64,000 nt of DNA from Actinomycetota bacterium (GTDB taxonomy: Bacteria; Actinomycetota; Acidimicrobiia; Acidimicrobiales; JAJPHD01): assembly GCA_021325455.1 (NCBI GenBank), contig JAJPHD010000017.1, forward strand, positions 1 to 64,000, given 5' to 3'. Of the stretch, positions 1 to 64,000 are shown one piece after another. Position numbers and translations under genes: made by a program. The notes beneath the pieces are model-generated. The model was given only the letters and a program-made list of their open reading frames with translations. It did no database searches and was not told the origin of the DNA. How positions within the stretch are numbered: position 1 is the first letter of the stretch; each line of letters begins with the position of its first letter.

Positions 1-403
1 GCCCGGGACAAGGCGGTGTCGCTGAGCGTCGTGCACGGGAGCGTCCTCGCGCTTCGCAACCTGCTCGACGACATCACCCTGTGGGGGTGGGCGGAGCATC
101 CCGGTCGGCGCCTGGGGGTCTGTGCTACCGACGTCCCGCGCCTGCCCCTGCCGCTGCCATGTGGCCCTCGCCTGCGCTGCGCTCCCCTCCGCCTACGACA
201 AGGCCATCGGCAAGGTCTGTCGTCTCATCCCAGTCGCTCCCCCCGGCTCCCCGGCAATCCCCCCGAAGCTGGAGTGGATCGCCTCGGAGTACCTGAAGAC
301 ACGCCTCGGGACCGGCTACTGCTCCCGGCACGTCGCGGCCGAGGCCTGTCGCTACGCGAACGTGGGCGAGACCTGTGACAATTTCGTGGCCGTGACTGCC
401 TGA
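1..403 (+). pseudogene. Decayed tyrosine recombinase/integrase remnant (5' end outside window)
   Basis: Frame 1 from the window edge reads like the core-binding domain of a tyrosine recombinase (ALRNLLDDITLWGWAEHPGR, then DVPRLPLPLP near base 150). The reading then has to shift to frame 2, where positions of about 270-390 resemble the Cys-rich tail seen on some actinobacterial integrases (key residues GYCSRH, CRYAN and ETCDNF), ending at a TGA at 401-403. The roughly 200-residue catalytic domain with its R-H-R-Y residues is missing between the two pieces, so this is a frameshifted, internally deleted relic rather than a working enzyme. It sits at the downstream edge of the pilus operon. The family call rests on remembered sequence similarity of the two ends only. 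Confidence 0.5.
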
Positions 404-595
404 CAGACTGGGTCAGCGGCGAGGTTCAAGGCGGGCTGGTCTACACCACTGCGCGGGGCGCCATCCATCGCTCGTAGCCGTGACCAGTGGCGGCTTGACC
501 ATCAAGGTCCCCAGCGTGGCAGGAGACGGGGTGATCAGACGACTCGTGCCACGGAGTTGCCATCCGCTGTCCCCATGGCGGCCAGGACTGCTGGG

Positions 596-1942
596 TCAGG
601 GTGTCGTCGCCGAGCAGTCCGACTGGGGGCAGGGCTCCTCCCGCCAGTTGACGAGCTTCACCTGCTGGCTGCTGATCGAGCTGAGCGACTGGTCGTAATG
701 GAGGGCGAACTGGGCGCCGATCGATGACTTGGAGCTCGAGTTCTGGGCCGTGGAGCCAACGGTGAGGGCCCCCCACATCGATATTTGCGGGGAGTTGTTG
801 GTGGACAGCACGGCTTGGGGGGCATAGATGACGCCCCACCAGTCGATGTGGTTGCCGGCGAAGACGACGCTGGTCCCTCGGCTGTAGATCCGCAAGCCTC
901 CTGACCATCCCGGGCAGTAGTACGAGGCGGGATTGCCGAACACGTCCGTACCCGTGTAGCTGAGGCAAGTGGCTGGAGTTGGCGGGTCGATGGCGCCCAC
1001 ATTGCCGTTGCCGCTCCCGATCTGGACGGTGCCGGTGGCATAGATGTTCACCGGGTCGGACATGGACACCCCAGAACCGAGGGTGCAGCCCGGCTCGATG
1101 GTCACGTTCACGTAGACGTAGGTCCCGGGGGACAGGGGCGTGGTGCACACCAGGCTGGTGGTGGGGGTGCCCGGTATCTTCGGGGTCGGGTCCTGGTAGG
1201 AGCCGGGTTCGTAGATGATGTCGTTTGACGGGCACGCCCCCGAGCCGGATGGAGGGGGCGTGCTGCCGGAGTCGTCGTAGACGATGCAGCCGTCCACCGG
1301 GTATCCGGGGGTGGTCTGGTTGTAGGTGCAGTTGGTGACCCCGTTGCCGTTGCCCTGGTTGCCGAACGTCATGCTGTTCACGTCGTCCGTGGCGACTATC
1401 CCCTGACCTGTGCACATGTCCTGGGCGGTGGCGCCGTTGGTGAAGCTGTCCACCGAGATACCCGAGGACAGGTGCATGCCTGAGTTGGCGAAGAGGGCGT
1501 CGGCGAAGAGGCTCTGGGTCTCGGCATCCGCCTCGATCTTGCGCTGGGCCCCCCGCCAGTCCTTGCCGACCGAGATGATGTGCCACGAAGCGGGCGTGGT
1601 CCCCGCCGATGTGTAGCTGTACGTGTAGCTTCCCGCTCCGGGAACGGAGACCGTCGTTGGCCCTCCCGTCCCCCCGTTGGTGGCGTCCCGGACGGCCTGG
1701 TTGACGCCGGCGTCGGCCAGCTGGAGGGCGGCCGCCGAGCTGCCTGCTCGCACCGTGGTGTCCTGGGCGAAGAGGGCGTTGGCAAGGGATGCCACCACGA
1801 GCATGGAGACCACGGCGGCCACCATGATCACGACTATGAGGCTTCCCCTCTCGTCGTGGTGACGTCTGCAGGGCAGCCGGGCTCCTTGCCACCGCGCCCG
1901 GGCCCCGCCTTGAGCCGGTCTGGTCTGTGTCAGGGAGTTCAT
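596..1942 (-). CDS. PilX-like pilus assembly membrane protein
   Basis: A 448-residue protein with one hydrophobic segment at about residues 34-56, preceded by basic residues and ERG. This is the arrangement of PilX/prepilin-like proteins, but the canonical Phe+1/Glu+5 prepilin residues are not present. The rest is a long Gly/Ser/Thr-rich extracytoplasmic domain with several Cys (TSLVCTTP, NCTYNQ) that could form disulfides. Its ATG overlaps the stop of the upstream prepilin gene (ATGA at 1939-1942), so it is translated from the pilus operon as the last gene. It probably acts as a minor pilin or an assembly or adhesion factor at the pilus tip. The position in the operon is a stronger argument than the sequence itself. 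Confidence 0.6.
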   Translation of the reverse strand: MNSLTQTRPAQGGARARWQGARLPCRRHHDERGSLIVVIMVAAVVSMLVVASLANALFAQDTTVRAGSSAAALQLADAGVNQAVRDATNGGTGGPTTVSVPGAGSYTYSYTSAGTTPASWHIISVGKDWRGAQRKIEADAETQSLFADALFANSGMHLSSGISVDSFTNGATAQDMCTGQGIVATDDVNSMTFGNQGNGNGVTNCTYNQTTPGYPVDGCIVYDDSGSTPPPSGSGACPSNDIIYEPGSYQDPTPKIPGTPTTSLVCTTPLSPGTYVYVNVTIEPGCTLGSGVSMSDPVNIYATGTVQIGSGNGNVGAIDPPTPATCLSYTGTDVFGNPASYYCPGWSGGLRIYSRGTSVVFAGNHIDWWGVIYAPQAVLSTNNSPQISMWGALTVGSTAQNSSSKSSIGAQFALHYDQSLSSISSQQVKLVNWREEPCPQSDCSATTP

Positions 1943-2628
1943 GATCCTGTCCGGTTGTTGCGGAGGGCCACGGAGGAGTCCAGCTCCATGGCCGGGTTGG
2001 CGCCGGCTGGTGGCTCGATCAGCTCGACCTTGATGGTGGCGGCCAGGGCGAAGGGGTTGGGGTTGGTGCCGGAAGTGGCGAGCTCGTTCCCGTAGCCGTC
2101 GTAGTAGGTGAACAGCGGGGTGGAGCCGTTGCTGAGGTCGGAGATGACGGGGGTCCGGCTGAAACCCGTCGATGCCGAGCAGGCGCCCCCCGGTGAGGAT
2201 GCCGTGTAGTTAGTGCTGGACTTGTACACCGTCCCCCCCGACAGCCAGTAGGTCAGCACGGTGCTCGGGTAGAGCAGGTGCCGGTTGCTGTAGGTGCAGG
2301 TATCGGTCGGCGTCTGGTCGTGGATGACGGTGAACTGGAGGCAGTCGCCGTAGTCCGCCGGGTAGGTGCCGCCGCTGGGGCAGGCGGAGGGGTAGGTGGT
2401 CGAGATGGAGGTGGCTGCCCTGACGTCCTCAGTTATGGTCCTCATGGCCAGCTGCAGCTGGTTCTCCGCCTGGGAGCGGACATCGGCAGAGGCTGTGCCG
2501 GTCGTGACGTTGATGAAGAACTCGGTGGCGATGGCCATCACGATCCCCAGGACCACGAGCACGACCATGAGCTCCACCACGGTGAACCCTTGCTGGCCTG
2601 GAGCCCCCTGAGCCCGGAGCGGCCTCAC
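1939..2628 (-). CDS. Type IV prepilin-like protein (PilW-like)
   Basis: A 229-residue protein with a class III signal: a short basic leader, then QQGFTVVELMVVLVVLGIVM, where Gly-1, Phe+1 and Glu+5 fit cleavage and N-methylation by the prepilin peptidase encoded at 18956-19738. The following helix is hydrophobic (about residues 15-37), with a Ser/Thr-rich globular domain containing Cys residues after it. The GTG start overlaps the stop of the upstream prepilin gene (GTGA, 2625-2628) and its own stop overlaps the next ATG. It is most likely a minor pilin, since the gene sits in a run of three pilin-like genes and the protein is longer than a typical major pilin. Confidence 0.75.
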   Translation of the reverse strand: MRPLRAQGAPGQQGFTVVELMVVLVVLGIVMAIATEFFINVTTGTASADVRSQAENQLQLAMRTITEDVRAATSISTTYPSACPSGGTYPADYGDCLQFTVIHDQTPTDTCTYSNRHLLYPSTVLTYWLSGGTVYKSSTNYTASSPGGACSASTGFSRTPVISDLSNGSTPLFTYYDGYGNELATSGTNPNPFALAATIKVELIEPPAGANPAMELDSSVALRNNRTGS

Positions 2629-4019
2629 TGGAAGGTCACCGGGGAGCTGGCTGCCGCCGTCGTGGAGCCGTTGTCCACAGTGTCGGTGGGGCAGGACGTG
2701 GTGGATGTGGTGGACGTGGTTGACGTCGTGGTCGAGCTGGCACAGGGGTTGCCGCTCTGCTGGGCAGCTGTGAAGTAGAAGGGCTGGGATCCGGTCGGGA
2801 AGCGGTAGGAGGAGGTCGTGGAGATGGTGGCTGACCAGGTGCAGGGGTCCCCCTGGGGGTCGCAGGCGCTCCCGGGCTGCAGGCTGATGCTGGCCGCCCC
2901 GGTGACCGTCTCGAAGGTCACGCTCACGGTGTCATAGACGGTGACGTTCGTGGTGTCGGCGGACACCGTGACGTCCTGGGTCAGGTATCCCGCTGAGTCG
3001 GTGGAGACAGGGGTCGATGGCACGCTGGTCGACGAGATGGCGGGGAGGGTGGACGAGGTGCACCCTCCGCTCGGGCAGAAGGTATTGGCCGGCACCACGA
3101 TCGAGCTGTTGGATTCGTCGTCGGACTGACGGATGGCCGTGATCGTGAAGTACTGCGACCCGGTCGGGAACTCGTACTGGCTGCTCGAGGCCGGAATGGT
3201 GCCTTTCCAGGTGGTGCCGTCGGTGGAGGTGAGGGACAGCTCCTGGGGTGTCGGGGTACCGTTCTGGAGGGCGAGGAAGTTGGCCACCACCACGTCGCTC
3301 GAGCTCAGGCCGCTGGTCGTGGCCGTGATGGTGAGGGAGCTTGTCAGCTGGCCGGAGCTGTCGACTGTGCTGTTGGTGGAGCCGCTGGCGTTGACCACGG
3401 TCGGGGGGGACGAGGTGGAGAAGCCGGGGGGGGTGCTGCCCGGGGCGTTGGGCTGGCTCGGCACCCTGAGGGCGCTCTGCTCGGTGACCTGGTGGTTCCC
3501 GGCCTGGTCGGTCCAGCTCACCACTACGGCCAGGCTCTTCTGGGTCTCGGTGGCATCGGCCCACACGATGTACCGGTCCACCTTGTAGCTGACGTCGTCC
3601 TTCGTGCAGGTGTAGTTGGCGGCCGGGACCGGCATGGTGGTCAGGGTGGCCGTGGTGGCGTGGCAGGGATCCTCGTAGGTGGGGTCGGAGCAGTTGGTGA
3701 GCATGACGGGGCTCAACCCGCTCAGGTTGGCGGGTGGCGCATCGGAAGCCGTCTGGCACAGCCCGAGGTGGGAATAGTCGAAGCTCTGAAGGTTCTCCAT
3801 CCCTTGGGTGGCGTACTCGTTGGCCTGGGCCCGGGTCTTGTTGATCCCGACGACCTTGAGGGTCGAGATGAGGACCCCCGCCAGGGCCATGAAGACCACC
3901 GCGCACACGAGAAGGGCGACGACCATCTCTATGAGCGTGAAGCCTTCCTCGCCGCGGCCCTCCCGCCCGGGCCTGCCCGTGGCCGGGTACTGGCCCCCCG
4001 CCGGGCCTTCGCTCTTCAT
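2625..4019 (-). CDS. Type IV prepilin-like protein (PilV-like) with long extracellular domain
   Basis: A 464-residue protein with the prepilin motif GEEGFTLIEMVVALLVC (Gly-1, Phe+1, Glu+5) after a basic leader of about 27 residues. At 464 residues it is far longer than a major pilin. The extracellular part has two similar beta-rich stretches (around SSLTITATTSGL and TQDVTVSADTTN, each followed by a PTGSQ motif), suggesting duplicated Ig-like modules, and ends in a Ser/Thr-rich tail (about 2690-2740). Start and stop overlap neighbouring genes by 4 bases (4016-4019, 2625-2628). The likely role is a minor pilin exposing adhesive modules. The module duplication is my reading and has not been computed. 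Confidence 0.72.
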   Translation of the reverse strand: MKSEGPAGGQYPATGRPGREGRGEEGFTLIEMVVALLVCAVVFMALAGVLISTLKVVGINKTRAQANEYATQGMENLQSFDYSHLGLCQTASDAPPANLSGLSPVMLTNCSDPTYEDPCHATTATLTTMPVPAANYTCTKDDVSYKVDRYIVWADATETQKSLAVVVSWTDQAGNHQVTEQSALRVPSQPNAPGSTPPGFSTSSPPTVVNASGSTNSTVDSSGQLTSSLTITATTSGLSSSDVVVANFLALQNGTPTPQELSLTSTDGTTWKGTIPASSSQYEFPTGSQYFTITAIRQSDDESNSSIVVPANTFCPSGGCTSSTLPAISSTSVPSTPVSTDSAGYLTQDVTVSADTTNVTVYDTVSVTFETVTGAASISLQPGSACDPQGDPCTWSATISTTSSYRFPTGSQPFYFTAAQQSGNPCASSTTTSTTSTTSTTSCPTDTVDNGSTTAAASSPVTFQ

Positions 4020-4903
4020 TGGGCGATGGTGCTCACCTGCAGCCGCCGGAGGAAGCCGCAGGCTGTGTTCACCGTGACCTCGGCCCGGAGGGCGATGCTG
4101 CCCGTGTCACCCCCGCTCTGGTAGGCGGATATACCCCCTGAGGTCTGGAACAGGTCCGTGATCAGGTTGTAGATGACCGTCTCGACGGGGGTGTCGGTGC
4201 TGGCGTAGTGGTTGAGCGCTGTCTTGGACGAGGCCAGCAGGGACTTGCCCATCTGGAGTATGGCCTTGTCGTTGGCCAGGGTGAGGGCCGGGCCCACTCC
4301 CTTGGTCAGCTTGTCCTGGGGCAGGGTGGAGAAGGCATGGCAGGTGGAGAGGCCGGCGGCCAGGGCCTCGGCGTCCCCTGGCGCCATGTAGGTCTTGGGA
4401 ACGCTGGGGGCGGCGGCCTTGGGTTGCGTGGTGGTGGGCGTCGAGGCCGACGACCCTGACCCCGACGGCCCGGTCCCTGACGACGGTCCGGGGGACGACG
4501 ACCCCGACGAAGGCGAGCCGGGGGAGGACGCCGGCTGCTTGGCGGCGGCCGTGGTGGGGGTCGAGGCCTTCAGTGCGGCCGCCATGGCCCGGGTGGGGAC
4601 GAAGGGGTTGCGGGTGGCACCGGAGGTGGGCAGGACGGCCGGCCCCCGCCGGCGGTGCGCCCGGGCCGAGGCTGTCGTCCCCGCCCCCGCTGCCGCCGGG
4701 GGCGCCGAGGCGGCCGTCATGGCGACAGGGCCCTGATGGAGGTGCGTGTAGCCGAAGGTCGCCCCCAGGAGGACCACGGCCGTGCCGCCGATGATCCCCA
4801 GGCGCTTGAGGGCGGCTGCTTGCGAGCCAGGGCCGGATCCGCCTCCGGCTCTGGCCCTCCGGCTCCCGCCACGCTTGGCCTTGGTCGCGGACATCCTGCT
4901 CAT
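4016..4903 (-). CDS. Pilus-operon membrane protein in the PilP position
   Basis: The reading frame is open much further upstream, but the start is placed at ATG 4903 because it overlaps the pilO stop (ATGA, 4900-4903), giving 295 residues. The N-terminus is very basic (KAKRGGSRRARAGG), followed by one membrane segment (about residues 35-55, GTAVVLLGATFGY) and a Pro/Ser/Thr-rich linker. The motif TRNPFVPT recalls the D/NPF box of PilP and other alignment-complex proteins. The C-terminal domain (about 190-295) is mixed alpha/beta with no recognised family. The order pilMN-pilO-this gene matches pilMNOP, but a secretin partner is not visible. An alternative in-frame ATG lies at 4894. The function is inferred from position. 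Confidence 0.6.
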   Translation of the reverse strand: MSRMSATKAKRGGSRRARAGGGSGPGSQAAALKRLGIIGGTAVVLLGATFGYTHLHQGPVAMTAASAPPAAAGAGTTASARAHRRRGPAVLPTSGATRNPFVPTRAMAAALKASTPTTAAAKQPASSPGSPSSGSSSPGPSSGTGPSGSGSSASTPTTTQPKAAAPSVPKTYMAPGDAEALAAGLSTCHAFSTLPQDKLTKGVGPALTLANDKAILQMGKSLLASSKTALNHYASTDTPVETVIYNLITDLFQTSGGISAYQSGGDTGSIALRAEVTVNTACGFLRRLQVSTIAQ

Positions 4904-5571
4904 GACCCGGTGCTCCCTGACTGTGTGGTGCTGCTCGGCGCCGCGGCACTGGCGCCACTGCTGCCCGGCTGCACGACCGGCTGGGTGGTGAAGGCCTCGA
5001 ACTGCAGGCTTCCCTGGACCTGGGTGCCCCGGACGCTGGATGGCGAGGTGCCGGTGCCGGCCCCTCCGCCGGCACCGGCACCCCCCGCGCCAGCTCCGGA
5101 GCTGCCGGACAGCTGCACGGAGGTGACGACGATCAGGCGGGGGAGCTTGTAGAGGCCGTCCAGGAAGGCCTTCACGTCCCCGTACGAGCCCTGCAAGCTG
5201 GCCTGGGCCTGGACCACGGTGACGGGTATGCCCGAGACCGTGGAGGGGCTTTCGGGGGAGAGGCTGGCGAGCCTGACATGGCTCCTCTTGGCCAGGTGGT
5301 CCATCTGGTCGATCAGAGCGGCCAGGTCCACCTTCTTGGGTATGGCCCGGCTCAGGCGGGCCAGCAGGACCCGCCGCTCGGGGAGCAGCTTGCTGCGGCG
5401 CTTCAGGTCGGCCAGGTGAGCCTCCAGGCCGGGCACCGACTGCTCGAGCTGGGTCACCTTGGCCTGCTCGGCGGCCAGCCGATGGCTCTGGGGCCGGAAG
5501 GCGGCGACGTACCACACGACCACGGCCATGACCATGGCGGCCACGGCGACGGCCACGAAACGGCGGGTCAC
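4900..5571 (-). CDS. pilO: Type IV pilus inner-membrane alignment protein PilO
   Basis: GTG at 5571 is chosen over the longer open frame because GGGGAGG lies a few bases upstream and the protein then begins directly with a short basic stretch and a transmembrane helix (about residues 4-25), as PilO does. A coiled-coil follows (about 28-70: QAKVTQLEQSVPGLEAHL), then a ferredoxin-like PilO domain (KVDLAALIDQMDHLAKRSHV, then GSYGDVKAFLDGLYKLPRLI). The 223 residues fit the family. PilO pairs with the PilN part of the upstream protein in the cytoplasmic-membrane platform. A Gly/Ala-rich linker and a short tail end the protein. Confidence 0.82.
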   Translation of the reverse strand: MTRRFVAVAVAAMVMAVVVWYVAAFRPQSHRLAAEQAKVTQLEQSVPGLEAHLADLKRRSKLLPERRVLLARLSRAIPKKVDLAALIDQMDHLAKRSHVRLASLSPESPSTVSGIPVTVVQAQASLQGSYGDVKAFLDGLYKLPRLIVVTSVQLSGSSGAGAGGAGAGGGAGTGTSPSSVRGTQVQGSLQFEAFTTQPVVQPGSSGASAAAPSSTTQSGSTGS

Positions 5572-5602
5572 TGCTTGACCTCCCCGAGAGGGCCAGGAGC
5601 TC

Positions 5603-7585
5603 TCACCGGCCCATCTCCTCGTAATGCCCGTACCGGGTGGAGCGGGCCCCGCCCAGCACGTTGACGCTGGAGCTGAACTGCACGATGTTCGACCCGCCGC
5701 TTCCCGAGCCCCGGCTGAGGCTGGAGATGTAGACATCCCCGAGGGCCGGCGACGTCGAGAGCTGGCGGATCCACTGGGCCCCGCCATGGAAGTTGGTGGC
5801 CGTCCCCGAGATGGAGAGGTTGCCGATCACTGCCGTGGGGGCCGGCAACGTGGCTGCGGGGGTGGCTTGAGCGCCCGGCGTTGAGCTCGACGAGGCCGAG
5901 GACCCCGACGAGGCCGAGGACCCCGACGACGCTGTGGGGGAACTGGAGGACGGAGCGGTCCCCGAGGAGGAGGCTCCGGACGCCGACGAGCCCGAGGAGG
6001 ACGGTGACGACGAGGAGCCCGATGACGACGAGGAGCTGGACGGGGCGGTAGCCGGCGGTGGCGGAGTTGCCTGGCCCGAGAGCGAGGTCAGCACCACGTT
6101 GGCGGGCATGCGCCGGGCGATCTGGTCCAGGACGGTGGGCCAGCTGACCTCGTCCGCCACCACGGCAGCCGCCTGGCTCCTGTCGTGGGCCAGGGCCGAG
6201 TCCGTGGCCACCACCGTGTGGTAGCTGGCTATGTCCCGGTTGAGGGCCTGCACCTGGTCCTGTGCCGACACCACCTTGCGATGCTCGGAGCGGGCCTGCC
6301 AGGCCCGGAGACCGCTGAGGCCGGCCAGGAGGACCACGAGGGCGCCGGCGGCCACGGCCACGCCCCGGCGGGCCCTGGCCTGGGCCAGGCGGCGGCGGTA
6401 CTCCTCGGGCAGGAGGTCGAACTGGGACCCGAGGGCCAGGCCGACCGCAGTGGCGAGGAGGGGGTCGATGTGCACCAGGGTGTCGGAGCCCAAGCCGAGG
6501 GTTCTCACCTGGAGCCCGTCGGTCACCCGCCCCACCTCGACCGGGCAGGGGAGGCCCTGGACGAGGGCCCGGACCAGGGCGGCCAGCCGGGTGGCCCCGC
6601 CGGTGGCAAGCACCAGGTCCACGCCGGCGCCGTCCTCCTGCTGGAACAGCTCGATGGCGGCCCTGATCTCGGCCACTATGGACTCGATCACCGGCACCAT
6701 GGCCATCGCTGCCTGGGCCCTGGCCACGGGCGAGCCGGTGTGGCCCCTCTTTATGGCCTCGGCGTCCTCCAGCGGTATCCCCAGGCGACCGGCAATGGCT
6801 GCGGTGAGGGCCATGCCCCCCAGGGGGACCGTGCGAAGCAGCAGGGGAAGGCCGCCCCGGTGGATGGCCACGCTGGACTGCGCCGCTCCCACCACCACCA
6901 CGGCCTCGGCCGGCACGGCCAGCCCTTCCAGAGCCTGGAGGCCGTCTCCGGCGGCCTCCGGGAGCCCGGCTGCCCCCGCAAAGGCCCGGGCCAGGGCGGC
7001 CGAGCCCAGGTCCACTCCCACCACTGTGAGGCCGGCGGCCAAGGCCGCCTCCACCCGGCTGTTCACCAGCTCCCGGTGGGCCGCAGCCACCAGCACCTTC
7101 TGGCGGCGCTGGCCCTCCCCCTCGGGCTCGGGCCCACCTTCTGGGTCGGAGCCCGCCCCCCCCGGGGCGATGTCAGGGGTAGCAGGGTCCGCAGGCAGGC
7201 CGGCGGGGGCGGCCTCGCCGATCACCAGCGGCGAGAGCACGACGTCCTCGGGGGCGAACTGGGGGACGATGTCCTGGATCTGGTACCTGATGCTCTGGGC
7301 CAGCTCGTCGGCGTCGAGGACGGGGGTCTCGGTCCGGCGCGCCATGGCCCGGTTGCCCGAGACCGCGATGCGAACCCTGGTCGTGCTGAACTTGCCGAGG
7401 CGCCACAGCCGGCGGATGGCGTCTGCCGCCGACTCCTGGTCCACGACCGTCCCGTCGACCACAGCCTGGGGAGGCAGGAGCACCTGGCCCACGGCCAGCA
7501 GGCGGGGGAGGCGACCGCTGGTGTCCAGCTCGGCGGCGCGCACGGCGCTGGTGCCGATGTCCAGACCCACGATGCTCTTAGCCAC
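5603..7585 (-). CDS. pilM: Fused type IV pilus proteins PilM and PilN
   Basis: GTG at 7585 is preceded by CGGAGGTAGCT, a strong ribosome site, and yields 660 residues. Residues 1 to about 385 are an actin-like PilM: KSIVGLDIGTSAVRAAEL (phosphate 1), IRYQIQDIVP, VVVVGAAQSSVAI and VLATGGATRL (nucleotide-binding loops). Without a stop, the frame continues into a PilN-like part: FDLLPEEYRRRL at about 389 (the PilM-binding N-terminal motif of PilN), a membrane helix at about 407-428, a PilN-type periplasmic domain, and an unusually long Ser/Pro/Ala-rich linker (about 508-571) before a final beta-rich stretch. PilM and PilN are separate proteins in the well-studied systems. Here the cytoplasmic ring and the membrane anchor are one chain. 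An IS110 element separates this gene from pilC. Confidence 0.85.
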   Translation of the reverse strand: MAKSIVGLDIGTSAVRAAELDTSGRLPRLLAVGQVLLPPQAVVDGTVVDQESAADAIRRLWRLGKFSTTRVRIAVSGNRAMARRTETPVLDADELAQSIRYQIQDIVPQFAPEDVVLSPLVIGEAAPAGLPADPATPDIAPGGAGSDPEGGPEPEGEGQRRQKVLVAAAHRELVNSRVEAALAAGLTVVGVDLGSAALARAFAGAAGLPEAAGDGLQALEGLAVPAEAVVVVGAAQSSVAIHRGGLPLLLRTVPLGGMALTAAIAGRLGIPLEDAEAIKRGHTGSPVARAQAAMAMVPVIESIVAEIRAAIELFQQEDGAGVDLVLATGGATRLAALVRALVQGLPCPVEVGRVTDGLQVRTLGLGSDTLVHIDPLLATAVGLALGSQFDLLPEEYRRRLAQARARRGVAVAAGALVVLLAGLSGLRAWQARSEHRKVVSAQDQVQALNRDIASYHTVVATDSALAHDRSQAAAVVADEVSWPTVLDQIARRMPANVVLTSLSGQATPPPPATAPSSSSSSSGSSSSPSSSGSSASGASSSGTAPSSSSPTASSGSSASSGSSASSSSTPGAQATPAATLPAPTAVIGNLSISGTATNFHGGAQWIRQLSTSPALGDVYISSLSRGSGSGGSNIVQFSSSVNVLGGARSTRYGHYEEMGR

Positions 7586-7689
7586 AGCTACCTCCGTAAG
7601 GGCCCTCTCGGGGGGCGGTTTCGACGTCTGTTGGTTTCGGCAGGCCCCGGCGCCAACTGGAGGGAAGACCGGCCGGGGCTCATGTAAGG

Positions 7690-8003
7690 GACACCGGCAC
7701 CATGGGTCCACCACGAGACTGACGTTCCAGGGTTGCATGGTCATCCCGGCTGGTCCGGGGAGTGGCGTCGAGATCGGTTCTGGGGGAGGCCGTTGAGAGC
7801 CTCGCCCCGTTCTTCTGATTGCCACACCCGGCCCGGCCACGGATGCCCCGGATAAGGGAAGTGGACCGGTCCGAAGAGGCCGGGTCCGGTTGCAGCACAT
7901 GAGTGGGAGCCGCGGTTGGGCGTGTCTCCCTGGGACCGTGGCCTGATGCGTGCGTCGCTCCTGCGGGCGAGCCGGTGGAAGAGACACGAGAGAGAGGAAC
8001 GAC
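7690..8003 (+). ncRNA. Candidate IS110 bridge (guide) RNA region
   Basis: IS110-group transposases are guided by a structured RNA made from the non-coding left end upstream of the transposase gene (established for IS621). Here that end is about 320 bases long with no gene of its own. It contains an 8-bp complementary pair, ACCCGGCC at 7826-7833 and GGCCGGGT at 7878-7885, enclosing a 44-base region that itself holds the palindrome GGACCGGTCC (7863-7872). A stem with a large internal loop is the expected shape of a target- or donor-binding loop. The exact RNA ends and its guide sequences are not determined. Confidence 0.35.
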
Positions 8004-9422
8004 ATGAACCACCGACGGCTCGTCGGCATCGACCTTGGGGTAGCGAGCGCCCCCACGGTGCGGATACTCGACGGCGAAGGGACCACGCTCGCCAAGCGCA
8101 AGTGCTGGCCGACGAAGAAGAGCCTGGCAGAGATAGAAGCCGTGGCGCTCGCCGGCTGCCCGGAGGGAACCACGCTCGAGGTGGTGATGGAGCCGACCGG
8201 ACCGGCGTGGCTGCCCGTCGCCGTCTTCTTCTCGGCCCGGGGCCACCGGGTGTTCCGGGTGTCCTCCCAGAAGGCGGCCGACCTGCGCCGGTTCCTCTCC
8301 CGGCACACCAAGACCAACGGCATCGACGCCGACACCCTGGCTCGCCTGGCGCTGCTCGACCCGGCAGGACTCCAGGTCCTCTGCCTGCCCGACGCCGACC
8401 GGGCGGCCCTCGACCGGCGGGTGCGCGCCTGTGACCGGCTCACCCAGGCCGGGGCTGAGCACAAGCGCCGCATCAAGGACCTGGTCCGCCAGCTCTTGCC
8501 CATGAGCCCGCTCACCGGTGAGCTGGGGGCGGCCGACCTGGCGGTGCTCGAGCGCTTCGGTGATCCGAACACCCTGGTGAAAGTGGGTGAGAAGCGCCTC
8601 GTAGTGCTGATCGCTCGCGCCTCGCACCACCACCAGGGCGCCGAGCGAGCACGCCAGTGGCTGGAGGCCGCCCGCGCCTCGCTCGACCTCTATGGGGACC
8701 ACCCGGCGGTCGCCTTCGCCGAACTAGCCGCCGAGGTGGCGACCGAGGTGCGCCTGCTCCGGGCTCTCCAGGCCGAGCTCGCCGTCCATGCGCCCCGCCG
8801 GGAGGAGGCCTATCGCCGGGTCGATCCCACGGCGCTCGCCCGCTCGCTGCCCGGTCTCGCCGAGGTCGGTGGCCCGGCCCTCGTGGCCGCCATGGGCGAC
8901 CCTCGGCGCTTCTATAAGGGCAAGGCGTTTCGCTCCTACACCGGCCTCGTGCCGCGGGCATCGGAGACCGGCGACACCGACCGCAAGGGTCAGCCCATCT
9001 CCAAGGCCGGACCGTCGCTGCTGCGGACCACGCTCGTGCGGGCCGCCGACCACGCAAGGAAGGTCGATCCCCAGCTCGCCCGCATCTACTACGTCCAGAT
9101 GGTCGAGCGGGGCAAGAACCATCTCGGCGCCCTCTGCGTCGTGGCCGCCAACCTGGCCGAGCGGGGGTGGAGGACGATGGAGCGCGCCACGCCCTACGTG
9201 CTCTGCGACATCGACGGACGGCCCGTCAGCGTGCCCGAAGCCAAGGCCATCATCGCCGAGCGCTTCAGCGTCCCGGCCGACGTGCGCGCCCGCCGGCGCT
9301 CGAAGAAGGGCGGGGGGAAGGCCCCCAAGAACGTCCTCTCGGGACAATCGACACCACGCGCTCGAAGCGGCAGCACACGGGGCCACCTTCCCCCCACGCC
9401 ATCCTCGGCGCTCGCCAGCTGA
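8004..9422 (+). CDS. IS110-family transposase (DEDD recombinase)
   Basis: ATG 8004 follows AGAGAGGAAC. The 472 residues have the two IS110 domains. The N-terminal RuvC-like DEDD domain shows GIDLGVAS (first Asp), VVMEPTGPAW (Glu) and NGIDADTLARL (Asp pair). The C-terminal Transposase_20 domain shows LPGLAEVGGPALVAAMGD, FYKGKAFRSYTGLVP and GQPISKAGPSLLRTTLVRAA, whose Ser is the expected nucleophile. All catalytic residues I can identify are present, so the enzyme looks intact. A Lys/Arg-rich tail (RARRRSKKGGGKAPKN) runs to the right end of the element. It probably catalyses RNA-guided excision and insertion without target duplication. Confidence 0.9.
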   Translation: MNHRRLVGIDLGVASAPTVRILDGEGTTLAKRKCWPTKKSLAEIEAVALAGCPEGTTLEVVMEPTGPAWLPVAVFFSARGHRVFRVSSQKAADLRRFLSRHTKTNGIDADTLARLALLDPAGLQVLCLPDADRAALDRRVRACDRLTQAGAEHKRRIKDLVRQLLPMSPLTGELGAADLAVLERFGDPNTLVKVGEKRLVVLIARASHHHQGAERARQWLEAARASLDLYGDHPAVAFAELAAEVATEVRLLRALQAELAVHAPRREEAYRRVDPTALARSLPGLAEVGGPALVAAMGDPRRFYKGKAFRSYTGLVPRASETGDTDRKGQPISKAGPSLLRTTLVRAADHARKVDPQLARIYYVQMVERGKNHLGALCVVAANLAERGWRTMERATPYVLCDIDGRPVSVPEAKAIIAERFSVPADVRARRRSKKGGGKAPKNVLSGQSTPRARSGSTRGHLPPTPSSALAS

Positions 9423-9476
9423 CTCGTCAAGAGAACCGGTGTTCGATCCCATTGCCCTCTTGACAGCGAGTCCTCC
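9421..9476. repeat. Imperfect inverted repeat at the right end of the IS110 element
   Basis: GACTCGTCAAGAG (9421-9433) is followed after 23 bases by CTCTTGACAGCGAGTC (9457-9472ff), complementary except for a 3-base insertion. It begins at the transposase stop codon and could be a transcription terminator or a recombinase-recognition structure. It contains TTGACA (9460-9465), a perfect sigma-70-type -35 box pointing right. Confidence 0.6.
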
Positions 9477-9484
9477 ATAGGGAA

Positions 9485-10705
9485 TCAGTGGATGAGCTTG
9501 ATGACGTTGAAGATGGGCAGGTAGAGCGAGATCACCATGGCGCCCACGGCCCCGCCCACGATCATGATGAGCAGCGGCTCCAGGAGCGAGGTGAGGGCGG
9601 CGACCATGGCCTTCACCTCGGAGTCGTAGAAGTCGGCCAGCTTCTCCAGCATGGCGTCCAGCGACCCCGACTCCTCGCCCACGGCGATCATCTGGCTCAC
9701 GAGCGGGGGTATGGCAGGGTTCCCCTCCATGTTCCTCGTGATGGACTCGCCCCGGGCCACCCCCAGCTTCGACTCCCTTATCACCTCGGCCACGACCTCG
9801 TTGCCTGCCGTGGAGGCGGAGATGTCGAGGGTCTCCAGGATGGGCACACCCGAGCGGGTGAGCGCCGCGAAGATCCGGGTGAAGCGGGCCAGGGCCGTCT
9901 TGTGGAACAGCTTGCCGAAGACCGGCAGCTTCAGGTACAGGCGGTCGACAATGGCCCGACCCTTGGGCGTCCGCTTCCACCGGGTGAAGGCCACCAAGGC
10001 CACGATGGCCACTATGGCCACTGCCCAGGAGCTGTGGATCAAGATGTTGGAAGCGTGGATCAGGATCCGGGTGGGGAGGGGGAGGACGCCACCGAGGCTG
10101 GCGTACATCTTCTTGAACACCGGCACGATGAACAGCAGCATGGCGGCCAGGATCAAGGACACGAAGCCCACCACGGCCGCTGGGTAGGTCATGGCCGACT
10201 TGATCTCCCGGCGCAGGCCGGCCTGGGCCTCCAGCGTCGACGCCAGGCGCTTCAGGATCTCGTCCAGGGCCCCGCCGGCCTCGCCTGCCCTCACCATGGC
10301 GATGTACAAGGAGCTGAACACCTTGGGGTGCTTGGACAAGGCGGTGGAGAGCGAGGACCCCTGCTCCACGTCGTTGCGGACGGCGGTGACCGTCCGGGAG
10401 AGGGTGGGGTTGGTGGCCTGGTCGGCCAGGACCCCGAGGGCCCGCACCAGGGTCAGGCCGGCATCGATCATGGTGGCGAACTGCCGGCTGAACATGGCGA
10501 TGTCGTTGGCCGAGACCCGGTCGGTCAGGCCGGGGATGGTGACATCGGCCTTGAGCCCGGACTTGGCTCCCTCCTTGATGTCGATGGGGGTGTAGCCCAT
10601 TTCCCGCAGGCGGGTGGCCACGAGGGAGGTGCTGTCGCCCTCGATGTGGCCCTGGTGCAGCTGGCCTTCCCGGTCCCGGACCTTGTAGGAGAAGGTGACG
10701 GCCAC
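9485..10705 (-). CDS. pilC: Type IV pilus platform protein PilC
   Basis: A 406-residue integral membrane protein of the GspF/PilC family. It has two repeated T2SSF domains (about residues 70-190 and 270-395; FSRQFATMIDAGLTLVRAL and FTRIFAALTRSGVPILETL are the matching first helices) and membrane helices near residues 170-195, 220-240 and 375-400. GTG 10705 has GGGAGG upstream, overlapping the pilT stop codon three bases away, so the two are translationally linked. PilC transmits ATPase rotation or motion to pilin insertion. Its stop codon lies a few bases from the IS110 right end, and the gene itself is undamaged. Confidence 0.93.
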   Translation of the reverse strand: MAVTFSYKVRDREGQLHQGHIEGDSTSLVATRLREMGYTPIDIKEGAKSGLKADVTIPGLTDRVSANDIAMFSRQFATMIDAGLTLVRALGVLADQATNPTLSRTVTAVRNDVEQGSSLSTALSKHPKVFSSLYIAMVRAGEAGGALDEILKRLASTLEAQAGLRREIKSAMTYPAAVVGFVSLILAAMLLFIVPVFKKMYASLGGVLPLPTRILIHASNILIHSSWAVAIVAIVALVAFTRWKRTPKGRAIVDRLYLKLPVFGKLFHKTALARFTRIFAALTRSGVPILETLDISASTAGNEVVAEVIRESKLGVARGESITRNMEGNPAIPPLVSQMIAVGEESGSLDAMLEKLADFYDSEVKAMVAALTSLLEPLLIMIVGGAVGAMVISLYLPIFNVIKLIH

Positions 10706-10708
10706 GGC

Positions 10709-12289
10709 CTACCTCCCTGCCGCCAGCAGGCGGCGCAGGTCCTCCGAGCTGGCGCAGCGGCTGTAGGCGACGGAGTCGGTGATCTTGCCCGCCCGGACGA
10801 GCTTGGCAAGCGACTGGTCCATGCTCACCATCCCGTGCACTGCCCCGGCCTGCAGGGCGCTCGGGATCTGCTGAGCCTTGGCCTCCCGGATCATGGAGCG
10901 GATGGCCGGGGTGGCCACGAGAACCTCTACTGCCACCACCCGCCCGTCGTTGTCGACCGTGGGCAGGAGCTGCTGGCAGACGATGCCCTGGAGGGTGGTG
11001 GACAGCATCATGCGCACCTGGGCCTGCTGGCTCGGTGGGAAGACGTCCACCATGCGGTCCACGCTCTGGGCCGCGTCCTGGGTGTGGAGGGTCCCGAAGA
11101 CGAGGTGGCCGGTCTCGGCGGCGGTGAGGGCGGCGGAGATGGTCTCCAGGTCCCGCATCTCGCCGACCAGGATGACGTCGGGGTCCTGGCGCAGCACATG
11201 GCGCAGCGCCTCGGCGAACGACACCGTGTCGCTGCCCACCTCCCTCTGGTTGACCACCGCCCGCCCGTGGTCGTGCACGTGCTCGATGGGGTCCTCAACG
11301 GTCATGATGTGCACGGGCTTGGACTGGTTGATGCGGTCCACCATGGCGGCCAGGGTGGTGGACTTGCCCGAGCCGGTGGGCCCGGTGACGAGCACCAGGC
11401 CGCGGGGCCTGTCGGCCAGCTCCTTCACGATCTCGGGCAGGCCCAGGCTCTCCAGCTCGGGGACGTGGTCCGGGATGGCCCTGATGACGGCTCCCACTGC
11501 GCCCCGCTGCACGAAGAGGTTCATCCTGAACCGTCCCAGCCCCGGTATGGCGTAGGCGGTGTCCAGCTCCTTTCGCTCCTCGAACCGCTCCCTCTTGGAG
11601 GGGTGGAGCGCATCGAAGAGGAGGGCCCGCAGGGGCTCGGGCTCGAGCACAGGAGCGCCGTCGAGGGGGCGCAGGGCGCCGTGGACCCGTACCGACGGCT
11701 GCTTGCCCACGGTGAGGTGGAGGTCGGACCCGCCCTCGGCCAGGAGGCGCTCCAGCAGCTGGTCCAGGTGTGGAAGGGGGCTGGTGGCCTCTGGTCGCGG
11801 CGCCGGAGTGGACGCCTCGGAGGTGCCAGGAGAGGCGCCGTCTTGCCCATAGGCGAGGTCGATCACCCGCCGAATGGCATCCGGGGCGGCCAGGACGGGG
11901 TGGACCTTGGACCCGAGGGCCCCCGACACCCGGGCCACCTCGAGCTCGCCGGGGGGGGTGGCGAAGGCCACGACCACCTTCCCTGCCTCCTTGTCCGCCC
12001 GGACGGCCACCGCCAGGACAGGGCGGGCGATCTGGGCCGGAAGGGAGCGCACGGTGGCGGGGTCGGGGGGCTGCTTGTAGAAGTCGACCACCTCCATGCG
12101 GGACAGCCGTCCGAGGAGGGAGAGGCCCTCGGTGGCGGCGGCAGGGTCGTGCCGGGCCAGGGCCTGCAGGAGGGGGACCTGGGCGTCCGAGGCAGCCTCC
12201 AGAGCCTCTCGCACGGCCTCCTCGGTGGCCACGCCCTCCGTCACCAAGGCGGCCGCCAGGCGGCGGTCCCACTGGTCGCGGGGGCTCAT
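10709..12289 (-). CDS. pilT: PilT-type pilus ATPase with N-terminal MshEN-like domain
   Basis: ATG 12289 overlaps the pilB stop (ATGA 12286-12289), giving 526 residues. About 170 N-terminal residues (DQWDRRLAAALVTEGVATEE, VVDFYKQPPDP, ARPVLAVAVRAD, VVVAFATPP) resemble the MshEN/GspE-N domain normally found on extension ATPases of the PilB class. A short linker then leads to a complete PilT: GGSDLHLTVGKQPSVRVHG, Walker A GPTGSGKSTTLAAM near residue 302, the Asp box TVEDPIEHVH, Walker B VILVGEMRD, and the His box GTLHTQDAAQSVDR. PilT proteins are usually about 350 residues, so the extra domain is notable. It could respond to cyclic di-GMP as MshEN domains do, but the binding residues were not checked. 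A second, standard PilT lies at 17730-18875. Confidence 0.88.
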   Translation of the reverse strand: MSPRDQWDRRLAAALVTEGVATEEAVREALEAASDAQVPLLQALARHDPAAATEGLSLLGRLSRMEVVDFYKQPPDPATVRSLPAQIARPVLAVAVRADKEAGKVVVAFATPPGELEVARVSGALGSKVHPVLAAPDAIRRVIDLAYGQDGASPGTSEASTPAPRPEATSPLPHLDQLLERLLAEGGSDLHLTVGKQPSVRVHGALRPLDGAPVLEPEPLRALLFDALHPSKRERFEERKELDTAYAIPGLGRFRMNLFVQRGAVGAVIRAIPDHVPELESLGLPEIVKELADRPRGLVLVTGPTGSGKSTTLAAMVDRINQSKPVHIMTVEDPIEHVHDHGRAVVNQREVGSDTVSFAEALRHVLRQDPDVILVGEMRDLETISAALTAAETGHLVFGTLHTQDAAQSVDRMVDVFPPSQQAQVRMMLSTTLQGIVCQQLLPTVDNDGRVVAVEVLVATPAIRSMIREAKAQQIPSALQAGAVHGMVSMDQSLAKLVRAGKITDSVAYSRCASSEDLRRLLAAGR

Positions 12290-13986
12290 GACACCACCCG
12301 CAGGACCTCTTCGACCGTGGTGAGGCCGAGGAAGGCCTTTCGCAGGCCGTCCACCCTGAGCGGAAGCATCCCTTGGTCCATGGCTATCCGCTTCACCTCC
12401 TCGCTCGGCGCCTGGGCGATGATCAGCCTCTGTATGTCTTCGGTAACTCCGAGGATCTCCTGGAGGGCCAACCGCCCCCGGTAGCCGGTGTCGGCGCAGG
12501 CCTGGCAGCCGACGGCCCGCAGGAGCTGGCCCGGGCCGGCCTGCTTGATCTCCGCCGGGGACCAGCCGAGGGCGTCCAGCTCGGCCATGCTCGGGTCCCA
12601 CGGTTCGGCGCACTTGGGGCAGACCCGGCGGGCCAGGCGCTGAGCCACCACGCAGTCCAAGGCGGTCGACACGAGGAAGGGCTCCACGCCCATCTCCACC
12701 AGGCGCAGGGGCGTCTCGGCGGCGCTGTTGGTGTGCAAGGTGGAGAGGACCAGGTGGCCGGTGAGGGAGGCCTCGACGGCCATGCGGGCCGTCTCCCTGT
12801 CCCTGATCTCGCCCACCAGGATCACGTCGGGGTCGGCCCGCAGTATGGAGCGCAGGGCGGAGGCGAAGGTGAGGCCGGCCTTGGGGTTGACCTGTATCTG
12901 GCTGATGCCCGGCATCTGGTACTCGACGGGGTCCTCGACGGCGATGAGGTTGCGGTCCGGCCCGTTGATGACGTTGAGGGTGGCGTAGAGGGTGGTGGAC
13001 TTCCCCGAGCCTGTCGGCCCCGTCACCAGGATGGTGCCGTAGGGCTTGCGGTAGGAACGCTCGTAGCGGGCCAGGATGTCGGGCAGGAACCCGAGGCTCT
13101 CGAGGTCCTGGATGGCCTGGCCCTTGTCCAGGATCCGCATGACCACTTTCTCCCCGTGGACGGTGGGCAGCGTGGCCACACGCAGGTCGATGTCCCTGCC
13201 GTTCACGATCGTGGTGATGCGGCCGTCCTGGGGCACCCGGCGCTCGGCGATGTTGAGGCCCGAGAGCACCTTGATGCGGCTTATGACGCCGTTGCGGATG
13301 CTCCGGGGGGCTCGCATCATTTCGTGCAGGACGCCGTCTATGCGGTAGCGGATGCGCAGGTCCTCTGCCCCGGGCTCGACATGGATGTCCGAGGCCCGCA
13401 GGTTCACGGCCTGGGCGATCGTCAGGCGCACGAACTTGGCGATGGGCTGGTCGCCGGTGGCCGACGCCAGGGCGGCCAGGTCGTCTTCCTCCTCCTCGCT
13501 CATGCTGGCGGCGGAGTCGGCGGCGGCCGAGGCCTCCTGGTCGAAGCGGTAGAGGCGCCCTATGTAGTCGTCGATCTGGCTCCTGGCGGCGAGCACCGGC
13601 CGCAGGCCCTGGCTGCCGAGGAGCGATCTCAGGTCGTCGAGGGCCACCAGGTCGTCGGGGTTGGAGACGGCCACCACCACGGCCCGGCCCTCCCTGCCGA
13701 TGGGCAGGACGTGGTGCCGGCGGGCCAGCGATTCGGGGACCAGGCCTGTGACGCTGTGGTCCACGGCGTAGTCGTTGAGGTCCACGTAGGCCATCCCCAC
13801 GGTCTCGCTCACCAGGCGGGCCAGGTCGGGCTCAGAGACCATCCCCGAGGTGACCAGGACGCGGGCCAGCGGGCCGCCCTTCTCGGCCTGGACGGCCAGC
13901 GCCTCGGTCATCTGGTCCTCGGTGAGCAGGCCCGAGGTGACCACCAGGTCGGCCAGCCGGGGGCGCCTGCTCCCCAGCCGGTTCAT
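12286..13986 (-). CDS. pilB: Type IV pilus extension ATPase PilB
   Basis: A 566-residue GspE/PilB ATPase. The N-terminal MshEN domain covers about residues 8-150 (ADLVVTSGLLTEDQMTEAL, AYVDLNDYAVD), followed by an acidic linker (about 160-168) and the ATPase core: RASDIHVEPG, Walker A GPTGSGKSTTLYATL near residue 322, AVEDPVEYQM, Walker B VILVGEIRDRET and STLHTNSAAETPLRLVEMG. A four-Cys zinc site of the GspE type (CPKC and CQAC, about residues 458-495) is present. It is the first gene of the minus-strand pilus operon and overlaps pilT by 4 bases. It drives pilin polymerisation at the cytoplasmic face. Confidence 0.94.
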   Translation of the reverse strand: MNRLGSRRPRLADLVVTSGLLTEDQMTEALAVQAEKGGPLARVLVTSGMVSEPDLARLVSETVGMAYVDLNDYAVDHSVTGLVPESLARRHHVLPIGREGRAVVVAVSNPDDLVALDDLRSLLGSQGLRPVLAARSQIDDYIGRLYRFDQEASAAADSAASMSEEEEDDLAALASATGDQPIAKFVRLTIAQAVNLRASDIHVEPGAEDLRIRYRIDGVLHEMMRAPRSIRNGVISRIKVLSGLNIAERRVPQDGRITTIVNGRDIDLRVATLPTVHGEKVVMRILDKGQAIQDLESLGFLPDILARYERSYRKPYGTILVTGPTGSGKSTTLYATLNVINGPDRNLIAVEDPVEYQMPGISQIQVNPKAGLTFASALRSILRADPDVILVGEIRDRETARMAVEASLTGHLVLSTLHTNSAAETPLRLVEMGVEPFLVSTALDCVVAQRLARRVCPKCAEPWDPSMAELDALGWSPAEIKQAGPGQLLRAVGCQACADTGYRGRLALQEILGVTEDIQRLIIAQAPSEEVKRIAMDQGMLPLRVDGLRKAFLGLTTVEEVLRVVS

Positions 13987-14161
13987 GGCGGGGGGACCCG
14001 GAGGGCGGAGGGGATGAGGCCTGGCATAGCTGCAGTGGGGATCGGCGCGTTCGGGGCCCTACTGGAGGGGGACTTGGGGACACCCCTCCGCTAGGCGTGC
14101 TGGCCCCCTCTCGCGTGATCCGACCCTGGTGTTCCTCCCGGCTCGTGCCGATAGCAATGGT

Positions 14162-14932
14162 GTGGCACGAGGCTCCCTGCTGCTGGCGCGCCTCGAGTTC
14201 GCCTGGCGGGAGCCGGGTGGCTCCTGGCTGGGCCGCCTGCCGGCCTGGGTGGCGGCTCCCACCCTGGCGGCGGTGGCCCTGGAGCTGACGGCAGCCTTCG
14301 AGCCCGTGGCGCGGGCCGTGCCGGGTTGGCTCGTGCCGGAGGTGGGCGGGGTGCCGCTGAGCCCGGCGGCCCCCCTCGGCGTCCTGCTCTTCGTGGTGGC
14401 GATGAAGCGGGGGAGGGACCAGGTGGGGAGCCGCCCGTTCCTGGTGATGCTGGGCGCCCTGGCGGCGGCGGCCCTGGTCACCTGGCTGGTGGTGACGAGG
14501 GGGGACTCGGTCGGCCTGGTTGCCCTGACTGCTGGCGTCGCCAGCGAGGTGGCCGTGTACGGGATCGCCCTCCCCTGGCTGATCTCAAGGGGTCTCCGGC
14601 GGTTGGGGGACAAGGGGGTGTGGGCCGGGATGGCCGTGTCGACCCTGGTGTTCGTGCTACTGCCCGGGCACACGGCCCAGTACAGCCTGGCCTCGGCGGG
14701 GCCGGTCGCCTTTGCCGCCTTCGGCCTGTTCAGCTGCGTGGTGGCCTGGGAGGTGGAGAGCCCGGTGCCGATCTTCCTCGCCCACCTGGCCATCGACCTC
14801 CTCGGCATGGCGGCCTGGGTATCGCCCTCCGTGCGTGTGCTGGCCGCCGTCGGCTCTCCGGGCGCCCTTCTCGCTGCTGGTGGGGTGATGGTGGCCTCAC
14901 TGTGGAGCCGGTTGGTTACCACCGGTGGATGA
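14162..14932 (+). CDS. Multi-spanning membrane protein, possibly CPBP-like
   Basis: A 256-residue hydrophobic protein with about seven predicted membrane helices. The helix containing ASEVAVYGIALPWLI and a later HLAIDLLGMAAW recall the EExxxR and HxxxN/D motifs of CPBP/CAAX-type membrane proteases, but the first motif lacks the double Glu, so catalytic activity is doubtful. GTG 14162 is chosen because the preceding residues in the open frame (from ATG 14129) look unstructured and non-hydrophobic. No clear ribosome site supports either start. It is divergent from pilB and shares the 175-base intergenic region with it. Function unknown. Confidence 0.6.
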   Translation: MARGSLLLARLEFAWREPGGSWLGRLPAWVAAPTLAAVALELTAAFEPVARAVPGWLVPEVGGVPLSPAAPLGVLLFVVAMKRGRDQVGSRPFLVMLGALAAAALVTWLVVTRGDSVGLVALTAGVASEVAVYGIALPWLISRGLRRLGDKGVWAGMAVSTLVFVLLPGHTAQYSLASAGPVAFAAFGLFSCVVAWEVESPVPIFLAHLAIDLLGMAAWVSPSVRVLAAVGSPGALLAAGGVMVASLWSRLVTTGG

Positions 14933-14981
14933 GGGCTGATGCCTGGCCCCGGGTTGGCCCCCCCGGCTCCGCAGCTACGCC

Positions 14982-15908
14982 TCAGCTCCAGTAGTGGGAG
15001 GAGATGAGCCGGCTCTGGCGGAGCCGTCCCAGGGCCGCAGTGTGGATCTGGCACACCCTGGACTCGGTGACACCCAGGTCCTCGGCGATGTCCGCATAGC
15101 GCCGGCCGTGGAACCAGTGCTCGACGATCACGTAGCGCTCGTTGTCCCGCAGCTTGGAGATGGCCAGGGCGATCGTGGCCGACAGCTCGGCCGCTTCCAG
15201 GGCCGCCGAGGGGGCTGTGGCATTGGCATCGGCCAGGGCCTGATGGCCCCAGGGCGACCCGTCGGGCCCGGGTGTGTCCAGCGAGATGGGGGCGGCGGCC
15301 ATGGCCTGGAGCTGGATGGTCTCCACCTTGTCCGGCGTGGTCTCCATCCGGGCCGCGATCTCCGCCACCGTGGGCTGGCGGTCCAGCTCCATCACGAGAC
15401 TGTCGGTGGTCGAGTCCAGCAGCTTGACCTGGGCTCGCACCGTGCGCGAGGCGGGGTCCATGGAGCGGAGGTGGTCGATGATGGACCCCCTGATCCTGGG
15501 CACGGCCAGGGTGGAGAAGGCGTAGCCGAGGCTGGGGTCGAAGCGCTCGATGGCATCACAGAGGCCGAAGAACCCGAAGGCCTCCAGGTCCTCGAGGTCC
15601 ACGTAGCGTCCCGGTCCCGGCAGCATGCGGGTGGCGACGGACCTCAGCAGAGGGGCGTAATGGCGGGCCAGGGCATTGCGGTCCGCCACCGAGCGGGAGC
15701 TCAGGTAGGCCTCCCACAGGTCGTGGGGATCGCGGTCGGAGGCCGGGTCGACCCGGGGGGCGGCGGCCGGCCCGGTGCCCGTGCCGGGATGCCCGGCCCT
15801 CGGGAGGGCCGGCTGCGTCCGGCCCGGTGCCGCCATCACGGCGGTGCTGGGGGCCCCACTCATGGGGAGCCCCCCGACCTCTGGTTCGATGTCAACCTCA
15901 ACCGACAC
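14982..15908 (-). CDS. FliA/WhiG-family RNA polymerase sigma factor
   Basis: GTG 15908 is chosen because AGGAG lies 7 bases upstream. The protein is 308 residues, with a disordered Pro/Ala N-terminus of about 65 residues. Region 2 follows (LWEAYLSSRSVADRNALARH, DLEDLEAFGFFGLCDAIERF, GYAFSTLAVPRIRGSIIDHL), where the RGSIIDHLR motif is typical of the sigma-28/WhiG class, then region 3 (QPTVAEIAARMETT) and region 4 (LRDNERYVIVEHWFHGRRYA, DIAEDLGVTESRVCQIHTAA). No flagellar genes are visible in the window. Because it lies between pilus genes and a DUF1385 gene, it may direct surface-structure or developmental genes. Its upstream region is unusually structured (15909-16257). Confidence 0.88.
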   Translation of the reverse strand: MSVEVDIEPEVGGLPMSGAPSTAVMAAPGRTQPALPRAGHPGTGTGPAAAPRVDPASDRDPHDLWEAYLSSRSVADRNALARHYAPLLRSVATRMLPGPGRYVDLEDLEAFGFFGLCDAIERFDPSLGYAFSTLAVPRIRGSIIDHLRSMDPASRTVRAQVKLLDSTTDSLVMELDRQPTVAEIAARMETTPDKVETIQLQAMAAAPISLDTPGPDGSPWGHQALADANATAPSAALEAAELSATIALAISKLRDNERYVIVEHWFHGRRYADIAEDLGVTESRVCQIHTAALGRLRQSRLISSHYWS

Positions 15909-16257
15909 TGCTGTTCTCCTGACTCCGCCCACTGGCTGGAGCTGGAGGCCCCAGCCGGTCACCGGACCAGCGCCCGATGTCCATCAGCACCATAAGTGGC
16001 CGGCCGGACTCCGACAATGCTGTTCGTTCACTCTGGCCCCTTCGGACCCAAAGGTTGCCCAAAGGGGCAAAATCGCCGCTGTTTGCTGAGTTTTGGGCAA
16101 GAAGTGGTCAAGTAGACGTTGAGTCACCGCTAAATGTGCCCCTTGAGACGGAGCCCAGTGCCGGGGCAGCTACCAATCGCGTTGGTAGGGCTCAAGGTCC
16201 CCACCCTCCGTCCGGGGCGGCTTCAGGGTCCTTGCGGTCGCGCCGAAACAGGGAGTG
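15909..16257. promoter_or_regulatory. Divergent sigma factor / DUF1385 intergenic region with repeats and a structured element
   Basis: This 349-base region is lower in GC than its surroundings. CCCAAAGG occurs at 16047-16054 and 16058-16065, exactly 11 bp (one helical turn) apart, and a related TTTGGGC lies at 16092-16098 on the other strand. Further right, CCTTGAG (16141-16147) pairs with CTCAAGG (16191-16197). This encloses GAGCCC (16151-16156), which pairs with GGGCTC (16188-16193), and a perfect hairpin TACCAA-TCGCG-TTGGTA (16171-16187). The first two stems compete for the same bases. No known riboswitch class is recognised. Confidence 0.5.
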
Positions 16258-17268
16258 ATGGCCGCCACCGATTTCCTCGGGTCCGGAGGTGGGCCAGAGA
16301 ACGCGGTCGGTGAGGAAGCTGGGCCTGCACCGCCCCTCGGGGCGGTCTCCCTGGGGGGCCAGGCCGTCAACGAAGGGGTGATGGTCCGGGGCGACCGGTG
16401 GTGGGCGGTAGCCGTGCGGGGCCCGGATGAGAAGGTGGTGGTGGCCCGCCGGGAGGTGCCCACCCGGTCGGGAGCCCGGCGCCTTCCTCTCGTCCGGGGG
16501 GTTCTGGCCCTGGTGGACTCCTTCACCATCGGCCTGGCTGCCATCAGGCTCTCGACCGCACTGGCCCGGCCTCGTGACCGTCTGCCGAGCCGGGCATCCA
16601 TGAACCTGGTCCTGGCCGGGGCGGTGGCCTTAAACGTGGCCCTCTTCGTGGTCCTGCCCGGCCTGGCGAGCCAGCAGCTGGTGGGTCGCGCCTCGGGCCA
16701 CCGGGTGGCCTTCGGCCTGGTGGACGGGGCGGTCCGGGTGGGCGTGTTCGCTGCCTGGCTGGCTGGTGTGCGCATGACCGAGCTGGGCCGGCGGCTGTTC
16801 GGCTGGCACGGTGCCGAGCACCAGGTGATCGCGGCCTACGAGGCGGGTGAGGCGCCGGGGTCCCGCCGGTTCCTGGGCCGGGCCGCCACCTGCTCCCCCC
16901 GCCATCCCCGCTGCGGCACGAACTTCTTGTTCCTGGTCTTCGTGCTGGTGAGCGTGGGGGACGCCCTCGTGGGAGGGGGAGGGGCGCTGGTCTCCCTGGA
17001 GAGGCTGGCCCTACTGCCGGTTACGGCCTCCATCGGCTACGAGCTGATGAAGCTTGCCGGCCGGCGGGCGCGAGGCGTTGGTGACGAGGTGGCGGGGCCG
17101 GGAGGGCTTGCTGGCCGCCTGGGCCACCGGGCCCTTGGCCTGCTGGCGGTCCCGGGATTGGCCGCCCAGTACCTCACCACGGCCCCGCCCCGTCCCGACC
17201 AGCTGGAGGTGGCCCACTTGGCCCTCCTGGCTGCCCTGGGCCAGGACATCCCCGGGCTGGTTGGCTGA
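16258..17268 (+). CDS. DUF1385 (YqhQ-like) membrane protein
   Basis: A 336-residue protein of the DUF1385 family of unknown function. It begins with AVSLGGQAVNEGVMVRGDRW (the family's conserved GGQAVxEGVMMR motif), followed by the hydrophobic pair around ALVDSFTIGLAAIRLSTAL and NLVLAGAVALNVALFVVLPG, the conserved GWHGAEHQVIAAYEAGE, and TCSPRHPRCGTNFLFLVFV. The C-terminal LEVAHLALLAALGQ is also typical. About five membrane helices are visible. The start is ATG 16258; a GTG lies immediately before it at 16255, with GGGAG just upstream. In other Gram-positive bacteria DUF1385 genes often sit near rpmE, prfA or prmC. Here rpmE is about 42 kb away. Confidence 0.87.
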   Translation: MAATDFLGSGGGPENAVGEEAGPAPPLGAVSLGGQAVNEGVMVRGDRWWAVAVRGPDEKVVVARREVPTRSGARRLPLVRGVLALVDSFTIGLAAIRLSTALARPRDRLPSRASMNLVLAGAVALNVALFVVLPGLASQQLVGRASGHRVAFGLVDGAVRVGVFAAWLAGVRMTELGRRLFGWHGAEHQVIAAYEAGEAPGSRRFLGRAATCSPRHPRCGTNFLFLVFVLVSVGDALVGGGGALVSLERLALLPVTASIGYELMKLAGRRARGVGDEVAGPGGLAGRLGHRALGLLAVPGLAAQYLTTAPPRPDQLEVAHLALLAALGQDIPGLVG

Positions 17269-17652
17269 TCCCTCCACCGGGCGCCGCCCCTGGTCCGGGC
17301 CCCGGAGCCGGGAGCGCAGCCTCGCCCACCAGCCGAACCGGTGCTGGCGGTCCAGCACGGCCAGGTCTGCCTGCCGCTGACGGTCCAGCTCACCAGCCCA
17401 GTCCTGGAAGAACCGGGGGTGGCGGCTGGGGTCGACCAGCCGGCCGTGGGTGGCCGGCCGGGGCGGTGCCCCGGGACCTCTCCCCGGGAGGGCCTTCCCG
17501 GCGGAGCCGGAGGGAGCCTTCCCCCCGGCCTGGCCGACCCTGGTCGAGCCGGCGGGGGCCACGGTCCCCGGCCTTGGTCGGAGGCGGAGCTCGCTGCCCT
17601 GGCGGACCGGTGTCCTGGGAACCGCGTGCGTGCTTGGGGCTGCAGCCGTCAT
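17011..17652 (-). CDS. Hypothetical protein whose C-terminus overlaps DUF1385 antisense
   Basis: The minus frame from ATG 17652 has strongly GC-biased third positions through 17270 and a protein-like core (DPSRHPRFFQDWAGELDRQR and HRFGWWARLRSRLRGP), after a Pro/Ala/Gly-rich basic N-terminus of about 65 residues. The frame does not stop until 17011, so the last roughly 86 codons lie antisense to the 3' end of the DUF1385 gene. Either the overlap is real, or a frameshift or sequencing error near 17270 hides the true stop. It follows pilT2 by 77 bases on the same strand and could share its transcript. No family recognised. Confidence 0.4.
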   Translation of the reverse strand: MTAAAPSTHAVPRTPVRQGSELRLRPRPGTVAPAGSTRVGQAGGKAPSGSAGKALPGRGPGAPPRPATHGRLVDPSRHPRFFQDWAGELDRQRQADLAVLDRQHRFGWWARLRSRLRGPDQGRRPVEGSANQPGDVLAQGSQEGQVGHLQLVGTGRGRGEVLGGQSRDRQQAKGPVAQAASKPSRPRHLVTNASRPPAGKLHQLVADGGRNRQ

Positions 17653-17729
17653 GCCTCTGGTATCGGCGGCGGGGGCCCGCCCCTCGAGCCGAGCCGGGGG
17701 CCGCCCTTGAGCCCAACCAGGGCTCGGGC

Positions 17730-18875
17730 TCAAGCCGAGGGAGCCGGGGCGGACGCCGGCTGGGCGGGGGCGGCGGCCTGGCGGGTCCCGAGGAGCCCCA
17801 GCTCCCTCATGCGGACCCGCAGGCTGTGGGCGTTGCTGGAGGCGGACATGGCGTCCTCCAGCTCCACCAAGCCGTCGCGCAGCAGGCCTATCAACGAGGC
17901 CTCGAAGGTCTGGCTGCCGTCGAACTCGCTGGAGGCGATGATCTCTTGGACGTCGGCCCATTCCGGGTCGATGATCCACTTGCGGACCCGCTCGTTGGCC
18001 ACCATCACCTCGACAGCGGGTACCCGCCCGCCCCCCCGTCGCCGGACGAGGCGCTGGCAGATCGTGCCCACCAGGGTCCCCGACAGGGTGAGACGGATCT
18101 GGTCCCTCTGATGGGGCGGGAAGAAGCCCACGATCCTGTTGACGGTCTCGGCGGCGTCGATGGTGTGCAGGGTGGAAAGGACCAGGTGACCTGTCTCGGC
18201 GGCGGCCAGGGCGACCTCCACGGTCTCGGCATCGCGCATCTCGCCCACCAGGATCACATCGGGGTCCTCCCGCATGGCAGCCCGCAGGGCCGTCGGGAAG
18301 TTCAACGCGTCCTCACCGATCTCGCGCTGGTTGACAATGGCCCGCCGGTCCTTGTGCAGCATCTCTATGGGATCCTCGATGGTGAGGATGTGGCACTCGC
18401 GGGCCTCGTTGATCTGGTGAACGATGGCGGCCAGGGTCGAGGACTTGCCCGAGCCCGTGGGGCCGGTGGCCAGCAGGAGCCCGCGGTGTCGACGCCCCAT
18501 GGCGGCGATGACGGGGGGCAGGCCGAGCTCCTCCACCGAGCGGGGCTCGGTGGGGATGGCCCGCAGGACCAGGGACACCGATCCCCTCTGGCGGAAGGCG
18601 TTGACCCGGAACCGGGCCAGATTACGGCTCGAGTAGGCGAAGTCGATGTCCGAGCTGGTGGCGAAACGGGCCCCGACGGGGGGTGACATGGCTGCCGCTG
18701 CCAGCTGGTCCAGCTCCTCCGAGCTCAGGGGGGAGGCGTCGGGGAGACGGCGCAGGACCCCGTCCACCCGGACGCAGGGTGGCGACCCGGCCTTCAGGTG
18801 GAGGTCAGAGCCGCCGATAGCAAGGAGTCGAGCGAGGTAGCCCTCGAGGTCGGTCTTGGACTTGGTCAGTGCCAT
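17730..18875 (-). CDS. pilT: Type IV pilus retraction ATPase PilT (second copy)
   Basis: A 381-residue PilT/PilU ATPase of standard length without the N-terminal extension seen in the copy at 10709-12289. Motifs are IGGSDLHLKAGSPPCVRVDG, Walker A GPTGSGKSSTLAAI (about residue 135), TIEDPIEMLHKD, Walker B VILVGEMRDAET and STLHTIDAAETVNRIVGFFP. The C-terminal tail is Ala/Pro-rich. It is encoded apart from the pilB operon and divergent from the prepilin peptidase gene, with an 80-base gap. Two PilT paralogues imply either distinct retraction motors (PilT and PilU roles) or one specialised for regulation. Confidence 0.92.
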   Translation of the reverse strand: MALTKSKTDLEGYLARLLAIGGSDLHLKAGSPPCVRVDGVLRRLPDASPLSSEELDQLAAAAMSPPVGARFATSSDIDFAYSSRNLARFRVNAFRQRGSVSLVLRAIPTEPRSVEELGLPPVIAAMGRRHRGLLLATGPTGSGKSSTLAAIVHQINEARECHILTIEDPIEMLHKDRRAIVNQREIGEDALNFPTALRAAMREDPDVILVGEMRDAETVEVALAAAETGHLVLSTLHTIDAAETVNRIVGFFPPHQRDQIRLTLSGTLVGTICQRLVRRRGGGRVPAVEVMVANERVRKWIIDPEWADVQEIIASSEFDGSQTFEASLIGLLRDGLVELEDAMSASSNAHSLRVRMRELGLLGTRQAAAPAQPASAPAPSA

Positions 18876-18955
18876 CGCCGTGGGTATCGGCCCGGCCCCT
18901 CCCCGCCTGAAGGCCGCCTCCGCCCGCAGGGATCGATCAGGAAGAAGACGAAGAC

Positions 18956-19738
18956 ATGCCCCTCCTCCCCACCTGGTTCAGTGCTGCAGCCGCCGGCGTC
19001 ACCGGCCTGGTCGTGGGTTCCTTCCTGAACGTCGTCGCCTACCGGCTCCCGGCCGGTAAGTCCCTGGCCAGCCCCGGCTCCAGCTGCCCCCACTGTGCCG
19101 CCCCCATCCGGGCGTGGGACAACATACCCGTACTCTCCTGGCTGGTCCTGGGGGGGCGCTGCCGCTCGTGCCGGGCGCCCATCTCGTGGCAGTACCCGGT
19201 CGTGGAGCTCATGACAGGAGGGCTCTTCGCGGCGGTGGGGGCCCGCTTCCCGTGGTCGCCCCTGGAGGTGGCGCTCCTCGTCTTCGTAGCGGCGGGAGTG
19301 GTGATCGCCGTCATCGACATAAGGGAGCGGGTGATACCCGCCAAGCTGGTGTGGGGAGCCGGGCTGCCGGGCCTCGGGCTGCTGGTCCTCGCCAGTCTCA
19401 CTGCCGGTACTCCGGGGAGGCTGGGCCTGGCCCTGGGGGGCGGGGCCGCTGCCTTCGGTGCCTTCTACCTGGTCTGGTACCTGCGGCCGGGCGGCATCGG
19501 CTTCGGTGACGTGCGCCTGGCAGCCCTGCTCGGGCTCTTCGTCGGTTGGCTGGGGCCCGGCGAGCTGTTCGTGGCCCTCTTCGCCGCCTGCCTGACCGGT
19601 GCCGCCGTGGGCGTGCCCTTGGCCCTCATCGGAGGGGGCGGCCGCCGCTTGGCCATACCCTTCGGGCCGTTCCTGATGGTCGGCTCGCTGATAGGCATCT
19701 TTGCTGGTCCCCAGCTGGTCCATCTCTGGTTGGGCTGA
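18956..19738 (+). CDS. pilD: Prepilin peptidase / N-methyltransferase (PilD)
   Basis: A 260-residue polytopic aspartic protease. The N-terminal helix contains GLVVGSFLNVVAYRLP. The two zinc CxxC pairs (CPHC and CRSC, about residues 44-75) mark the methyltransferase-associated loop. The catalytic Asp motifs are VIDIRERVIP (about residue 122) and GIGFGDVRLAALLGL (about 180). About eight membrane helices are present. It processes the leaders of the prepilins encoded at 1939-4019 and probably any Flp-type pilin. The gene is divergent from pilT2. Confidence 0.95.
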   Translation: MPLLPTWFSAAAAGVTGLVVGSFLNVVAYRLPAGKSLASPGSSCPHCAAPIRAWDNIPVLSWLVLGGRCRSCRAPISWQYPVVELMTGGLFAAVGARFPWSPLEVALLVFVAAGVVIAVIDIRERVIPAKLVWGAGLPGLGLLVLASLTAGTPGRLGLALGGGAAAFGAFYLVWYLRPGGIGFGDVRLAALLGLFVGWLGPGELFVALFAACLTGAAVGVPLALIGGGGRRLAIPFGPFLMVGSLIGIFAGPQLVHLWLG

Positions 19739-19934
19739 TGGTTGGGCTGAAGCAGCTGAGCCACCCCGCCGGCCGGCGGAGGGACGCTGGCGCGTCGGGA
19801 CGACTGAGAGCGCTCCAAGGTCCTGCCGGCTGGCCCGCAGCGAGGAAGGGACCAACTCGCCACCAGACCGTACAGTCCTCCGGCCCGGCCGCCGATACCA
19901 GGGCCACAGGCTCCAGTTCGTAAGGAGGAAGCGA

Positions 19935-20834
19935 GTGCCCGCCTTTCCGCAGAACGGGTCGGCCGCCACAGTGGCGCTGCTAGACCACATACCGCCGGTC
20001 CAGGAGGCCCCTGCCCGGGTCCAGGTGGAGTGGGACTCCGTGGTCCTTGTCACCAGGGACAGCCGGGGCTCGGAGCGCCTCGTCGAGGGGCTGCGGCTGG
20101 TGCTCGACCACAGGGGCATAGGCATCCAGCGGGGTGACCGCTCCTTGGTCCATCGGCTCGGGTGGGACGAGGTGGTGACCTTCCGTGCCCACCCTCCCGC
20201 AGGGGGCCTGGACCGAGGGGTGATCCTGGACATCGAGGCCGAGTTCAAGGTCCACCGTTTCGTGCTCACGAGCGAGAGCGTGGTGGCGTGGGTCCTGGAC
20301 GCCCTGGCTGTCGTCGTGCGCCGCCACTATCCGGGGGGAGCGTCCGGGATCACGGTTCCCGCTATCCCGGTGGAGCAGGCCGCCCCGGCCTTGCACGATC
20401 CGGGGGAGCTGGGCTCCGTCGGTGCGTCGGTTCCGGACCTTGAGCCCGGGAGCGGCGCTGGGACGACCGAGGTCCCCGGCCTCTCCCGGCCCCGAGGGTG
20501 GGCCCGTCGGCCCCTGCGGCTGCGCCGCCGGCCCCCGGTCGCCGGAGACGAGACGCCTGTGGGGGCCGAGGAGCCGGGGCAGCCGTCCGAGGAATGGGCG
20601 GCAGATGGCGCCGAGCAGGTGGATGCCCCCATCCCGCTCCGCCGCCCGGTACCCGTCGAGGCCGGCGGTGAGCAGCGCCGGAGCACGGCCCTGCGCCCGC
20701 TGCTGTTCCTGCTGGTCGGGCTCCTGGTGGTGGTGGCTGCACTGGCCTTCGCCCAGGTGGAGGGGTTCGTGCACGTCCTGCCCCACTCGCTCGGAGCCGT
20801 CGGCTCCTATCGCCACTTCACCCTGCTGCGCTGA
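19935..20834 (+). CDS. Hypothetical protein with a C-terminal membrane anchor
   Basis: The frame is open from 19701, but GTG 19935 has AAGGAGG 7-8 bases upstream and is the likely start (299 residues). Residues of about 1-125 form an alpha/beta domain of unknown family (RVQVEWDSVVLVTRDSRG, VLDHRGIGIQRGD, LGWDEVVTFRAHPP) that ends in a basic RRHY. A long acidic and proline-rich linker follows (about 130-240), then one membrane helix (about 248-270, LLFLLVGLLVVVAALAF) and a short external tail. It lies between pilD and a lytic transglycosylase on the same strand. A role in envelope or pilus biogenesis is a guess from context only. Confidence 0.6.
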   Translation: MPAFPQNGSAATVALLDHIPPVQEAPARVQVEWDSVVLVTRDSRGSERLVEGLRLVLDHRGIGIQRGDRSLVHRLGWDEVVTFRAHPPAGGLDRGVILDIEAEFKVHRFVLTSESVVAWVLDALAVVVRRHYPGGASGITVPAIPVEQAAPALHDPGELGSVGASVPDLEPGSGAGTTEVPGLSRPRGWARRPLRLRRRPPVAGDETPVGAEEPGQPSEEWAADGAEQVDAPIPLRRPVPVEAGGEQRRSTALRPLLFLLVGLLVVVAALAFAQVEGFVHVLPHSLGAVGSYRHFTLLR

Positions 20835-20865
20835 GAAGGCCCAGCTCGTCCAGAAGGGAAGCTGC

Positions 20866-22311
20866 GTGAAGGCTCGAGGCAGGGGCGGGCGCGCCCTGGT
20901 GGGGGGAGTCCTGGCGGCGCTGGTGGCCGCCGCCCCGGCCTTCCTCGCCCAGAGCCCGGCCGGCGCCTCCCCCCTGGCGGCAGCGGGGCCGCCGCCGTCT
21001 CGCACGGGGTCGCTCCTCTCCGAGGTGGCCGGGCCCGGCCTCGCCCTGTCCGCAGTCAGCCTCCGCCCGGCTGGAGCAAACGGGGAGGCCAAGCCGAGAG
21101 GGGTCCTCTTCGCCAGGCCCTACACGCGCGCTGCCCTGGTCAGGGCGGAGAGGGCCGCGGCCCGGGCGGCCGCCGGCCTCCAGTCGGCCTCCAGGACCGT
21201 GGCCACCCTCACCTCGGAGGAGCACCGTGACCTGGCTGCCTTGCGCACCATGGCTGGGAAGCCGGCGACCGGAGCAGCCCCGATCACGTCGCAGCCGGGC
21301 GGGGGGCTGTTCGGCGCACCGGGCACCACCGGCACCGCTGGCCGGAGCTTGTCGACCATGCCGTCCTTCGGCCTCCAGACCCGCTTGGCGCGGGACTCCG
21401 CTGACCTGGCGGAGGCCCGCCTGGCCCTGGCCGAGCGGGTAAGCGAGGCCGAGCAGGCCCTGGCCGTACTCAGCCTGGTCCGCCTGACCGCCCCCGTCGC
21501 CGGTCTCCATGTTCCCCCGAACCTCGGGATACCGACGGTCGTATATGACGCCTACGTCAACGCGGCCAGGGAGATGGCGCACTACGACCCCTCGTGCCAC
21601 CTGTCCTGGCAGGACGTCGCCGCTCTGGGCCGTATCGAGTCTGACCACGCCCGCTATGCCAACACCAGCATCGCTGCCAACGGGGACACGTACCCTTCCA
21701 TCCTCGGCCCAGCCCTCAACGGGACCGGTGGCAATGGGACCTATCGGATACCGGCCGGCATCACCTGGGACGGGCCAGGACCCTGGGAGCGGGCCGTGGG
21801 CCCCATGCAGTTCCTGCCCACCACCTGGCTTGCCATCCGGCCCCTGATGCCTCCCCTACCCCGAGGGGTCCCCGCCGACCCCAACAACGTCTATGCCGCC
21901 ACCCTGGCGGCAGGGACCTACCTCTGCCTGTCGGCGGGCCCCGCCGGGATGGGATCCCTGTCGGGCATCATGGCCGCCTACTACTCCTACAACCACTCCG
22001 CCAGCTACGTCGCCGAGGCCCTTGCCAACGCCCTCGCCTATGGGGCCACGATCACCCCTGCCCCAACGACGGCTGACCTCAACCCTCCGGCACCGTCCAG
22101 CCCGCCGCCTGTGCCGCCCAGGTCCCAGCGACGCCCGCCGGCCGGCCCGAAGGCCAAGGCCACCCCCACGACCAAGCCCCCGGCCACCACCCCCACGACC
22201 AAGCCCACGACCAAGCCCCCGGCCACCACCCCCACGACCAAGCCCCCGGCCACCACCCCCACGACCAAGCGCCCGGCCCCCACAACCTCCGCTGGCTCGG
22301 GCGGCTCCTAA
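20866..22311 (+). CDS. Secreted lytic transglycosylase-like protein
   Basis: GTG 20866 with GAAGGGAA upstream gives 481 residues with a signal peptide (about 1-33, ALVGGVLAALVAAAPAFLAQ). A helical segment (about 85-205) resembles a coiled coil. The catalytic domain (about 215-395) has the lytic transglycosylase signatures WQDVAALGRIESDHARY (catalytic Glu in RIES), GPMQFLPTTWLAI and a Tyr-rich MAAYYSYNHSASYV. The C-terminal 80 residues are Pro/Thr/Lys repeats that may span or bind the wall. It could open peptidoglycan for the pilus. Its stop codon overlaps the stop of the convergent sigma gene (22308-22311). Confidence 0.82.
   Translation: MKARGRGGRALVGGVLAALVAAAPAFLAQSPAGASPLAAAGPPPSRTGSLLSEVAGPGLALSAVSLRPAGANGEAKPRGVLFARPYTRAALVRAERAAARAAAGLQSASRTVATLTSEEHRDLAALRTMAGKPATGAAPITSQPGGGLFGAPGTTGTAGRSLSTMPSFGLQTRLARDSADLAEARLALAERVSEAEQALAVLSLVRLTAPVAGLHVPPNLGIPTVVYDAYVNAAREMAHYDPSCHLSWQDVAALGRIESDHARYANTSIAANGDTYPSILGPALNGTGGNGTYRIPAGITWDGPGPWERAVGPMQFLPTTWLAIRPLMPPLPRGVPADPNNVYAATLAAGTYLCLSAGPAGMGSLSGIMAAYYSYNHSASYVAEALANALAYGATITPAPTTADLNPPAPSSPPPVPPRSQRRPPAGPKAKATPTTKPPATTPTTKPTTKPPATTPTTKPPATTPTTKRPAPTTSAGSGGS
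22159..22280 (+). repeat. Tandem repeats encoding Thr-Lys-Pro-Pro-rich tail
   Basis: Near-perfect direct repeats of CCCACGACCAAGCCCCCGGC units within the lytic transglycosylase gene encode a PTTKPPATT-type tail. Copy number is likely to vary between strains by slippage or recombination. Confidence 0.8.
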
Positions 22312-23093
22312 GTCAGACCGTCAGTCTCCGCCGCCTCCCGCAGCTGGGCCAGGCTACGGGCCAGAAGCCGGGAGACGTGCATCTGGCTGATGCCCAGCCG
22401 GGCGGCGATGTCGGACTGGGTCAAGCCCTCGAAGAAGCGCAGGTGCAGGATCAGCTGCTGGCGATGGGGCAGCTTGGCTATGAGCGGGGAGAGCGTGGCT
22501 CTGTGCTCGGCCCCGGTGAACTCGGGGTCCTCCTCGCCCAGCCGGGAGGCGAGGGCCTCGGCTTCCTCCGGGCCGGTGCCGGGGGCGTCCAGCGAGGCGA
22601 AGCGGTAGGCCTGGCCGGCCTCCAGGGCCTCCAGCACCTCCTCCTCGCTGACCCTGGTCTCCTGGGCCAGCTCGGAGATGGTGGGGGAGCGGCCCCTCTC
22701 CTGAGAGAGCGCCGAGATGGCCTGGCCCAGGCGCAGGTACAGCTCCTGCATGCGCCGGGGTGCTCGCACCGCCCAGCCCTTGTCCCGGAAGTGCCGCTTG
22801 AGCTCGCCAGCAATGGTGTGGGTGGCGTAGGTGGAGAACTCCACCCCCCGGTCGGGGTCGTAGCGGTCCACGGCCTTGAGCAGGGCGACCGAGGCCACCT
22901 GGATGAGGTCGTCCAGGGGCTCGCCGCGGTTGGCGAAGCGCCGGGCGAGGTACTCGGCCAGCCCGAGGTGGGCTTCGATGAGCTCCCGGCGGACGGCCTG
23001 GTCCCGGGTCTCTGAGAACTCGCTGAACTTGGCCTTCAACTCCTCCCGTCGGGAGACGTCGAAGCTCACCCCGCTCGGACCTTGCGCAGCCAT
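22308..23093 (-). CDS. SigB/SigF/SigG-family sigma factor
   Basis: A 261-residue group 3 sigma factor. Region 2 includes LIEAHLGLAEYLARRFANRG, EPLDDLIQVASVALLKAVDR and VEFSTYATHTIAGELKRHFR. Region 3 includes RSPTISELAQETRVSEEEVL, and region 4 PHRQQLILHLRFFEGLTQSD followed by IAARLGISQMHVSRLLARSL. These are typical of the stress/sporulation SigB-SigF class, which is held by a RsbW/SpoIIAB kinase. The gene encoding such a kinase overlaps its 5' end by 28 bases (23066-23093), so the pair is co-translated. No anti-anti-sigma factor is visible here. Confidence 0.92.
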   Translation of the reverse strand: MAAQGPSGVSFDVSRREELKAKFSEFSETRDQAVRRELIEAHLGLAEYLARRFANRGEPLDDLIQVASVALLKAVDRYDPDRGVEFSTYATHTIAGELKRHFRDKGWAVRAPRRMQELYLRLGQAISALSQERGRSPTISELAQETRVSEEEVLEALEAGQAYRFASLDAPGTGPEEAEALASRLGEEDPEFTGAEHRATLSPLIAKLPHRQQLILHLRFFEGLTQSDIAARLGISQMHVSRLLARSLAQLREAAETDGLT

Positions 23094-23470
23094 ATGCTCG
23101 GACGCTCGCCGGCGGGACGCACGGCATGGTCGTCCACCAGGGCGGCAAGGATCTGGTCACCCAGGTCGCTCAATGAGGGGGCCACCGCGGATCCGGACCC
23201 CAGCAGGGTCCCCTCGACCTCGATGGTCTTGTCCGTGACGGTGTAACGGACCTCGAGCGTTCCCATGCGCCCGTCCGCCCCGACCAGGGCGAAGCACAGC
23301 TCGTCCAGGGCCAGGCGGAGGTCCTCCACCTCGTCGTAGGTGAACCCCAGGCGGCTGGCCAGGCCGCTACCGGTGATGCGGGCCAACCGCAGGTACTCGG
23401 GCGTGGCAGGCACGCTGAGGCGAACCTCCTCGGCCCCGTCGCCTGCTGCCATGCCAGCTTCGTCCTCCAC
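23066..23470 (-). CDS. Anti-sigma factor-like ATPase (RsbW/SpoIIAB type)
   Basis: A 134-residue protein of the HATPase_c anti-sigma family. It has the N-terminal RLSVPATPEYLRLARITGSG and the N-box-like DEVEDLRLALDELCFALVG (the Glu/Asn region that binds Mg-ATP; here DELCF rather than the usual NA, so kinase activity is uncertain). The G-box region is reduced (LSDLGDQILAALVDDH). It precedes and overlaps the sigma gene, which fixes its likely partner. It probably sequesters the sigma factor until released by an unlinked antagonist. Confidence 0.8.
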   Translation of the reverse strand: MEDEAGMAAGDGAEEVRLSVPATPEYLRLARITGSGLASRLGFTYDEVEDLRLALDELCFALVGADGRMGTLEVRYTVTDKTIEVEGTLLGSGSAVAPSLSDLGDQILAALVDDHAVRPAGERPSIWLRKVRAG

Positions 23471-23639
23471 TTGGAGTGCCTTCCTCCTGGTCTGACCCGC
23501 CCCGTACGGCGGACCCCGCGCCTGCCCGCGGCCTCTCCCTCCAGGCTAGAGGGAGACGGCCCGGCCCCCGCTGGCCTCCCCGGGCCGCGTTGCGCCCCCC
23601 GGTTGGTGAGGATGGGGGCCGGTCGGGGAGAATCGGATC

Positions 23640-24419
23640 ATGAACGTCGCTGTCTGCGTCAAGCAGATCCCGGATCCGGCCGCTCCCGGTGAGCTGGACC
23701 CCTCCACGCTCACCCTCAAGCGGGACGGCAAGCTCATCCTGGACGACTCCGATTCCTACGGGGTGGAGATGGCCCTCCAGCTCGCCGACCAGGCCGGTGG
23801 AGGCGAGGTCACCCTGGTCTCCATGGCACCCAGGGGTGAGACAGGCGGCCTGAGGACGGCCCTCGCCATGGGTGCGGCCAAGGCCATCCTCGTGAGCGAC
23901 GACGCACTGGCCGGCTCGGACGCCTTGGGCACGGCCAAGGTGCTGGCCGCGGCCATCAAGCGCATCTCCCCCGACCTGGTGGTGGCCGCCACCGAGTCGA
24001 CCGATGGCTACACCGGGACCACCCCGGCCCAGGTGGCCGAACTGCTGGGGATGCCGTCGGTGACCTTTGCCAACAAGATCGAGGTGGCCGACGGGGCGGT
24101 TAGGGTCCACCGCCAGACGGAGGCCGGCTATGACGAGGTGGAGTGCCCGCTGCCGGCGCTCGTCACGGTGACGGCCGGGGTGGTCGAGCCCCGCTACCCC
24201 TCCTTCAAGGGCATCATGGCCGCCAAGAGCAAGCCCATCGAGGAGCTCAAGGTGGCCGACCTCGGGCTGGACCCCACCCAGGTGGGGGCGGCCGGTGCCC
24301 GCCAGGAGATGGTGTCGGTCGAGGAGGCCGAGGAGCGCCAGGCCGGCGAGGTGGTGGTCGACGAGGGCGACGCCCACGAGCGGATCATCGCCTTCCTCGA
24401 GCAGCTCAAGGTGATCTAG
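23640..24419 (+). CDS. etfB: Electron transfer flavoprotein beta subunit
   Basis: A 259-residue EtfB. It begins MNVAVCVKQIPDPAAPGELD and includes VTLVSMAP, ALAMGAAKAILVSDDALAGS, the conserved STDGYTGTTPAQVAELLG and PRYPSFKGIMAAKSKPIEEL (the recognition loop that docks to dehydrogenases). ATG follows GGGGAGAATCGG. It pairs with EtfA, encoded 45 bases downstream. The dimer passes electrons from acyl-CoA and related dehydrogenases to the membrane ETF-quinone oxidoreductase. Confidence 0.96.
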   Translation: MNVAVCVKQIPDPAAPGELDPSTLTLKRDGKLILDDSDSYGVEMALQLADQAGGGEVTLVSMAPRGETGGLRTALAMGAAKAILVSDDALAGSDALGTAKVLAAAIKRISPDLVVAATESTDGYTGTTPAQVAELLGMPSVTFANKIEVADGAVRVHRQTEAGYDEVECPLPALVTVTAGVVEPRYPSFKGIMAAKSKPIEELKVADLGLDPTQVGAAGARQEMVSVEEAEERQAGEVVVDEGDAHERIIAFLEQLKVI

Positions 24420-24464
24420 CCCTCCATCCGGGCCGCCCTCTCGTACGAACGGAGTGTGACATAC

Positions 24465-25436
24465 ATGGGTGTAGACAAGATCTGGGTCCTGGCCGAGTCG
24501 GTGGAGGGTGTCCCCACCGCCACGACGCTGGAGCTGCTGGCCGCGGCCCGCTCCCTGGGTTCGACCGTGGAGGCCTTCACCTGGGGTCCTGACACTGAGT
24601 CCCTGGCCCCGGTGCTGGGGGCCCACGGGGCCACGAGGGCCTACACGGTGGGAGACGTTTCCCCCGGTCTGCCCGGGGCCCCGGTGGCCGCTGCCATGGC
24701 CGCCCAGGTCCAGGCGGGGAACGCCCCCGACATGGTCCTGGTGGCGACCACCTACGACGGGCGGGATGTGGCCGGGCGGCTTTCGGCGCGCCTCGACCGG
24801 CCGGTGCTCACCAACGTCGTGAACCTCACCGTGGAGGACGGGGTCCCCACCTCCCACCATGCCATCTTCGGCGGGACGCAGGTGGCCAAGGCTCGTTTCA
24901 CCGGCCCTGGACCGGCCATATTCGTGGTCCGGGCCAAGTCCTTCGTCCCCGAGGAGACCGGCGGGGGGCCCGCCGAGGTGGTGACGGTGGAGGTGCCGGA
25001 CCTGGGGCGGGCCAACGACGCCCGGGTGCTGGAGCGTCATGTCGAGGAGCGTGCCGGCCCCAAGCTCGACGAGGCCGACGTGGTGGTGTCGGGGGGAAGG
25101 GGGCTGGGCCAGCCCGACAACTACGCCATGGTGGAGGAGCTGGCCCGCCTGCTCCATGGTGCACCCGGGGCCTCGCGGGCGATCGTGGACGCCGGTTGGG
25201 TCCCCTACGCCTACCAGGTGGGCCAGACGGGCAAGACCGTGAAGCCCACCTTGTACGTGGCCTGCGGGATCTCCGGGGCCACCCAGCACATGGTGGGGAT
25301 GAAGGGGGCCAAGAACATCATCGCCATTAACAAGGACCAGGAGGCGCCCATCTTCGGCATCGCCGACCTCGGCGTGGTGGGCGATGTGCACAAGGTGCTT
25401 CCCAGGCTGATCGACGCCCTGAAGGCGAGGTCCTAG
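24465..25436 (+). CDS. etfA: Electron transfer flavoprotein alpha subunit
   Basis: The start is ATG 24465, with GGAG about 10 bases upstream; a GTG at 24456 is in frame but too close to that site. The 323 residues contain the N-terminal domain (IWVLAESVEGVPTATTLELL), the middle VLVATTYDGRDVAGRLSARL, and the C-terminal FAD-binding domain with VVVSGGRGLG, VPYAYQVGQTGKTVKPTLYV, ACGISGATQHMVGMKGAKNI and IAINKDQEAPIFGIADLGVV. All key FAD-contact motifs are intact. It forms an operon with etfB and is convergent with the TIGR03843 gene. Confidence 0.96.
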   Translation: MGVDKIWVLAESVEGVPTATTLELLAAARSLGSTVEAFTWGPDTESLAPVLGAHGATRAYTVGDVSPGLPGAPVAAAMAAQVQAGNAPDMVLVATTYDGRDVAGRLSARLDRPVLTNVVNLTVEDGVPTSHHAIFGGTQVAKARFTGPGPAIFVVRAKSFVPEETGGGPAEVVTVEVPDLGRANDARVLERHVEERAGPKLDEADVVVSGGRGLGQPDNYAMVEELARLLHGAPGASRAIVDAGWVPYAYQVGQTGKTVKPTLYVACGISGATQHMVGMKGAKNIIAINKDQEAPIFGIADLGVVGDVHKVLPRLIDALKARS

Positions 25437-25491
25437 GGCCTCCCAACCGACCAGGCCCAACCGGAAGTGGCCGGGCGGGGGGCTGGCGGGC

Positions 25492-26232
25492 TCAGACCGG
25501 GGGCCAGGGGTAAGCCCGCCGGTCGGCCCGGGGGGCGGGGAACCGCCGGCGGGACAAGAGGGCGGAGGCCCGGCGCAGCAGGGCCTCCGCCTCCTCCGGA
25601 GTGAGCACCTCCTCGAGGGCCGGGGGCAGCTCTTGGCACAGCCTCTCCACGTCTGCGCAAAGGTGGGAGGGCACGGGGTCGCCGGCGAAGTCCCAGATCA
25701 CCGTGCGCAGCTTGGGCTCGGTGTGGAAGGACAGCCCGTTGTCGATGGCCCAGATCCGCCCGTCCTCCCCGAGGAGGCAATGGCCGCTCTTGCGGTCGGC
25801 GTTGTTGGCGAGCAGGTCGAAGGCGCACACGGCCCGGAGAGCGGCGTGGTGGGCGGGCACCTCGATCAGGGTGAAGTAGTGCTGGGTGAAGTCCGCCGGT
25901 ACGAAGCGCTGCAGCGAGCCGGTCCCGAGGGGGGCATCGTGGCGGGTCACCGTCTCGGGGACGAGCCCCCAGCCCAGCGCCTCGGACAGCCGGTAGGCGG
26001 CCACCTCGCGCCGGAAGAGCCCGTCAGGGAAGTCCCAGAGCAGCCGCTCGCCCCGGTGGGGCTTGTACACCGCGGGGAGAACCACCTCTCCCGCTGTGCA
26101 GGCGACCAGGAACGTGTGGTTGCTGCTCCAGGGCATGCGGCCCCGGATGTCCACCTCGCCCCGGGACAGGACCTCGAGGGCTTGGCCCGGATCTAGAGCT
26201 TGGGCGGGCGGAATCCGTTGGTCCTCGGGCAC
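25492..26232 (-). CDS. SCO1664/TIGR03843-family protein (kinase-like fold)
   Basis: GTG 26232, inside the end of the DUF3090 gene (40-base overlap), gives 246 residues. Recognised features of the family are GEVDIRGRMPWSSNHTFLVA, PAVYKPHRGERLLWDFPDGL, RREVAAYRLSEALGWGLVPE, AVCAFDLLANNADRKSGHCL and IWAIDNGLSFHTEPKLRTVI. The Lys in YKP, the NNADRK and the IDNG motif resemble the catalytic elements of PI3/4-kinase-like or HipA-like enzymes, so a phosphotransferase is plausible but unproven. It travels with the two genes upstream (DUF3090 and a histidine phosphatase) in many Actinobacteria. Confidence 0.88.
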   Translation of the reverse strand: MPEDQRIPPAQALDPGQALEVLSRGEVDIRGRMPWSSNHTFLVACTAGEVVLPAVYKPHRGERLLWDFPDGLFRREVAAYRLSEALGWGLVPETVTRHDAPLGTGSLQRFVPADFTQHYFTLIEVPAHHAALRAVCAFDLLANNADRKSGHCLLGEDGRIWAIDNGLSFHTEPKLRTVIWDFAGDPVPSHLCADVERLCQELPPALEEVLTPEEAEALLRRASALLSRRRFPAPRADRRAYPWPPV

Positions 26233-26690
26233 GCGTGTCCTGCCGGGTCGAGCGGGTACCCGCACAGCGGGCAGGGGGGGCGGCCGGCTACCACCAGCTG
26301 GGTCCCCCGGATGGCCAGGGCGGCCACCTGCTCCCGGCTGGCGCCGAAGCGGGCGGTGGCCCCCACCTCGTCCTCGCTCACCGCCTCCTCGGCTACCAGC
26401 ACCACCCGATCTTCGTCCTCGTCGTAGGAGAGGCCCAGCGTGCCCACGACCCAAGCCGGGTCATGAGGCTCCTCCAGCTCCAGCTCCTCGGGTAGGTGGC
26501 CCGGAGGGGGCAGCTCCTCGAGGAGCTTGCCCAGGTACTGGGCCAGGGCCGCTACCTGGGCCTTTTCCATCTTGAGGGTGAGCACCTCGGCCCCCTGGCG
26601 AGCCTGGAGCAGGAACGTCCGCTGCCCCGGGGGACCCAGGGTGGCCACCGTTATCCGGTCCACGGCGGGCATCTCGTGGGACTCGCTCAC
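26193..26690 (-). CDS. DUF3090 / TIGR03847-family protein
   Basis: A 165-residue protein of the DUF3090 family. It shows RITVATLGPPGQRTFLLQAR, LTLKMEKAQVAALAQYLGKL, WVVGTLGLSYDEDEDRVVLV and a C-terminal zinc-finger-like CPLCGYPLDPAGHACPRTNG (CxxC and a later HxC). Function unknown. It is the middle gene of the triad, 12 bases downstream of the phosphatase gene and overlapping the TIGR03843 gene. The fixed order suggests the three proteins act together. The C-terminal zinc site suggests an adaptor or regulatory role, which is my inference. Confidence 0.9.
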   Translation of the reverse strand: MSESHEMPAVDRITVATLGPPGQRTFLLQARQGAEVLTLKMEKAQVAALAQYLGKLLEELPPPGHLPEELELEEPHDPAWVVGTLGLSYDEDEDRVVLVAEEAVSEDEVGATARFGASREQVAALAIRGTQLVVAGRPPCPLCGYPLDPAGHACPRTNGFRPPKL

Positions 26691-26702
26691 CCTTCCCTCC
26701 TG

Positions 26703-27398
26703 CTAGGGCCCCAGCTCGCCCAGAGAGCTGATGGAGTTGACCGCCAGCACCCTCGGGCCCGTCTCCCCGTAGGCAATGGCAGTCACCGAGGCGGGGCTTA
26801 TGGCGATGCGCTGGAACAGGTCGAGGTGCGTCCCCAGGGCCTGGGCCACCACGGCCTTGATCGGGTCGGCGTGCGACACGGCCACCACGGCGGCCCCCCG
26901 GTGGCGGGAGAGCAGGCGCTCCACGGCGCCCACCGCCCGGGCCTGCATCTCCAGGAAGGACTCCCCGCCTGGGAACCGGAAGCCGCTGGGCCAGCTCTGC
27001 ACCGCCTTCCACTCGGGCCGGCGGGCCAGGGCCTTGAGCTCGGCGCCTGTCCACTCCCCGAAGTCGCACTCGGTGAGGCCCCTTTCCACCGTGACGGGCA
27101 GGCCCAGGGCCTCGGCGATGGGGCCGGCCGTCTCCCTGGCCCGCTCCATGGGTGAGGAGTACACGGCCTCGAACCGGGGCGGCTCCGGCCTGCCCCTGGC
27201 CCGCCGGGCCGCAGGGCGGTCCGGCCCGGAGGCGAAGGCTGCGATCCGCTCGGCGGTGGCCTTGGCCTGGGTCACCCCCTCCTCGGCCAGGTGGAGCCCC
27301 CGGGCCCGGCCGGGCAGCACCTGGCCCGTGGTGGGGGTGCGGGCATGGCGGACCAGGAGGACCAGGGTGGGGGAAGGGGCGCTGGAGCGCGTGGCCAT
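26703..27398 (-). CDS. Histidine phosphatase-family protein (TIGR03848-like)
   Basis: The start is ATG 27398 (231 residues). It belongs to the phosphoglycerate mutase-like superfamily: TLVLLVRHARTPTTGQVLPG carries the RH nucleophile (RHA in place of the common RHG). The YSSPMERARETAGPIAEALG, LTECDFGEWTGAELKALARR and VVAVSHADPIKAVVAQALGT motifs supply the remaining Arg, Glu and His. It is the first gene of the DUF3090/TIGR03843 triad. The substrate is unknown. The start is only 27 bases from the divergent uracil-DNA glycosylase start, so the two promoters must overlap or the transcripts are leaderless. Confidence 0.9.
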   Translation of the reverse strand: MATRSSAPSPTLVLLVRHARTPTTGQVLPGRARGLHLAEEGVTQAKATAERIAAFASGPDRPAARRARGRPEPPRFEAVYSSPMERARETAGPIAEALGLPVTVERGLTECDFGEWTGAELKALARRPEWKAVQSWPSGFRFPGGESFLEMQARAVGAVERLLSRHRGAAVVAVSHADPIKAVVAQALGTHLDLFQRIAISPASVTAIAYGETGPRVLAVNSISSLGELGP

Positions 27399-27425
27399 GG
27401 CCCAACCAACGTTAGTGTCCGCCCG

Positions 27426-28139
27426 GTGACCACCCCTACCCCGGCCGCCCTGGCCGCCCTCGCCGAGGAGGTGGTGAGCTGCCGGGCCTGCCCCCGCCTG
27501 GTGGCCTGGAGGGAGCAGGTGGCGAGGGAGAAGCGGGCCTCCTTTGCCGGCGAGGAGTACTGGGGCCGGCCCGTGCCTGGCTTCGGGGATCCCGCCGCCC
27601 GTCTGCTCATAGTGGGCCTGGCTCCGGCCGCCCACGGTGGCAACCGCACGGGGCGGGTCTTCACCGGGGACCGGTCCGGCGACTGGCTCTTCAGCGCCCT
27701 GTACCGGGCCGGCTATGCCAACCAGCCGACGAGCGAGGCGAGGGATGACGGCCTGCGCCTGGACGGGGCCTACGTGACGGCCAGCGTGCGCTGTGCCCCC
27801 CCCGGCAACCGGCCCACCGTGACCGAGCGGGATGCCTGCCTGCCCTACCTGGCCCGGGAGATCGAGCTTTTGAGGCGGGTCCGGGTCATGGTGGCCCTGG
27901 GGGGCTTCGCCTACCAGGTGCTGGCCCGCCTCCTTCCCCTGCGGCCGCGCCCGGCGTTCGGCCACGGCGTGGAGGTGCCCACCACCGATGGGCGCACGGT
28001 GATCTGCTCCTACCATCCGAGCCAGCAGAACACCTTCACCGGAAGGCTCACCCAGGCCATGTTCGACGCCGTGCTGGCCCGGGCCCGGGCCCTGTCGGCC
28101 TCGACCCAGGAGGAGGGGAGGCGAAATGGCCGCCGGTGA
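27426..28139 (+). CDS. Uracil-DNA glycosylase, iron-sulfur type (family 5-like)
   Basis: GTG 27426 gives 237 residues. The four iron-sulfur cysteines are in SCRACPRL, VRCAPP and ERDACLPYL. Motif A is GLAPAAHGGNRTGRVFTGD, which has Ala where families 1 and 4 carry an acidic residue, as in UDGb (family 5). The DNA-binding motif is HPSQQNTFTGRLT. It removes uracil and other deaminated bases, a particular burden in GC-rich DNA. It is divergent from the phosphatase gene and convergent with the FrhB-like gene. Confidence 0.9.
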   Translation: MTTPTPAALAALAEEVVSCRACPRLVAWREQVAREKRASFAGEEYWGRPVPGFGDPAARLLIVGLAPAAHGGNRTGRVFTGDRSGDWLFSALYRAGYANQPTSEARDDGLRLDGAYVTASVRCAPPGNRPTVTERDACLPYLAREIELLRRVRVMVALGGFAYQVLARLLPLRPRPAFGHGVEVPTTDGRTVICSYHPSQQNTFTGRLTQAMFDAVLARARALSASTQEEGRRNGRR

Positions 28140-28158
28140 CCTCCCGCCGGCCGTTCTC

Positions 28159-29286
28159 TCAGGCCCCGACCCTGGGGGGCAGTAGCCGGGGCTCGGGGAC
28201 CGCCGTCTCCGGCCAGCGCCTCCTGCTCGACCGCGACAGCTTGCGCAGCAGGGCGATGGCGCCAGGGTCGTCGTCCCCCGGGCGGACCTCGATGGCCTTG
28301 TCGGCCAGCATCCCCTCCATCACCTCCCGGCCCCGGTCGGTGCGGACCAGGGTGAGCGTCCAGTCGTTGAAGGCGCCGATGCCCCCGGTCGAGATGTCGG
28401 CATGCTCGGCGGCGAAGTCGGGGCAGGCCTTGCACCCCTCCCTCGTCCAGGCGTGGGCCTCCTTCAGGGGGACCTCGTGGTAGCTGCCGTCCCGCATCCA
28501 GATCTGGATGACCCCCTTGATGTTCATCTTCACCATGTCCTGGCGGGCCAGCCCGTAGCGCCCCTCGAACAGCTCGGGGAAGATGGAGTCCTCGAAGGTC
28601 TTGGAACAGAGAAGCCCGATGTTGAGAGCGAAGCGCCGCGCCACCTTGCCGGCCCGCCGCGCCGACATGACGGGGGGAACGGAGGCCTGGCAGCTCATGC
28701 CCACCAGGCCGATCCGCTCGCAGCCGGCGGCCACGGCGTCAGGGTAGGCCAGGGTGTTGGCGGAGTACGTGTAGCGAGAACCGGCACCGGCCAGGACCTC
28801 CTCCCTGGTGCGGGCCAACCCCGGCACCGCCTTCCAGGATCTTCCGTCGCCCTCCAGGTAGGAGACCAGGGCGGCGTCGATCACGCCGTTCTCCAGGGCC
28901 CAGATGAGCATGGCCGACACCAGGCCGCCGTCCTGGCCCACCTCCTGGACGGCGGGGTCGGTGGCCCGGGCCAGCACGATGTCCTTCGAGATCCCCTCCA
29001 CCTCAGCCGCCTCCCTCGGCCGGCCGAACAGGGCCGTGTCGATCTCGGGCTCCCACGCCCGGAACCGGGGACAGGCCCGCGTGCAGAGAGTGCACCCTCT
29101 CTCGCCATGGGTGCAGTTGTCGGAGCCACCTGCCTCCTCCACCTTCCAGGGGCGGTAGGTGTCGGTGTGGTCGTACTTGAGGACGTCGTAGGGGCAGGCC
29201 AGCACACAGCCGGCACAGCCGGTGCAGAGCCCGGAGGTGACGACCTCCCGGAACAGGTGGGCCCAGTGGGGCTTCTCGGGCGGCAT
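28159..29286 (-). CDS. FrhB-like coenzyme F420 hydrogenase/dehydrogenase beta-subunit family protein
   Basis: ATG 29286 gives 375 residues (a GTG at 29316 would add ten). An N-terminal 2x[4Fe-4S] ferredoxin part has GLCTGCAGCVLACPYDVLKY and a second Cys cluster, CTLCTRACPRF. The FrhB N- and C-domains follow: LARATDPAVQEVGQDGGLVS, GCERIGLVGMSCQASVPPVM, FALNIGLLCSKTFED, and GCKACPDFAAEHADISTGGI with a third Cys pair. Proteins of this family transfer electrons between F420 or flavin and iron-sulfur centres. No hydrogenase or other partner subunit is adjacent, so its reaction is unknown. F420 use fits the luciferase-like enzyme at 32058. Confidence 0.88.
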   Translation of the reverse strand: MPPEKPHWAHLFREVVTSGLCTGCAGCVLACPYDVLKYDHTDTYRPWKVEEAGGSDNCTHGERGCTLCTRACPRFRAWEPEIDTALFGRPREAAEVEGISKDIVLARATDPAVQEVGQDGGLVSAMLIWALENGVIDAALVSYLEGDGRSWKAVPGLARTREEVLAGAGSRYTYSANTLAYPDAVAAGCERIGLVGMSCQASVPPVMSARRAGKVARRFALNIGLLCSKTFEDSIFPELFEGRYGLARQDMVKMNIKGVIQIWMRDGSYHEVPLKEAHAWTREGCKACPDFAAEHADISTGGIGAFNDWTLTLVRTDRGREVMEGMLADKAIEVRPGDDDPGAIALLRKLSRSSRRRWPETAVPEPRLLPPRVGA

Positions 29287-29344
29287 CGGCTCAACTCTAG
29301 TGAAGCCGGGTGGCACCCTGGGGAGGCGGTAGGGTCCGGGCCCG

Positions 29345-30127
29345 GTGCCCGAGCTGCCCGAGGTGGAGGCCTACCGCCGGCTGGCGGAGAGGGCTGTCGG
29401 GCGGACGGTGGCGGAGGTGGGGGCCCCGGACGCCTGGTACGTGAAGGGACGGACCGGGCCCGGGGAGCTACGGGGCGCCCTGGTGGGGCGGGAGGTGGTG
29501 GCCGCTCGGCGGACCGGCAAGCTCCTGCTCCTGGACACCCGGGCCGGCCCCACCCTGGGGCTCAGGTTCGGTATGACCGGGCGTCTCGTCATGGATGGGC
29601 GACCGGGGGTGGAGCGCCTTCTCTACTCCAGCGAGCGTCAGGAGCTGCGATGGTGCCGGTTCTGGCTGGGCTTCTCCGGCGGAGGGCAGCTGGTGGTCCA
29701 GGACCCCCGCCGGCTGGGAGGGGTCGAGCTGGACCCCGACGAGGGCAGGCTCGGCCCGGATGCCACCAGGATCGGGCTGGCCGAGCTCCGTGCCGCCCTC
29801 GGTACCAGCCGGGTCGCCCTGAAGGCCCGGCTCATGGACCAGGCCCGCATCGCCGGCGTGGGCAACCTGATCGCCGACGAGTTGCTGTGGCGGGCGGGCC
29901 TGGACCCCCGCAGGCCGGCGGGCTCGCTCTCGGCCGCCGAGAGCCGCCGCCTCCACCGGAGCCTTCGCTCCGGCCTGGCCCTGTTGATGGAACGAGGGGG
30001 GTCCCACACCGGCGACCTGCAAGCCGAACGCCGGGCTGGCGGGCGCTGTCCCAGGGACGGGTTCGCCTTGCAGCGGGCCACGGTGGGAGGGAGGACCACC
30101 TGGTGGTGCCCCCGCCACCAGCTCTAG
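29345..30127 (+). CDS. Fpg/Nei-family DNA glycosylase with degenerate zinc finger
   Basis: GTG 29345 starts PELPEVEAYRRLAERAVGRT. The exposed Pro and Glu (residues 2-3) are the Schiff-base nucleophile and general acid, and RRTGKLLLLDT carries the beta-elimination Lys. The helix-two-turn-helix shows KARLMDQARIAGVGNLIADE (its Asn binds DNA). The C-terminal zinc finger normally has four Cys; here it reads GRCPRDGFALQ and TWWCPRHQL, so two metal ligands are replaced by Asp and His. Oxidised purines or pyrimidines are the likely substrates. The finger change may alter metal binding or lesion choice. It is convergent with the SCO1 gene. Confidence 0.9.
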   Translation: MPELPEVEAYRRLAERAVGRTVAEVGAPDAWYVKGRTGPGELRGALVGREVVAARRTGKLLLLDTRAGPTLGLRFGMTGRLVMDGRPGVERLLYSSERQELRWCRFWLGFSGGGQLVVQDPRRLGGVELDPDEGRLGPDATRIGLAELRAALGTSRVALKARLMDQARIAGVGNLIADELLWRAGLDPRRPAGSLSAAESRRLHRSLRSGLALLMERGGSHTGDLQAERRAGGRCPRDGFALQRATVGGRTTWWCPRHQL

Positions 30128-30143
30128 GACCGCCCGCCGGCCC

Positions 30144-30974
30144 TCAGTGGCGGAGCGGTATCCGCTGGTCCAGGAGGACCTCGAGGTTCCCCAGGGCCTG
30201 GCGGACGGTCCAGCCTGTCGAGGGGCTGTGCTGATGGGGGATCCCCTCCAGCACCAGGAGGTGGTGGAGGTCAGCGTCGAGGGACGCCTTCCCGGGGCCG
30301 AAGGTGGCGATCCGTACCCGGCCCTTGGGGCTCAGGAAATAGAGGGCATCGTTGTGGCGCACGGCGTAGCTGGCGGGCTGGCCCGTCTGCCAGTCCCTGG
30401 TCGTGGCGCCCGGGGCCACCCGCTCGTGGGAGATGCCGAGGAACCGCCACAGCCGGTACACGTTGGACGGGCTGCCGGTGAGAAGGGGCCAGGATATGCC
30501 GGTCACCTGGGAGAAGGACCGGAGGCGGGCCGGGGTGTCGAGGGAGGGGTCCAGGCTGACTTGGACAATGGCCACCCGGCCGCCCAGGCCGGCCTGGGTC
30601 ACGTAGTGCTGGACCCGCTCGAGGGCGGCGATGGTATAGGGGCAGGTCCCGGTGCACTCGCTGAGCACGGGGGCCAGGACCACCACCTTGCCCCGGTAGG
30701 CGAGCAGCGAGGTGGGCGCCCCGCTCTCGCTGGTCAGGGGGACATAGGGGAGGGGGCGGTCCTGGCGCAGCCCGGTGACGGTCACGGGTGGGGCGCTGCC
30801 CAGGTGCCTGTTGCCCCGCGCCCTCACCAAGAGGAAGATGCCGATGATCACAGCCACCAGCAATACGACCATCGCCACCTGGAAGCGCCAGGCCTGGCGA
30901 CGGTCTGCCTCCAGGCGCTCCCGGCTCCAACGGGGGAGCTGGGCCGCAGGCGACGGGCGGCGGTTGCCGATCAT
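30144..30974 (-). CDS. SCO1/SenC-like copper chaperone
   Basis: ATG 30974 overlaps the ctaG stop (ATGA 30971-30974); 276 residues. A basic N-terminus is followed by a membrane helix (about 34-54, VVLLVAVIIGIFLLVRA) and a thioredoxin-like SCO domain. The domain has YRGKVVVLAPVLSECTGTCP, whose CxxxC pair (about residues 105-109) binds copper, QVSLDPSLDTPARLRSF and a DALYFLSPKGRVRIATFG segment. The third copper ligand, a His, is likely within the late HHLLVLEGIPHQH region. It metallates the CuA site of cytochrome oxidase, working with the co-encoded CtaG. Confidence 0.85.
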   Translation of the reverse strand: MIGNRRPSPAAQLPRWSRERLEADRRQAWRFQVAMVVLLVAVIIGIFLLVRARGNRHLGSAPPVTVTGLRQDRPLPYVPLTSESGAPTSLLAYRGKVVVLAPVLSECTGTCPYTIAALERVQHYVTQAGLGGRVAIVQVSLDPSLDTPARLRSFSQVTGISWPLLTGSPSNVYRLWRFLGISHERVAPGATTRDWQTGQPASYAVRHNDALYFLSPKGRVRIATFGPGKASLDADLHHLLVLEGIPHQHSPSTGWTVRQALGNLEVLLDQRIPLRH

Positions 30975-31996
30975 GGCCGGTCGCCAGCCGGGGGACGGGG
31001 CGGCTGGCCGACGGGTCGGGGCGAGGGGGCAGGCCCGCCAACCGTTCGGGGGGCACTCACGGGATGCCCGGCGGCGGCCATGGCGGCCCGGTAGGCAGCC
31101 AGCTGCGCCTCGTAGGCGCCGGTCTCGACCATCCGCCGGCTCTCGCGTTGCGAGCGGCGCTCCTCGTGGCGAGCCCACTGCACGGCGATGATGAGGAGGG
31201 CGGTGGCATGGCCCATGCCCTCCATGACCCACAGGATGGCCCCACCGGTGTGGATGTCGGCCACGGTGTGGGCGGGGGAGAGGGTCCGGCTGGTCGAGAT
31301 GAGGGCCACGCCCAGGAAGGAGGCGAAGGGGATGCCGAGGAAGACATAGAAGAGCCGGATCGGGTAGGGCATCTGCCAGCGGGAGCGGTCCACGCCCACC
31401 ACCGGCATCCAGTAGAGGACACCGGCGACGAGGAACTCCAGGTGGCTCAGGTCGTGCACCAGGGGGTGGCGCAGCGTGTAGGCGTAGATGGGGGTGAGGA
31501 AGTAGGCGTACATGGACCCGAAGCCGAGGACCCAGGACACCCCGGGGAAGGTGAGGAGCTGGACCGGAGAGCTGTTGAGCACGCGCAGGGCCCGGGTCTG
31601 GGTCGAGCGGCTGCCGGCCTGCAGCAGCAGCGTCACGGGCGCCGACAGGGCGATCAGCGCTCCTGCCGCCATCATCAGCAGCAGGTGCTGGATGACGTGC
31701 ATGTAGAAGGTCCGGTCGTCGTAGGCGGCCACGCCGGAGTTGACGGCAATGACCACCACGGCCATGGCGCCCAGGAAGGCGGCCGTCCTCCAAGGGTTCC
31801 AGCGGTGGCCCCGCCTGGCCAGCCGCCGGACGCCCGCTACGTAGGCGGCGGCGCAGGCCAGGGTTACGGCCAGGGCCACCAGGGCCAGGGGCTCGAGCTG
31901 CCAGCCGAGCAGCAGGACCCGCGTCGTGACCGGCGGCGAAGGACCGGGGCCCGGTGTGGCGAGGGAAGCAGGCAGCGTGGCTAGGCAGCAGGCCAC
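30971..31996 (-). CDS. ctaG: CtaG-type cytochrome oxidase assembly protein
   Basis: A 341-residue polytopic protein of the Caa3_CtaG family. Conserved His-rich stretches are FYMHVIQHLLLMMAAGALIA, RHPLVHDLSHLEFLVAGVLY, PIRLFYVFLGIPFASFLGVA and DIHTGGAILWVMEGMGHATA. About seven helices are visible, with a basic, Pro-rich cytoplasmic tail. It is required for copper insertion into terminal oxidases and is translationally coupled to the SCO1-like gene, forming a copper-delivery pair. GTG 31996 lacks an obvious ribosome site, so the true start may be nearby. Confidence 0.87.
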   Translation of the reverse strand: MACCLATLPASLATPGPGPSPPVTTRVLLLGWQLEPLALVALAVTLACAAAYVAGVRRLARRGHRWNPWRTAAFLGAMAVVVIAVNSGVAAYDDRTFYMHVIQHLLLMMAAGALIALSAPVTLLLQAGSRSTQTRALRVLNSSPVQLLTFPGVSWVLGFGSMYAYFLTPIYAYTLRHPLVHDLSHLEFLVAGVLYWMPVVGVDRSRWQMPYPIRLFYVFLGIPFASFLGVALISTSRTLSPAHTVADIHTGGAILWVMEGMGHATALLIIAVQWARHEERRSQRESRRMVETGAYEAQLAAYRAAMAAAGHPVSAPRTVGGPAPSPRPVGQPPRPPAGDRP

Positions 31997-32057
31997 GAGC
32001 TATGAGGGTAGGGGCTCGGGCCCACCGTCATGCAGTCGGCGGGCGCCGGCCGGTGGC

Positions 32058-33305
32058 TCAGGTGCGGCCTGCGGCCCGCACGGTGTGAGGTGGCGCCTGC
32101 CGGGGCGGGGGCCGGCGGGCCAGGGCCGCCTCCACGGCCGGGCCCAGGCGCTCGGCCTTGGCCGCCTCCCGGACCGGCTCCTCGTCGTGGAGCTCGGGCA
32201 TGACCTCCTGGGCGAAGAGCTCCATCGACTCGCAGATGTGATCGTGGTGGTTGCGGCCGGCCTGGCTCACGAAGACCACCTGGTCGACGCCGGCATCGGC
32301 GTACCCCCTCAGCAGGTCCCGGATCTGGCGGGGCGTCCCGATCGCCCCCCGCAGGGACCCGAGGCCTTGCTCCAGGAGCTGGGCCCCGAGGATCTGGCCC
32401 GTCCTGGCGGCTACCTGGCGGTCGAAGCCCCAGCCCGAGCGGTTGGCCTGGAACTCGGACCACAGGTCGGTCCGCCCCGGCTGGTGGCTGCCGAACACGT
32501 AGTAGTGGGCGAGGGAGTACCCGAAGAAGTGCCCGCCGTCCAAGCCCCGCTCGATGGCCGTCTCCTCGTCGCGGTGGCACATGAAGGGCAGCACCACGGC
32601 CAGGTTGGGGTTGACGGAGAAGCCGGCGGGTACGCACTCGGCCGAGGCCAGGGTGGCGTAGTAGTCGTCGACCCACACCTTGGCCTCCGAGGGCTCCACG
32701 AAGGAGAACGAGAGGGCTCCGAGGCCCTTGGTGGCGGCCAGATGGATGGTGTCGCGCCGTGAGCAGGCCACCCACAGGGGCGGGTGCGGGCGCTGCAGAG
32801 GCTTGGGGACCACGTTGCGGGGGGGCATCTGGAGGTAGGCCCCGTCGTAGCCGGCGAAGGGCTCCTCGACGAACATGCGGGTCAGGGCGTCGAGCGCCTC
32901 CGCCCAGCGGGCCCGCTTCTCCTCCCTGGCCACGCCGAACCCCGCCAGCTCCACCTCGGAGGAGGTCTCCCCGGTGCCCAGCTCCACCCGTCCGTCGGAG
33001 ATGAGGTCCAAGGTGGCTGCCCTCTCGGCCACCCGGGCCGGATGGTTGTACGGGTGGGGCAGGGCGACGATCCCGTGGCCGATGCGGATGCGGCGGGTGC
33101 GCTGGCTCACCGCCCCCAGGAAGACCTCCGGGGCGGAGGAGTGGGAGTACTCCTCCAGGAAATGGTGCTCGACCTCCCATACGTGGTCGATGCCGAGGCG
33201 ATCAGCCAGCTCGACCTGCTCCAGGGCCTCCCGGAGGAGCCGGTGCTCGTCCCCCTCGTGCCAGGGCCTCGGGAGCTGGTGCTCGTAGAAGATTCCGAAC
33301 TTCAC
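32058..33305 (-). CDS. LLM-class flavin-dependent (luciferase-like) oxidoreductase
   Basis: GTG 33305 gives 415 residues beginning KFGIFYEHQLPRPW, the first beta strand of the bacterial luciferase barrel. Motifs are LADRLGIDHVWEVEHHFLEE, GHGIVALPHPYNHPARVAER, DLISDGRVELGTGETSSEVE and PPRNVVPKPLQRPHPPLWVA. The family uses FMN or F420. An extended C-terminus (about 340-415) includes RGYADAGVDQVVFVSQAGRN. The substrate is not predictable. The open frame extends upstream to 33620, but those residues do not look like the fold. Confidence 0.88.
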   Translation of the reverse strand: MKFGIFYEHQLPRPWHEGDEHRLLREALEQVELADRLGIDHVWEVEHHFLEEYSHSSAPEVFLGAVSQRTRRIRIGHGIVALPHPYNHPARVAERAATLDLISDGRVELGTGETSSEVELAGFGVAREEKRARWAEALDALTRMFVEEPFAGYDGAYLQMPPRNVVPKPLQRPHPPLWVACSRRDTIHLAATKGLGALSFSFVEPSEAKVWVDDYYATLASAECVPAGFSVNPNLAVVLPFMCHRDEETAIERGLDGGHFFGYSLAHYYVFGSHQPGRTDLWSEFQANRSGWGFDRQVAARTGQILGAQLLEQGLGSLRGAIGTPRQIRDLLRGYADAGVDQVVFVSQAGRNHHDHICESMELFAQEVMPELHDEEPVREAAKAERLGPAVEAALARRPPPRQAPPHTVRAAGRT

Positions 33306-33395
33306 CGGGACACCACTGGCACGACGGTGATTGTGTGCGGGCGGGCCGGTGCCGGTCAAGGCCTGCGGGAGGCCGTGGGGGGAGGGGGAGGAACC

Positions 33396-33431
33396 ATTTC
33401 GCCTATAATCTGGTCGTATAACTGGCGAAAT
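33396..33431 (+). promoter_or_regulatory. Promoter of the DEAD-box helicase gene with flanking inverted repeat
   Basis: A perfect -10 box TATAAT lies at 33404-33409 and a second, TATAAC, at 33417-33422. They are enclosed by an 8-bp inverted repeat, ATTTCGCC (33396-33403) and GGCGAAAT (33424-33431). The AT-rich island stands out in this genome. It could be an operator over the promoter, or the base of a hairpin in the helicase leader (about 50 bases). Confidence 0.6.
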
Positions 33432-33462
33432 TGCCCTGTCGACATCCCGCGCGAAAGAAGGC

Positions 33463-34638
33463 ATGACTACTACGTTCAACCAGCTGGGTCTGACGGCCGA
33501 GCTGGTATCGGCCCTCGAGGAGCAGGGCATCACCCACCCCTTCCCGATCCAGGGCCTCACCATCCCCGACGGCCTGGCCGGGCGTGACGTGTGCGGCAAG
33601 GCCAAGACCGGGTCGGGCAAGACCTTGGCCTTCGGCCTCCCCTTGCTGCAACGGCTCCAAGGCGCCGAGCGGGCCCCGTCCCGTCACCCCCGGGCCCTCG
33701 TCCTGGTGCCCACCCGGGAGCTGGCCACCCAGGTGGGATCGGTGCTGCGCCCGTTGGGCCAGAAGGTGGGCCGGCGGGTTCTCACCGTGTACGGAGGCGT
33801 GCCCATGGACAGCCAGGTGGCCAGCCTGCGCAAGGGGGTGGACGTCGTGGTGGCCACGCCCGGGCGCCTCATCGACTTGGAGGAGCGGGGGGAGTGCTCG
33901 TTGGCCGAGGTCTCGACCCTGGTCATCGACGAGGCCGACCGCATGGCCGACATGGGGTTCATCCCGCAGGTGGAGTGGATCCTGCGCCGGGTGGGCGGTG
34001 AGCACCAGACCATGCTGTTCTCCGCCACCTTGGACAGCGATGTGCGCTACCTGGTCCGCAACTACCTGCGGGACCCGGTGCGTCACGAGGTCTCCTCACC
34101 CCAGCCCACGGTTGAGGAGATGGAGCACCGGTTCCTGGCCGTGCACCAGATGGACAAGGCTCGCGTGGCGGCGGCCATCGCCCGGGGCGGCTACAAGACC
34201 CTTCTCTTCGTGCGGACCAAGCGGGGAGCGGACCGCTTGGCCGGCCAGTTGCGCCAGGAAGGGGTGAAGGCGGCCGCCATCCACGGCGACCTGCGCCAGT
34301 CGGCGAGGGAGAGGGCGCTGGCGGACTTCGCCCGGGGCAAGCTGGCGGCGCTGGTGGCCACGGACGTGGCTGCCAGGGGGCTCGACATCGAGGCGGTGGA
34401 CGTGGTGGTGCACTACGACCCCCCCGAGGACCACAAGTCCTACCTTCACCGTTCCGGGCGAACGGCGCGAGCCGGCGAGAGGGGCGTGGTGGCCACGTTG
34501 GTGCTGTGGGACCAGCGGGCCGAGGTGGAGCGCATCCAGCGTCGGCTGGGCCTCCAGCTGCCCATCGTGGAGGTCTTCTCCAACGACCCCAGGCTGGGGG
34601 AGCTGGCCAAGTGGCGTCCCCAGGAGGACGCCGCCTAG
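33463..34638 (+). CDS. DEAD-box RNA helicase
   Basis: A 391-residue ATP-dependent RNA helicase with all core motifs: Q motif FPIQGLTIP, motif I AKTGSGKT, Ia PTRELA, Ib TPGRLID, II VIDEADRM, III SATLDS, IV TLLFVRTKRGADRL, V ATDVAARGLD and VI HRSGRTARAG. It has no long C-terminal extension, so it is a minimal member. It probably unwinds structured RNA or assists ribosome assembly, which matters for GC-rich transcripts. It has a strong promoter with a palindrome upstream (33396-33431). It is divergent from the luciferase-like gene. Confidence 0.95.
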   Translation: MTTTFNQLGLTAELVSALEEQGITHPFPIQGLTIPDGLAGRDVCGKAKTGSGKTLAFGLPLLQRLQGAERAPSRHPRALVLVPTRELATQVGSVLRPLGQKVGRRVLTVYGGVPMDSQVASLRKGVDVVVATPGRLIDLEERGECSLAEVSTLVIDEADRMADMGFIPQVEWILRRVGGEHQTMLFSATLDSDVRYLVRNYLRDPVRHEVSSPQPTVEEMEHRFLAVHQMDKARVAAAIARGGYKTLLFVRTKRGADRLAGQLRQEGVKAAAIHGDLRQSARERALADFARGKLAALVATDVAARGLDIEAVDVVVHYDPPEDHKSYLHRSGRTARAGERGVVATLVLWDQRAEVERIQRRLGLQLPIVEVFSNDPRLGELAKWRPQEDAA

Positions 34639-34674
34639 GCGATCACCGGCGGGCCCCCGGTAGGGTGGCGGGCC

Positions 34675-35421
34675 GTGCTCCCCGACGACCAGGTTGACCG
34701 GGCGCTGGCGGTCTTCGCCCATCCCGACGACATCGACTTCGGCGCCGCCGGCACGGTGGCCCGCTGGGTGGAGGCGGGCACGAAGGTCACCTATGCGGTG
34801 GTGACAGACGGAGACGCCGGGGGGTTCGACCCTGCCGTGGCCAGGGAGGAGATCCCCCGTATCAGGAGGGCCGAGCAGCAGGAGGCGGCGGCTGAGCTGG
34901 GCGTCTCGGAGGTGGTCTTCCTGGGTTACCCCGACGGCAGGCTGAGCCCGTCCCTGGACCTGCGCCGCGACATCGCCCGCCTTGTCCGCCAGGTCAGGCC
35001 CCAGCGGGTCCTCACCCAGTCACCCCTGCGCAACCTGGACCGCATATACGCCAGCCACCCCGATCACCTGGCCACGGGCGAGGCGACGCTTTGCGCCGTG
35101 TACCCGGATGCCCGGAACCAGTTCGCCCACCCCGAGCTGGCAGCCGAGGGCCTGGCCGCCCACGTGGTCCCCGAGGTGTGGCTGATGGGAGGCCCCCCCG
35201 AGGGCCAGTGGGCCGATTCGGTGGGCTACGGGATGGTGGCGGTGGACGTCACCGATGTGGTGGACCGCAAGCTGGCCGCCTTGCGCAGGCACGTCAGCCA
35301 GATGGTCGAGATCGACGACCTGAGCGGCATGATCAAGGGCTGGCTGGGCTCGGTCGCGGCGGCGGCTGGCCTGCCCGACGGACGCCTGGCAGAGGCGTTC
35401 CGGGTCGTCGACACCCGGTAG
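34675..35421 (+). CDS. PIG-L (LmbE)-family zinc deacetylase
   Basis: GTG 34675, 248 residues. It has the zinc motif VFAHPDDIDFGAAGTVARWV (His, Asp and Asp of AHPDD), TDGDAGG, AAAELGVSEVVFLGYPDGRL and the second His motif IYASHPDHLATGEA. Members remove N-acetyl groups from GlcNAc conjugates (GPI precursors, mycothiol or teicoplanin-type substrates). In a mycothiol-using actinobacterium a MshB- or Mca-like role is possible, but the sequence does not decide. It is 36 bases downstream of the helicase and may be co-transcribed. Confidence 0.9.
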   Translation: MLPDDQVDRALAVFAHPDDIDFGAAGTVARWVEAGTKVTYAVVTDGDAGGFDPAVAREEIPRIRRAEQQEAAAELGVSEVVFLGYPDGRLSPSLDLRRDIARLVRQVRPQRVLTQSPLRNLDRIYASHPDHLATGEATLCAVYPDARNQFAHPELAAEGLAAHVVPEVWLMGGPPEGQWADSVGYGMVAVDVTDVVDRKLAALRRHVSQMVEIDDLSGMIKGWLGSVAAAAGLPDGRLAEAFRVVDTR

Positions 35422-35441
35422 CGCCGGCTCCTTCGGGGGGG

Positions 35442-36365
35442 TCAGCCCTCCCGGGCCTGGAAGTCGGCCCAGGTCCCCGCCAGCCCCTCCCGCAGCTCCA
35501 CGGTGGGTTGGAAGCCGTAGGAGCGGGCCCGGGAGGTATCGACCACCACAGCCGCCATCTCTCCCGGCTTGGGGTCCACGTGGGTGGCGGGTATGGCCCG
35601 GCCCGTCACCTGACGGGCCGCCTCCAGCAGCTCCAGCACGGAGGTGGAGTGCCCGGTGCCCACCACCAGCGGGCCCGGCTCGGGGATCTTGGCCGCCAGC
35701 AGCAGGGCCTGCACGGCATCCGACACGTGCAGGTAGTCCCTCTTCTGGAGACCGTCCCCGTATATGGAGAGGACCCCCCCCGAGAGGGCGGCGCGCATGA
35801 GGCGGGGGATGACCGAGTCCTTGCCGCCCATGCCCGGCCCGTAGATGTTGGTGAGGCGGACCGCGCAGGTGCCCATCCCGTAAGCCCCGGCGTAGGCGCT
35901 GGCCAGCATCTCCCCGGCCGCCTTCGTGCCCCCGTAGGGGGTGAGGGGGCGCAAGGGGGTCGTCTCGGAGATGGCGGTGGTGGCCGGGTCGGCACCGTTG
36001 AGGCCACCCCCCACCACGGCGTTGGTGGAGGCCAGGACAAAATGCGACACCCCGACGGCCCGGGCGCGCTCCAGGAGGGCCGCCGTCATGGCCACGTTGG
36101 TCTCGTAGACCTCCTGGGGCCGCTGCACCGACCCGAGGACCGAGGTCATGGCGGCCAGGTGGTAGACGACCTCGGTCCCTGGGCCGACGGCTCTCTCCAC
36201 CACTGCCGGGTCGCACAGGTCGCCCCCTACGCAGGGCACGGTCGGGTCGGGATGGGGGACCTTGTCGGCCACCACCACCTCGACGCCTTCGGAGCGAAGG
36301 TGGGCCACCAGGTGCTGGCCGATGAACCCCGATCCCCCGGTCACGAGGACCCGGGGGCTGCTCAC
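35442..36365 (-). CDS. NAD-dependent sugar epimerase/dehydratase
   Basis: The start is GTG 36365, which overlaps the GT2 stop codon (GTGA), giving 307 residues; a longer GTG start at 36377 is also open. It is an extended short-chain dehydrogenase with the nucleotide motif RVLVTGGSGFIGQHLVAHL, VVYHLAAMTSVLGSVQRPQE, catalytic Ser/Thr and Tyr in VLASTNAVVGGG and PLTPYGGTKAAGEML (the YxxxK motif is YGGTK), and RLTNIYGPGM. It is similar to UDP-glucose 4-epimerases. It is the last gene of the operon sqd1-like, GT2, epimerase, so it probably supplies or modifies a nucleotide sugar for the same glycan. Confidence 0.87.
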   Translation of the reverse strand: MSSPRVLVTGGSGFIGQHLVAHLRSEGVEVVVADKVPHPDPTVPCVGGDLCDPAVVERAVGPGTEVVYHLAAMTSVLGSVQRPQEVYETNVAMTAALLERARAVGVSHFVLASTNAVVGGGLNGADPATTAISETTPLRPLTPYGGTKAAGEMLASAYAGAYGMGTCAVRLTNIYGPGMGGKDSVIPRLMRAALSGGVLSIYGDGLQKRDYLHVSDAVQALLLAAKIPEPGPLVVGTGHSTSVLELLEAARQVTGRAIPATHVDPKPGEMAAVVVDTSRARSYGFQPTVELREGLAGTWADFQAREG

Positions 36366-37186
36366 CGCCACTTCCACCAGGTGGAGAGGATGACCCTGGC
36401 GTAATGGGCCCCGTAGAGGAGGTTGGGGCCCTTCTTGGTCTTGCCCGAGGACCGGGGCCGCATCGTCACCGGCACCTCGACGACCTTGAACTTGCGGCCG
36501 ATGGTCTCGAGCAACAGCTCTGCCGCCTGGTACTGGGGCTCATCGAGCCGCACGGCGGAGGCCACCTCGGCCGAGAGGGCCTTGAAGCCGGACGAGGAGT
36601 CGGTGATGCGCACACCGGTAAGGACCGAGATGAGCGCCGAGAAGAACACCACGCCGGCGTAGCGCACCCGGTCGTCGACATGGGCATGGCCCAGGCGCCG
36701 GGACCCGAGGACCAGGTCCGCCCAGCCCTCCATGATGGGCGCAGCCACCGTGTCCATCTGCCTCGGGTCGTACTGGCCGTCGGCGTCCACCACGACTATG
36801 TAACGGGCACCGTGGTCAACGGCCACCTTGTACCCGAGGCGGAGGGCGGCGCCCTGGCCTCGCTTGGCCCTGGCCCGGCACGTGTAGGCGCCGTGCTCCT
36901 CGGCCACCTGGGCCGTGGCATCGGTGGCCCCATCCACAACCACCAGGGCCGAGGTGGCGTACCCCCCAACCGTGGGCGGGATCCTCTCCACCACTGACCC
37001 GATGCTCCCCTCCTCGTTGTAGGCGGGGATCACCACCACCACGGGGCCGAGATCGGGGGCCCCGTAGCGGGCGGTGAAGTCGGAGAGGGCGTCAGCATCG
37101 ATGGGCCCCGCGGTCCAGGACGGACCGGATGGCGCCCGGACCTCGGTCAGAGGGTCGGCGGTGGCGGTAAGGGGGAGGAAGCGCAT
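36362..37186 (-). CDS. Glycosyltransferase family 2
   Basis: A 274-residue GT-A glycosyltransferase of the dolichol-phosphate mannose synthase-like type, without a C-terminal membrane domain. Motifs are VVVVIPAYNEEGSIGSVVER, VVDGATDATAQVAEEHGA, GQGAALRLGYKVAVDHGARY and the DXD in VVVDADGQYDPRQM. The acceptor-side motif is SSSGFKALS. It is nine bases downstream of the SQD1-like gene and overlaps the epimerase gene. The donor is unknown. By context it could transfer a hexose, perhaps sulfoquinovose, to a lipid carrier. Confidence 0.9.
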   Translation of the reverse strand: MRFLPLTATADPLTEVRAPSGPSWTAGPIDADALSDFTARYGAPDLGPVVVVIPAYNEEGSIGSVVERIPPTVGGYATSALVVVDGATDATAQVAEEHGAYTCRARAKRGQGAALRLGYKVAVDHGARYIVVVDADGQYDPRQMDTVAAPIMEGWADLVLGSRRLGHAHVDDRVRYAGVVFFSALISVLTGVRITDSSSGFKALSAEVASAVRLDEPQYQAAELLLETIGRKFKVVEVPVTMRPRSSGKTKKGPNLLYGAHYARVILSTWWKWR

Positions 37187-37195
37187 GGGTGGGCC

Positions 37196-38374
37196 CTATG
37201 AGGCCCGGGCCGGGGCGCTCACCGTCGACTGGGTCCGGCGCCATTCCACCGTGGGCCGGATGGCCGCGTCGATGACCCGGTCCCGGTAACGCTCGACCAC
37301 CTGGGCCAGGGAGGTGATGAGGTCGTCGTCGAGAAGATGAGGCACGAGGCCGAGGTCGAGCAGCTTGGTGTGGGCTGCCCGGTAGTAGTGGTCCTCGAGC
37401 TCCACCCGGGGGTCGGTGAGGTGGTCGATGCGATGCTCGCCCGGCACCACCTTTGCCACCATGTCGGCCATCTGGTTCACGGAGAAGGACTCGGTGAACT
37501 GGTTGAAGACCCGGTACTCGCCCTCGGCCGGGGGGTTGAGCAGGGCCAACTCGATGCAGGCCAGGGTGTCCCGGATGTCGAGCATGCCCCTCGTCTGGTT
37601 CCCCTTGCCGTAGACCGTCAACGGGTGCCCCACCACGGCCTGGATGACGAAGCGGTTGAGGACCGTCCCGAAGACGCCGTCGTAGTCGAAGCGGGTGGCC
37701 AGGTCAGGGTGGAGGGCCGTCTCCTCGGTCTGCTGGCCGTACACCACGCCCTGGTTGAGATCGGTGGACCGCAGTCCCCAGATCTTGCAGGCGAAGTGGA
37801 TGTTGTGGGAGTCGTGTACCTTGGACAGGTGGTAGAAGGACCCCGGTGACTTGGGGTAGGGGAGGGTGTCCGTCCTCCCCCGGTGGTGGATCTCGATGAA
37901 GCCCTCTTCGATGTCGATGTTGGGGGTGCCATACTCGCCCATGGAGCCCAGCTTCACGAGGTGGATGGAGGGGTCCTGGTCGGCTATGGCATAGAGCAGG
38001 TTGAGGGTGCCGACCACGTTGTTGACCTGGGTGTAGACGGCATGGGCCCGGTCGATCATCGAGTAGGGGGCGGACCGCTGCTCGGCGAAGTGCACGATGG
38101 CCTCCGGCCTGGCGTCGGCCAGGGTGGAGGAGACGAAGGCGGGATCGGTGAGGTCTCCGATGTACAGCCCGAGGGTCCGGCCCGCCACCTCCTCCCAGCA
38201 CTGGACCCGCCGCTGCAGGCGGGCGATGGGGACGAGGGAGTCCACACCCATCTCCAGGTCGTAGTGGCGACGCACCTGGTTGTCGACGACTCCCACGTCG
38301 TGCCCCCGCCGGGACAGGTGAAGGGCGGTGGGCCAACCGAGGTAACCGTCACCGCCAAGTACGAGGATCCTCAT
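37196..38374 (-). CDS. UDP-sulfoquinovose synthase (SQD1/SqdB/Agl3-like)
   Basis: A 392-residue extended SDR with a close match to plant SQD1 as I remember it: ILVLGGDGYLGWPTALHLSR, VDNQVRRHYDLEMGVDSLVP, HFAEQRSAPYSMIDRAHAVY, LVKLGSMGEYGTPNIDIEEG, TDTLPYPKSPGSFYHLSKVH and LNQGVVYGQQTEE. The active-site Thr/Met/Tyr/Lys region (MGEYGTPN, YHLSK) is intact. The reaction is UDP-glucose plus sulfite to UDP-sulfoquinovose. The product would feed sulfolipid or a sulfoquinovose-bearing glycan, as with archaeal Agl3. No SqdX-type GT4 glycosyltransferase is adjacent, but a GT2 is. Confidence 0.9.
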   Translation of the reverse strand: MRILVLGGDGYLGWPTALHLSRRGHDVGVVDNQVRRHYDLEMGVDSLVPIARLQRRVQCWEEVAGRTLGLYIGDLTDPAFVSSTLADARPEAIVHFAEQRSAPYSMIDRAHAVYTQVNNVVGTLNLLYAIADQDPSIHLVKLGSMGEYGTPNIDIEEGFIEIHHRGRTDTLPYPKSPGSFYHLSKVHDSHNIHFACKIWGLRSTDLNQGVVYGQQTEETALHPDLATRFDYDGVFGTVLNRFVIQAVVGHPLTVYGKGNQTRGMLDIRDTLACIELALLNPPAEGEYRVFNQFTESFSVNQMADMVAKVVPGEHRIDHLTDPRVELEDHYYRAAHTKLLDLGLVPHLLDDDLITSLAQVVERYRDRVIDAAIRPTVEWRRTQSTVSAPARAS

Positions 38375-38818
38375 GGGTGGCTGCTTTCCTTTCCGTCAGT
38401 TCCGGACCCGGTATGCCGGAGGACCGTTCGAGTCTGCCAGGTCGCCTCTGGCCCGTGGGGGATCGCGCGACCGCCGGCCAGGCGCGTCCCGACCAGACGG
38501 TAGCGGTCCCTGGCATGCATCCTGCCATCAGGGCCCGCCTGCTCTTCAGATGGGGGAAACGGCGTGGCTGCCCCCCGGCCCGGCCAAGCGGTCGGATCGG
38601 GTCGCCCGGCTGTCATAGGCATGGCGATCTGTGGTCGTTGTAGCTGGTAGGGCTCTCTGTTGTGGGTCTCCTGCCTGGGGCTCGAAGACCAGTCTCTGAC
38701 GAACCGGGCTCCCGGACCCCACCCCATGACCGACTCATGCGAGGGGCCGGAAGCGAGGCAGTCATGCAATCGTAACATTCTACCCACACGTTCTGCCAAT
38801 CCCTGCTATGGCTGGTGC
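38375..38818. other. Long intergenic region, no gene recognised
   Basis: About 440 bases between the SQD1-like gene (minus) and a small membrane protein gene (plus). Short open frames exist on both strands but lack ribosome sites, convincing third-position bias or any recognisable motif. GC is somewhat lower around 38600-38820. It probably holds two divergent promoters. I see no clear hairpin, repeat or tRNA. Confidence 0.5.
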
Positions 38819-39193
38819 ATGATGAGACTGAGCAGCGGCACTGCAAGGTGGGGGGCAAAGGCCCTGGCTGGCATACGGATCGGCGTCGGGGCGGCGGCCA
38901 TGGCGGCCCCCGTCCCCCTGTCCCGGGCATGGACCGGAGAAGACAGGGGAGCGGCGGTGCTCGGCCGGGCCCTGGCTGGGCGGGACATGGCCCTCGGGCT
39001 GGGGGCCATCCTGGCCATGCGCCACGATGCCCCCGTGAGGGGATGGGTGGAGGCGGGAGGCCTGGCCGACGCCATCGATCTGGCCGCCACCCTGCTGGCC
39101 TGGCGGTCGCTCCCCCGGGCCAGCCGTTGGGGGGTGGCAGCCGTGACGGCGGGCGGCGCGGTGGCGGCCCGGCTCGTCTCCATGTCCCTCTAG
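38819..39193 (+). CDS. Small DUF4267-like membrane protein
   Basis: A 124-residue hydrophobic protein starting at ATG 38819 (a second ATG follows at 38822). It has three to four membrane helices, with RIGVGAAAMAAPVPLSRAWT, VLGRALAGRDMALGLGAILA (the GRxLAxRDxxLG pattern seen in DUF4267 and similar small proteins) and DAIDLAATLLAWRSLPRASR. Function unknown. It is convergent with the ClC transporter gene and preceded by a long non-coding stretch. Confidence 0.65.
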   Translation: MMRLSSGTARWGAKALAGIRIGVGAAAMAAPVPLSRAWTGEDRGAAVLGRALAGRDMALGLGAILAMRHDAPVRGWVEAGGLADAIDLAATLLAWRSLPRASRWGVAAVTAGGAVAARLVSMSL

Positions 39194-39334
39194 CGCTCCT
39201 GGTCTGCTCCTCGTGCCCTCGGCCCGGCGGGCCCGCCGGGGGTGGCCAGCACGGGCCGTCCCGTCCCCGAGGGAGAGGCCCACGCCCTCGGTTCGCGGCC
39301 GGGGGAGGGTCAACGTGGGCAGGGGCTGGCCGCC

Positions 39335-41524
39335 TCATTGATGGCGGGCGGGGCCCTCCTCCTGTGTCCCCTCCTGCGCACCCTGTGGGGCTGTCGTGCC
39401 ATCCCTGGCCTCCGGCTCACCGAGGAGGCTGCGGACCAGGTCGGCGTCGGCCCGGTGGGTGAGGATGCCCACCCGGTCGCCGGGTTGGAGGACGCTGTCC
39501 CCCCGGGGCAGCAACGGCTCGCTCCCCCGCTGCAGGGTCATGACGATCGTTCCGACCGGCAGGTGGGCCTGGCGGAGCGGCTTGCCGGCCAGGGGGGCGC
39601 CCTCTGCCACCTGGTGGTCCACCACCACGGCGTCCCTCGTCTCCTGGGAGACGTTGCGCAGGTTGGCCCGCAGCCCGGCCCGGTAGCCCCGGACCACGGC
39701 CGAGGTGGTGAGGATCCCCACCACCTGTCGGTCGTCGTCGAGGACCGGGACCCAGCTGTCCCGGGCGTCCATCAGGGAGGCCAGGGCCGAGTCGAGCTTG
39801 GCCCCGGCGGTGGTCGTCGGTGCGGTCAGGTCGGCTTCCCTGGCCACATCGGCGTCCGGAAGGGTCACGGCCCGCTCGGCCAGGGCCGGCCGGCGCACCA
39901 CGCCGATGAAGGCTCCCCGTTCGTCCACCACGGGGGCACCCGGCAGCTGCTCGCGCTCCAGCTTGGCGGCCGCCTCCCCCACGCTGTTGCGCCCCGTGAA
40001 GACCACCCGGGGGACGGCCATGAACTCGGCCACGTCCAAGGTGCCGAGGAGGGGCATGGTCTGGCGGACCCGGTGGGCGGGGGCCTCGGCCCGGCTGCGG
40101 AGCTGGCTGCGATAGATGGTGTCGTCGGCCCGGCGCACGATCAGGGTGGCCAGCCCCACGGCGATCATGGCCGGGGCCAGGGCGGCAAGGGTCCCCGTCA
40201 TCTCGGCGACCATCAGCATCACTGCCAGGGGGGCCCGCGAGATGGCCCCGAAGGTGGCCATCATGCCCACGATCACGAAGGGGGCGGGACCGTGGGGCAC
40301 GCCGGGAGCCACCGGGGCGAGGAGCCTCCACACGGCGGCTCCGGTGAAGGCTCCGATCACCATGCCGGGGCCGAAGATCCCTCCGGACCCGCCTGACCCT
40401 ATGGAGAAGGAGGTGGCCAGGATCTTGGCCAGGGGCAGGACCAACACCACCCACAGAGGAAGGCCGAGGAGCTGGTGGCCGAGGCTGCGCTGGATCCACC
40501 CATAGCCGGTGCCCAGGACCTGGGGGATGGCCACCGCCAGGGAGCCGGTGAGCAGCCCGCCGATGGCGGGCCTCAGATGGCGGGGGACCGGCAGGCGCTT
40601 GAAGGCATCCGTCAGCCCGTAGAAGCCCTTGGAGTAGGCCAGTCCGACGAAGCCGCCAACCACGCCGATCAGCGCGTACCAGGCCAGCTGGAGAGGGTGG
40701 GTGAAGTGGTACCCGGGGGCGGCGAAGCCGAACAGGGGCTGGTAGCCCATGAACGCTCCGAAGACCGTGAAGCCGATGATCGAGGCGATGATGGACGGGA
40801 TGAGCGCCTCCACCTCGATGTCGTCCCGGTAGAGGATCTCGGCCGAGAGCAGGGCCCCGCCCAGAGGGGCGCTGAAGATGGAGCCGATGCCCGACCCGAT
40901 GCCTATGGCCACAGCTATGCGACCGTCGCTGGGCGACAGGTCGAGCACCCGGGCGAGGAGCGAGCCGAACCCGGCGCTGATCTGGGCGGTGGGCCCCTCC
41001 CGACCCCCCGATCCCCCCGAGCCGATGGTGAGAGCAGAGGCCACGATCTTCACCGCCACCGCCCGCGCCCTCACCCCCCGGGGGTTGACATGCACGGCCG
41101 AGATGGCGGCGTCGGTACCGTGCCCTTCCGCCTCGGGGGCCAGGGTGAAGACGAGCAGGCCGGAGAGGAGACCGCCCAGGCCCACGATGAGGGGGAGGGC
41201 CCACGGGCGGGGGAAGGCGGCCGACCCGTGGAGGAATCCCTCACCGGCGGGGGTGGGAACCTGGTAGCCGGCCAGGTCCGTGAGGAACAGGTGGGTTGCC
41301 AGGGTGAGGCTCTGGTAGAAGGCCACCGCTCCGAGGCCAGCGATCACGCCCACCAGCACCCCGAGGATGAGCCACTTGCGCAGGTAGGTGGCGGAGCGCA
41401 GGTGTCGGGAGGCAGTGCTGGTGAGGGACCGCAGCCGGGTCCGCACCGTGGGCGGCAGAGCCAGGGGGAAGGAGCTGGGCTCGGGGCCGCCGACCCGGCT
41501 GCCGGGGCGCTGGTCGGGCGTCAC
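39335..41524 (-). CDS. ClC-family chloride transporter with CBS and RCK_C domains
   Basis: GTG 41524 overlaps the MarR stop (GTGA), 729 residues. The ClC core (about 50-460) has SALTIGSGGSGGREGPTAQI (the GREGP selectivity and gating-Glu segment), FSIGSGGSGGIFGPGMVIGA (GxFxP) and FGAISRAPLAVMLMVAEMTG. Two CBS domains follow (about 490-610: MAVPRVVFTGRNSVGEAAAK, and DSALASLMDARDSWVPVLDD). A C-terminal TrkA/RCK_C-like domain is at about 640-710 (HLPVGTIVMTLQRGSEPLLP). These cytoplasmic domains suggest nucleotide-regulated anion/proton exchange. It is co-transcribed with and downstream of a MarR regulator. Confidence 0.92.
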   Translation of the reverse strand: MTPDQRPGSRVGGPEPSSFPLALPPTVRTRLRSLTSTASRHLRSATYLRKWLILGVLVGVIAGLGAVAFYQSLTLATHLFLTDLAGYQVPTPAGEGFLHGSAAFPRPWALPLIVGLGGLLSGLLVFTLAPEAEGHGTDAAISAVHVNPRGVRARAVAVKIVASALTIGSGGSGGREGPTAQISAGFGSLLARVLDLSPSDGRIAVAIGIGSGIGSIFSAPLGGALLSAEILYRDDIEVEALIPSIIASIIGFTVFGAFMGYQPLFGFAAPGYHFTHPLQLAWYALIGVVGGFVGLAYSKGFYGLTDAFKRLPVPRHLRPAIGGLLTGSLAVAIPQVLGTGYGWIQRSLGHQLLGLPLWVVLVLPLAKILATSFSIGSGGSGGIFGPGMVIGAFTGAAVWRLLAPVAPGVPHGPAPFVIVGMMATFGAISRAPLAVMLMVAEMTGTLAALAPAMIAVGLATLIVRRADDTIYRSQLRSRAEAPAHRVRQTMPLLGTLDVAEFMAVPRVVFTGRNSVGEAAAKLEREQLPGAPVVDERGAFIGVVRRPALAERAVTLPDADVAREADLTAPTTTAGAKLDSALASLMDARDSWVPVLDDDRQVVGILTTSAVVRGYRAGLRANLRNVSQETRDAVVVDHQVAEGAPLAGKPLRQAHLPVGTIVMTLQRGSEPLLPRGDSVLQPGDRVGILTHRADADLVRSLLGEPEARDGTTAPQGAQEGTQEEGPARHQ

Positions 41525-42006
41525 AGCTCCCAGCCCGCCGCCCAGTCCTGGTCGGGGACCTCGCCGGCGCCATCGGCGAAGGCCGAGAGCGATTCCACCA
41601 GGCGGTCCCGTCGCTCCGGCGGGATGGTCGCCACCACCCGGGCGATCTCGGCCCGCCTCCTCTCAGTGACCTCCTCTATCAGCCTCCGCCCGGCGGGAGT
41701 GAGGGCCAGCACCACCTGGCGGCGGTCCCGCGGCGAGGTGCGCCGGCGGACGAGGCTTTTCTTCACCAGGCGATCGACCATGCGGGTGGCGGTGGAGGGG
41801 GCCACGCCGAGGGCAGCAGCCAGGGGCCCCACCCCTTGAGGGCCCCGGGCAGCCAGGACCACCAGTGCCCGGTACTGAGGGAGGGTCACGTCCTCGGCCA
41901 TGCCGGCGAGGGACCGGGCGGCCACGGCGACGAGAGCCCGACTGGCCCGTAGCACGGCGTCTATGACCGGGTCGACGGTGCCCCCAGGAGCGATCGATGA
42001 TGGCAC
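41521..42006 (-). CDS. MarR-family transcriptional regulator
   Basis: A 161-residue winged-helix regulator: PQYRALVVLAARGPQGVGPL, AAALGVAPSTATRMVDRLVK (recognition helix), and the wing LVRRRTSPRDRRQVVLALTP. Dimerisation helices flank the core. The GTG start has no ribosome site, but AATAAT lies six bases upstream of it on the coding strand, which fits a leaderless transcript. It is translationally coupled to the ClC gene and divergent from the protease-like lipoprotein gene. It may regulate both via the 67-base intergenic region, which contains the AT-rich TTGCATATAGCAG. Confidence 0.88.
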   Translation of the reverse strand: MPSSIAPGGTVDPVIDAVLRASRALVAVAARSLAGMAEDVTLPQYRALVVLAARGPQGVGPLAAALGVAPSTATRMVDRLVKKSLVRRRTSPRDRRQVVLALTPAGRRLIEEVTERRRAEIARVVATIPPERRDRLVESLSAFADGAGEVPDQDWAAGWEL

Positions 42007-42073
42007 AAGGAAATTATTGCATATAGCAGGTAGCTCTGGTGGAGGCCGGCCGGCCGGAGGGTAGACCGGGCCC
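42007..42073. promoter_or_regulatory. Divergent promoter/operator region, MarR and retropepsin-like lipoprotein
   Basis: An AT-rich island (about 42008-42034) contains TTGCATATAGCA, an imperfect palindrome of a size suited to a MarR dimer, and the -10-like AATAAT for the marR gene on the minus strand. Autoregulation is likely by family precedent but is not shown. Confidence 0.4.
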
Positions 42074-43096
42074 GTGACGGCAGTCCCTTCCGGCCCCCTC
42101 GGGACCCGGGGCCGCCGGTGGGGCCGGCCGGCCCTGCTGGCTGGGGCTGTCTGCTCGGCGGCGTTGCTCGCTTCCTGCGGGCGGCCGGCGCTGGTTCCCC
42201 CACCGTTGCCCCGGGGCTTTCCCCACGACGAGTTCGCCGTCCGGGTCCTGCGTGGCCCTCAGCACGCCACCCTGCTGGTGGCGGCGGTGAGCATTGCCGG
42301 CCGCGGCCCCTATCCCTTCCTGGTGGACTCCGGGGCAGCCGTGTCGATAGTGGCACCGGCGCTGGCCCGGTCACTGCACCTGGCCCGGGCCCCTTCCTTC
42401 TCCCAGCCTCTGAGCGGCGTGGGATGCACCACCCGGCCCCGGGCCGTGCGGGTCAGCCGTTGGAGGGTGGGCCGGCTCCAGCTGCCCGCGGCCCGGGTGG
42501 CCAGCCTCGAGCTCGACATCGGCGCGTCCGGAGAGCAGGTGGACGGGCTGCTCGGCTCCGATGTCATGAGCAGGCTCTCGGCCCTCACGGTGGACTACCG
42601 GGCCGGTCGGGCCACCCTGGCGCCCGTCCCGGCCCGGAGGGGGCGCGATGGCGTGGCCCGGCTGGTTGTGGTGCGAGCCCTGGGAGAGGTGGCCGCCTTC
42701 GCTCCGGTGAGGGTGGACGGCCGGGGGCCCTTTCCCTTCGTCGTCGACACCGGGGCCTCTACCTCCGCCATCTCCTCCTCGCTGGCAGGGAGGCTTCATC
42801 TGGGCGTCGCCAGCCGGCACGTGAGGGTGGGAGGGGTGCACTGCCCGGCCACGGCCAGTGTGGTCAGCGTCCACCGCTGGGACGTGGGCAGCGTCCCCCT
42901 TGCCTCCCACCACCTCATCTCGATCAGCTTCCCCGCCCTTCCCCGCCGCCGGGGAGTCACCCGCCGGGGGCTGGCTGGGCTCGTGGGCTCGGACGTCCTC
43001 AGCCGGTTCGGCACCGTCACCATCGACTATGCCCATGGCCGCCTGCTGCTTGGCCCGGCCGACGGCGGGGGGAAGCCCGGCTCCACCAAGTCGTAG
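42074..43096 (+). CDS. Lipoprotein with two retropepsin-like aspartic protease lobes
   Basis: GTG 42074, 340 residues. The signal peptide ends in a lipobox, ALLASCGRP, so the protein is probably lipid-anchored outside the membrane. It then shows an internal duplication. Lobe 1 (about 60-185) has GPYPFLVDSGAAVSIVAPAL near residue 83 and ends QVDGLLGSDVMSRLSALTVD. Lobe 2 (about 200-330) has GPFPFVVDTGASTSAISSSL near residue 223 and ends GLAGLVGSDVLSRFGTVTID. Each lobe keeps the D[ST]GA active-site motif and the hydrophobic-hydrophobic-Gly partner. Retropepsins work as homodimers; here both halves are on one chain, as in pepsins. The target is unknown. Confidence 0.82.
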   Translation: MTAVPSGPLGTRGRRWGRPALLAGAVCSAALLASCGRPALVPPPLPRGFPHDEFAVRVLRGPQHATLLVAAVSIAGRGPYPFLVDSGAAVSIVAPALARSLHLARAPSFSQPLSGVGCTTRPRAVRVSRWRVGRLQLPAARVASLELDIGASGEQVDGLLGSDVMSRLSALTVDYRAGRATLAPVPARRGRDGVARLVVVRALGEVAAFAPVRVDGRGPFPFVVDTGASTSAISSSLAGRLHLGVASRHVRVGGVHCPATASVVSVHRWDVGSVPLASHHLISISFPALPRRRGVTRRGLAGLVGSDVLSRFGTVTIDYAHGRLLLGPADGGGKPGSTKS

Positions 43097-43105
43097 ATTC
43101 CCGGG

Positions 43106-45307
43106 GTGGCCAACAAAGCGTGGTCGGCCAGGTCCGTGGTGAGGGACGCCCTGAGTGTGGACCGCTCCAAGCTGGCGGCCGGCGCCGGAGCCAGGGCCGC
43201 TCTCGGGATGGCCATCCCCCTGGTCGTGGGAGCTGCCACCGGCCAGCTCCTCATGGGGGTCTCGGCATCGGTCGGGGCCCTGTCCGGGGGGTTCGCCTCC
43301 CTGCAGGGCACGTACCGGAGCCGAGCCGGCGTCATTGTGGCCGCGTCAGGGGGGATGGCCCTGTCGGCATTCGTGGGCGCCAGCGCCGGCCACCTTCTCG
43401 GACCGGGAATCGTGCTCACGGCGGCGTGGGGCTTCGCCGCCGGGATCCTCGTGGCCTTCGGGCAGGCGGCCACGGTCGTGGGCTTGCAATCGGTGGTGGG
43501 ACTGGTGGTCTTCGGCCAGTTCTCCCTGGGACCGGGCGAGGCGGCCCTCCAGGGAGCCCTGGTCCTGGCCGGAGGGCTGCTGCAGACCCTCCTCGTGGTG
43601 GCTATCTGGCCCTTGCGCCGGTTCCCTGCCGAGCGCAAGGCCCTGAGCCAGGCCTACGGGGTGCTGGCCAGCCACGCCCGCTCGCTGGCCGGGTCTCCTG
43701 GGAGGCTGCTGGAGCCGTTGGCCCTCCAGGGCCTCGATGCCACCATGCGTGATCCCCAGCCCTTGGGGGAGGCGGGCGACATGGTTGCCTACAGGAGCCT
43801 GGCGGACCAGACCGAGCGCCTCCGCCTGGAGCTGGCCCGCCTGTCCCAGGCTCGCCAGCACCTCCAGGAGGCCGGCGACGAGGGCGGCGTCCGGGACCTC
43901 GACGCCGTCACCCGGGCCGCAGGGGGCTTGCTGGACCGGGTGGCTGATGCCATCGGGTCCGGACATGCCCCATCGGGATTGGAAGCTGACAGGCAACAGC
44001 TGCGCGAGGCTCTGTCCCACCTGGACCTCCTGGCCCGGCGGTCCGGTGATGACGGCTCCGGCTGGAACGAGGCCCTGGCCAGGGAGGCCAGGGACGCCGC
44101 CCAGGCCCTGGCCGGCACGGTGCGCTCGGTCGTCCGGCTGGCCGGGGTCCCAGCCGGCAAGGGGAACCTCCCTGCCGATCCGGGGGCCGAGCTGGCCTCA
44201 CTGGTGCCCCGCCGGCCCGGGACCGAGGTCCTGAGGCTGGGAGATCGCCTGGAGATGCTGCGGGCCAACCTCACGCTCGGGTCGGAGGCCTGTCGCCATG
44301 CCATCCGGCTGGCGGGGACGCTGGCACTGGCTGCGGGCGTATCCCACCTGGTTCCCCTTGGCCACGGCTACTGGCTCCCCATGACCGTGATGATCGTCCT
44401 CAAGCCCGACTTTGCCGCCACGGCCTCCCGCGGGGTGGCCCGGAGCCTGGGAACCCTGGTGGGGGCGGCCCTGGTGACGGCGGTCCTTGCCGGGTTGCGC
44501 CCGGGGCCCGATGCCCTCATCGGGCTCACCGTCGGCCTCTACTGGGCAGCCATCACCCTCCTGTTTGCCAACTACGCCGCCTTCAGCATCTGCGTGGCGT
44601 CCCTGGTCGTGGCCCTCTTGGCCTTCACCGGGCAACCGGAGGTAGCCTTGGCCGCCGATCGGGCCGTCTACACCCTGGGTGGGGGCTTCCTGGCCCTCGT
44701 CGCCTACCTGGCCTGGCCCACCTGGGAACGGGCGGTGGTGGCCGAGCGCCTGGCGACGCTGGTGGAGACCGATGCTCGCTACGGCCGTGCCGTCCTGGCA
44801 GCCTGGGCCGACCCTTCGGGCCCCGATCCCGCCCGGCTCCAGCGGGCGAGACTCGAGGCCCGCCTGGCGCGCTCCAACGCCGAGGCGTCCGTCCAGCGCT
44901 GGCTCTCCGAGCCCTCCTCCCCCAGGGGCGGGAACGGGGCGGGGCTTTCCCCCGAGGTGGCCCGGGGGGTGCTGGCGGCCGTGCACCGCTACGTCCGGGG
45001 GGTGCTGGCCCTCCATGCCGCCCTGGTTCCCAGCGGGCCGCCTCACCCCGAGGTCGCCGAGCTGGCCTCCCAGGTGGAAGAAGCCCTGTCAGCGGTGGCT
45101 CGGAACCTTCGCACCGGCCCGGGCCATGGCTGCCTACCTCCCTTGCGCTCCACGCAGCTGGCCCTGGCGGGCGGGGAGGGGGAGGGGAGGGGCCCCTCGG
45201 CCAGCGTCCTGGCGACCGAGAGCGACCTCATCGTGGACGCCGTGGACACCCTTGGGCACCTGGTGGGCCTCCGCCCTCCCGGAGAAGGGCTCGCCAGCAC
45301 CCCGTGA
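43106..45307 (+). CDS. FUSC-family membrane transporter
   Basis: GTG 43106, 733 residues, nine bases after the lipoprotein gene. Two six-helix membrane blocks (about 25-165 and 400-540) flank a long helical cytoplasmic domain. The second block has HLVPLGHGYWLPMTVMIVLK, PDFAATASRGVARSLGTLVG, and ITLLFANYAAFSICVASLVV, typical of the FUSC/YccS/aromatic acid exporter group. A further cytoplasmic region is at the C-terminus. It probably exports aromatic acids or similar compounds by proton exchange. Co-transcription with the lipoprotein suggests a joint envelope function. Confidence 0.88.
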   Translation: MANKAWSARSVVRDALSVDRSKLAAGAGARAALGMAIPLVVGAATGQLLMGVSASVGALSGGFASLQGTYRSRAGVIVAASGGMALSAFVGASAGHLLGPGIVLTAAWGFAAGILVAFGQAATVVGLQSVVGLVVFGQFSLGPGEAALQGALVLAGGLLQTLLVVAIWPLRRFPAERKALSQAYGVLASHARSLAGSPGRLLEPLALQGLDATMRDPQPLGEAGDMVAYRSLADQTERLRLELARLSQARQHLQEAGDEGGVRDLDAVTRAAGGLLDRVADAIGSGHAPSGLEADRQQLREALSHLDLLARRSGDDGSGWNEALAREARDAAQALAGTVRSVVRLAGVPAGKGNLPADPGAELASLVPRRPGTEVLRLGDRLEMLRANLTLGSEACRHAIRLAGTLALAAGVSHLVPLGHGYWLPMTVMIVLKPDFAATASRGVARSLGTLVGAALVTAVLAGLRPGPDALIGLTVGLYWAAITLLFANYAAFSICVASLVVALLAFTGQPEVALAADRAVYTLGGGFLALVAYLAWPTWERAVVAERLATLVETDARYGRAVLAAWADPSGPDPARLQRARLEARLARSNAEASVQRWLSEPSSPRGGNGAGLSPEVARGVLAAVHRYVRGVLALHAALVPSGPPHPEVAELASQVEEALSAVARNLRTGPGHGCLPPLRSTQLALAGGEGEGRGPSASVLATESDLIVDAVDTLGHLVGLRPPGEGLASTP

Positions 45308-45323
45308 GCCCCCCGCCCCGGCC

Positions 45324-46340
45324 CTAGCCGGCTGGGGCGCTGGGTCCCTCACCGGCACCGCTCGCCTCGACGGCTGCGGCCAGGTGGGCAAGGTCGTCCT
45401 CCTTCAGCTCGAGGCCGGCAGCCGGGAGCCAGCCATCGACCTGGCTGGGCCGGCGAGCGCCCACGATGGCGCCCGTGACGCCCGGGAAGGACAGGGTCCA
45501 GGCCACGGCCACGGCTGCGGGGGAGACCCCGTGGCGGTCGGCTACGGGCCGGATCGCCTCCGCCAGGTTCAGGTTGGCCCGCAAAGCCTCTCCCTGGAAG
45601 TCCGGATGGCGGCTCCGCCAGTCGCCGGGGTCCAGGCTCGATACCCGTTCGGGGGTGAAGGCCCCGGTGAGGAGCCCCGAGGCCATGGGGCTGTAGACGA
45701 TGGCCCCTGTCCCGTGCGCCGCCGCCCAAGGCAGCACGTCAGCCCCGGCCCGGCGGTGTATGAGGTTGAAGGGGGGCTGGACGGAGTCCACGTGACCGAG
45801 CTTCTCGGCCGCCTCCAGCTGCTCCACGCCGTGGTTGGAAAGGCCCACCGCCCGGACCTTGCCCTGTTGCTTGAGGTCCAAGAAGGTGGCCCAGTAGTCC
45901 TCGAGGGCGGTGCCGTCCTCGGCGGGCCAGTGCATCTGGTAGAGGTCGATGCGCTCCACCTGCAACCGGCGTAGGGACGCCTCGACCTCGCCCCGCAGGC
46001 TGTCGGGGTTCCCCACCCGGCGAGGAGGCGACGAGGGGTCCCGTCGGTCCCAGACCAGCCCGGCCTTGGTGAAGATGTAGGGGCGGTCGGCGGGGGCCAG
46101 GCCTGACACGGCCCTGGCCACGACCTCCTCGGAGTGACCGAGCCCATAGACGGCGGCCGTGTCTATCCAGTTGATGCCGGACTCCAAGGCGTGGCGGATG
46201 GCGGCGATGGACTCCGAGTCATCCTGGGAGCCCCAGGCGAAGGCCCAGCCCCCGCCTCCGAGAGCCCAGGCTCCGAAGCCCACCCGGCTGATCTCCATGT
46301 CCGTCCGGCCCAGCCTGGCCGTGGGGAGAGAGCTGCCCAT
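45324..46340 (-). CDS. Aldo/keto reductase
   Basis: ATG 46340 is preceded by AAAGGAGGAACCT, one of the best ribosome sites in the window; 338 residues. The catalytic tetrad is visible: Asp and Tyr in INWIDTAAVYG, Lys in PYIFTKAG, and His in IDLYQMHWPAEDG. The NADPH-binding end contains VGARRPSQVDGWLPAAGLEL. The TIM-barrel motif GKVRAVGLSNHGVEQLEAAE is present. It is divergent from a TetR gene across a perfect palindrome (46370-46390), so its expression is probably repressed by that protein and induced by a substrate-like ligand. Confidence 0.93.
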   Translation of the reverse strand: MGSSLPTARLGRTDMEISRVGFGAWALGGGGWAFAWGSQDDSESIAAIRHALESGINWIDTAAVYGLGHSEEVVARAVSGLAPADRPYIFTKAGLVWDRRDPSSPPRRVGNPDSLRGEVEASLRRLQVERIDLYQMHWPAEDGTALEDYWATFLDLKQQGKVRAVGLSNHGVEQLEAAEKLGHVDSVQPPFNLIHRRAGADVLPWAAAHGTGAIVYSPMASGLLTGAFTPERVSSLDPGDWRSRHPDFQGEALRANLNLAEAIRPVADRHGVSPAAVAVAWTLSFPGVTGAIVGARRPSQVDGWLPAAGLELKEDDLAHLAAAVEASGAGEGPSAPAG

Positions 46341-46369
46341 AGGTTCCTCCTTTGGAGTGGCTGGACGTC

Positions 46370-46390
46370 TACGATACGGAGCGTATCGTA
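46370..46390. promoter_or_regulatory. Perfect palindromic operator between aldo/keto reductase and TetR genes
   Basis: TACGATACG-GAG-CGTATCGTA is a 9-bp perfect inverted repeat with a 3-base centre, lying 30 bases from the reductase ATG and 26 from the tetR ATG. Each arm includes a -10-like TATCGT reading outward, so a bound repressor would block both promoters. Confidence 0.85.
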
Positions 46391-46415
46391 ATAGGCGCTT
46401 GCTAGGGTCAAGACC

Positions 46416-47018
46416 ATGGGGACCATGGGCCTCCCGGGTGCTCACCGGGGCCGGCCCCGCAGCGAGGGGGCCGACCGGGCCATCCTGGAGGCCGCCGCCG
46501 CCCTGCTGGCCGAACGGGGCCTGGCCAGGATGTCGATCGAGGAGGTGGCTGCGAGGGCGGGCGTGGCCAAGACCACGGTGTACCGGAGGTGGACCTCCAA
46601 GGGTGCGGTGGCCCTGGATGCCTTCGTGACCCGCTATCTCGCCCTGCAGCCCCTCCCTGACACCGGGAACCTGCGGGGAGACCTGCTGAAGGCCCTCCGG
46701 AACTGGCGCCGGGCGGTGAGTGACCCCCTGATCGCCCGCTCGCTCACGGGCCTCATCGCCGAGGTCCAAGGGGACCCCGTGCTGGCCCTGGCCTGGAAGG
46801 TGCGGGTGGTGCAGCCCATCCGTGACCAGTGGAGGAGGATGTTCGAGCGGGCCCTGGACCGCGGGGAGATCGACCCCGGAACAGACGTGGAGGTGGCCAT
46901 GGACCTCGTGTTCGGGCCTGGGTACCATCGCCTCGTCCACCGGCACCTTCCGGTTACGGACGGGTTCACCCGCTCAGTGGTGGATGCGGTTCTCGTGGGG
47001 ATCGGCACCCGCCCTTGA
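46416..47018 (+). CDS. TetR-family transcriptional regulator
   Basis: A 200-residue regulator. The N-terminal helix-turn-helix reads AILEAAAALLAERGLARMSI, EEVAARAGVAKTTVYRRWTS (recognition helix TTVYRRW) and KGAVALDAFVTRYLAL. The ligand-binding C-terminal domain (about 75-200) includes GDLLKALRNWRRAVSDPLIA and MDLVFGPGYHRLVHRHLPVT, similar to the TetR_C_11-type domain. It is divergent from the aldo/keto reductase and probably represses it and itself by binding the palindrome at 46370-46390. Confidence 0.93.
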   Translation: MGTMGLPGAHRGRPRSEGADRAILEAAAALLAERGLARMSIEEVAARAGVAKTTVYRRWTSKGAVALDAFVTRYLALQPLPDTGNLRGDLLKALRNWRRAVSDPLIARSLTGLIAEVQGDPVLALAWKVRVVQPIRDQWRRMFERALDRGEIDPGTDVEVAMDLVFGPGYHRLVHRHLPVTDGFTRSVVDAVLVGIGTRP

Positions 47019-47087
47019 TCGGCCAGCGGGAATGTTGCGGTCACAACTATCGTTTGGCCCTACAGACCCCCAGGAAGGAGGCGGCAG

Positions 47088-48092
47088 ATGCCCGCCATCA
47101 CCGTTGATGACATCTTGACCCTGCCCCGGATCCCGAGCCCGGACCCCGTCGTGATGAAGGAGCGCCCGGTACGCTCGGTTACCAGCGCGCCGGCGGCCCT
47201 CGAGGGTGAGGGCTTCCCGGTGCGGCGGGCCTTTGCCGGGGTGGCCCTGTCTGACCTCGACCCCTTCATCCACATGGACCAGATGGGAGAGGTGGAGTAC
47301 GCCCCGGGTGAGCCCAAAGGGACACCGTGGCACCCACACCGGGGGTTCGAGACCGTCACCTACATGATCGATGGCGTCTTCGACCACCAGGACTCGAACG
47401 GGGGCGGGGGCCGTATCACCAACGGCGACACCCAGTGGATGACCGCCGGTGCGGGGATCCTGCACATCGAGAGCCCGCCTGAGTTCCTGGTGGCCTCCGG
47501 GGGGCTCTTCCACGGGGTCCAGCTCTGGGTCAACCTGCCCAGGGCGAACAAGTGGAACCCGCCGCGCTACCAGGACATCAGGGGCAGGGAGGCCACCCTC
47601 CTCACCACCGAGGACGGGGGGGCCCTGGTCAGGGTGATAGCGGGCGAGGTGGCAGGCCACAAGGGCCCAGGCTCCACCTTCACGCCCATCACCTACCTGC
47701 ATGCGAGCCTCAGCCCGGGAGCCAGGCTGGCGCTCCCCTGGCCGGCTGACTTCAATGCTCTGGCCTACGTGCTGGCCGGGCAGGGCAGTGCCGGGGCCGC
47801 AGGGCGGCCGGTCGGCACGGGCCAGCTGGCGGTGTTCGGGCCCGGGGACTTCCTCAGCCTCGCTGCCTCCCCCCGGCAGGACAGCCACATCCCCTACATG
47901 GAGGTCCTGGTGCTCGGGGGGCTGCCCATACGCGAGCCCGTAGTCCACTACGGGCCCTTCGTCATGAACAGCAAGGACGAGATCATCCAGGCCCTGGAGG
48001 ACTACCAGGCCGGGCGGTTGGGCCGTATCCCGGCAGCTTCCATGCCTCACCGGCACCCGGGAGACGCCGACCTCGGCTCAGAGGTCCGTTAG
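47088..48092 (+). CDS. Pirin-family cupin protein
   Basis: A 334-residue bicupin. The N-terminal cupin carries the pirin metal motif PWHPHRGFETVTYMIDGVFD (His, His) and GDTQWMTAGAGILHIESPPE (His and Glu ligands). The C-terminal cupin has LALPWPADFNALAYVLAGQG. FHGVQLWVNLPRANKWNPPR is typical of the family. Bacterial pirins are quercetinases or regulate central metabolism through partner binding. The four metal ligands are intact here. It follows tetR by 69 bases on the same strand and has AAGGAGG before its ATG. Confidence 0.93.
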   Translation: MPAITVDDILTLPRIPSPDPVVMKERPVRSVTSAPAALEGEGFPVRRAFAGVALSDLDPFIHMDQMGEVEYAPGEPKGTPWHPHRGFETVTYMIDGVFDHQDSNGGGGRITNGDTQWMTAGAGILHIESPPEFLVASGGLFHGVQLWVNLPRANKWNPPRYQDIRGREATLLTTEDGGALVRVIAGEVAGHKGPGSTFTPITYLHASLSPGARLALPWPADFNALAYVLAGQGSAGAAGRPVGTGQLAVFGPGDFLSLAASPRQDSHIPYMEVLVLGGLPIREPVVHYGPFVMNSKDEIIQALEDYQAGRLGRIPAASMPHRHPGDADLGSEVR

Positions 48093-48140
48093 GCGACGGC
48101 GGGACCTGGCTCGATAGGCAGCCCGGCGAGCCGGCCCGGC

Positions 48141-48230
48141 CCGGGGTGCTTCGCCAGACGGTGGTGGAGCCGGCGGGCGGGCCTGGACCGGGGTGCTTCG
48201 CCAGACGGTGGTGGAGCCCGGCGGGCGGGC
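48141..48230. repeat. Two tandem 42-43 base direct repeats downstream of pirin
   Basis: Copy 1 (48141-48182) and copy 2 (48188-48230) both run from CCGGGGTGCTTCGCCAGACG through GTGGTGGAG to GGCGGGCGGGC, identical except for one extra C in copy 2, with a 5-base spacer. They are non-coding and of recent origin, judging by identity. Other copies are not seen in the window. Confidence 0.9.
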
Positions 48231-48235
48231 GACTG

Positions 48236-48266
48236 GGCCCGGGCCCTGTCGACCCGGGCCCGGGCC
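48236..48266. terminator. Terminator-like GC hairpin between convergent pirin and hsp20
   Basis: GGCCCGGGCCC (48236-48246) and GGGCCCGGGCC (48256-48266) form a perfect 11-bp stem with a 9-base loop. There is no U-tract on either side, as is common in high-GC Actinobacteria. It could stop transcription from both directions. Confidence 0.6.
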
Positions 48267-48287
48267 GTGCTGGCGAAGGGCCGCCGT

Positions 48288-48734
48288 TCAGGCTGCGTTG
48301 AGCTCGGGGGCCGAGCCGACGGTGACGGCCACCCGCCGGGGCTTGGCGGAATCAGCCACGGGGATGGCCAGGGTGAGCACTCCCTGGTCGTAGGAGGCCT
48401 CTATCGCATCGGCGTCCAGAGCCTCGCCGAGGAAGAGCTGGCGGGAGAAGCTGCCCCGGGGACGCTCCGACACCAGGACCTCGTCCACCTCGGCGGGTGC
48501 CCAGGACCGGTCGGCCTTGATGGTCAAGACGTTGCGGTCGACCGAGACGTCGATGGAGGAGGGCTCCACACCCGGCAGGTCGACCTGGACCACGAAGCGG
48601 TCACCCTGTCGATAGGCGTCCAGCGGGGCCGCTGCGGCCCAGAAGCCGTCACGGCTGCCCCAGAGCCCGTTCCGGCTCCACAGCTGCTGGCCCAGACGGT
48701 CCAGCTCTCGGAAGGGATCAAACCTCATCAGCAT
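48288..48734 (-). CDS. Hsp20/alpha-crystallin small heat-shock protein
   Basis: A 148-residue Hsp20. A short N-terminal arm (MRFDPFRELDRLGQQLW) precedes the alpha-crystallin domain (about 38-135), which includes APLDAYRQGDRFVVQVDLPG, ADRSWAPAEVDEVLVSERPR and SYDQGVLTLAIPVAD (ending in the beta-9 strand). The tail KPRRVAVTV holds the IxI/V-like motif used in oligomer assembly. The ribosome site is AAAGGAGGTG. ATP-independent holdase of the cytoplasm. No HspR/HAIR or CIRCE site is recognised in the 190 bases upstream. Confidence 0.93.
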   Translation of the reverse strand: MLMRFDPFRELDRLGQQLWSRNGLWGSRDGFWAAAAPLDAYRQGDRFVVQVDLPGVEPSSIDVSVDRNVLTIKADRSWAPAEVDEVLVSERPRGSFSRQLFLGEALDADAIEASYDQGVLTLAIPVADSAKPRRVAVTVGSAPELNAA

Positions 48735-48925
48735 GTCGCAACACCTCCTTTCGCCGGCCCTGTACGGGCTTGTCGCCTATTTTGACAGTAAGCCGCTCAG
48801 GTTTATTCCCAGCATGGACTAAAGGGCCTCTGGACCCGCCGATGAGGCTCCAACTGGGACCTCTGGCCGGCTGGGGGCTCTGGCCGTCCCCGCCGCACGG
48901 CCCGGGGGCCGGCCACCGGGGTCGG

Positions 48926-50986
48926 CTAGCCTCCCACCGCCCACTCCAGGAAGGCGAGGAAGTCGGCTCGCTCGGCGATGCTCTTGCTGGTCGGCTTTCC
49001 CGCCCCGTGCCCAGCCGATGTCTCCACCCGCAGCAGGACGGGCGCTTCGCCTCCGTGGGCGGCCTGAAGGGCAGCGGCGAACTTGAGGGAGTGGCCGGGA
49101 ACCACCCGGTCGTCATGGTCGCCGGTCATGATCAAGGTGGGCGGGTAGCTGCGCCCGGGTACCACGTTGTGCAGGGGCGACCAGGAGCGTATGAAGCGGT
49201 ACTGGTCCGGGTCGTCGGGGTTGCCGAAGTCGCTGGTCCAGGCCCAGCCGATCGTGAAGCGATGGAACCTCAACAGGTCGAGCACCCCCACCTCGGGGAC
49301 GGCGGCCCCGAACAGTTCGGGGTGCTGGGTGAGGCAGGCGCCCACCAGCAGGCCGCCGTTGGAACCGCCGTTCATGGCGATGCGCCCTGCCCGGGACCAT
49401 CCCGATGCCTCCAGATGGCGGGCGCAGGCGCAGAAGTCGTCGAAGACATTCTGCTTGTGCTCGAGCCGGCCGGCCTCGTACCACGCCCGACCGTACTCAC
49501 CGCCCCCCCGAAGATTGGCCACGGCCAGGAGGCCGCCGCGCTCCACCCAGGCGGCCCAGGTGACCGAGAAGGAGGGGGTGACCGGGATGTTGTAGCCCCC
49601 GTAGCCCCACAGCAAGGTGGGGACGTCACCGTTGGGGACCACGTCCGTGCGGTGCGTGAGGAACATGGGCACCTCGGTCCCGTCCGCCGACCTGGCCCGC
49701 ACCTGCTCGGTAACCAGGCGCGTGGGGTCGACCCGGGCCGTTGAGGGGTGGAGGAGCGCGGTCTCCCCCGAGGCGAGGTCGTGGGACCATACCGAGCCGG
49801 ACTCGGTGAAGGAGGTGAGGGAGAAGTGCAGGAGGTCGCTTCGGGGCCGGCCGGCGATGGCTACGACCGAGACGATCCCGGGGAGGTCGATGGCCCCGAG
49901 CCGTCGCCCTTCGAGGTCGCACACCTCCAGGGCGGACCGAGCATGCTGCAGGTAGTGGCAGACCAGGCGGCCACCGCAGTGGTGCACACCCACCAGGGTG
50001 TGGCTGGACTCGGGTACGACCTCTCGCCAGTCCCGGGGACGGTCCAGGACCACGGAAACGACCCTTCGGCGCTCAGCGCCCTCGTCGGTCAGCAGGTAGA
50101 AGGTGCGCCCCACGTTGGCCACGACCTCGGCCTGGCAGTCAAAGCCCGGAGCCACGCCCACCAGCCCTGAGCCGGGGTCCTCCCGGTCCAGCACGTGCAC
50201 CTGGTGCTCGGGGAAGGTGCCCCGGCTGATGGTGAGCACCACGAAGCGCCCGTCAGGGGTCACCTCGGCGCTGGGCAGCCACTCGGGCTCGTCGGGCGCC
50301 TCGTAGAAGAGCTCGTCGGCCTCCTGGGGGGTGCCCAACCGGTGCAGCCGTACCCGCAGGTGACGGCTCTCGCTCAAGTACTCCTTCCCCGGCTCCGGCG
50401 GGTCCGGAGCGGAGTAGTAGAAGCCGGAGCGGTCAGGCAGCCACGACGCCCCCGAGAACTTGGACCACTCGACCACGTCGGCCAGGTCCTCCCCGCTGGC
50501 CACATCCCTCACCCGCCAGGTCATCCAGTCGGAGCCCGCCTGGCTGGTGGCGTAGGCAGCCAGCTTCCCGTCCTCGGTCACCCCCAGCCCGGTCACGGCC
50601 ACCGTGCCGTCCGGGGAGAGCTGGTTGGGGTCGAGCAGGACCCGGCCGGCCTCCCCGGGCCGGTCCATCACATGGACGACCGGCTGGTCCTGGAGGCCGG
50701 TGTTGCGCAGCTGGAACCAGGTCCCCCCCCGTTCGAACGGGGCTCCCATCTTGGGGTAGTCCCACAGCTCGGTCAGACGCGCCCTCAGCTCCTCGCGGGC
50801 GGGGATGGCAGAGAGGAAGGAGTCGGTGAGCTCGTTCTGGGCCTTGATCCAGGCCCTGGTCTCAGGGTCGTCGGTGTTCTCCAGCCAGCGGTAGGGATCA
50901 GCCACCAGCTCCCCGTGGTACCAATCAGCATCCGTCCCCTGCCTGGTTGCCGGGTACTCGATGTGCACCGAAGGGGAGGGATCCAT
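48926..50986 (-). CDS. Prolyl oligopeptidase (S9A family)
   Basis: The start is placed at ATG 50986 (686 residues); an upstream GTG or ATG would add up to 25 residues that do not resemble the family. The N-terminal part reads WYHGELVADPYRWLENTDDP, the classical S9A start, followed by a seven-bladed propeller (about 75-410). The hydrolase domain has the catalytic Ser in MNGGSNGGLLVGACLTQ, Asp in MTGDHDDRVVPGHSLKF and His in TSAGHGAGKPTSKSIAE. GGGEYGRAWYEAGRLEHKQN is also diagnostic. No signal peptide is seen, so it likely cleaves proline-containing peptides in the cytoplasm. Confidence 0.95.
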   Translation of the reverse strand: MDPSPSVHIEYPATRQGTDADWYHGELVADPYRWLENTDDPETRAWIKAQNELTDSFLSAIPAREELRARLTELWDYPKMGAPFERGGTWFQLRNTGLQDQPVVHVMDRPGEAGRVLLDPNQLSPDGTVAVTGLGVTEDGKLAAYATSQAGSDWMTWRVRDVASGEDLADVVEWSKFSGASWLPDRSGFYYSAPDPPEPGKEYLSESRHLRVRLHRLGTPQEADELFYEAPDEPEWLPSAEVTPDGRFVVLTISRGTFPEHQVHVLDREDPGSGLVGVAPGFDCQAEVVANVGRTFYLLTDEGAERRRVVSVVLDRPRDWREVVPESSHTLVGVHHCGGRLVCHYLQHARSALEVCDLEGRRLGAIDLPGIVSVVAIAGRPRSDLLHFSLTSFTESGSVWSHDLASGETALLHPSTARVDPTRLVTEQVRARSADGTEVPMFLTHRTDVVPNGDVPTLLWGYGGYNIPVTPSFSVTWAAWVERGGLLAVANLRGGGEYGRAWYEAGRLEHKQNVFDDFCACARHLEASGWSRAGRIAMNGGSNGGLLVGACLTQHPELFGAAVPEVGVLDLLRFHRFTIGWAWTSDFGNPDDPDQYRFIRSWSPLHNVVPGRSYPPTLIMTGDHDDRVVPGHSLKFAAALQAAHGGEAPVLLRVETSAGHGAGKPTSKSIAERADFLAFLEWAVGG

Positions 50987-51157
50987 GAGGGCATCGTAGG
51001 GGTGGAGGGGGAAGCTCGGCCGAGAGGGGAGCGAGGCCCGCTGTGGCACATCGCACCTCACCGAGGATCTGACCGTGCTTGGAAGCGTAGGGCTATCGGT
51101 AAGGTGGCCCGTGGCCCTGCCCCACTTTTCCCGTTAGGTGGAAGGAGGAACCTCTTT

Positions 51158-51289
51158 ATGCCCTCGGCCAGGCCGAAGCCTGTCCCTGCGCCCGCACCTC
51201 GTCCTGGAGCCGCCATGGCCCCCCTGGGCGAGGGCGCGCCATGGGAGGAGGGGATGAGGGGGAGCTCGGGCCGCCGGGAGCGCGGTTGA
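51158..51289 (+). CDS. Short upstream ORF coupled to the MFS gene
   Basis: ATG 51158 follows GGAAGGAGGAACCTCTTT, a very strong ribosome site, and encodes 43 residues rich in Pro, Arg and Gly (PKPVPAPAPRPGAA near the start). Its TGA overlaps the ATG of the MFS gene (TGATG, 51287-51291), so ribosomes finishing it can restart on the transporter. It may be a leader peptide; the alternating prolines could slow ribosomes. No homologue is known to me. Confidence 0.5.
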   Translation: MPSARPKPVPAPAPRPGAAMAPLGEGAPWEEGMRGSSGRRERG

Positions 51290-52569
51290 TGCCCGGCGAC
51301 CTCGCCGGGTCTCGCCGGGGGTTCCTGCTGGTGGCTGCGGCCTTCACCACGGTGATGGTGGGAGGGCTCCTGCCGAGCCCCCTCTATGTGATCTACCAGT
51401 CACGCCTGCACTTCTCCACCGGCATCCTCACGGTCGTGTTCGCCGTGTACGCCGGGGGCGTGCTGGGGGCATTGGTTCTGTGGGGCGGGCTCTCCGACCA
51501 GGTGGGAAGGCGGGTCATGATGGCCGCGGCCCTGGTTGTGGCCGCGGCGAGCTCGGCGGCGTTCATCGCTGCCCAGGGACTGGCCCTGCTGCTCGTGGGC
51601 CGGCTGCTCTCTGGCGTGTCCATTGGCCTGGCCCTCGCCACGGCCAGCGCATACCTGGCGGAGCTCGACCGTAGCCGGGCTTCTCGGGTGGCCACGGCGG
51701 CGAGCACCGGAGGGCTGGGGCTCGGCTCCCTGATCGCCGGCCTTGTCGCCCAGTGGGTGCCCCAACCGACGGTGGTGGCCTTCGCCGTTCTCCTCGCCCT
51801 CGTGGTTGTCGCCGGCCTCGGGCTCATGCGGGCTCCCGAGACCGTGCCTTCCCGGCCATCGGCTCGCCCCGGAGGGCCGGGCAGCGCCGGGCTCCTCCGT
51901 CCCCAGCTCCCGGCGCTGCCCTCCGGGCGGGCATGGGCATTTGCTCCGGCCGCACTGGCGGCCTTCTCCGGGTTTGCCACCTTCGGGTTGTTCGCCTCCC
52001 TGGCCCCCTCGTTCCTGCGCCACCGCCTCCACGACCCCAGTCACGCCGTCGCCGGGGCGGTCGTGATGGCCGTGTTCGGGGCCGCGGCCATCGTCCAGTC
52101 GGGGGTCGGGGAGGGCGGCGGCCCTGCGCTGATCCGCTGGGGTGCCGTCCTGCTCCCGGCCGGGCTGGGCCTCGTGGTGGCCGCGGTGGGGATCTCCTCG
52201 GTGGGAGCGCTGGTGGGTGGGGCGGCCATCGGCGGGGTGGCCGTCGGGTTGCTGTTCAGCGGGGGATTGTCGATGGCCAACGCCCTCTCCCCACCCGAGC
52301 AGCGGGCCGGTGTGCTGGCGAGCTTCTACATTGCCGCCTACCTGGGGGTCGGGCTGCCCCCGATCGGCGCCGGCATCGCCCTCGACCATGTGGGCACGCT
52401 GCCCACTACCGCCGCCTACGCGGGGGTGATGAGCGCCTTGGCCGGTCTCGCCGCGCTGGGCATGCGCCGCGGTCGCGGCAGAGGGGGCCCTCTTCTCGTG
52501 CGCCAGGGCGACGCCAGGAAACGCCCCCCGGTGCGTGCCGCCAGCTGGTCCGGCACGACGTGTGCCTGA
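51289..52569 (+). CDS. Major facilitator superfamily transporter
   Basis: ATG 51289 gives 426 residues with about 12 membrane helices. The MFS loop 2-3 motif is GGLSDQVGRRVMMAAALVVA, and the fourth-helix region is LLLVGRLLSGVSIGLALATA. RSRASRVATAASTGGLGLGS is at helix 5. The second half includes VLASFYIAAYLGVGLPPIGA. It resembles drug and metabolite exporters of the DHA1 type; no substrate can be assigned. Translation is probably coupled to the 43-codon ORF just upstream. It ends close to the tRNA-Arg gene, which is on the opposite strand. Confidence 0.88.
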   Translation: MPGDLAGSRRGFLLVAAAFTTVMVGGLLPSPLYVIYQSRLHFSTGILTVVFAVYAGGVLGALVLWGGLSDQVGRRVMMAAALVVAAASSAAFIAAQGLALLLVGRLLSGVSIGLALATASAYLAELDRSRASRVATAASTGGLGLGSLIAGLVAQWVPQPTVVAFAVLLALVVVAGLGLMRAPETVPSRPSARPGGPGSAGLLRPQLPALPSGRAWAFAPAALAAFSGFATFGLFASLAPSFLRHRLHDPSHAVAGAVVMAVFGAAAIVQSGVGEGGGPALIRWGAVLLPAGLGLVVAAVGISSVGALVGGAAIGGVAVGLLFSGGLSMANALSPPEQRAGVLASFYIAAYLGVGLPPIGAGIALDHVGTLPTTAAYAGVMSALAGLAALGMRRGRGRGGPLLVRQGDARKRPPVRAASWSGTTCA

Positions 52570-52619
52570 CCGGCCTGACCCCGCCCGAGCAAGGGAGCCC
52601 GGAAACGTAACGGGCCCAG

Positions 52620-52691
<72 letters not shown>

Positions 52692-52738
52692 CGAGGACCT
52701 CACTCTACCGCGCCAGGGCCTTCCCGCCTCCTTCTACC

Positions 52739-53134
52739 ATGGCGACCATGGCCGCAGGGACCGTGCTGGTGGTGGACGACGACCCGGTCATACAGCGGCT
52801 CTTGCGGATCAACTTCGAGATGGAGGGCTATGAGGTGCTGGTGGCCGGCGACGGGCCAGCGGGACTCGACCAGGTGAGGGCGGCCTGCCCTGATGTGGTG
52901 GTGATCGACGTGATGATGCCGGGGATGGACGGCCTCGACCTGACGGCCGCCATCAAGGCCGACCCCGCCACCTCCCATCTGCCTGTACTGCTCCTGTCGG
53001 CCAAGGCCCAGGACGCCGACATCCGGGCCGGCGAGGCCAGCGGGGCGGACGCCTACGTGACCAAGCCCTTCGAGCCCCTGGAGCTGCTGGACAGGGTGGC
53101 CGAGCTGGTGACCGCCAACAAGGGCCGCTCATGA
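52739..53134 (+). CDS. Receiver-domain-only response regulator
   Basis: A 131-residue CheY-like protein consisting of one REC domain: acidic pocket VLVVDDDPVIQRLLR, phosphorylated Asp in VVVIDVMMPGMDGLD, the Ser of VLLLSAKAQD and the Lys of YVTKPFEPLE. There is no output domain. ATG 52739 or the second ATG at 52748 could start it. Its stop overlaps the argS start (ATGA 53131-53134), so it is translationally coupled to arginyl-tRNA synthetase. No sensor kinase is nearby; it may act through a phosphorelay or a distant kinase. Confidence 0.92.
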   Translation: MATMAAGTVLVVDDDPVIQRLLRINFEMEGYEVLVAGDGPAGLDQVRAACPDVVVIDVMMPGMDGLDLTAAIKADPATSHLPVLLLSAKAQDADIRAGEASGADAYVTKPFEPLELLDRVAELVTANKGRS

Positions 53135-54813
53135 GCCCGCCCGGCGGCCGGCCCCCCGCTGCCCCGGAGGCGGGGGCACCGATCGGTCTCTCGCCGGCCA
53201 GGGACAGGCTGGTGGAGGCGGTCCAGTCCGCCCTCGTCTCCTTGGGCCTGGAAGGTGCCGTACCCATGCAGCGCCCCAACCGGGCCGAGCATGGAGACTG
53301 GGCTTCCCCCGTCGCCCTGGGACTGGCCAAGCGGGCCGGGCGCCGACCCCGGGACCTGGCCGAGGACCTGGCGGCCGCCATCCGCAAGGATCCCCCCCCT
53401 CACCTGGAGGCGGTCGAGGTGGCCGGCCCCGGCTTCCTCAACTTCACGCTCAACGCCTCGTGGCTGCACGAGGAGCTGGCCAGGGTGGTGCGGGCCGGGG
53501 TCGATGGATACGCCTGCCCCGACCTGGGCCAAGGGGAGACGGTCCAGATCGAGTTCGTGTCGGCCAACCCCACGGGCCCGCTGCACATGGGCAACGGGTG
53601 GCTGGCGTCCTATGGGGATTCCCTGGCCCGGATCATGGCCCGCTGCGGGTACCGGGTGAGCCGGGAGTACTACGTGAACGACACGGGTGGCCAGATGCGC
53701 CGGCTGGGGGAGAGCCTGCTCGCCCGCCACCGGGGGGAGGAGCCACCCCAGGACGGCTATCACGGCGACTATCTGGTCGAGCTGGCCCGGTCCTATGACG
53801 GGCCGGCGGATGTGCAGGCCGCCGGCCGCTGGGCTGCCGAGCAGATCCTGGCCAGCATCCGGGCCACCCTGGACCGGCTGGACATCACCTTCGACGAGTG
53901 GAAGAGCCAGGCCTCCATCGAGGAGGGGGGCGCGGTGGAGGAGACCATCGCCCTGCTCTCCGAGCGGGGCCTCGTCTACGAGCAGGGCGGCGCCCTGTGG
54001 CTGCGCTCCACCGCCTACGGGGATACGAGGGACCGCGTCCTTCGCAAGTCGGCGGACAAGGGCGGGGACTACACCTACCTGGCCGGGGACCTCGCCTACC
54101 ACCGGGACAAGTTCCTGCTCCGGGGATTCGACCGTGTCATCAACGTTTGGGGGGCGGACCACCAGGGCCAGGTGCCCAGCCTCCTGGCGGGCGTCGAGGC
54201 CCTGGGCGTGGAGCGGGGCCGGCTCGAGGTGGAGATCGGCCAGATGATCTCCCTGGTCGAGGACGGCCGGAGCAGGCACATGTCCAAGCGGGCCGGCCAC
54301 TTCGTGACCATGGACTCGGTGGTCGAGCGGATCGGCCCTGAGGCAACCCGGCTCCTCAGCCTCGTCAGCTCCATCGACCAGGCCACGACCGTCGACCTCG
54401 GCCTCCTCGAGAAGCAGAATGCCGAGAACCCCGTCTATTACGTCCAGTACGCCCACGCCCGCATCGCCTCCATAGGCCGGGTCGCGGCCGAGCGGGGGGT
54501 GAGGCGCCGGCTCATCTCCGAGGTGGACCTCTCGCTGCTCACCCACGAGCGCGAGGAGGCCGTCCTGCGGATCCTCTCCGAGCTGCCCGACACCGTGGTC
54601 ACGGCCTGTGTCGAGAGGGCCCCCCACAAGGTGACCACCTGGGTGAGGGAGCTGGCGGCCCGCTTCCACGGCTTCTACCACGACTGTTACGTGATGGGGG
54701 AAGGGGTGGCCGAGGAGCTGACTCAAGCCCGGCTGTGGCTGGTGGAAGGGGCGCGCGTGGGCCTGGCCATCGGGCTCGGGTTGCTCGGGGTCGAGGCTCC
54801 CGAGTCCATGTAG
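53131..54813 (+). CDS. argS: Arginyl-tRNA synthetase
   Basis: A 560-residue class I synthetase. It has the Add1 N-terminal domain (about 25-115, PNRAEHGDWASPVALGLAKR), the HIGH signature as SANPTGPLHMGNGWLASYGD (HMGN form), YYVNDTGGQMRRLGES, ADHQGQVPSLLAGVEAL and the KMSKS region SRHMSKRAGHFVTMDSVVE. The C-terminal DALR anticodon-binding domain (about 440-560) has ENPVYYVQYAHARIASI. The order response regulator-argS-lysA-thrC-rho-rpmE resembles the conserved actinobacterial argS-lysA-hom-thrC-thrB-rho block, lacking hom and thrB. Confidence 0.97.
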   Translation: MSPPGGRPPAAPEAGAPIGLSPARDRLVEAVQSALVSLGLEGAVPMQRPNRAEHGDWASPVALGLAKRAGRRPRDLAEDLAAAIRKDPPPHLEAVEVAGPGFLNFTLNASWLHEELARVVRAGVDGYACPDLGQGETVQIEFVSANPTGPLHMGNGWLASYGDSLARIMARCGYRVSREYYVNDTGGQMRRLGESLLARHRGEEPPQDGYHGDYLVELARSYDGPADVQAAGRWAAEQILASIRATLDRLDITFDEWKSQASIEEGGAVEETIALLSERGLVYEQGGALWLRSTAYGDTRDRVLRKSADKGGDYTYLAGDLAYHRDKFLLRGFDRVINVWGADHQGQVPSLLAGVEALGVERGRLEVEIGQMISLVEDGRSRHMSKRAGHFVTMDSVVERIGPEATRLLSLVSSIDQATTVDLGLLEKQNAENPVYYVQYAHARIASIGRVAAERGVRRRLISEVDLSLLTHEREEAVLRILSELPDTVVTACVERAPHKVTTWVRELAARFHGFYHDCYVMGEGVAEELTQARLWLVEGARVGLAIGLGLLGVEAPESM

Positions 54814-54816
54814 GCC

Positions 54817-56151
54817 GTGTCGACCCCTCCGTCCCTCACCGGCGGTGCCGGCGGGCTGCTGGCGCCGGCCGCAGACCCGCTTCCCACCCACCTCCTGCCC
54901 GACACCGCCCGCATAAGCCCAGAGGGCCGGCTCTCGGTCGGCGGGGTCGACGTCCTGGAGCTCGTGGCCGAGCTGGGGACACCCGTGTTCGTCTACGACG
55001 AGGCTCACCTGCGGGCCAGGTGCCGGGAGGCGGTGGCGGCCTGGAAGGGCGGCGTTGCCTACGCCACGAAGGCCTTCCTGTGCAAGGCCATGGCCGGCCT
55101 GGCCCATGAGGAGGGCATGGCCCTGGACGTGTCGACGGGCGGGGAGATGCACGTGGCGCTCGCGGCCGGGGTCCCAGCCCGGTGGCTGGTCCTGCACGGC
55201 AACAACAAGTCTGAGGAGGAGCTCGCCCGGGCCCTTCAAGCCGGCGTAGGACGGATAGTGGTGGACTCCTTCAACGAGATCGAGCGCCTGGGGCGGTTGG
55301 TCGCCGAGAGAGCGGGCCGGCCACCCGTTCGGGTCCTGGCCCGGGTGACCCCGGGCATCGAGGCCCACACCCACGAGTACATACGCACCGGCCAGGAGGA
55401 CACCAAGTTCGGCTTCGGTCTGGCCAGCGGGGCGGCGGCAGAGGCGGTGGCTCGCCTGCGCCGGCTCCCGGGCGTGGAGCTGGCGGGGTTGCATGCCCAC
55501 ATCGGGAGCCAGGTCCTCACCACCTCCTCGTTCGAGAAGGCGGTAGCGGTGCTGGCCGAGTTCTTCCTGCCCCTGGACCTGCCCGAGCTCTGCATCGGGG
55601 GTGGCCTGGGCGTGCCCTACACGGCGGGGCAGGAGGCCCCCAGCCTCACCGAGTGGGCCCGAGCCGTCCACGGGGCGGCGCACCGGGCCGGCATCCCCGA
55701 AGCGACCCGGCTCACGGCGGAACCGGGGCGGGCCATCGTGGCCGGGGCCGCCATCACCTGCTACACGGTGGGGACCATCAAGGAGCTGACCGGCGTCCGC
55801 ACCTATGTGGCGGTGGACGGAGGTATGAGCGACAACCCCCGTCCCGTCCTCTACGGCAGCGGCTACGAGACCTTCCTGCCGCGGGCCACGGATGCCCCCC
55901 GGCCCCTCAGGGCAACCGTGGTCGGCAAGCACTGCGAGAGCGGTGACGTGATCGTCCGCCGCGCCGCCCTTCCCTCCGACCTGGCCGTGGGTGATGTGCT
56001 GGCCACCCCGGTCACGGGCGCCTATGGGCACTCGATGGCCTCCACCTACAACAAGGTGCCCCGGCCGCCGGTGGTGTTCGTGTCCAATGGCCGGGCCCGG
56101 GTGGTGGTGAGGCGGGAGACCTGTGACGACCTCCTCCTCCTCGACCAGTGA
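54817..56151 (+). CDS. lysA: Diaminopimelate decarboxylase
   Basis: GTG 54817, 444 residues, three bases after argS. It is a fold-type III PLP enzyme: VFVYDEAHLRAR, the PLP Lys in VAYATKAFLCKAMAGLAHEE, GLHAHIGSQVLTTSSFEKAV, the phosphate site in LCIGGGLGVPYTAGQ, RLTAEPGRAIVAGAAITCYT, and the catalytic Cys/Glu in VVGKHCESGDVIV. It makes L-lysine from meso-diaminopimelate. The length fits the family. Confidence 0.96.
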   Translation: MSTPPSLTGGAGGLLAPAADPLPTHLLPDTARISPEGRLSVGGVDVLELVAELGTPVFVYDEAHLRARCREAVAAWKGGVAYATKAFLCKAMAGLAHEEGMALDVSTGGEMHVALAAGVPARWLVLHGNNKSEEELARALQAGVGRIVVDSFNEIERLGRLVAERAGRPPVRVLARVTPGIEAHTHEYIRTGQEDTKFGFGLASGAAAEAVARLRRLPGVELAGLHAHIGSQVLTTSSFEKAVAVLAEFFLPLDLPELCIGGGLGVPYTAGQEAPSLTEWARAVHGAAHRAGIPEATRLTAEPGRAIVAGAAITCYTVGTIKELTGVRTYVAVDGGMSDNPRPVLYGSGYETFLPRATDAPRPLRATVVGKHCESGDVIVRRAALPSDLAVGDVLATPVTGAYGHSMASTYNKVPRPPVVFVSNGRARVVVRRETCDDLLLLDQ

Positions 56152-56230
56152 TGCCTCTTTCCTCCGTTGTCGCCCTCGAGTATCAGGCTGAGCTTGAGAG
56201 TAAGGTGGAGAGAATGGAGGAGGGGGAGCC

Positions 56231-57286
56231 TTGAGGCCCCCCAGGGGAGTCATCGAGAGGTATCGCGACCTGCTCCCGGTGGGGGAGAAGACGCCGATCG
56301 TGAGCCTGGGGGAGGGAGGGACCCCCCTTCTCCTGGCACCCCGTCTCTCGGAGCGGGTCGGAGCCAGGGTGCTGCTCAAGGTGGAGGGTGCGAACCCGAC
56401 GGGGTCCTTCAAGGACCGGGGGATGACGGTGGCCATCTCCAGGGCCCTCGAGGACGGGGCCCGGGCAGTGGTGTGCGCCTCGACCGGCAACACCGCAGCC
56501 TCGGCGGCGGCCTACGCGGCCCGCGCCGGCCTGGCCTGCTCCGTCGTTGTCCCCGAGGGGGGCATGGCTCTCGGAAAGATGGCCCAGGCCCTGGTGCACG
56601 GGGCCAAGGTGCTCCAGGTCCGGGGCAGCTTCGATGAGGCCCTGGCCCTGGTCCGGGAGCTCGGGGAGCGGGACCCGGTGACGATCGTGAACTCCGTCAA
56701 CCCTGACCGCATCGCCGGGCAGATGACGGCGGCCTTCGAAGTGGCAGACGCCCTCGGGGACGCCCCCGACCTCCACTGCCTGCCGGTGGGAAACGCCGGC
56801 AACATCACCGCTGCCTGGCGCGGCTACCGCCTGTACCGGGAGGCGGGGCGGGCCGGCCACCTCCCCCGCCTGTTCGGCTTCCAGGCCAACGGGGCGGCCC
56901 CCCTGGTGACCGGCCAGCCCGTGGCCCAACCCCGCACCGTGGCTGGCGCCATCCGCATAGGCCGGCCCGCCTCCTGGAAGGGGGCGATCGCGGCGGCCTC
57001 CGAGTCCGGCGGGGGGATCCAGGCGGTGGACGATGGCGAGATCATGGCCGCCTACCGCTTCCTCGCCGCCGAGGAGGGGGTGTTCTGCGAGCCGGCGTCG
57101 GCGGTGCCGGTGGCGGGTCTCCTCCGGTTGGGAGCACCACCCGGAAGCACTGTCGTGTGCGTGCTCACCGGGCACGGGCTGAAGGACCCCGACACCGCTC
57201 TCAGCCAGATCGGGTCTCCGGTGTCGGTGGAGGCCGACCTGGACCAGGTGCGGGCTGAGCTGGGTCTGTCAGGGGATGATGATTGA
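56231..57286 (+). CDS. thrC: Threonine synthase
   Basis: Starts at TTG 56231 with GGAGGAGGGGGAGCC immediately upstream; 351 residues. PLP-binding Lys in EGANPTGSFKDRGMTVAISR, the substrate loop CASTGNTAASAAAYAARAGL, phosphate-binding PVGNAGNITAAWRGYRLY, and VFCEPASAVPVAGLLRLG. The ending SGDDD lies over the predicted rho promoter. It converts O-phosphohomoserine to threonine. hom and thrB, normally adjacent in Actinobacteria, are not in the window. Confidence 0.96.
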   Translation: MRPPRGVIERYRDLLPVGEKTPIVSLGEGGTPLLLAPRLSERVGARVLLKVEGANPTGSFKDRGMTVAISRALEDGARAVVCASTGNTAASAAAYAARAGLACSVVVPEGGMALGKMAQALVHGAKVLQVRGSFDEALALVRELGERDPVTIVNSVNPDRIAGQMTAAFEVADALGDAPDLHCLPVGNAGNITAAWRGYRLYREAGRAGHLPRLFGFQANGAAPLVTGQPVAQPRTVAGAIRIGRPASWKGAIAAASESGGGIQAVDDGEIMAAYRFLAAEEGVFCEPASAVPVAGLLRLGAPPGSTVVCVLTGHGLKDPDTALSQIGSPVSVEADLDQVRAELGLSGDDD

Positions 57287-57311
57287 GGTACCGGGGCTGA
57301 CCGGGTATCAT
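57283..57311 (+). promoter_or_regulatory. Predicted promoter of rho
   Basis: TTGAGG (57283-57288) and TATCAT (57306-57311) are separated by exactly 17 bases, overlapping the thrC stop codon. Transcription would begin near 57318, leaving a leader of about 315 bases before the rho ATG. Confidence 0.65.
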
Positions 57312-57633
57312 TTCAGTCGCCACCGCTCGTTGTCCTGATGCGGTCGCTTCGCCACCTGATCAAGGCGGGCGCCGGCAGCGGCGGGGGAGTACGTGTTCCC
57401 TGATGGTTGTCCACGGGTTCCCTGTGCCGTTGGCCCGGACGCTCTGCCGGCTCCCCCAGGGGGAGCTAGGGGAATCGAGTCGGCCACAGCTTGGTTACAG
57501 ACCGAGCGGCGGGTAGGGGAGGGTGCCGGAAGGCGGGACATGGCCCCGGGCCCGGCTCCCAGGCATCGTGACAGTTGTCCCGTGGAACCTCCCACACCAG
57601 TCCTATCTCCAACCAACACAAGCGAGGTGCCTG
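57287..57633 (+). other. Long leader of rho, with a GC hairpin
   Basis: No gene is convincing here: a frame open from 57523 joins rho but begins with non-family residues. A perfect hairpin, GCTCCCC-CAG-GGGGAGC, lies at 57451-57467. Long leaders in which Rho terminates its own transcription are known in other bacteria, so this stretch is a candidate autoregulatory region. Poorly structured C-rich, G-poor stretches, typical of rut sites, are limited to about 57548-57625 (TATCTCCAACCAACACAAG). Confidence 0.5.
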
Positions 57634-59583
57634 ATGAGCGGAGAGCAGCAGCTCGAGCGCTCGGTCCTGGAGCGTAAGGAGCGCGATGAGCTCCAAGCCA
57701 TCGCCGAGGCGATGGCGCTCAAACCAGGCGCGCGGACCAAGAAGGCGGACATCATCGACCAGATCCTCCAGGCCACCGGCATCGAGGTGGAGGCTGGGGA
57801 AGCCGGCAACGGAACCACCCCGGGGACCGGGAGGCCCAAGCGGACACGGTCCTCCCGGTCCCGGCCCCAGGCCGGGGAGGGGGCCAACGGGGCCGTGCAA
57901 GGCGAGCTCGTGACCAGGGGGGAGCAGGACGGGCCCGGTGCCGGCGCCGAGCCGGAGAGCCGACCCGATCCCTCGGCCAGCGGTGCCCACGGCCATCCAG
58001 GCGAAACATCGGGCCCCCAGGGTGTCGAGGTAGGGGGCCCGTCTCCAGAGGCAGGTGCCCGGGAGGACCAGGGTGGCGGCGCCGAGGCTCCTGTCCCCAG
58101 CGGTGAGGCGCGGACCGTCACGAGCGAGGAAGGGGGAGAGCAGTCCGGAGCTTCCGGCTCAGGGGTGGCGACCCGGGACGGTGGCAGGCCTGCGGCCGAC
58201 GGCGGCGGGCAGGCCGAGCAGACCCAGGAGCCTCATCGCTCCGAGGGGGAGGCCCGCCAGGACGGCTCTCCCGATCGGGGCGGCCATGACCGCCAGGGCC
58301 AGGACCGGGGCCGCAACGGGCCTCGACCTCAGCAGGCCGAGGCGGGCAACCGGCGAAGCCGGAGGCGCAGGGGCCGGGGCGGAGGCGGTGACCGGGCCGA
58401 GCGGGACCTGCAGGGTGGAGGCCAAGAGCCTGCCTTCCAAGGTGAGCCGGTCCCGGTCAAGGGCCTGCTGGACCTGAGGGAGGAAGGCTTCGGGTTCCTG
58501 CGAACGAACGGGTACCTCCCGAGCAGCCGGGACGTGTACGTGTCCATCAGCCAGGCCCGCCGCTATGGGCTGCGAAAGGGCGACTACATCGAAGGTCTCT
58601 CCCGGCCAGCCGCCTCGAACGAGAAGTACCCGGCGCTCCTCCAGGTCGAGAGCGTGAACGGCATGGCTCCCGACGAGGCGCGCCAGCGGCCCCGGTTCGA
58701 GGACCTGACACCCCTCTTCCCCGACCAGCGGCTCCGGCTCGAGGTGCCCGGGGACCCAGCGAACATGACGGCCCGGATCGTGGACCTGCTGTCCCCGATC
58801 GGAAAGGGCCAGCGGGGCCTCATCGTCTCGCCCCCCAAGGCGGGCAAGACCACGGTCCTCCAGCAGATCGCCCATTCCATAGAGGTGAACAACCCCGAGG
58901 TGCACCTCATGATCCTGCTCATCGAGGAGAGGCCGGAGGAGGCCACGGCGTGGCGCCGCTCGGTCAAGGGAGAGGTGATCGCTTCGACCTTCGACCGGCC
59001 CTCCGACGAGCACACGGCGGTGTCGGAGCTCACCATCGAGCGGGCCCGGCGCCTGGTCGAGCAGGGCAAGGACGTGGTGATCATCCTGGACGGCATCACC
59101 CGTCTGGCCCGTGCCTACAACCTGGCCCAGCCGGCCACGGGACGGATCATGTCCGGTGGCGTGGACTCGGGAGCCCTGTACCCACCGCGGAAGTTCTTCG
59201 GAGCGGCCCGCAACATCGAGGAGGGGGGGTCGCTCACGATCCTGGCCACCGCCCTGGTGGAGACCGGGTCCCGCATGGACGAGGTCATCTTCGAGGAGTT
59301 CAAGGGCACGGGGAACATGGAGCTCAGGCTGGACCGGCGGCTGGCTGAGCGGCGCATCTACCCTGCCATCGAGGTCAACGCCAGCTCCACCCGCCACGAG
59401 GAGCTTCTCTTCGACCGCTCCCAGCTCCAGCAGGTGTGGAAGCTTCGCCGGGTCCTCAATGCCCTGTCGAACGACGGCAGCGCCGCCGCCGGCTTGGAGC
59501 TGCTGATGGACAAGACCAAGACCACCAAGAGCAATGACGAGTTCCTGGCCGAGATCGCCAAGGGTCCGGCCCCGCCCGTCTAG
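57634..59583 (+). CDS. rho: Transcription termination factor Rho
   Basis: ATG 57634 (GAGGTG upstream), 649 residues versus about 420 in E. coli. The N-terminal helical domain ([20 protein letters not shown]) is followed by a long disordered insertion (about 60-275) rich in Gly, Glu, Gln, then Arg ([13 protein letters not shown]), as in other actinobacterial Rho proteins. The cold-shock RNA-binding domain is [20 protein letters not shown]. Walker A is [18 protein letters not shown], Walker [17 protein letters not shown], then [20 protein letters not shown] and [11 protein letters not shown]. It terminates untranslated RNA. Confidence 0.97.
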
Positions 59584-59601
59584 GCCGCCAAAGGAAGGAC
59601 C

Positions 59602-59826
59602 ATGAAGACCAACATCCACCCCGAGTACCGGGAAGCCACCGTGCGCTGCTCCTGCGGCAACACCTTCACCACCCGCTCCACCAAGTCGGACCTCCATGTG
59701 GAGCTGTGCAACGAGTGCCACCCCTTCTACACCGGCAAGCAGAAGCTGGTGGACACCGGGGGCCGCGTGGAGCGCTTCCAGCGCCGTTACGGCCAGCGCG
59801 GGCGGGCGGGGGCGAGGAAGCGCTAG
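59602..59826 (+). CDS. rpmE: Ribosomal protein bL31 (zinc-binding form)
   Basis: A 74-residue bL31 with the C+ zinc motif: [14 protein letters not shown] (Cys16, Cys18) and [20 protein letters not shown] (Cys36, Cys39). [12 protein letters not shown] is the usual family ending, followed by a basic tail. ATG follows AAAGGAAGGACC, 18 bases after rho. Its stop codon shares the palindrome CTAG (59823-59826) with the convergent gene. Confidence 0.98.
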
Positions 59827-62800
59827 GGAGCCGGCGGCCTCCCCCCATCGGCCCCTCGTTGGCCGACAGGACGTGAGGCACCATCCCGCTCGCCCCGGGC
59901 CCCGCCCGAGGGCCGACGGAGGCTCCGGTACAGCTGGACCGTCTCGGGCTCCACGGCCAAGGTGGGGTCCTCCTCCGCGTCCAGGGCAGCTGTCAGCTGG
60001 CGCCAGGCCGCCTCTATGCCCCCGCGGCTGCCGCTGATGCTGGCCGCCCGCATCCAGGCCCGGTAGAGGCGCTCGTCCCAGGGGCAGGCGACCAGGCCCT
60101 GGCGGGCCGCCCACGCTGCCTGCCGCGGGTCGCCCCCTGCCAGGCAGCGCTCGGCCAGGGCCAGGGCCACGTCCACCACCTCCTGCTCCATGGCGGCCAC
60201 ATGGCCCTCGACCCGGGCCCAGGGGGCGTCCAGTCCGGCCAGGGGCTGGCCCCGGACCAGCATCAGGGCCGCCCGCCAGGTCTCGGGGCCGCCCGCGGCC
60301 AGGTCCCGGAACCGGGCCCAGTCCGACCCCACCTCGGGGCTGAGGCTGACCCGGCCGGCCTCGTTCCGGAGGCGGGGCTGGCCCCCCGGGCCCGTCCCCA
60401 GGGCCCGGCGGGCGTAGGAGAGGAGGTTGCGGCGGGTGCCGGACGCCACCCGCCGCTCCGGCCAGAGGGCGGCCTCCCAGGCACTGGTGCTGGCTCCCTC
60501 GGGATGACAGGCCAGGTAGACGAGGAGCTCCAGCACCTTTCCCCAGTCGGAGCGGACCATGCCGCCGGTGAGGCTGGGGGGACCGAGCACCCCGACCTCC
60601 ACTGGGGCCGGGGTGGGCGCCGGGCGGGGGCCCAGGCTGTCGTAGGGGGGGTCGGCCGGGCCCACTGTGGCCGGGTCTGCGGCCCTGGCAAGGAGATGGG
60701 CCACGGCCCTTGAGCCGGAGGCGGAGAGGCGCTGGGAGGCCAGGGTCGAGGGCCCGGCCCTCCTCTCGACGGTGGGGGCCCCCTCCCCCGAAGGGTAACC
60801 CTTCTCCTCCGGGGAGTCCTGGCCGGCGGCCCCCCGGGGTACCAGCTGCCCTCCTTCGACGGCGAGGGTCCACGCGCCCGTCACGGGTCCTGCCACCACG
60901 GCGACTATCCCCGGCCTCCGGGCCAGACGAGCAAGGGCCGCCAGGCCAACAACCGGGGCCGGGCTCTGCGGGCGAGAAGGGATCCCCCGGTCCGGCTGTT
61001 CGTGAGAGGGGCGGCCAGGCGCCAGGGAGGGCGCCGGCCCCCCCGTCACCCGGGGTGCCCCCGGCGGCTCCTGGGCCGCCTCCGGGCCCACCACCACCAC
61101 CGTGGGGGCCCAGCACGGCTCCTGGTCCGCCAGCCGAGCCGCTGCCGGGTCACAGCGGCCCACCCGGGCCAGGTTGGACTCCATCTGGGCCGCCACGCCC
61201 TCCAGGCCCCCGATGATCTCGGGGAGACCCCCCGCGACACGAACCCGCTCCAGGCCGCTCAGCTCCCGGCCCAGCCCCACGAGGACCACCTCGGTGCACT
61301 CTGCCCAGGCCGCCGTGGCCAGCTCCAAGGCCAGGGCCCGCAAGGCGGAGGCCACCTCCTCGGGGTCGCCGACGAAGGACACCAGGCGGTGAGCCTCCAG
61401 GTTGGCCAGCACCAGCTCGTCCCCTGCCGGGCCGCTGGCGCTCCCCAGGGTCACGAGGGCGGGCAGCGGTGCACCGCCATCGGATCGGTCGGCCAACCGA
61501 CCTGGGTCGGCCCGGTCCAGTCGCCAGCAGCTCCCATGGGCGTCGAAGGGAGGGGCGGGGGGTACGGAACCATCCGCCTCCACGATCAGCTCCCGCTCGG
61601 ACAGGCGGACCTCGAGGACGACAGGTGCCTGCTCAGCCCGGCCGCTGTCCCGCAGGGCGGCTCCCAGGCAGCGGAGGCCCCGGTCGACCCAGCGGGCGCC
61701 GTCCAGGTCAGCAGAGGCCGCCACCCGCCGGGCGCACTCACCGTCCTCGCCCAGGGGGAGGGGGATGCGCCGGCCCTCCGCCCGGGAGCGGAGCTGGCGG
61801 CGGCGGCGGCGGGCGAGCTCGGCCGCCAGACCGGCGGAGAGGAGCCCCAGGCCCACGCCGAGGCCCCTGTCGGCGGCCCTGGAAGGCGCCTCCCCGGTGG
61901 GCGGACTGGCAGGGGTTGTGCTGGCCCGGGGGGAGAACATCCCCGCCGTCTGTGGTGGGCGGGAGCCAGCCGGCGGGTGGCCCCTCGGCGGGGGTGGAGG
62001 GGGCGGGGGCGCGCCCGGCCTCGCCCGGGCCCAAGGAGGCGGGGCCGGCACCGGTGCCGGGAGGGACGGGACCGGGGCGGCCCCGGGCCGGGGGCGGTGG
62101 GCGAGGAGGTGGCCAGCTCCCCTCGAGAGGGAGGCCGGGAGCTCCAGGACCCAGCCGGGGTAGAGGAGGTTGGGGTCCGTGAACCGGATCCCCCCACCCA
62201 TGTCCCGCCCCCGGTTCAGGGCCCAGATCTGCTTCCAGTGCCCGCTTATGGCTTGCAGGGTGGCGCCGGGACCGAGGTGGTCGGCGGCGATGTCCCACAG
62301 GCTGTCCCCCCTTCGCACGACGTAACGAGAACCTGGCGGCTTGCCCCCGTCCCCTCCCTGGCCCGGGAGTCCCGGGTGGAGGGGCGGGAGAGCCTCAGCG
62401 GGCTCACCCGGCGCCGGGGCCCGGGCACCCCCCCGGTCCTCGCCGGCCGGCAGCGGTCCGGCGCCGGCCGGCGGGGCGAGCGAGCGGCTGAGGCTGGACG
62501 GCGCCGGCGCAGCCAGGGCCACAGTCCTCGGCAAGGCACTCCACAGCCCCGCCACGGCCGTCGCCACCAGCCAGGCGGCAGGCGATGCCCGGTGCCGCGG
62601 CTCGTAGGCCCGCCGGCTCCTGTGGGCCACCCAGGCGGACGCCGCCTCCGAGCTGGCGACCCAGGCCAACCGGGCCCACGCCGCCCAGAGCACCAGGGCC
62701 AGGAGCTTGGTCCACGCCTGAGGGGAGACGTTGCCCGAGGAGATGGCCAGGTGGACCTGCTCCCAGGAGGGAAGGGCGGTGGGGAAGGGGTTGCCCACCG

Positions 62801-62879
62801 CCACCGCCAGGCCGGCGGGGAGCCCGGCCACCACCGCCAGGAGCAGGGTGCCCGCCAGGGCCGCCTGCAGGCGCCTCAC
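59823..62879 (-). CDS. Membrane protein joining a LysM domain to a SARP-type DNA-binding/BTAD module
   Basis: A 1018-residue protein, GTG 62879, overlapping the upstream TadE/G-like gene (GTGA). It has N-terminal membrane helices (about 7-30, 55-75, 103-123), a LysM domain (about 181-250: [32 protein letters not shown]), a Pro-rich linker, another hydrophobic segment (about 333-352) followed by basic RRRRR, and a central region with [20 protein letters not shown]. The C-terminus has an OmpR/SARP winged helix (about 760-835: [40 protein letters not shown]) and a bacterial transcriptional activation domain (about 850-985). If both ends are functional, it could link wall or pilus status to gene expression. 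Confidence 0.85.
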
Positions 62880-63244
62880 GGGGTCACCGGCTGGTCGACG
62901 GCCCGGGCCGAGGCGTGGGCGGAGATGGTCACCTGCCTGATTCCGACGACCGACAGGAGGGTGGTGGGCATGGGGAAGGGGTCGATGGTGACGAGCACCT
63001 CGTTGCCCCTAACCGTCGCCGTCCCTGGGTGTCCCCCTCGCGCCATCCACGCCTCGGCGGCGGCGACCGCCTCCCCGGAGGGGGCGAGCGTGCCCCGGCG
63101 AGGGCCGGCGCCAAGGGTGGCGGCCCCCACCCGGGCGGCCTGCTCCGCCTCGTTGAGAGCCGAGATGTGGGCGGACTCCGCCCTGGCCCCGTCCACCACC
63201 AGGCCGGCCACGGTCAGCAGGGCCAGCACCATCACCACCGCCAT
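62876..63244 (-). CDS. TadE/TadG-like pilus assembly protein
   Basis: A 122-residue protein starting almost directly with a membrane helix (AVVMVLALLTVAGLVVDGAR), followed by ALNEAEQAARVGAATLGAGP, the pattern of actinobacterial TadE/G-like proteins. ATG 63244 has no well-spaced ribosome site. AGGAGG sits 14 bases upstream of it and five bases before an in-frame CTG (63253), so a CTG start is possible. It is in the Tad/Flp-like operon between a TadE-like gene and the LysM-BTAD gene. Confidence 0.7.
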   Translation of the reverse strand: MAVVMVLALLTVAGLVVDGARAESAHISALNEAEQAARVGAATLGAGPRRGTLAPSGEAVAAAEAWMARGGHPGTATVRGNEVLVTIDPFPMPTTLLSVVGIRQVTISAHASARAVDQPVTP

Positions 63245-63262
63245 TCCGGTCAGGATTCCCTC

Positions 63263-63730
63263 CTAGGTCGGGTTGCGATAGGGGTCGACGGGGCCGGCGC
63301 CGGTGCCGGCCAGGACCACAGAGCCCGGCAGCCCGGGCACTGCGGCCGATGAGAGGGAGACCGTGCAGGCGACGCGGGCCCACACCTCGCCTCCGGGGCG
63401 GAACGAGCTCAGGTCCAGGTGGACCACGGTCGTGGTGCAGGTGACGCCCCCGGCCGCCAGGTCCTGGCGGGCGGCCGCGGAGGCCGCCGACTGGGCTGCC
63501 GATGCAGTGGGCGCCACCACCGCAGCGGAGACGGCCGCTCCCGCCGCATCCTCCACCCGGGAACGGGCCAGGCCCAGGCGGGCCATGGCGAGGATCAGCC
63601 CGGCCACGACGAGGAGGAGGGGAGCCAGCATCACCAGCTCGGCCTCGGCGGCCCCCGACTCCGCCTCGCGCCCGGGTCTGCGCCTCCCGAGCCCGTGCCG
63701 GGCCTCGGACCTAAGCATCGCCTTGTTCAT
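63263..63730 (-). CDS. TadE-like pilus assembly protein
   Basis: A 155-residue protein. The N-terminal basic leader is followed by EAELVMLAPLLLVVAGLILA (the Glu and Pro pattern of the TadE helix) and MARLGLARSRVEDAAGAAVS. The secreted part contains two Cys (GVTCTTTVVHL and VACTVSL), likely a disulfide. Its ATG overlaps the stop of the upstream gene (63727-63730), so it is coupled to the other Tad-type genes. Pseudopilins of this class are processed by the prepilin peptidase. Confidence 0.78.
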   Translation of the reverse strand: MNKAMLRSEARHGLGRRRPGREAESGAAEAELVMLAPLLLVVAGLILAMARLGLARSRVEDAAGAAVSAAVVAPTASAAQSAASAAARQDLAAGGVTCTTTVVHLDLSSFRPGGEVWARVACTVSLSSAAVPGLPGSVVLAGTGAGPVDPYRNPT

Positions 63731-64000
63731 CCGCTGTCCCTGAACCGCTGGGCAGGCCCCGTGCTGGAGGCCGAGACATGCAGGGGCAGCCCGGGCAGGA
63801 CCGGTGCGACCCGCCCGGAGACGGCCACCGTCACCGACCCCCCCGGCCCCTGGGTGACCCGGACGATGGGCTGCTCCAGGGCCGACCCAAGGCCGGCCAG
63901 CACCCGGTCCGCCGCCGCCCGGCCGGCACCAGGCCCTCCCCCGAAGGCCCGGGCGGCCTGCCCTCCTTCGGCCGCCGCCAGCTGGGCGGCATGCGCAGCC
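63727..64000 (-). CDS. TadE-like protein, 3' part (continues past window end)
   Basis: The minus strand from the window edge reads without a stop for 90 codons: AAHAAQLAAAEGGQAARAFG at the edge and VLPGLPLHVSASSTGPAQRF near the end, then TGA at 63727-63729. This ending (LPGLxxxVxAxxxGPxERF) is typical of actinobacterial TadE-like proteins. The gene overlaps the next by ATGA. The N-terminal helix lies outside the window. Confidence 0.75.
   Translation of the reverse strand, partial: AAHAAQLAAAEGGQAARAFGGGPGAGRAAADRVLAGLGSALEQPIVRVTQGPGGSVTVAVSGRVAPVLPGLPLHVSASSTGPAQRFRDSG

What the first reader, a model, noticed from the sequence alone, without database searches (positions are those of the whole stretch)
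7690..8003. Candidate bridge RNA in the IS110 left end, with a -35 box waiting in the right end
The 320-base non-coding left end contains ACCCGGCC (7826-7833) and GGCCGGGT (7878-7885), which would close a large internal loop. The right end holds TTGACA (9460-9465) about 17 bases before the element ends. In characterised IS110 elements the circular intermediate joins right and left ends to create a promoter for the guide RNA. A weak -10 candidate (TGTAAG) lies near 7684. This would be a new guide RNA whose target is a pilus operon spacer.
Basis: partly seen in the sequence, partly recalled or inferred. Interest (0 to 1): 0.6.

Follow-up and report, generated by a model that had tools for sequence, protein, structure and literature searches.

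The report
Bridge RNA aimed at stop codons
A mobile DNA element sitting at the end of a bacterial pilus gene carries a guide RNA whose sequence tracks the insertion sites of its relatives, and most of those sites are gene stop codons that the element rebuilds as it lands.

Summary
The finding is very probably a real bridge RNA. Bases 7681-9487 are an IS110-type element with a 323-bp left end, a 472-aa recombinase and a 65-bp right end. Seventeen homologous left ends fold into one two-loop RNA: 96% of cells paired, 24 of 57 pairs with changes on both sides (11.5 in shuffles). The first loop carries two guides that covary with each element's own flanks (left z 5.2, right z 5.8; 0 of 100,000 permutations; one register only). 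The -35 box is conserved; the circle junction would give TTGACA-N17-AATCAT, so TGTAAG is not the -10. In 12 of 17 related loci the junction is the TGA of an open frame of at least 200 codons (background 8-17%). The clade also has Asn in place of the third Asp of the DEDD motif, a residue IS621 needs. This copy's match to its own site is modest (7 of 11; 2% of CA sites do as well). Everything is comparative; no RNA or movement was observed.

The parts
7681..9487 (+). Whole IS110-type element, CA at both ends as the likely core dinucleotide
   Evidence: Homologous left ends begin CATGTAAG and right ends finish AGGGAATCA, with unrelated flanks outside
7690..7945 (+). Predicted bridge RNA (start inferred from the junction promoter, end from the last conserved helix)
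   Evidence: Consensus fold of 17 left ends; start inferred
7730..7747 (+). 5' hairpin (7730-7735 with 7742-7747)
   Evidence: helix 1, 90.6% of cells paired
7752..7834 (+). Target-binding loop domain: outer stem 7752-7759/7827-7834, closing stem 7762-7767/7820-7825, inner hairpin 7781-7792/7797-7809
   Evidence: helices 2-4, 96-98% of cells paired, 12 pairs with changes on both sides
7774..7781 (+). Left target guide: TCGGTT (7774-7779) plus core positions 7780-7781
   Evidence: Covaries with left flanks of 15 elements, 69.0 against 46.6 expected, 0 of 100,000 permutations
7811..7817 (+). Right target guide: TCTTC (7811-7815) plus core positions 7816-7817
   Evidence: Covaries with right flanks of 14 elements, 60.5 against 40.6 expected, 0 of 100,000 permutations
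7835..7943 (+). Donor-binding loop domain: closing stems 7835-7842/7936-7943 and 7847-7850/7931-7934, inner hairpin 7859-7871/7878-7891
   Evidence: helices 5-7, 94.6-98.5% of cells paired
7851..7863 (+). Probable left donor guide (ATAAGGGAAGTG) resembling the right end ATAGGGAATCA
   Evidence: L034 has AGGAGA in both guide and right end; L048 co-changes in part
7896..7901 (+). Possible right donor guide CACATG, able to pair with CATGT of the left end
   Evidence: Sequence complementarity only; hardly varies
8004..9422 (+). IS110-type recombinase, 472 aa; D10, E63, N105 (D102 in IS621), D108, S333 (S241 in IS621)
   Evidence: PF01548 6.3e-15 and PF02371 4.1e-17; IS621 match 2.7e-6; motif positions
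9460..9465 (+). -35 box TTGACA in the right end
   Evidence: TTGAC kept in 14 of 15 right ends at 17-18 bases from AATCA
9483..9487 (+). AATCA, the right tip; joined to T7683 in the circle it gives the -10 candidate AATCAT
   Evidence: Junction scan, 10 of 12 consensus bases against 7 of 12 for the integrated left end
9485..9487 (-). TGA stop codon of pilC (9485-10705), rebuilt by the right end
   Evidence: ORF, T2SSF domain; PilC of relatives ends at the same residue

Best explanation
The element is a bridge-RNA-guided IS110-type recombinase element. When it leaves as a circle, the right end (TTGACA) and left end join and create a promoter (TTGACA-N17-AATCAT) that transcribes the left end. 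The RNA folds into a 5' hairpin, a target-binding loop and a donor-binding loop. The target loop reads about 6 bases left of a CA core on one strand and CA plus about 5 bases right of it on the other; the donor loop reads the joined element ends; the recombinase exchanges strands at the core. Most members of this clade read T-CA-G plus gene-specific bases, which is a C-TGA stop codon seen from the other strand, so they land at gene ends. The right tip AATCA then rebuilds the TGA, so the target protein keeps its sequence. Shown here by comparison: the RNA structure, the target guides, conservation of the -35 box, the location at stop codons. Inferred: circle formation, transcription, catalysis, and donor pairing.
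For: Two-loop consensus structure with strong covariation; guide-target covariation for both guides in one register only; compensatory change at the base after CA in L046 (CAA/UUG) and L049 (CAC/GUG); L048, whose right end was located afterwards, scores 11 of 11 at its site; conserved -35 and junction promoter; 12 of 17 junctions at the TGA of a frame of 200 codons or more against 8-17% background, seven of these genes recognised by Pfam; PilC end unchanged compared with relatives; IS110 domains and IS621 homology. Mechanism known for IS621 (PMC11208160, PMC11208158).
Against: No RNA, circle or transposition has been observed. The window copy matches its own site only 7 of 11, and 2.0% of CA sites in the emptied window do as well. 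The left guide has CU opposite a CA core, so one core base is unpaired. The register was chosen after looking at the same elements. The third DEDD residue is Asn. Single-sequence folding energy is not exceptional (z -0.89).
Confidence: 0.9

Rival explanations
1. The conserved left end is only an untranslated leader or transposase regulator, and the protein alone chooses the site.
For: No transcript is shown; the donor-side pairing is weakly tested because it hardly varies.
Against: Guide positions covary with the flanks of each element and nothing else in neighbouring registers does; the structure has two guide-bearing loops as in IS621.
Confidence: 0.04
2. It is a bridge RNA, but the stop-codon pattern is survivorship: insertions are random with respect to genes and only those at gene ends persist.
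For: Insertions inside genes are usually lost; intergenic survivors would be enriched near gene ends in any case. Long open frames are common in GC-rich DNA (background 8-17%).
Against: The junction falls on the exact TGA, not merely nearby. The guides themselves encode T-CA-G in most members. L038 and L048, whose left guide lacks U beside the core, are not at stop codons, though two cases are few.
Confidence: 0.25
3. The window copy is a stranded element no longer active, inserted off-target or drifted since insertion.
For: Modest guide-site match; single copy in the genome.
Against: Intact 472-aa frame, both tips, all RNA helices and the -35 box. This rival concerns the copy and does not contradict the best explanation for the family.
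Confidence: 0.3

Closest known systems
IS621 and other IS110-group bridge RNA elements (PMC11208160, PMC11208158)
   Same: Recombinase with RuvC-like and Tnp domains, long left end with 5' hairpin, target loop then donor loop, each loop with one guide per strand, promoter rebuilt across the circle junction
   Different: Core CA rather than CT; longer RNA (about 256 against 177 nt, inferred); left guide does not pair with the second core base; Asn at the D102 position; targets are stop codons rather than REP elements; recombinase 472 aa against about 326
IS1111 group and seekRNA elements (PMC11187229)
   Same: Same transposase superfamily and RNA-guided site choice
   Different: There the non-coding RNA region lies after the transposase gene and there are subterminal inverted repeats; here the RNA lies before it and no long repeat was found near the tips
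IS900 (IS110 family)
   Same: IS110-family element of actinobacteria; recalled from memory to insert at gene boundaries (a lead, not tested)
   Different: Recalled to use translation starts; here gene ends, with the stop codon rebuilt

Membership tests
IS110 family | RuvC-like (PF01548) and Transposase_20 (PF02371) domains | tested here: met
   Both above the curated cut-offs; NCBIfam NF033542 at 135.6 bits, just under its cut-off of 140; IS621 match 2.7e-6
IS110 family | Complete DEDD catalytic motif | tested here: not met
   Asn replaces the third Asp in all clade members examined; Asp in relatives at 35-38% identity and in 22 of 22 readable actinobacterial IS110 proteins sampled
IS110 family | Conserved catalytic Ser in the Tnp domain (S241 in IS621) | tested here: met
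   S333 in PISKAG aligns with MSKAG of IS621
IS110 group | Non-coding left end longer than right end | tested here: met
   323 bp against 65 bp
IS110 group bridge RNA | Two-loop RNA in the left end with structural covariation | tested here: met
IS110 group bridge RNA | Target guides that covary with the flanks | tested here: met
IS110 group bridge RNA | Donor guides that pair with the element ends | tested here: inconclusive
   Co-change in L034 and partly in L048; otherwise invariant
IS110 group bridge RNA | Promoter formed at the circle junction, RNA expressed | not testable with these tools
   Sequence supports the promoter; expression needs an experiment
IS1111 group | Long right end carrying the RNA and subterminal inverted repeats of 7-17 bp | tested here: not met
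   Right end 65 bp. The only 7-base inverted match, ACACCGG at 7691 with 9436, is over 50 bp inside the right tip
Rfam families | Match to any curated RNA family | tested here: not met
   No match on this stretch at E up to 1

The most novel reading that the evidence does not exclude
A clade of RNA-guided recombinases has fixed the stop codon into its guide RNA (T-CA-G plus gene-specific bases) and a stop-restoring tip into its right end, so that it moves between gene ends without changing the proteins, and it works with Asn where its known relatives need Asp.
Probability: 0.5. Interest if true: 0.66.

Novelty: new variant of a known kind. Interest (0 to 1): 0.52.

Why it matters
Bridge RNAs are programmable, but few lineages have been worked out. 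This clade gives a guide map supported by covariation (about 6 bases, CA, about 5 bases), a natural change at a residue that is essential in IS621, and a natural example of insertion at gene ends that keeps the protein intact. If confirmed, it would show how a guide RNA can fix a harmless class of sites while still changing its exact target.

Tried and rejected
TGTAAG as -10: rejected on spacing. IS1111-like arrangement: rejected. Rfam: no match. Viral contigs: no homologue; plasmids: only relatives under 60% identity. Single-sequence folding energy was uninformative. GGTTGCATG (7731-7739), first taken for the right donor guide, falls in the 5' hairpin and was dropped. L009 and L010 match only the left end and look like decayed remnants; L006, L077, L079, L041 and L075 have no complete left end in hand; all were left out of the guide tests. 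Two first regular-expression surveys of the catalytic motif were too strict and were replaced by a looser one, which still leaves 8 of 30 loci unread. A structure prediction was not run, because homology to IS621 was clear from sequence.

Full report
What is there. The window holds one IS110-type element, single copy in its genome. Homologous loci of 55-79% protein identity were fetched, mostly from actinobacterial assemblies, one from a MAG labelled Thiocapsa. Aligning them fixes the edges: left ends begin CATGTAAG and right ends finish AGGGAATCA, with unrelated sequence outside. In the window these are 7681 and 9487, with CA at both tips as the likely core. The transposase is 8004-9422, leaving 323 bp of left end and 65 bp of right end.

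Structure. Seventeen left ends were aligned (A1) and folded together. The result is a 5' hairpin followed by two domains, each an internal loop closed by a stem and capped by an inner hairpin. Of 958 cells 96.2% are paired, and 24 of 57 pairs have changes on both sides against 11.5 in shuffles; sliding the partner by one column roughly halves every measure or worse. The structure was derived from the same alignment, so the percentage paired leans in its favour; the both-sided changes are the stronger evidence. Its left half pairs with 7753-7759 and closes the target loop; its right half pairs inside the donor-loop hairpin. Inverted repeats of 8 bases are expected by chance in this GC-rich stretch.

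Guides and targets. By eye, the bases before CTGGGG resembled the left flank, and the bases ending in CTG before ATTGCCAC resembled the reverse complement of the right flank. This was tested by permuting targets among elements. Left: 69.0 observed against 46.6 expected (15 elements, z 5.2). Right: 60.5 against 40.6 (14 elements, z 5.8). None of 100,000 permutations reached either. Registers shifted by 1 to 4 bases show no comparable signal. The register was chosen after seeing these same elements, which the single sharp register limits but does not remove. One partly independent check: the right end of L048 was located afterwards through its TTGACA, and its site scores 11 of 11. Where the base after CA is not G, the RNA changes with it: L049 has CAC and GUG, L046 has CAA and UUG. 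Pairing is strongest at left positions 1-6 and right positions 1 and 3-5.

The window copy. Its own site scores 7 of 11, and 2.0% of CA sites in the emptied window do as well. The case rests on the family, not on this copy.

Donor side. The stretch AAGGGAAGUG resembles the right end AGGGAATCA. In L034 both read AGGAGA; in L048 the right end reads AGGGTCACA and the guide AGGUUCGUG, a partial co-change. ACAUG on the other side of the loop can pair with CATGT of the left end, but it hardly varies, so this is complementarity only.

Promoter. Joining the ends gives TTGACA, 17 bases, AATCAT, 10 of 12 consensus bases; the integrated left end alone reaches 7 of 12. TTGAC is kept at this distance in 14 of 15 right ends (L049 has TTGAA; L046 has an 18-base spacer). 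The transcript start near 7690 is inferred from this.

Stop codons. The right junction TCA is the TGA of pilC read from the other strand. PilC of several relatives ends at the same residue, so the insertion left the protein unchanged: the T of the stop codon now comes from the right end instead of the old left flank. Of 17 loci with enough right flank, 12 have an open frame of at least 200 codons ending at exactly this TGA. The background is 8% for TGA and 10% for CTGA in the window and 17% (6 of 36) in the flanks; the binomial probability is 4e-9 at 10% and between 4e-7 and 9e-6 at 15-20%. Seven of the genes are recognised by Pfam, pilC included. The other frames are unverified, and in L033 another frame is longer. 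L038 and L048, whose left guide lacks U next to the core, are not at stop codons, which fits choice by the guide rather than mere tolerance; two cases are few.

Catalytic motif. The protein aligns with IS621. At the IS621 D102 position every clade member examined has Asn, while relatives at 35-38% identity and 22 of 22 readable proteins of an actinobacterial sample have Asp. In IS621 mutation of D102 abolishes recombination, and D102 bonds to Gly242 next to the catalytic Ser (PMC11208158). That close relatives sit at different sites with matching guides suggests the Asn enzymes move; this is inference.

Comparison. It works like IS621 (PMC11208160). Because one defining feature, the complete DEDD motif, was tested and not met, I file it as a variant of the IS110 kind rather than a plain member. 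Searches of the paper library found no report of stop-codon targeting or of this Asn in IS110, but that library is incomplete and ISfinder was not at hand.

Noticed in passing
window 5603-7588, - strand: The gene beyond the element's left side looks like a fusion of PilM and PilN (661 aa, PF11104 at 162-388 and a PilN match at 589-642).
   Followed up: no
L009 1501-1668 and L010 1501-1601: Matches to the left end alone, without the target loop or a recombinase; they look like decayed remnants of this family.
   Followed up: partly
L042 2121-3504: The recombinase gene of this homologue is split by about 1.4 kb of other DNA, probably a second insertion.
   Followed up: no
L036, about 318 bases after the transposase match: The right end lies unusually far from the transposase gene, so extra DNA may have entered this element.
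   Followed up: no
window 8004-9422 and homologues L033-L049, L074-L080: Asn at the third position of the DEDD motif throughout the clade.
   Followed up: yes
window 5603-8572, - strand: The reading frame of the pilM-like gene stays open antisense through the whole left end and part of the recombinase (989 codons), probably a GC-content effect.
   Followed up: no
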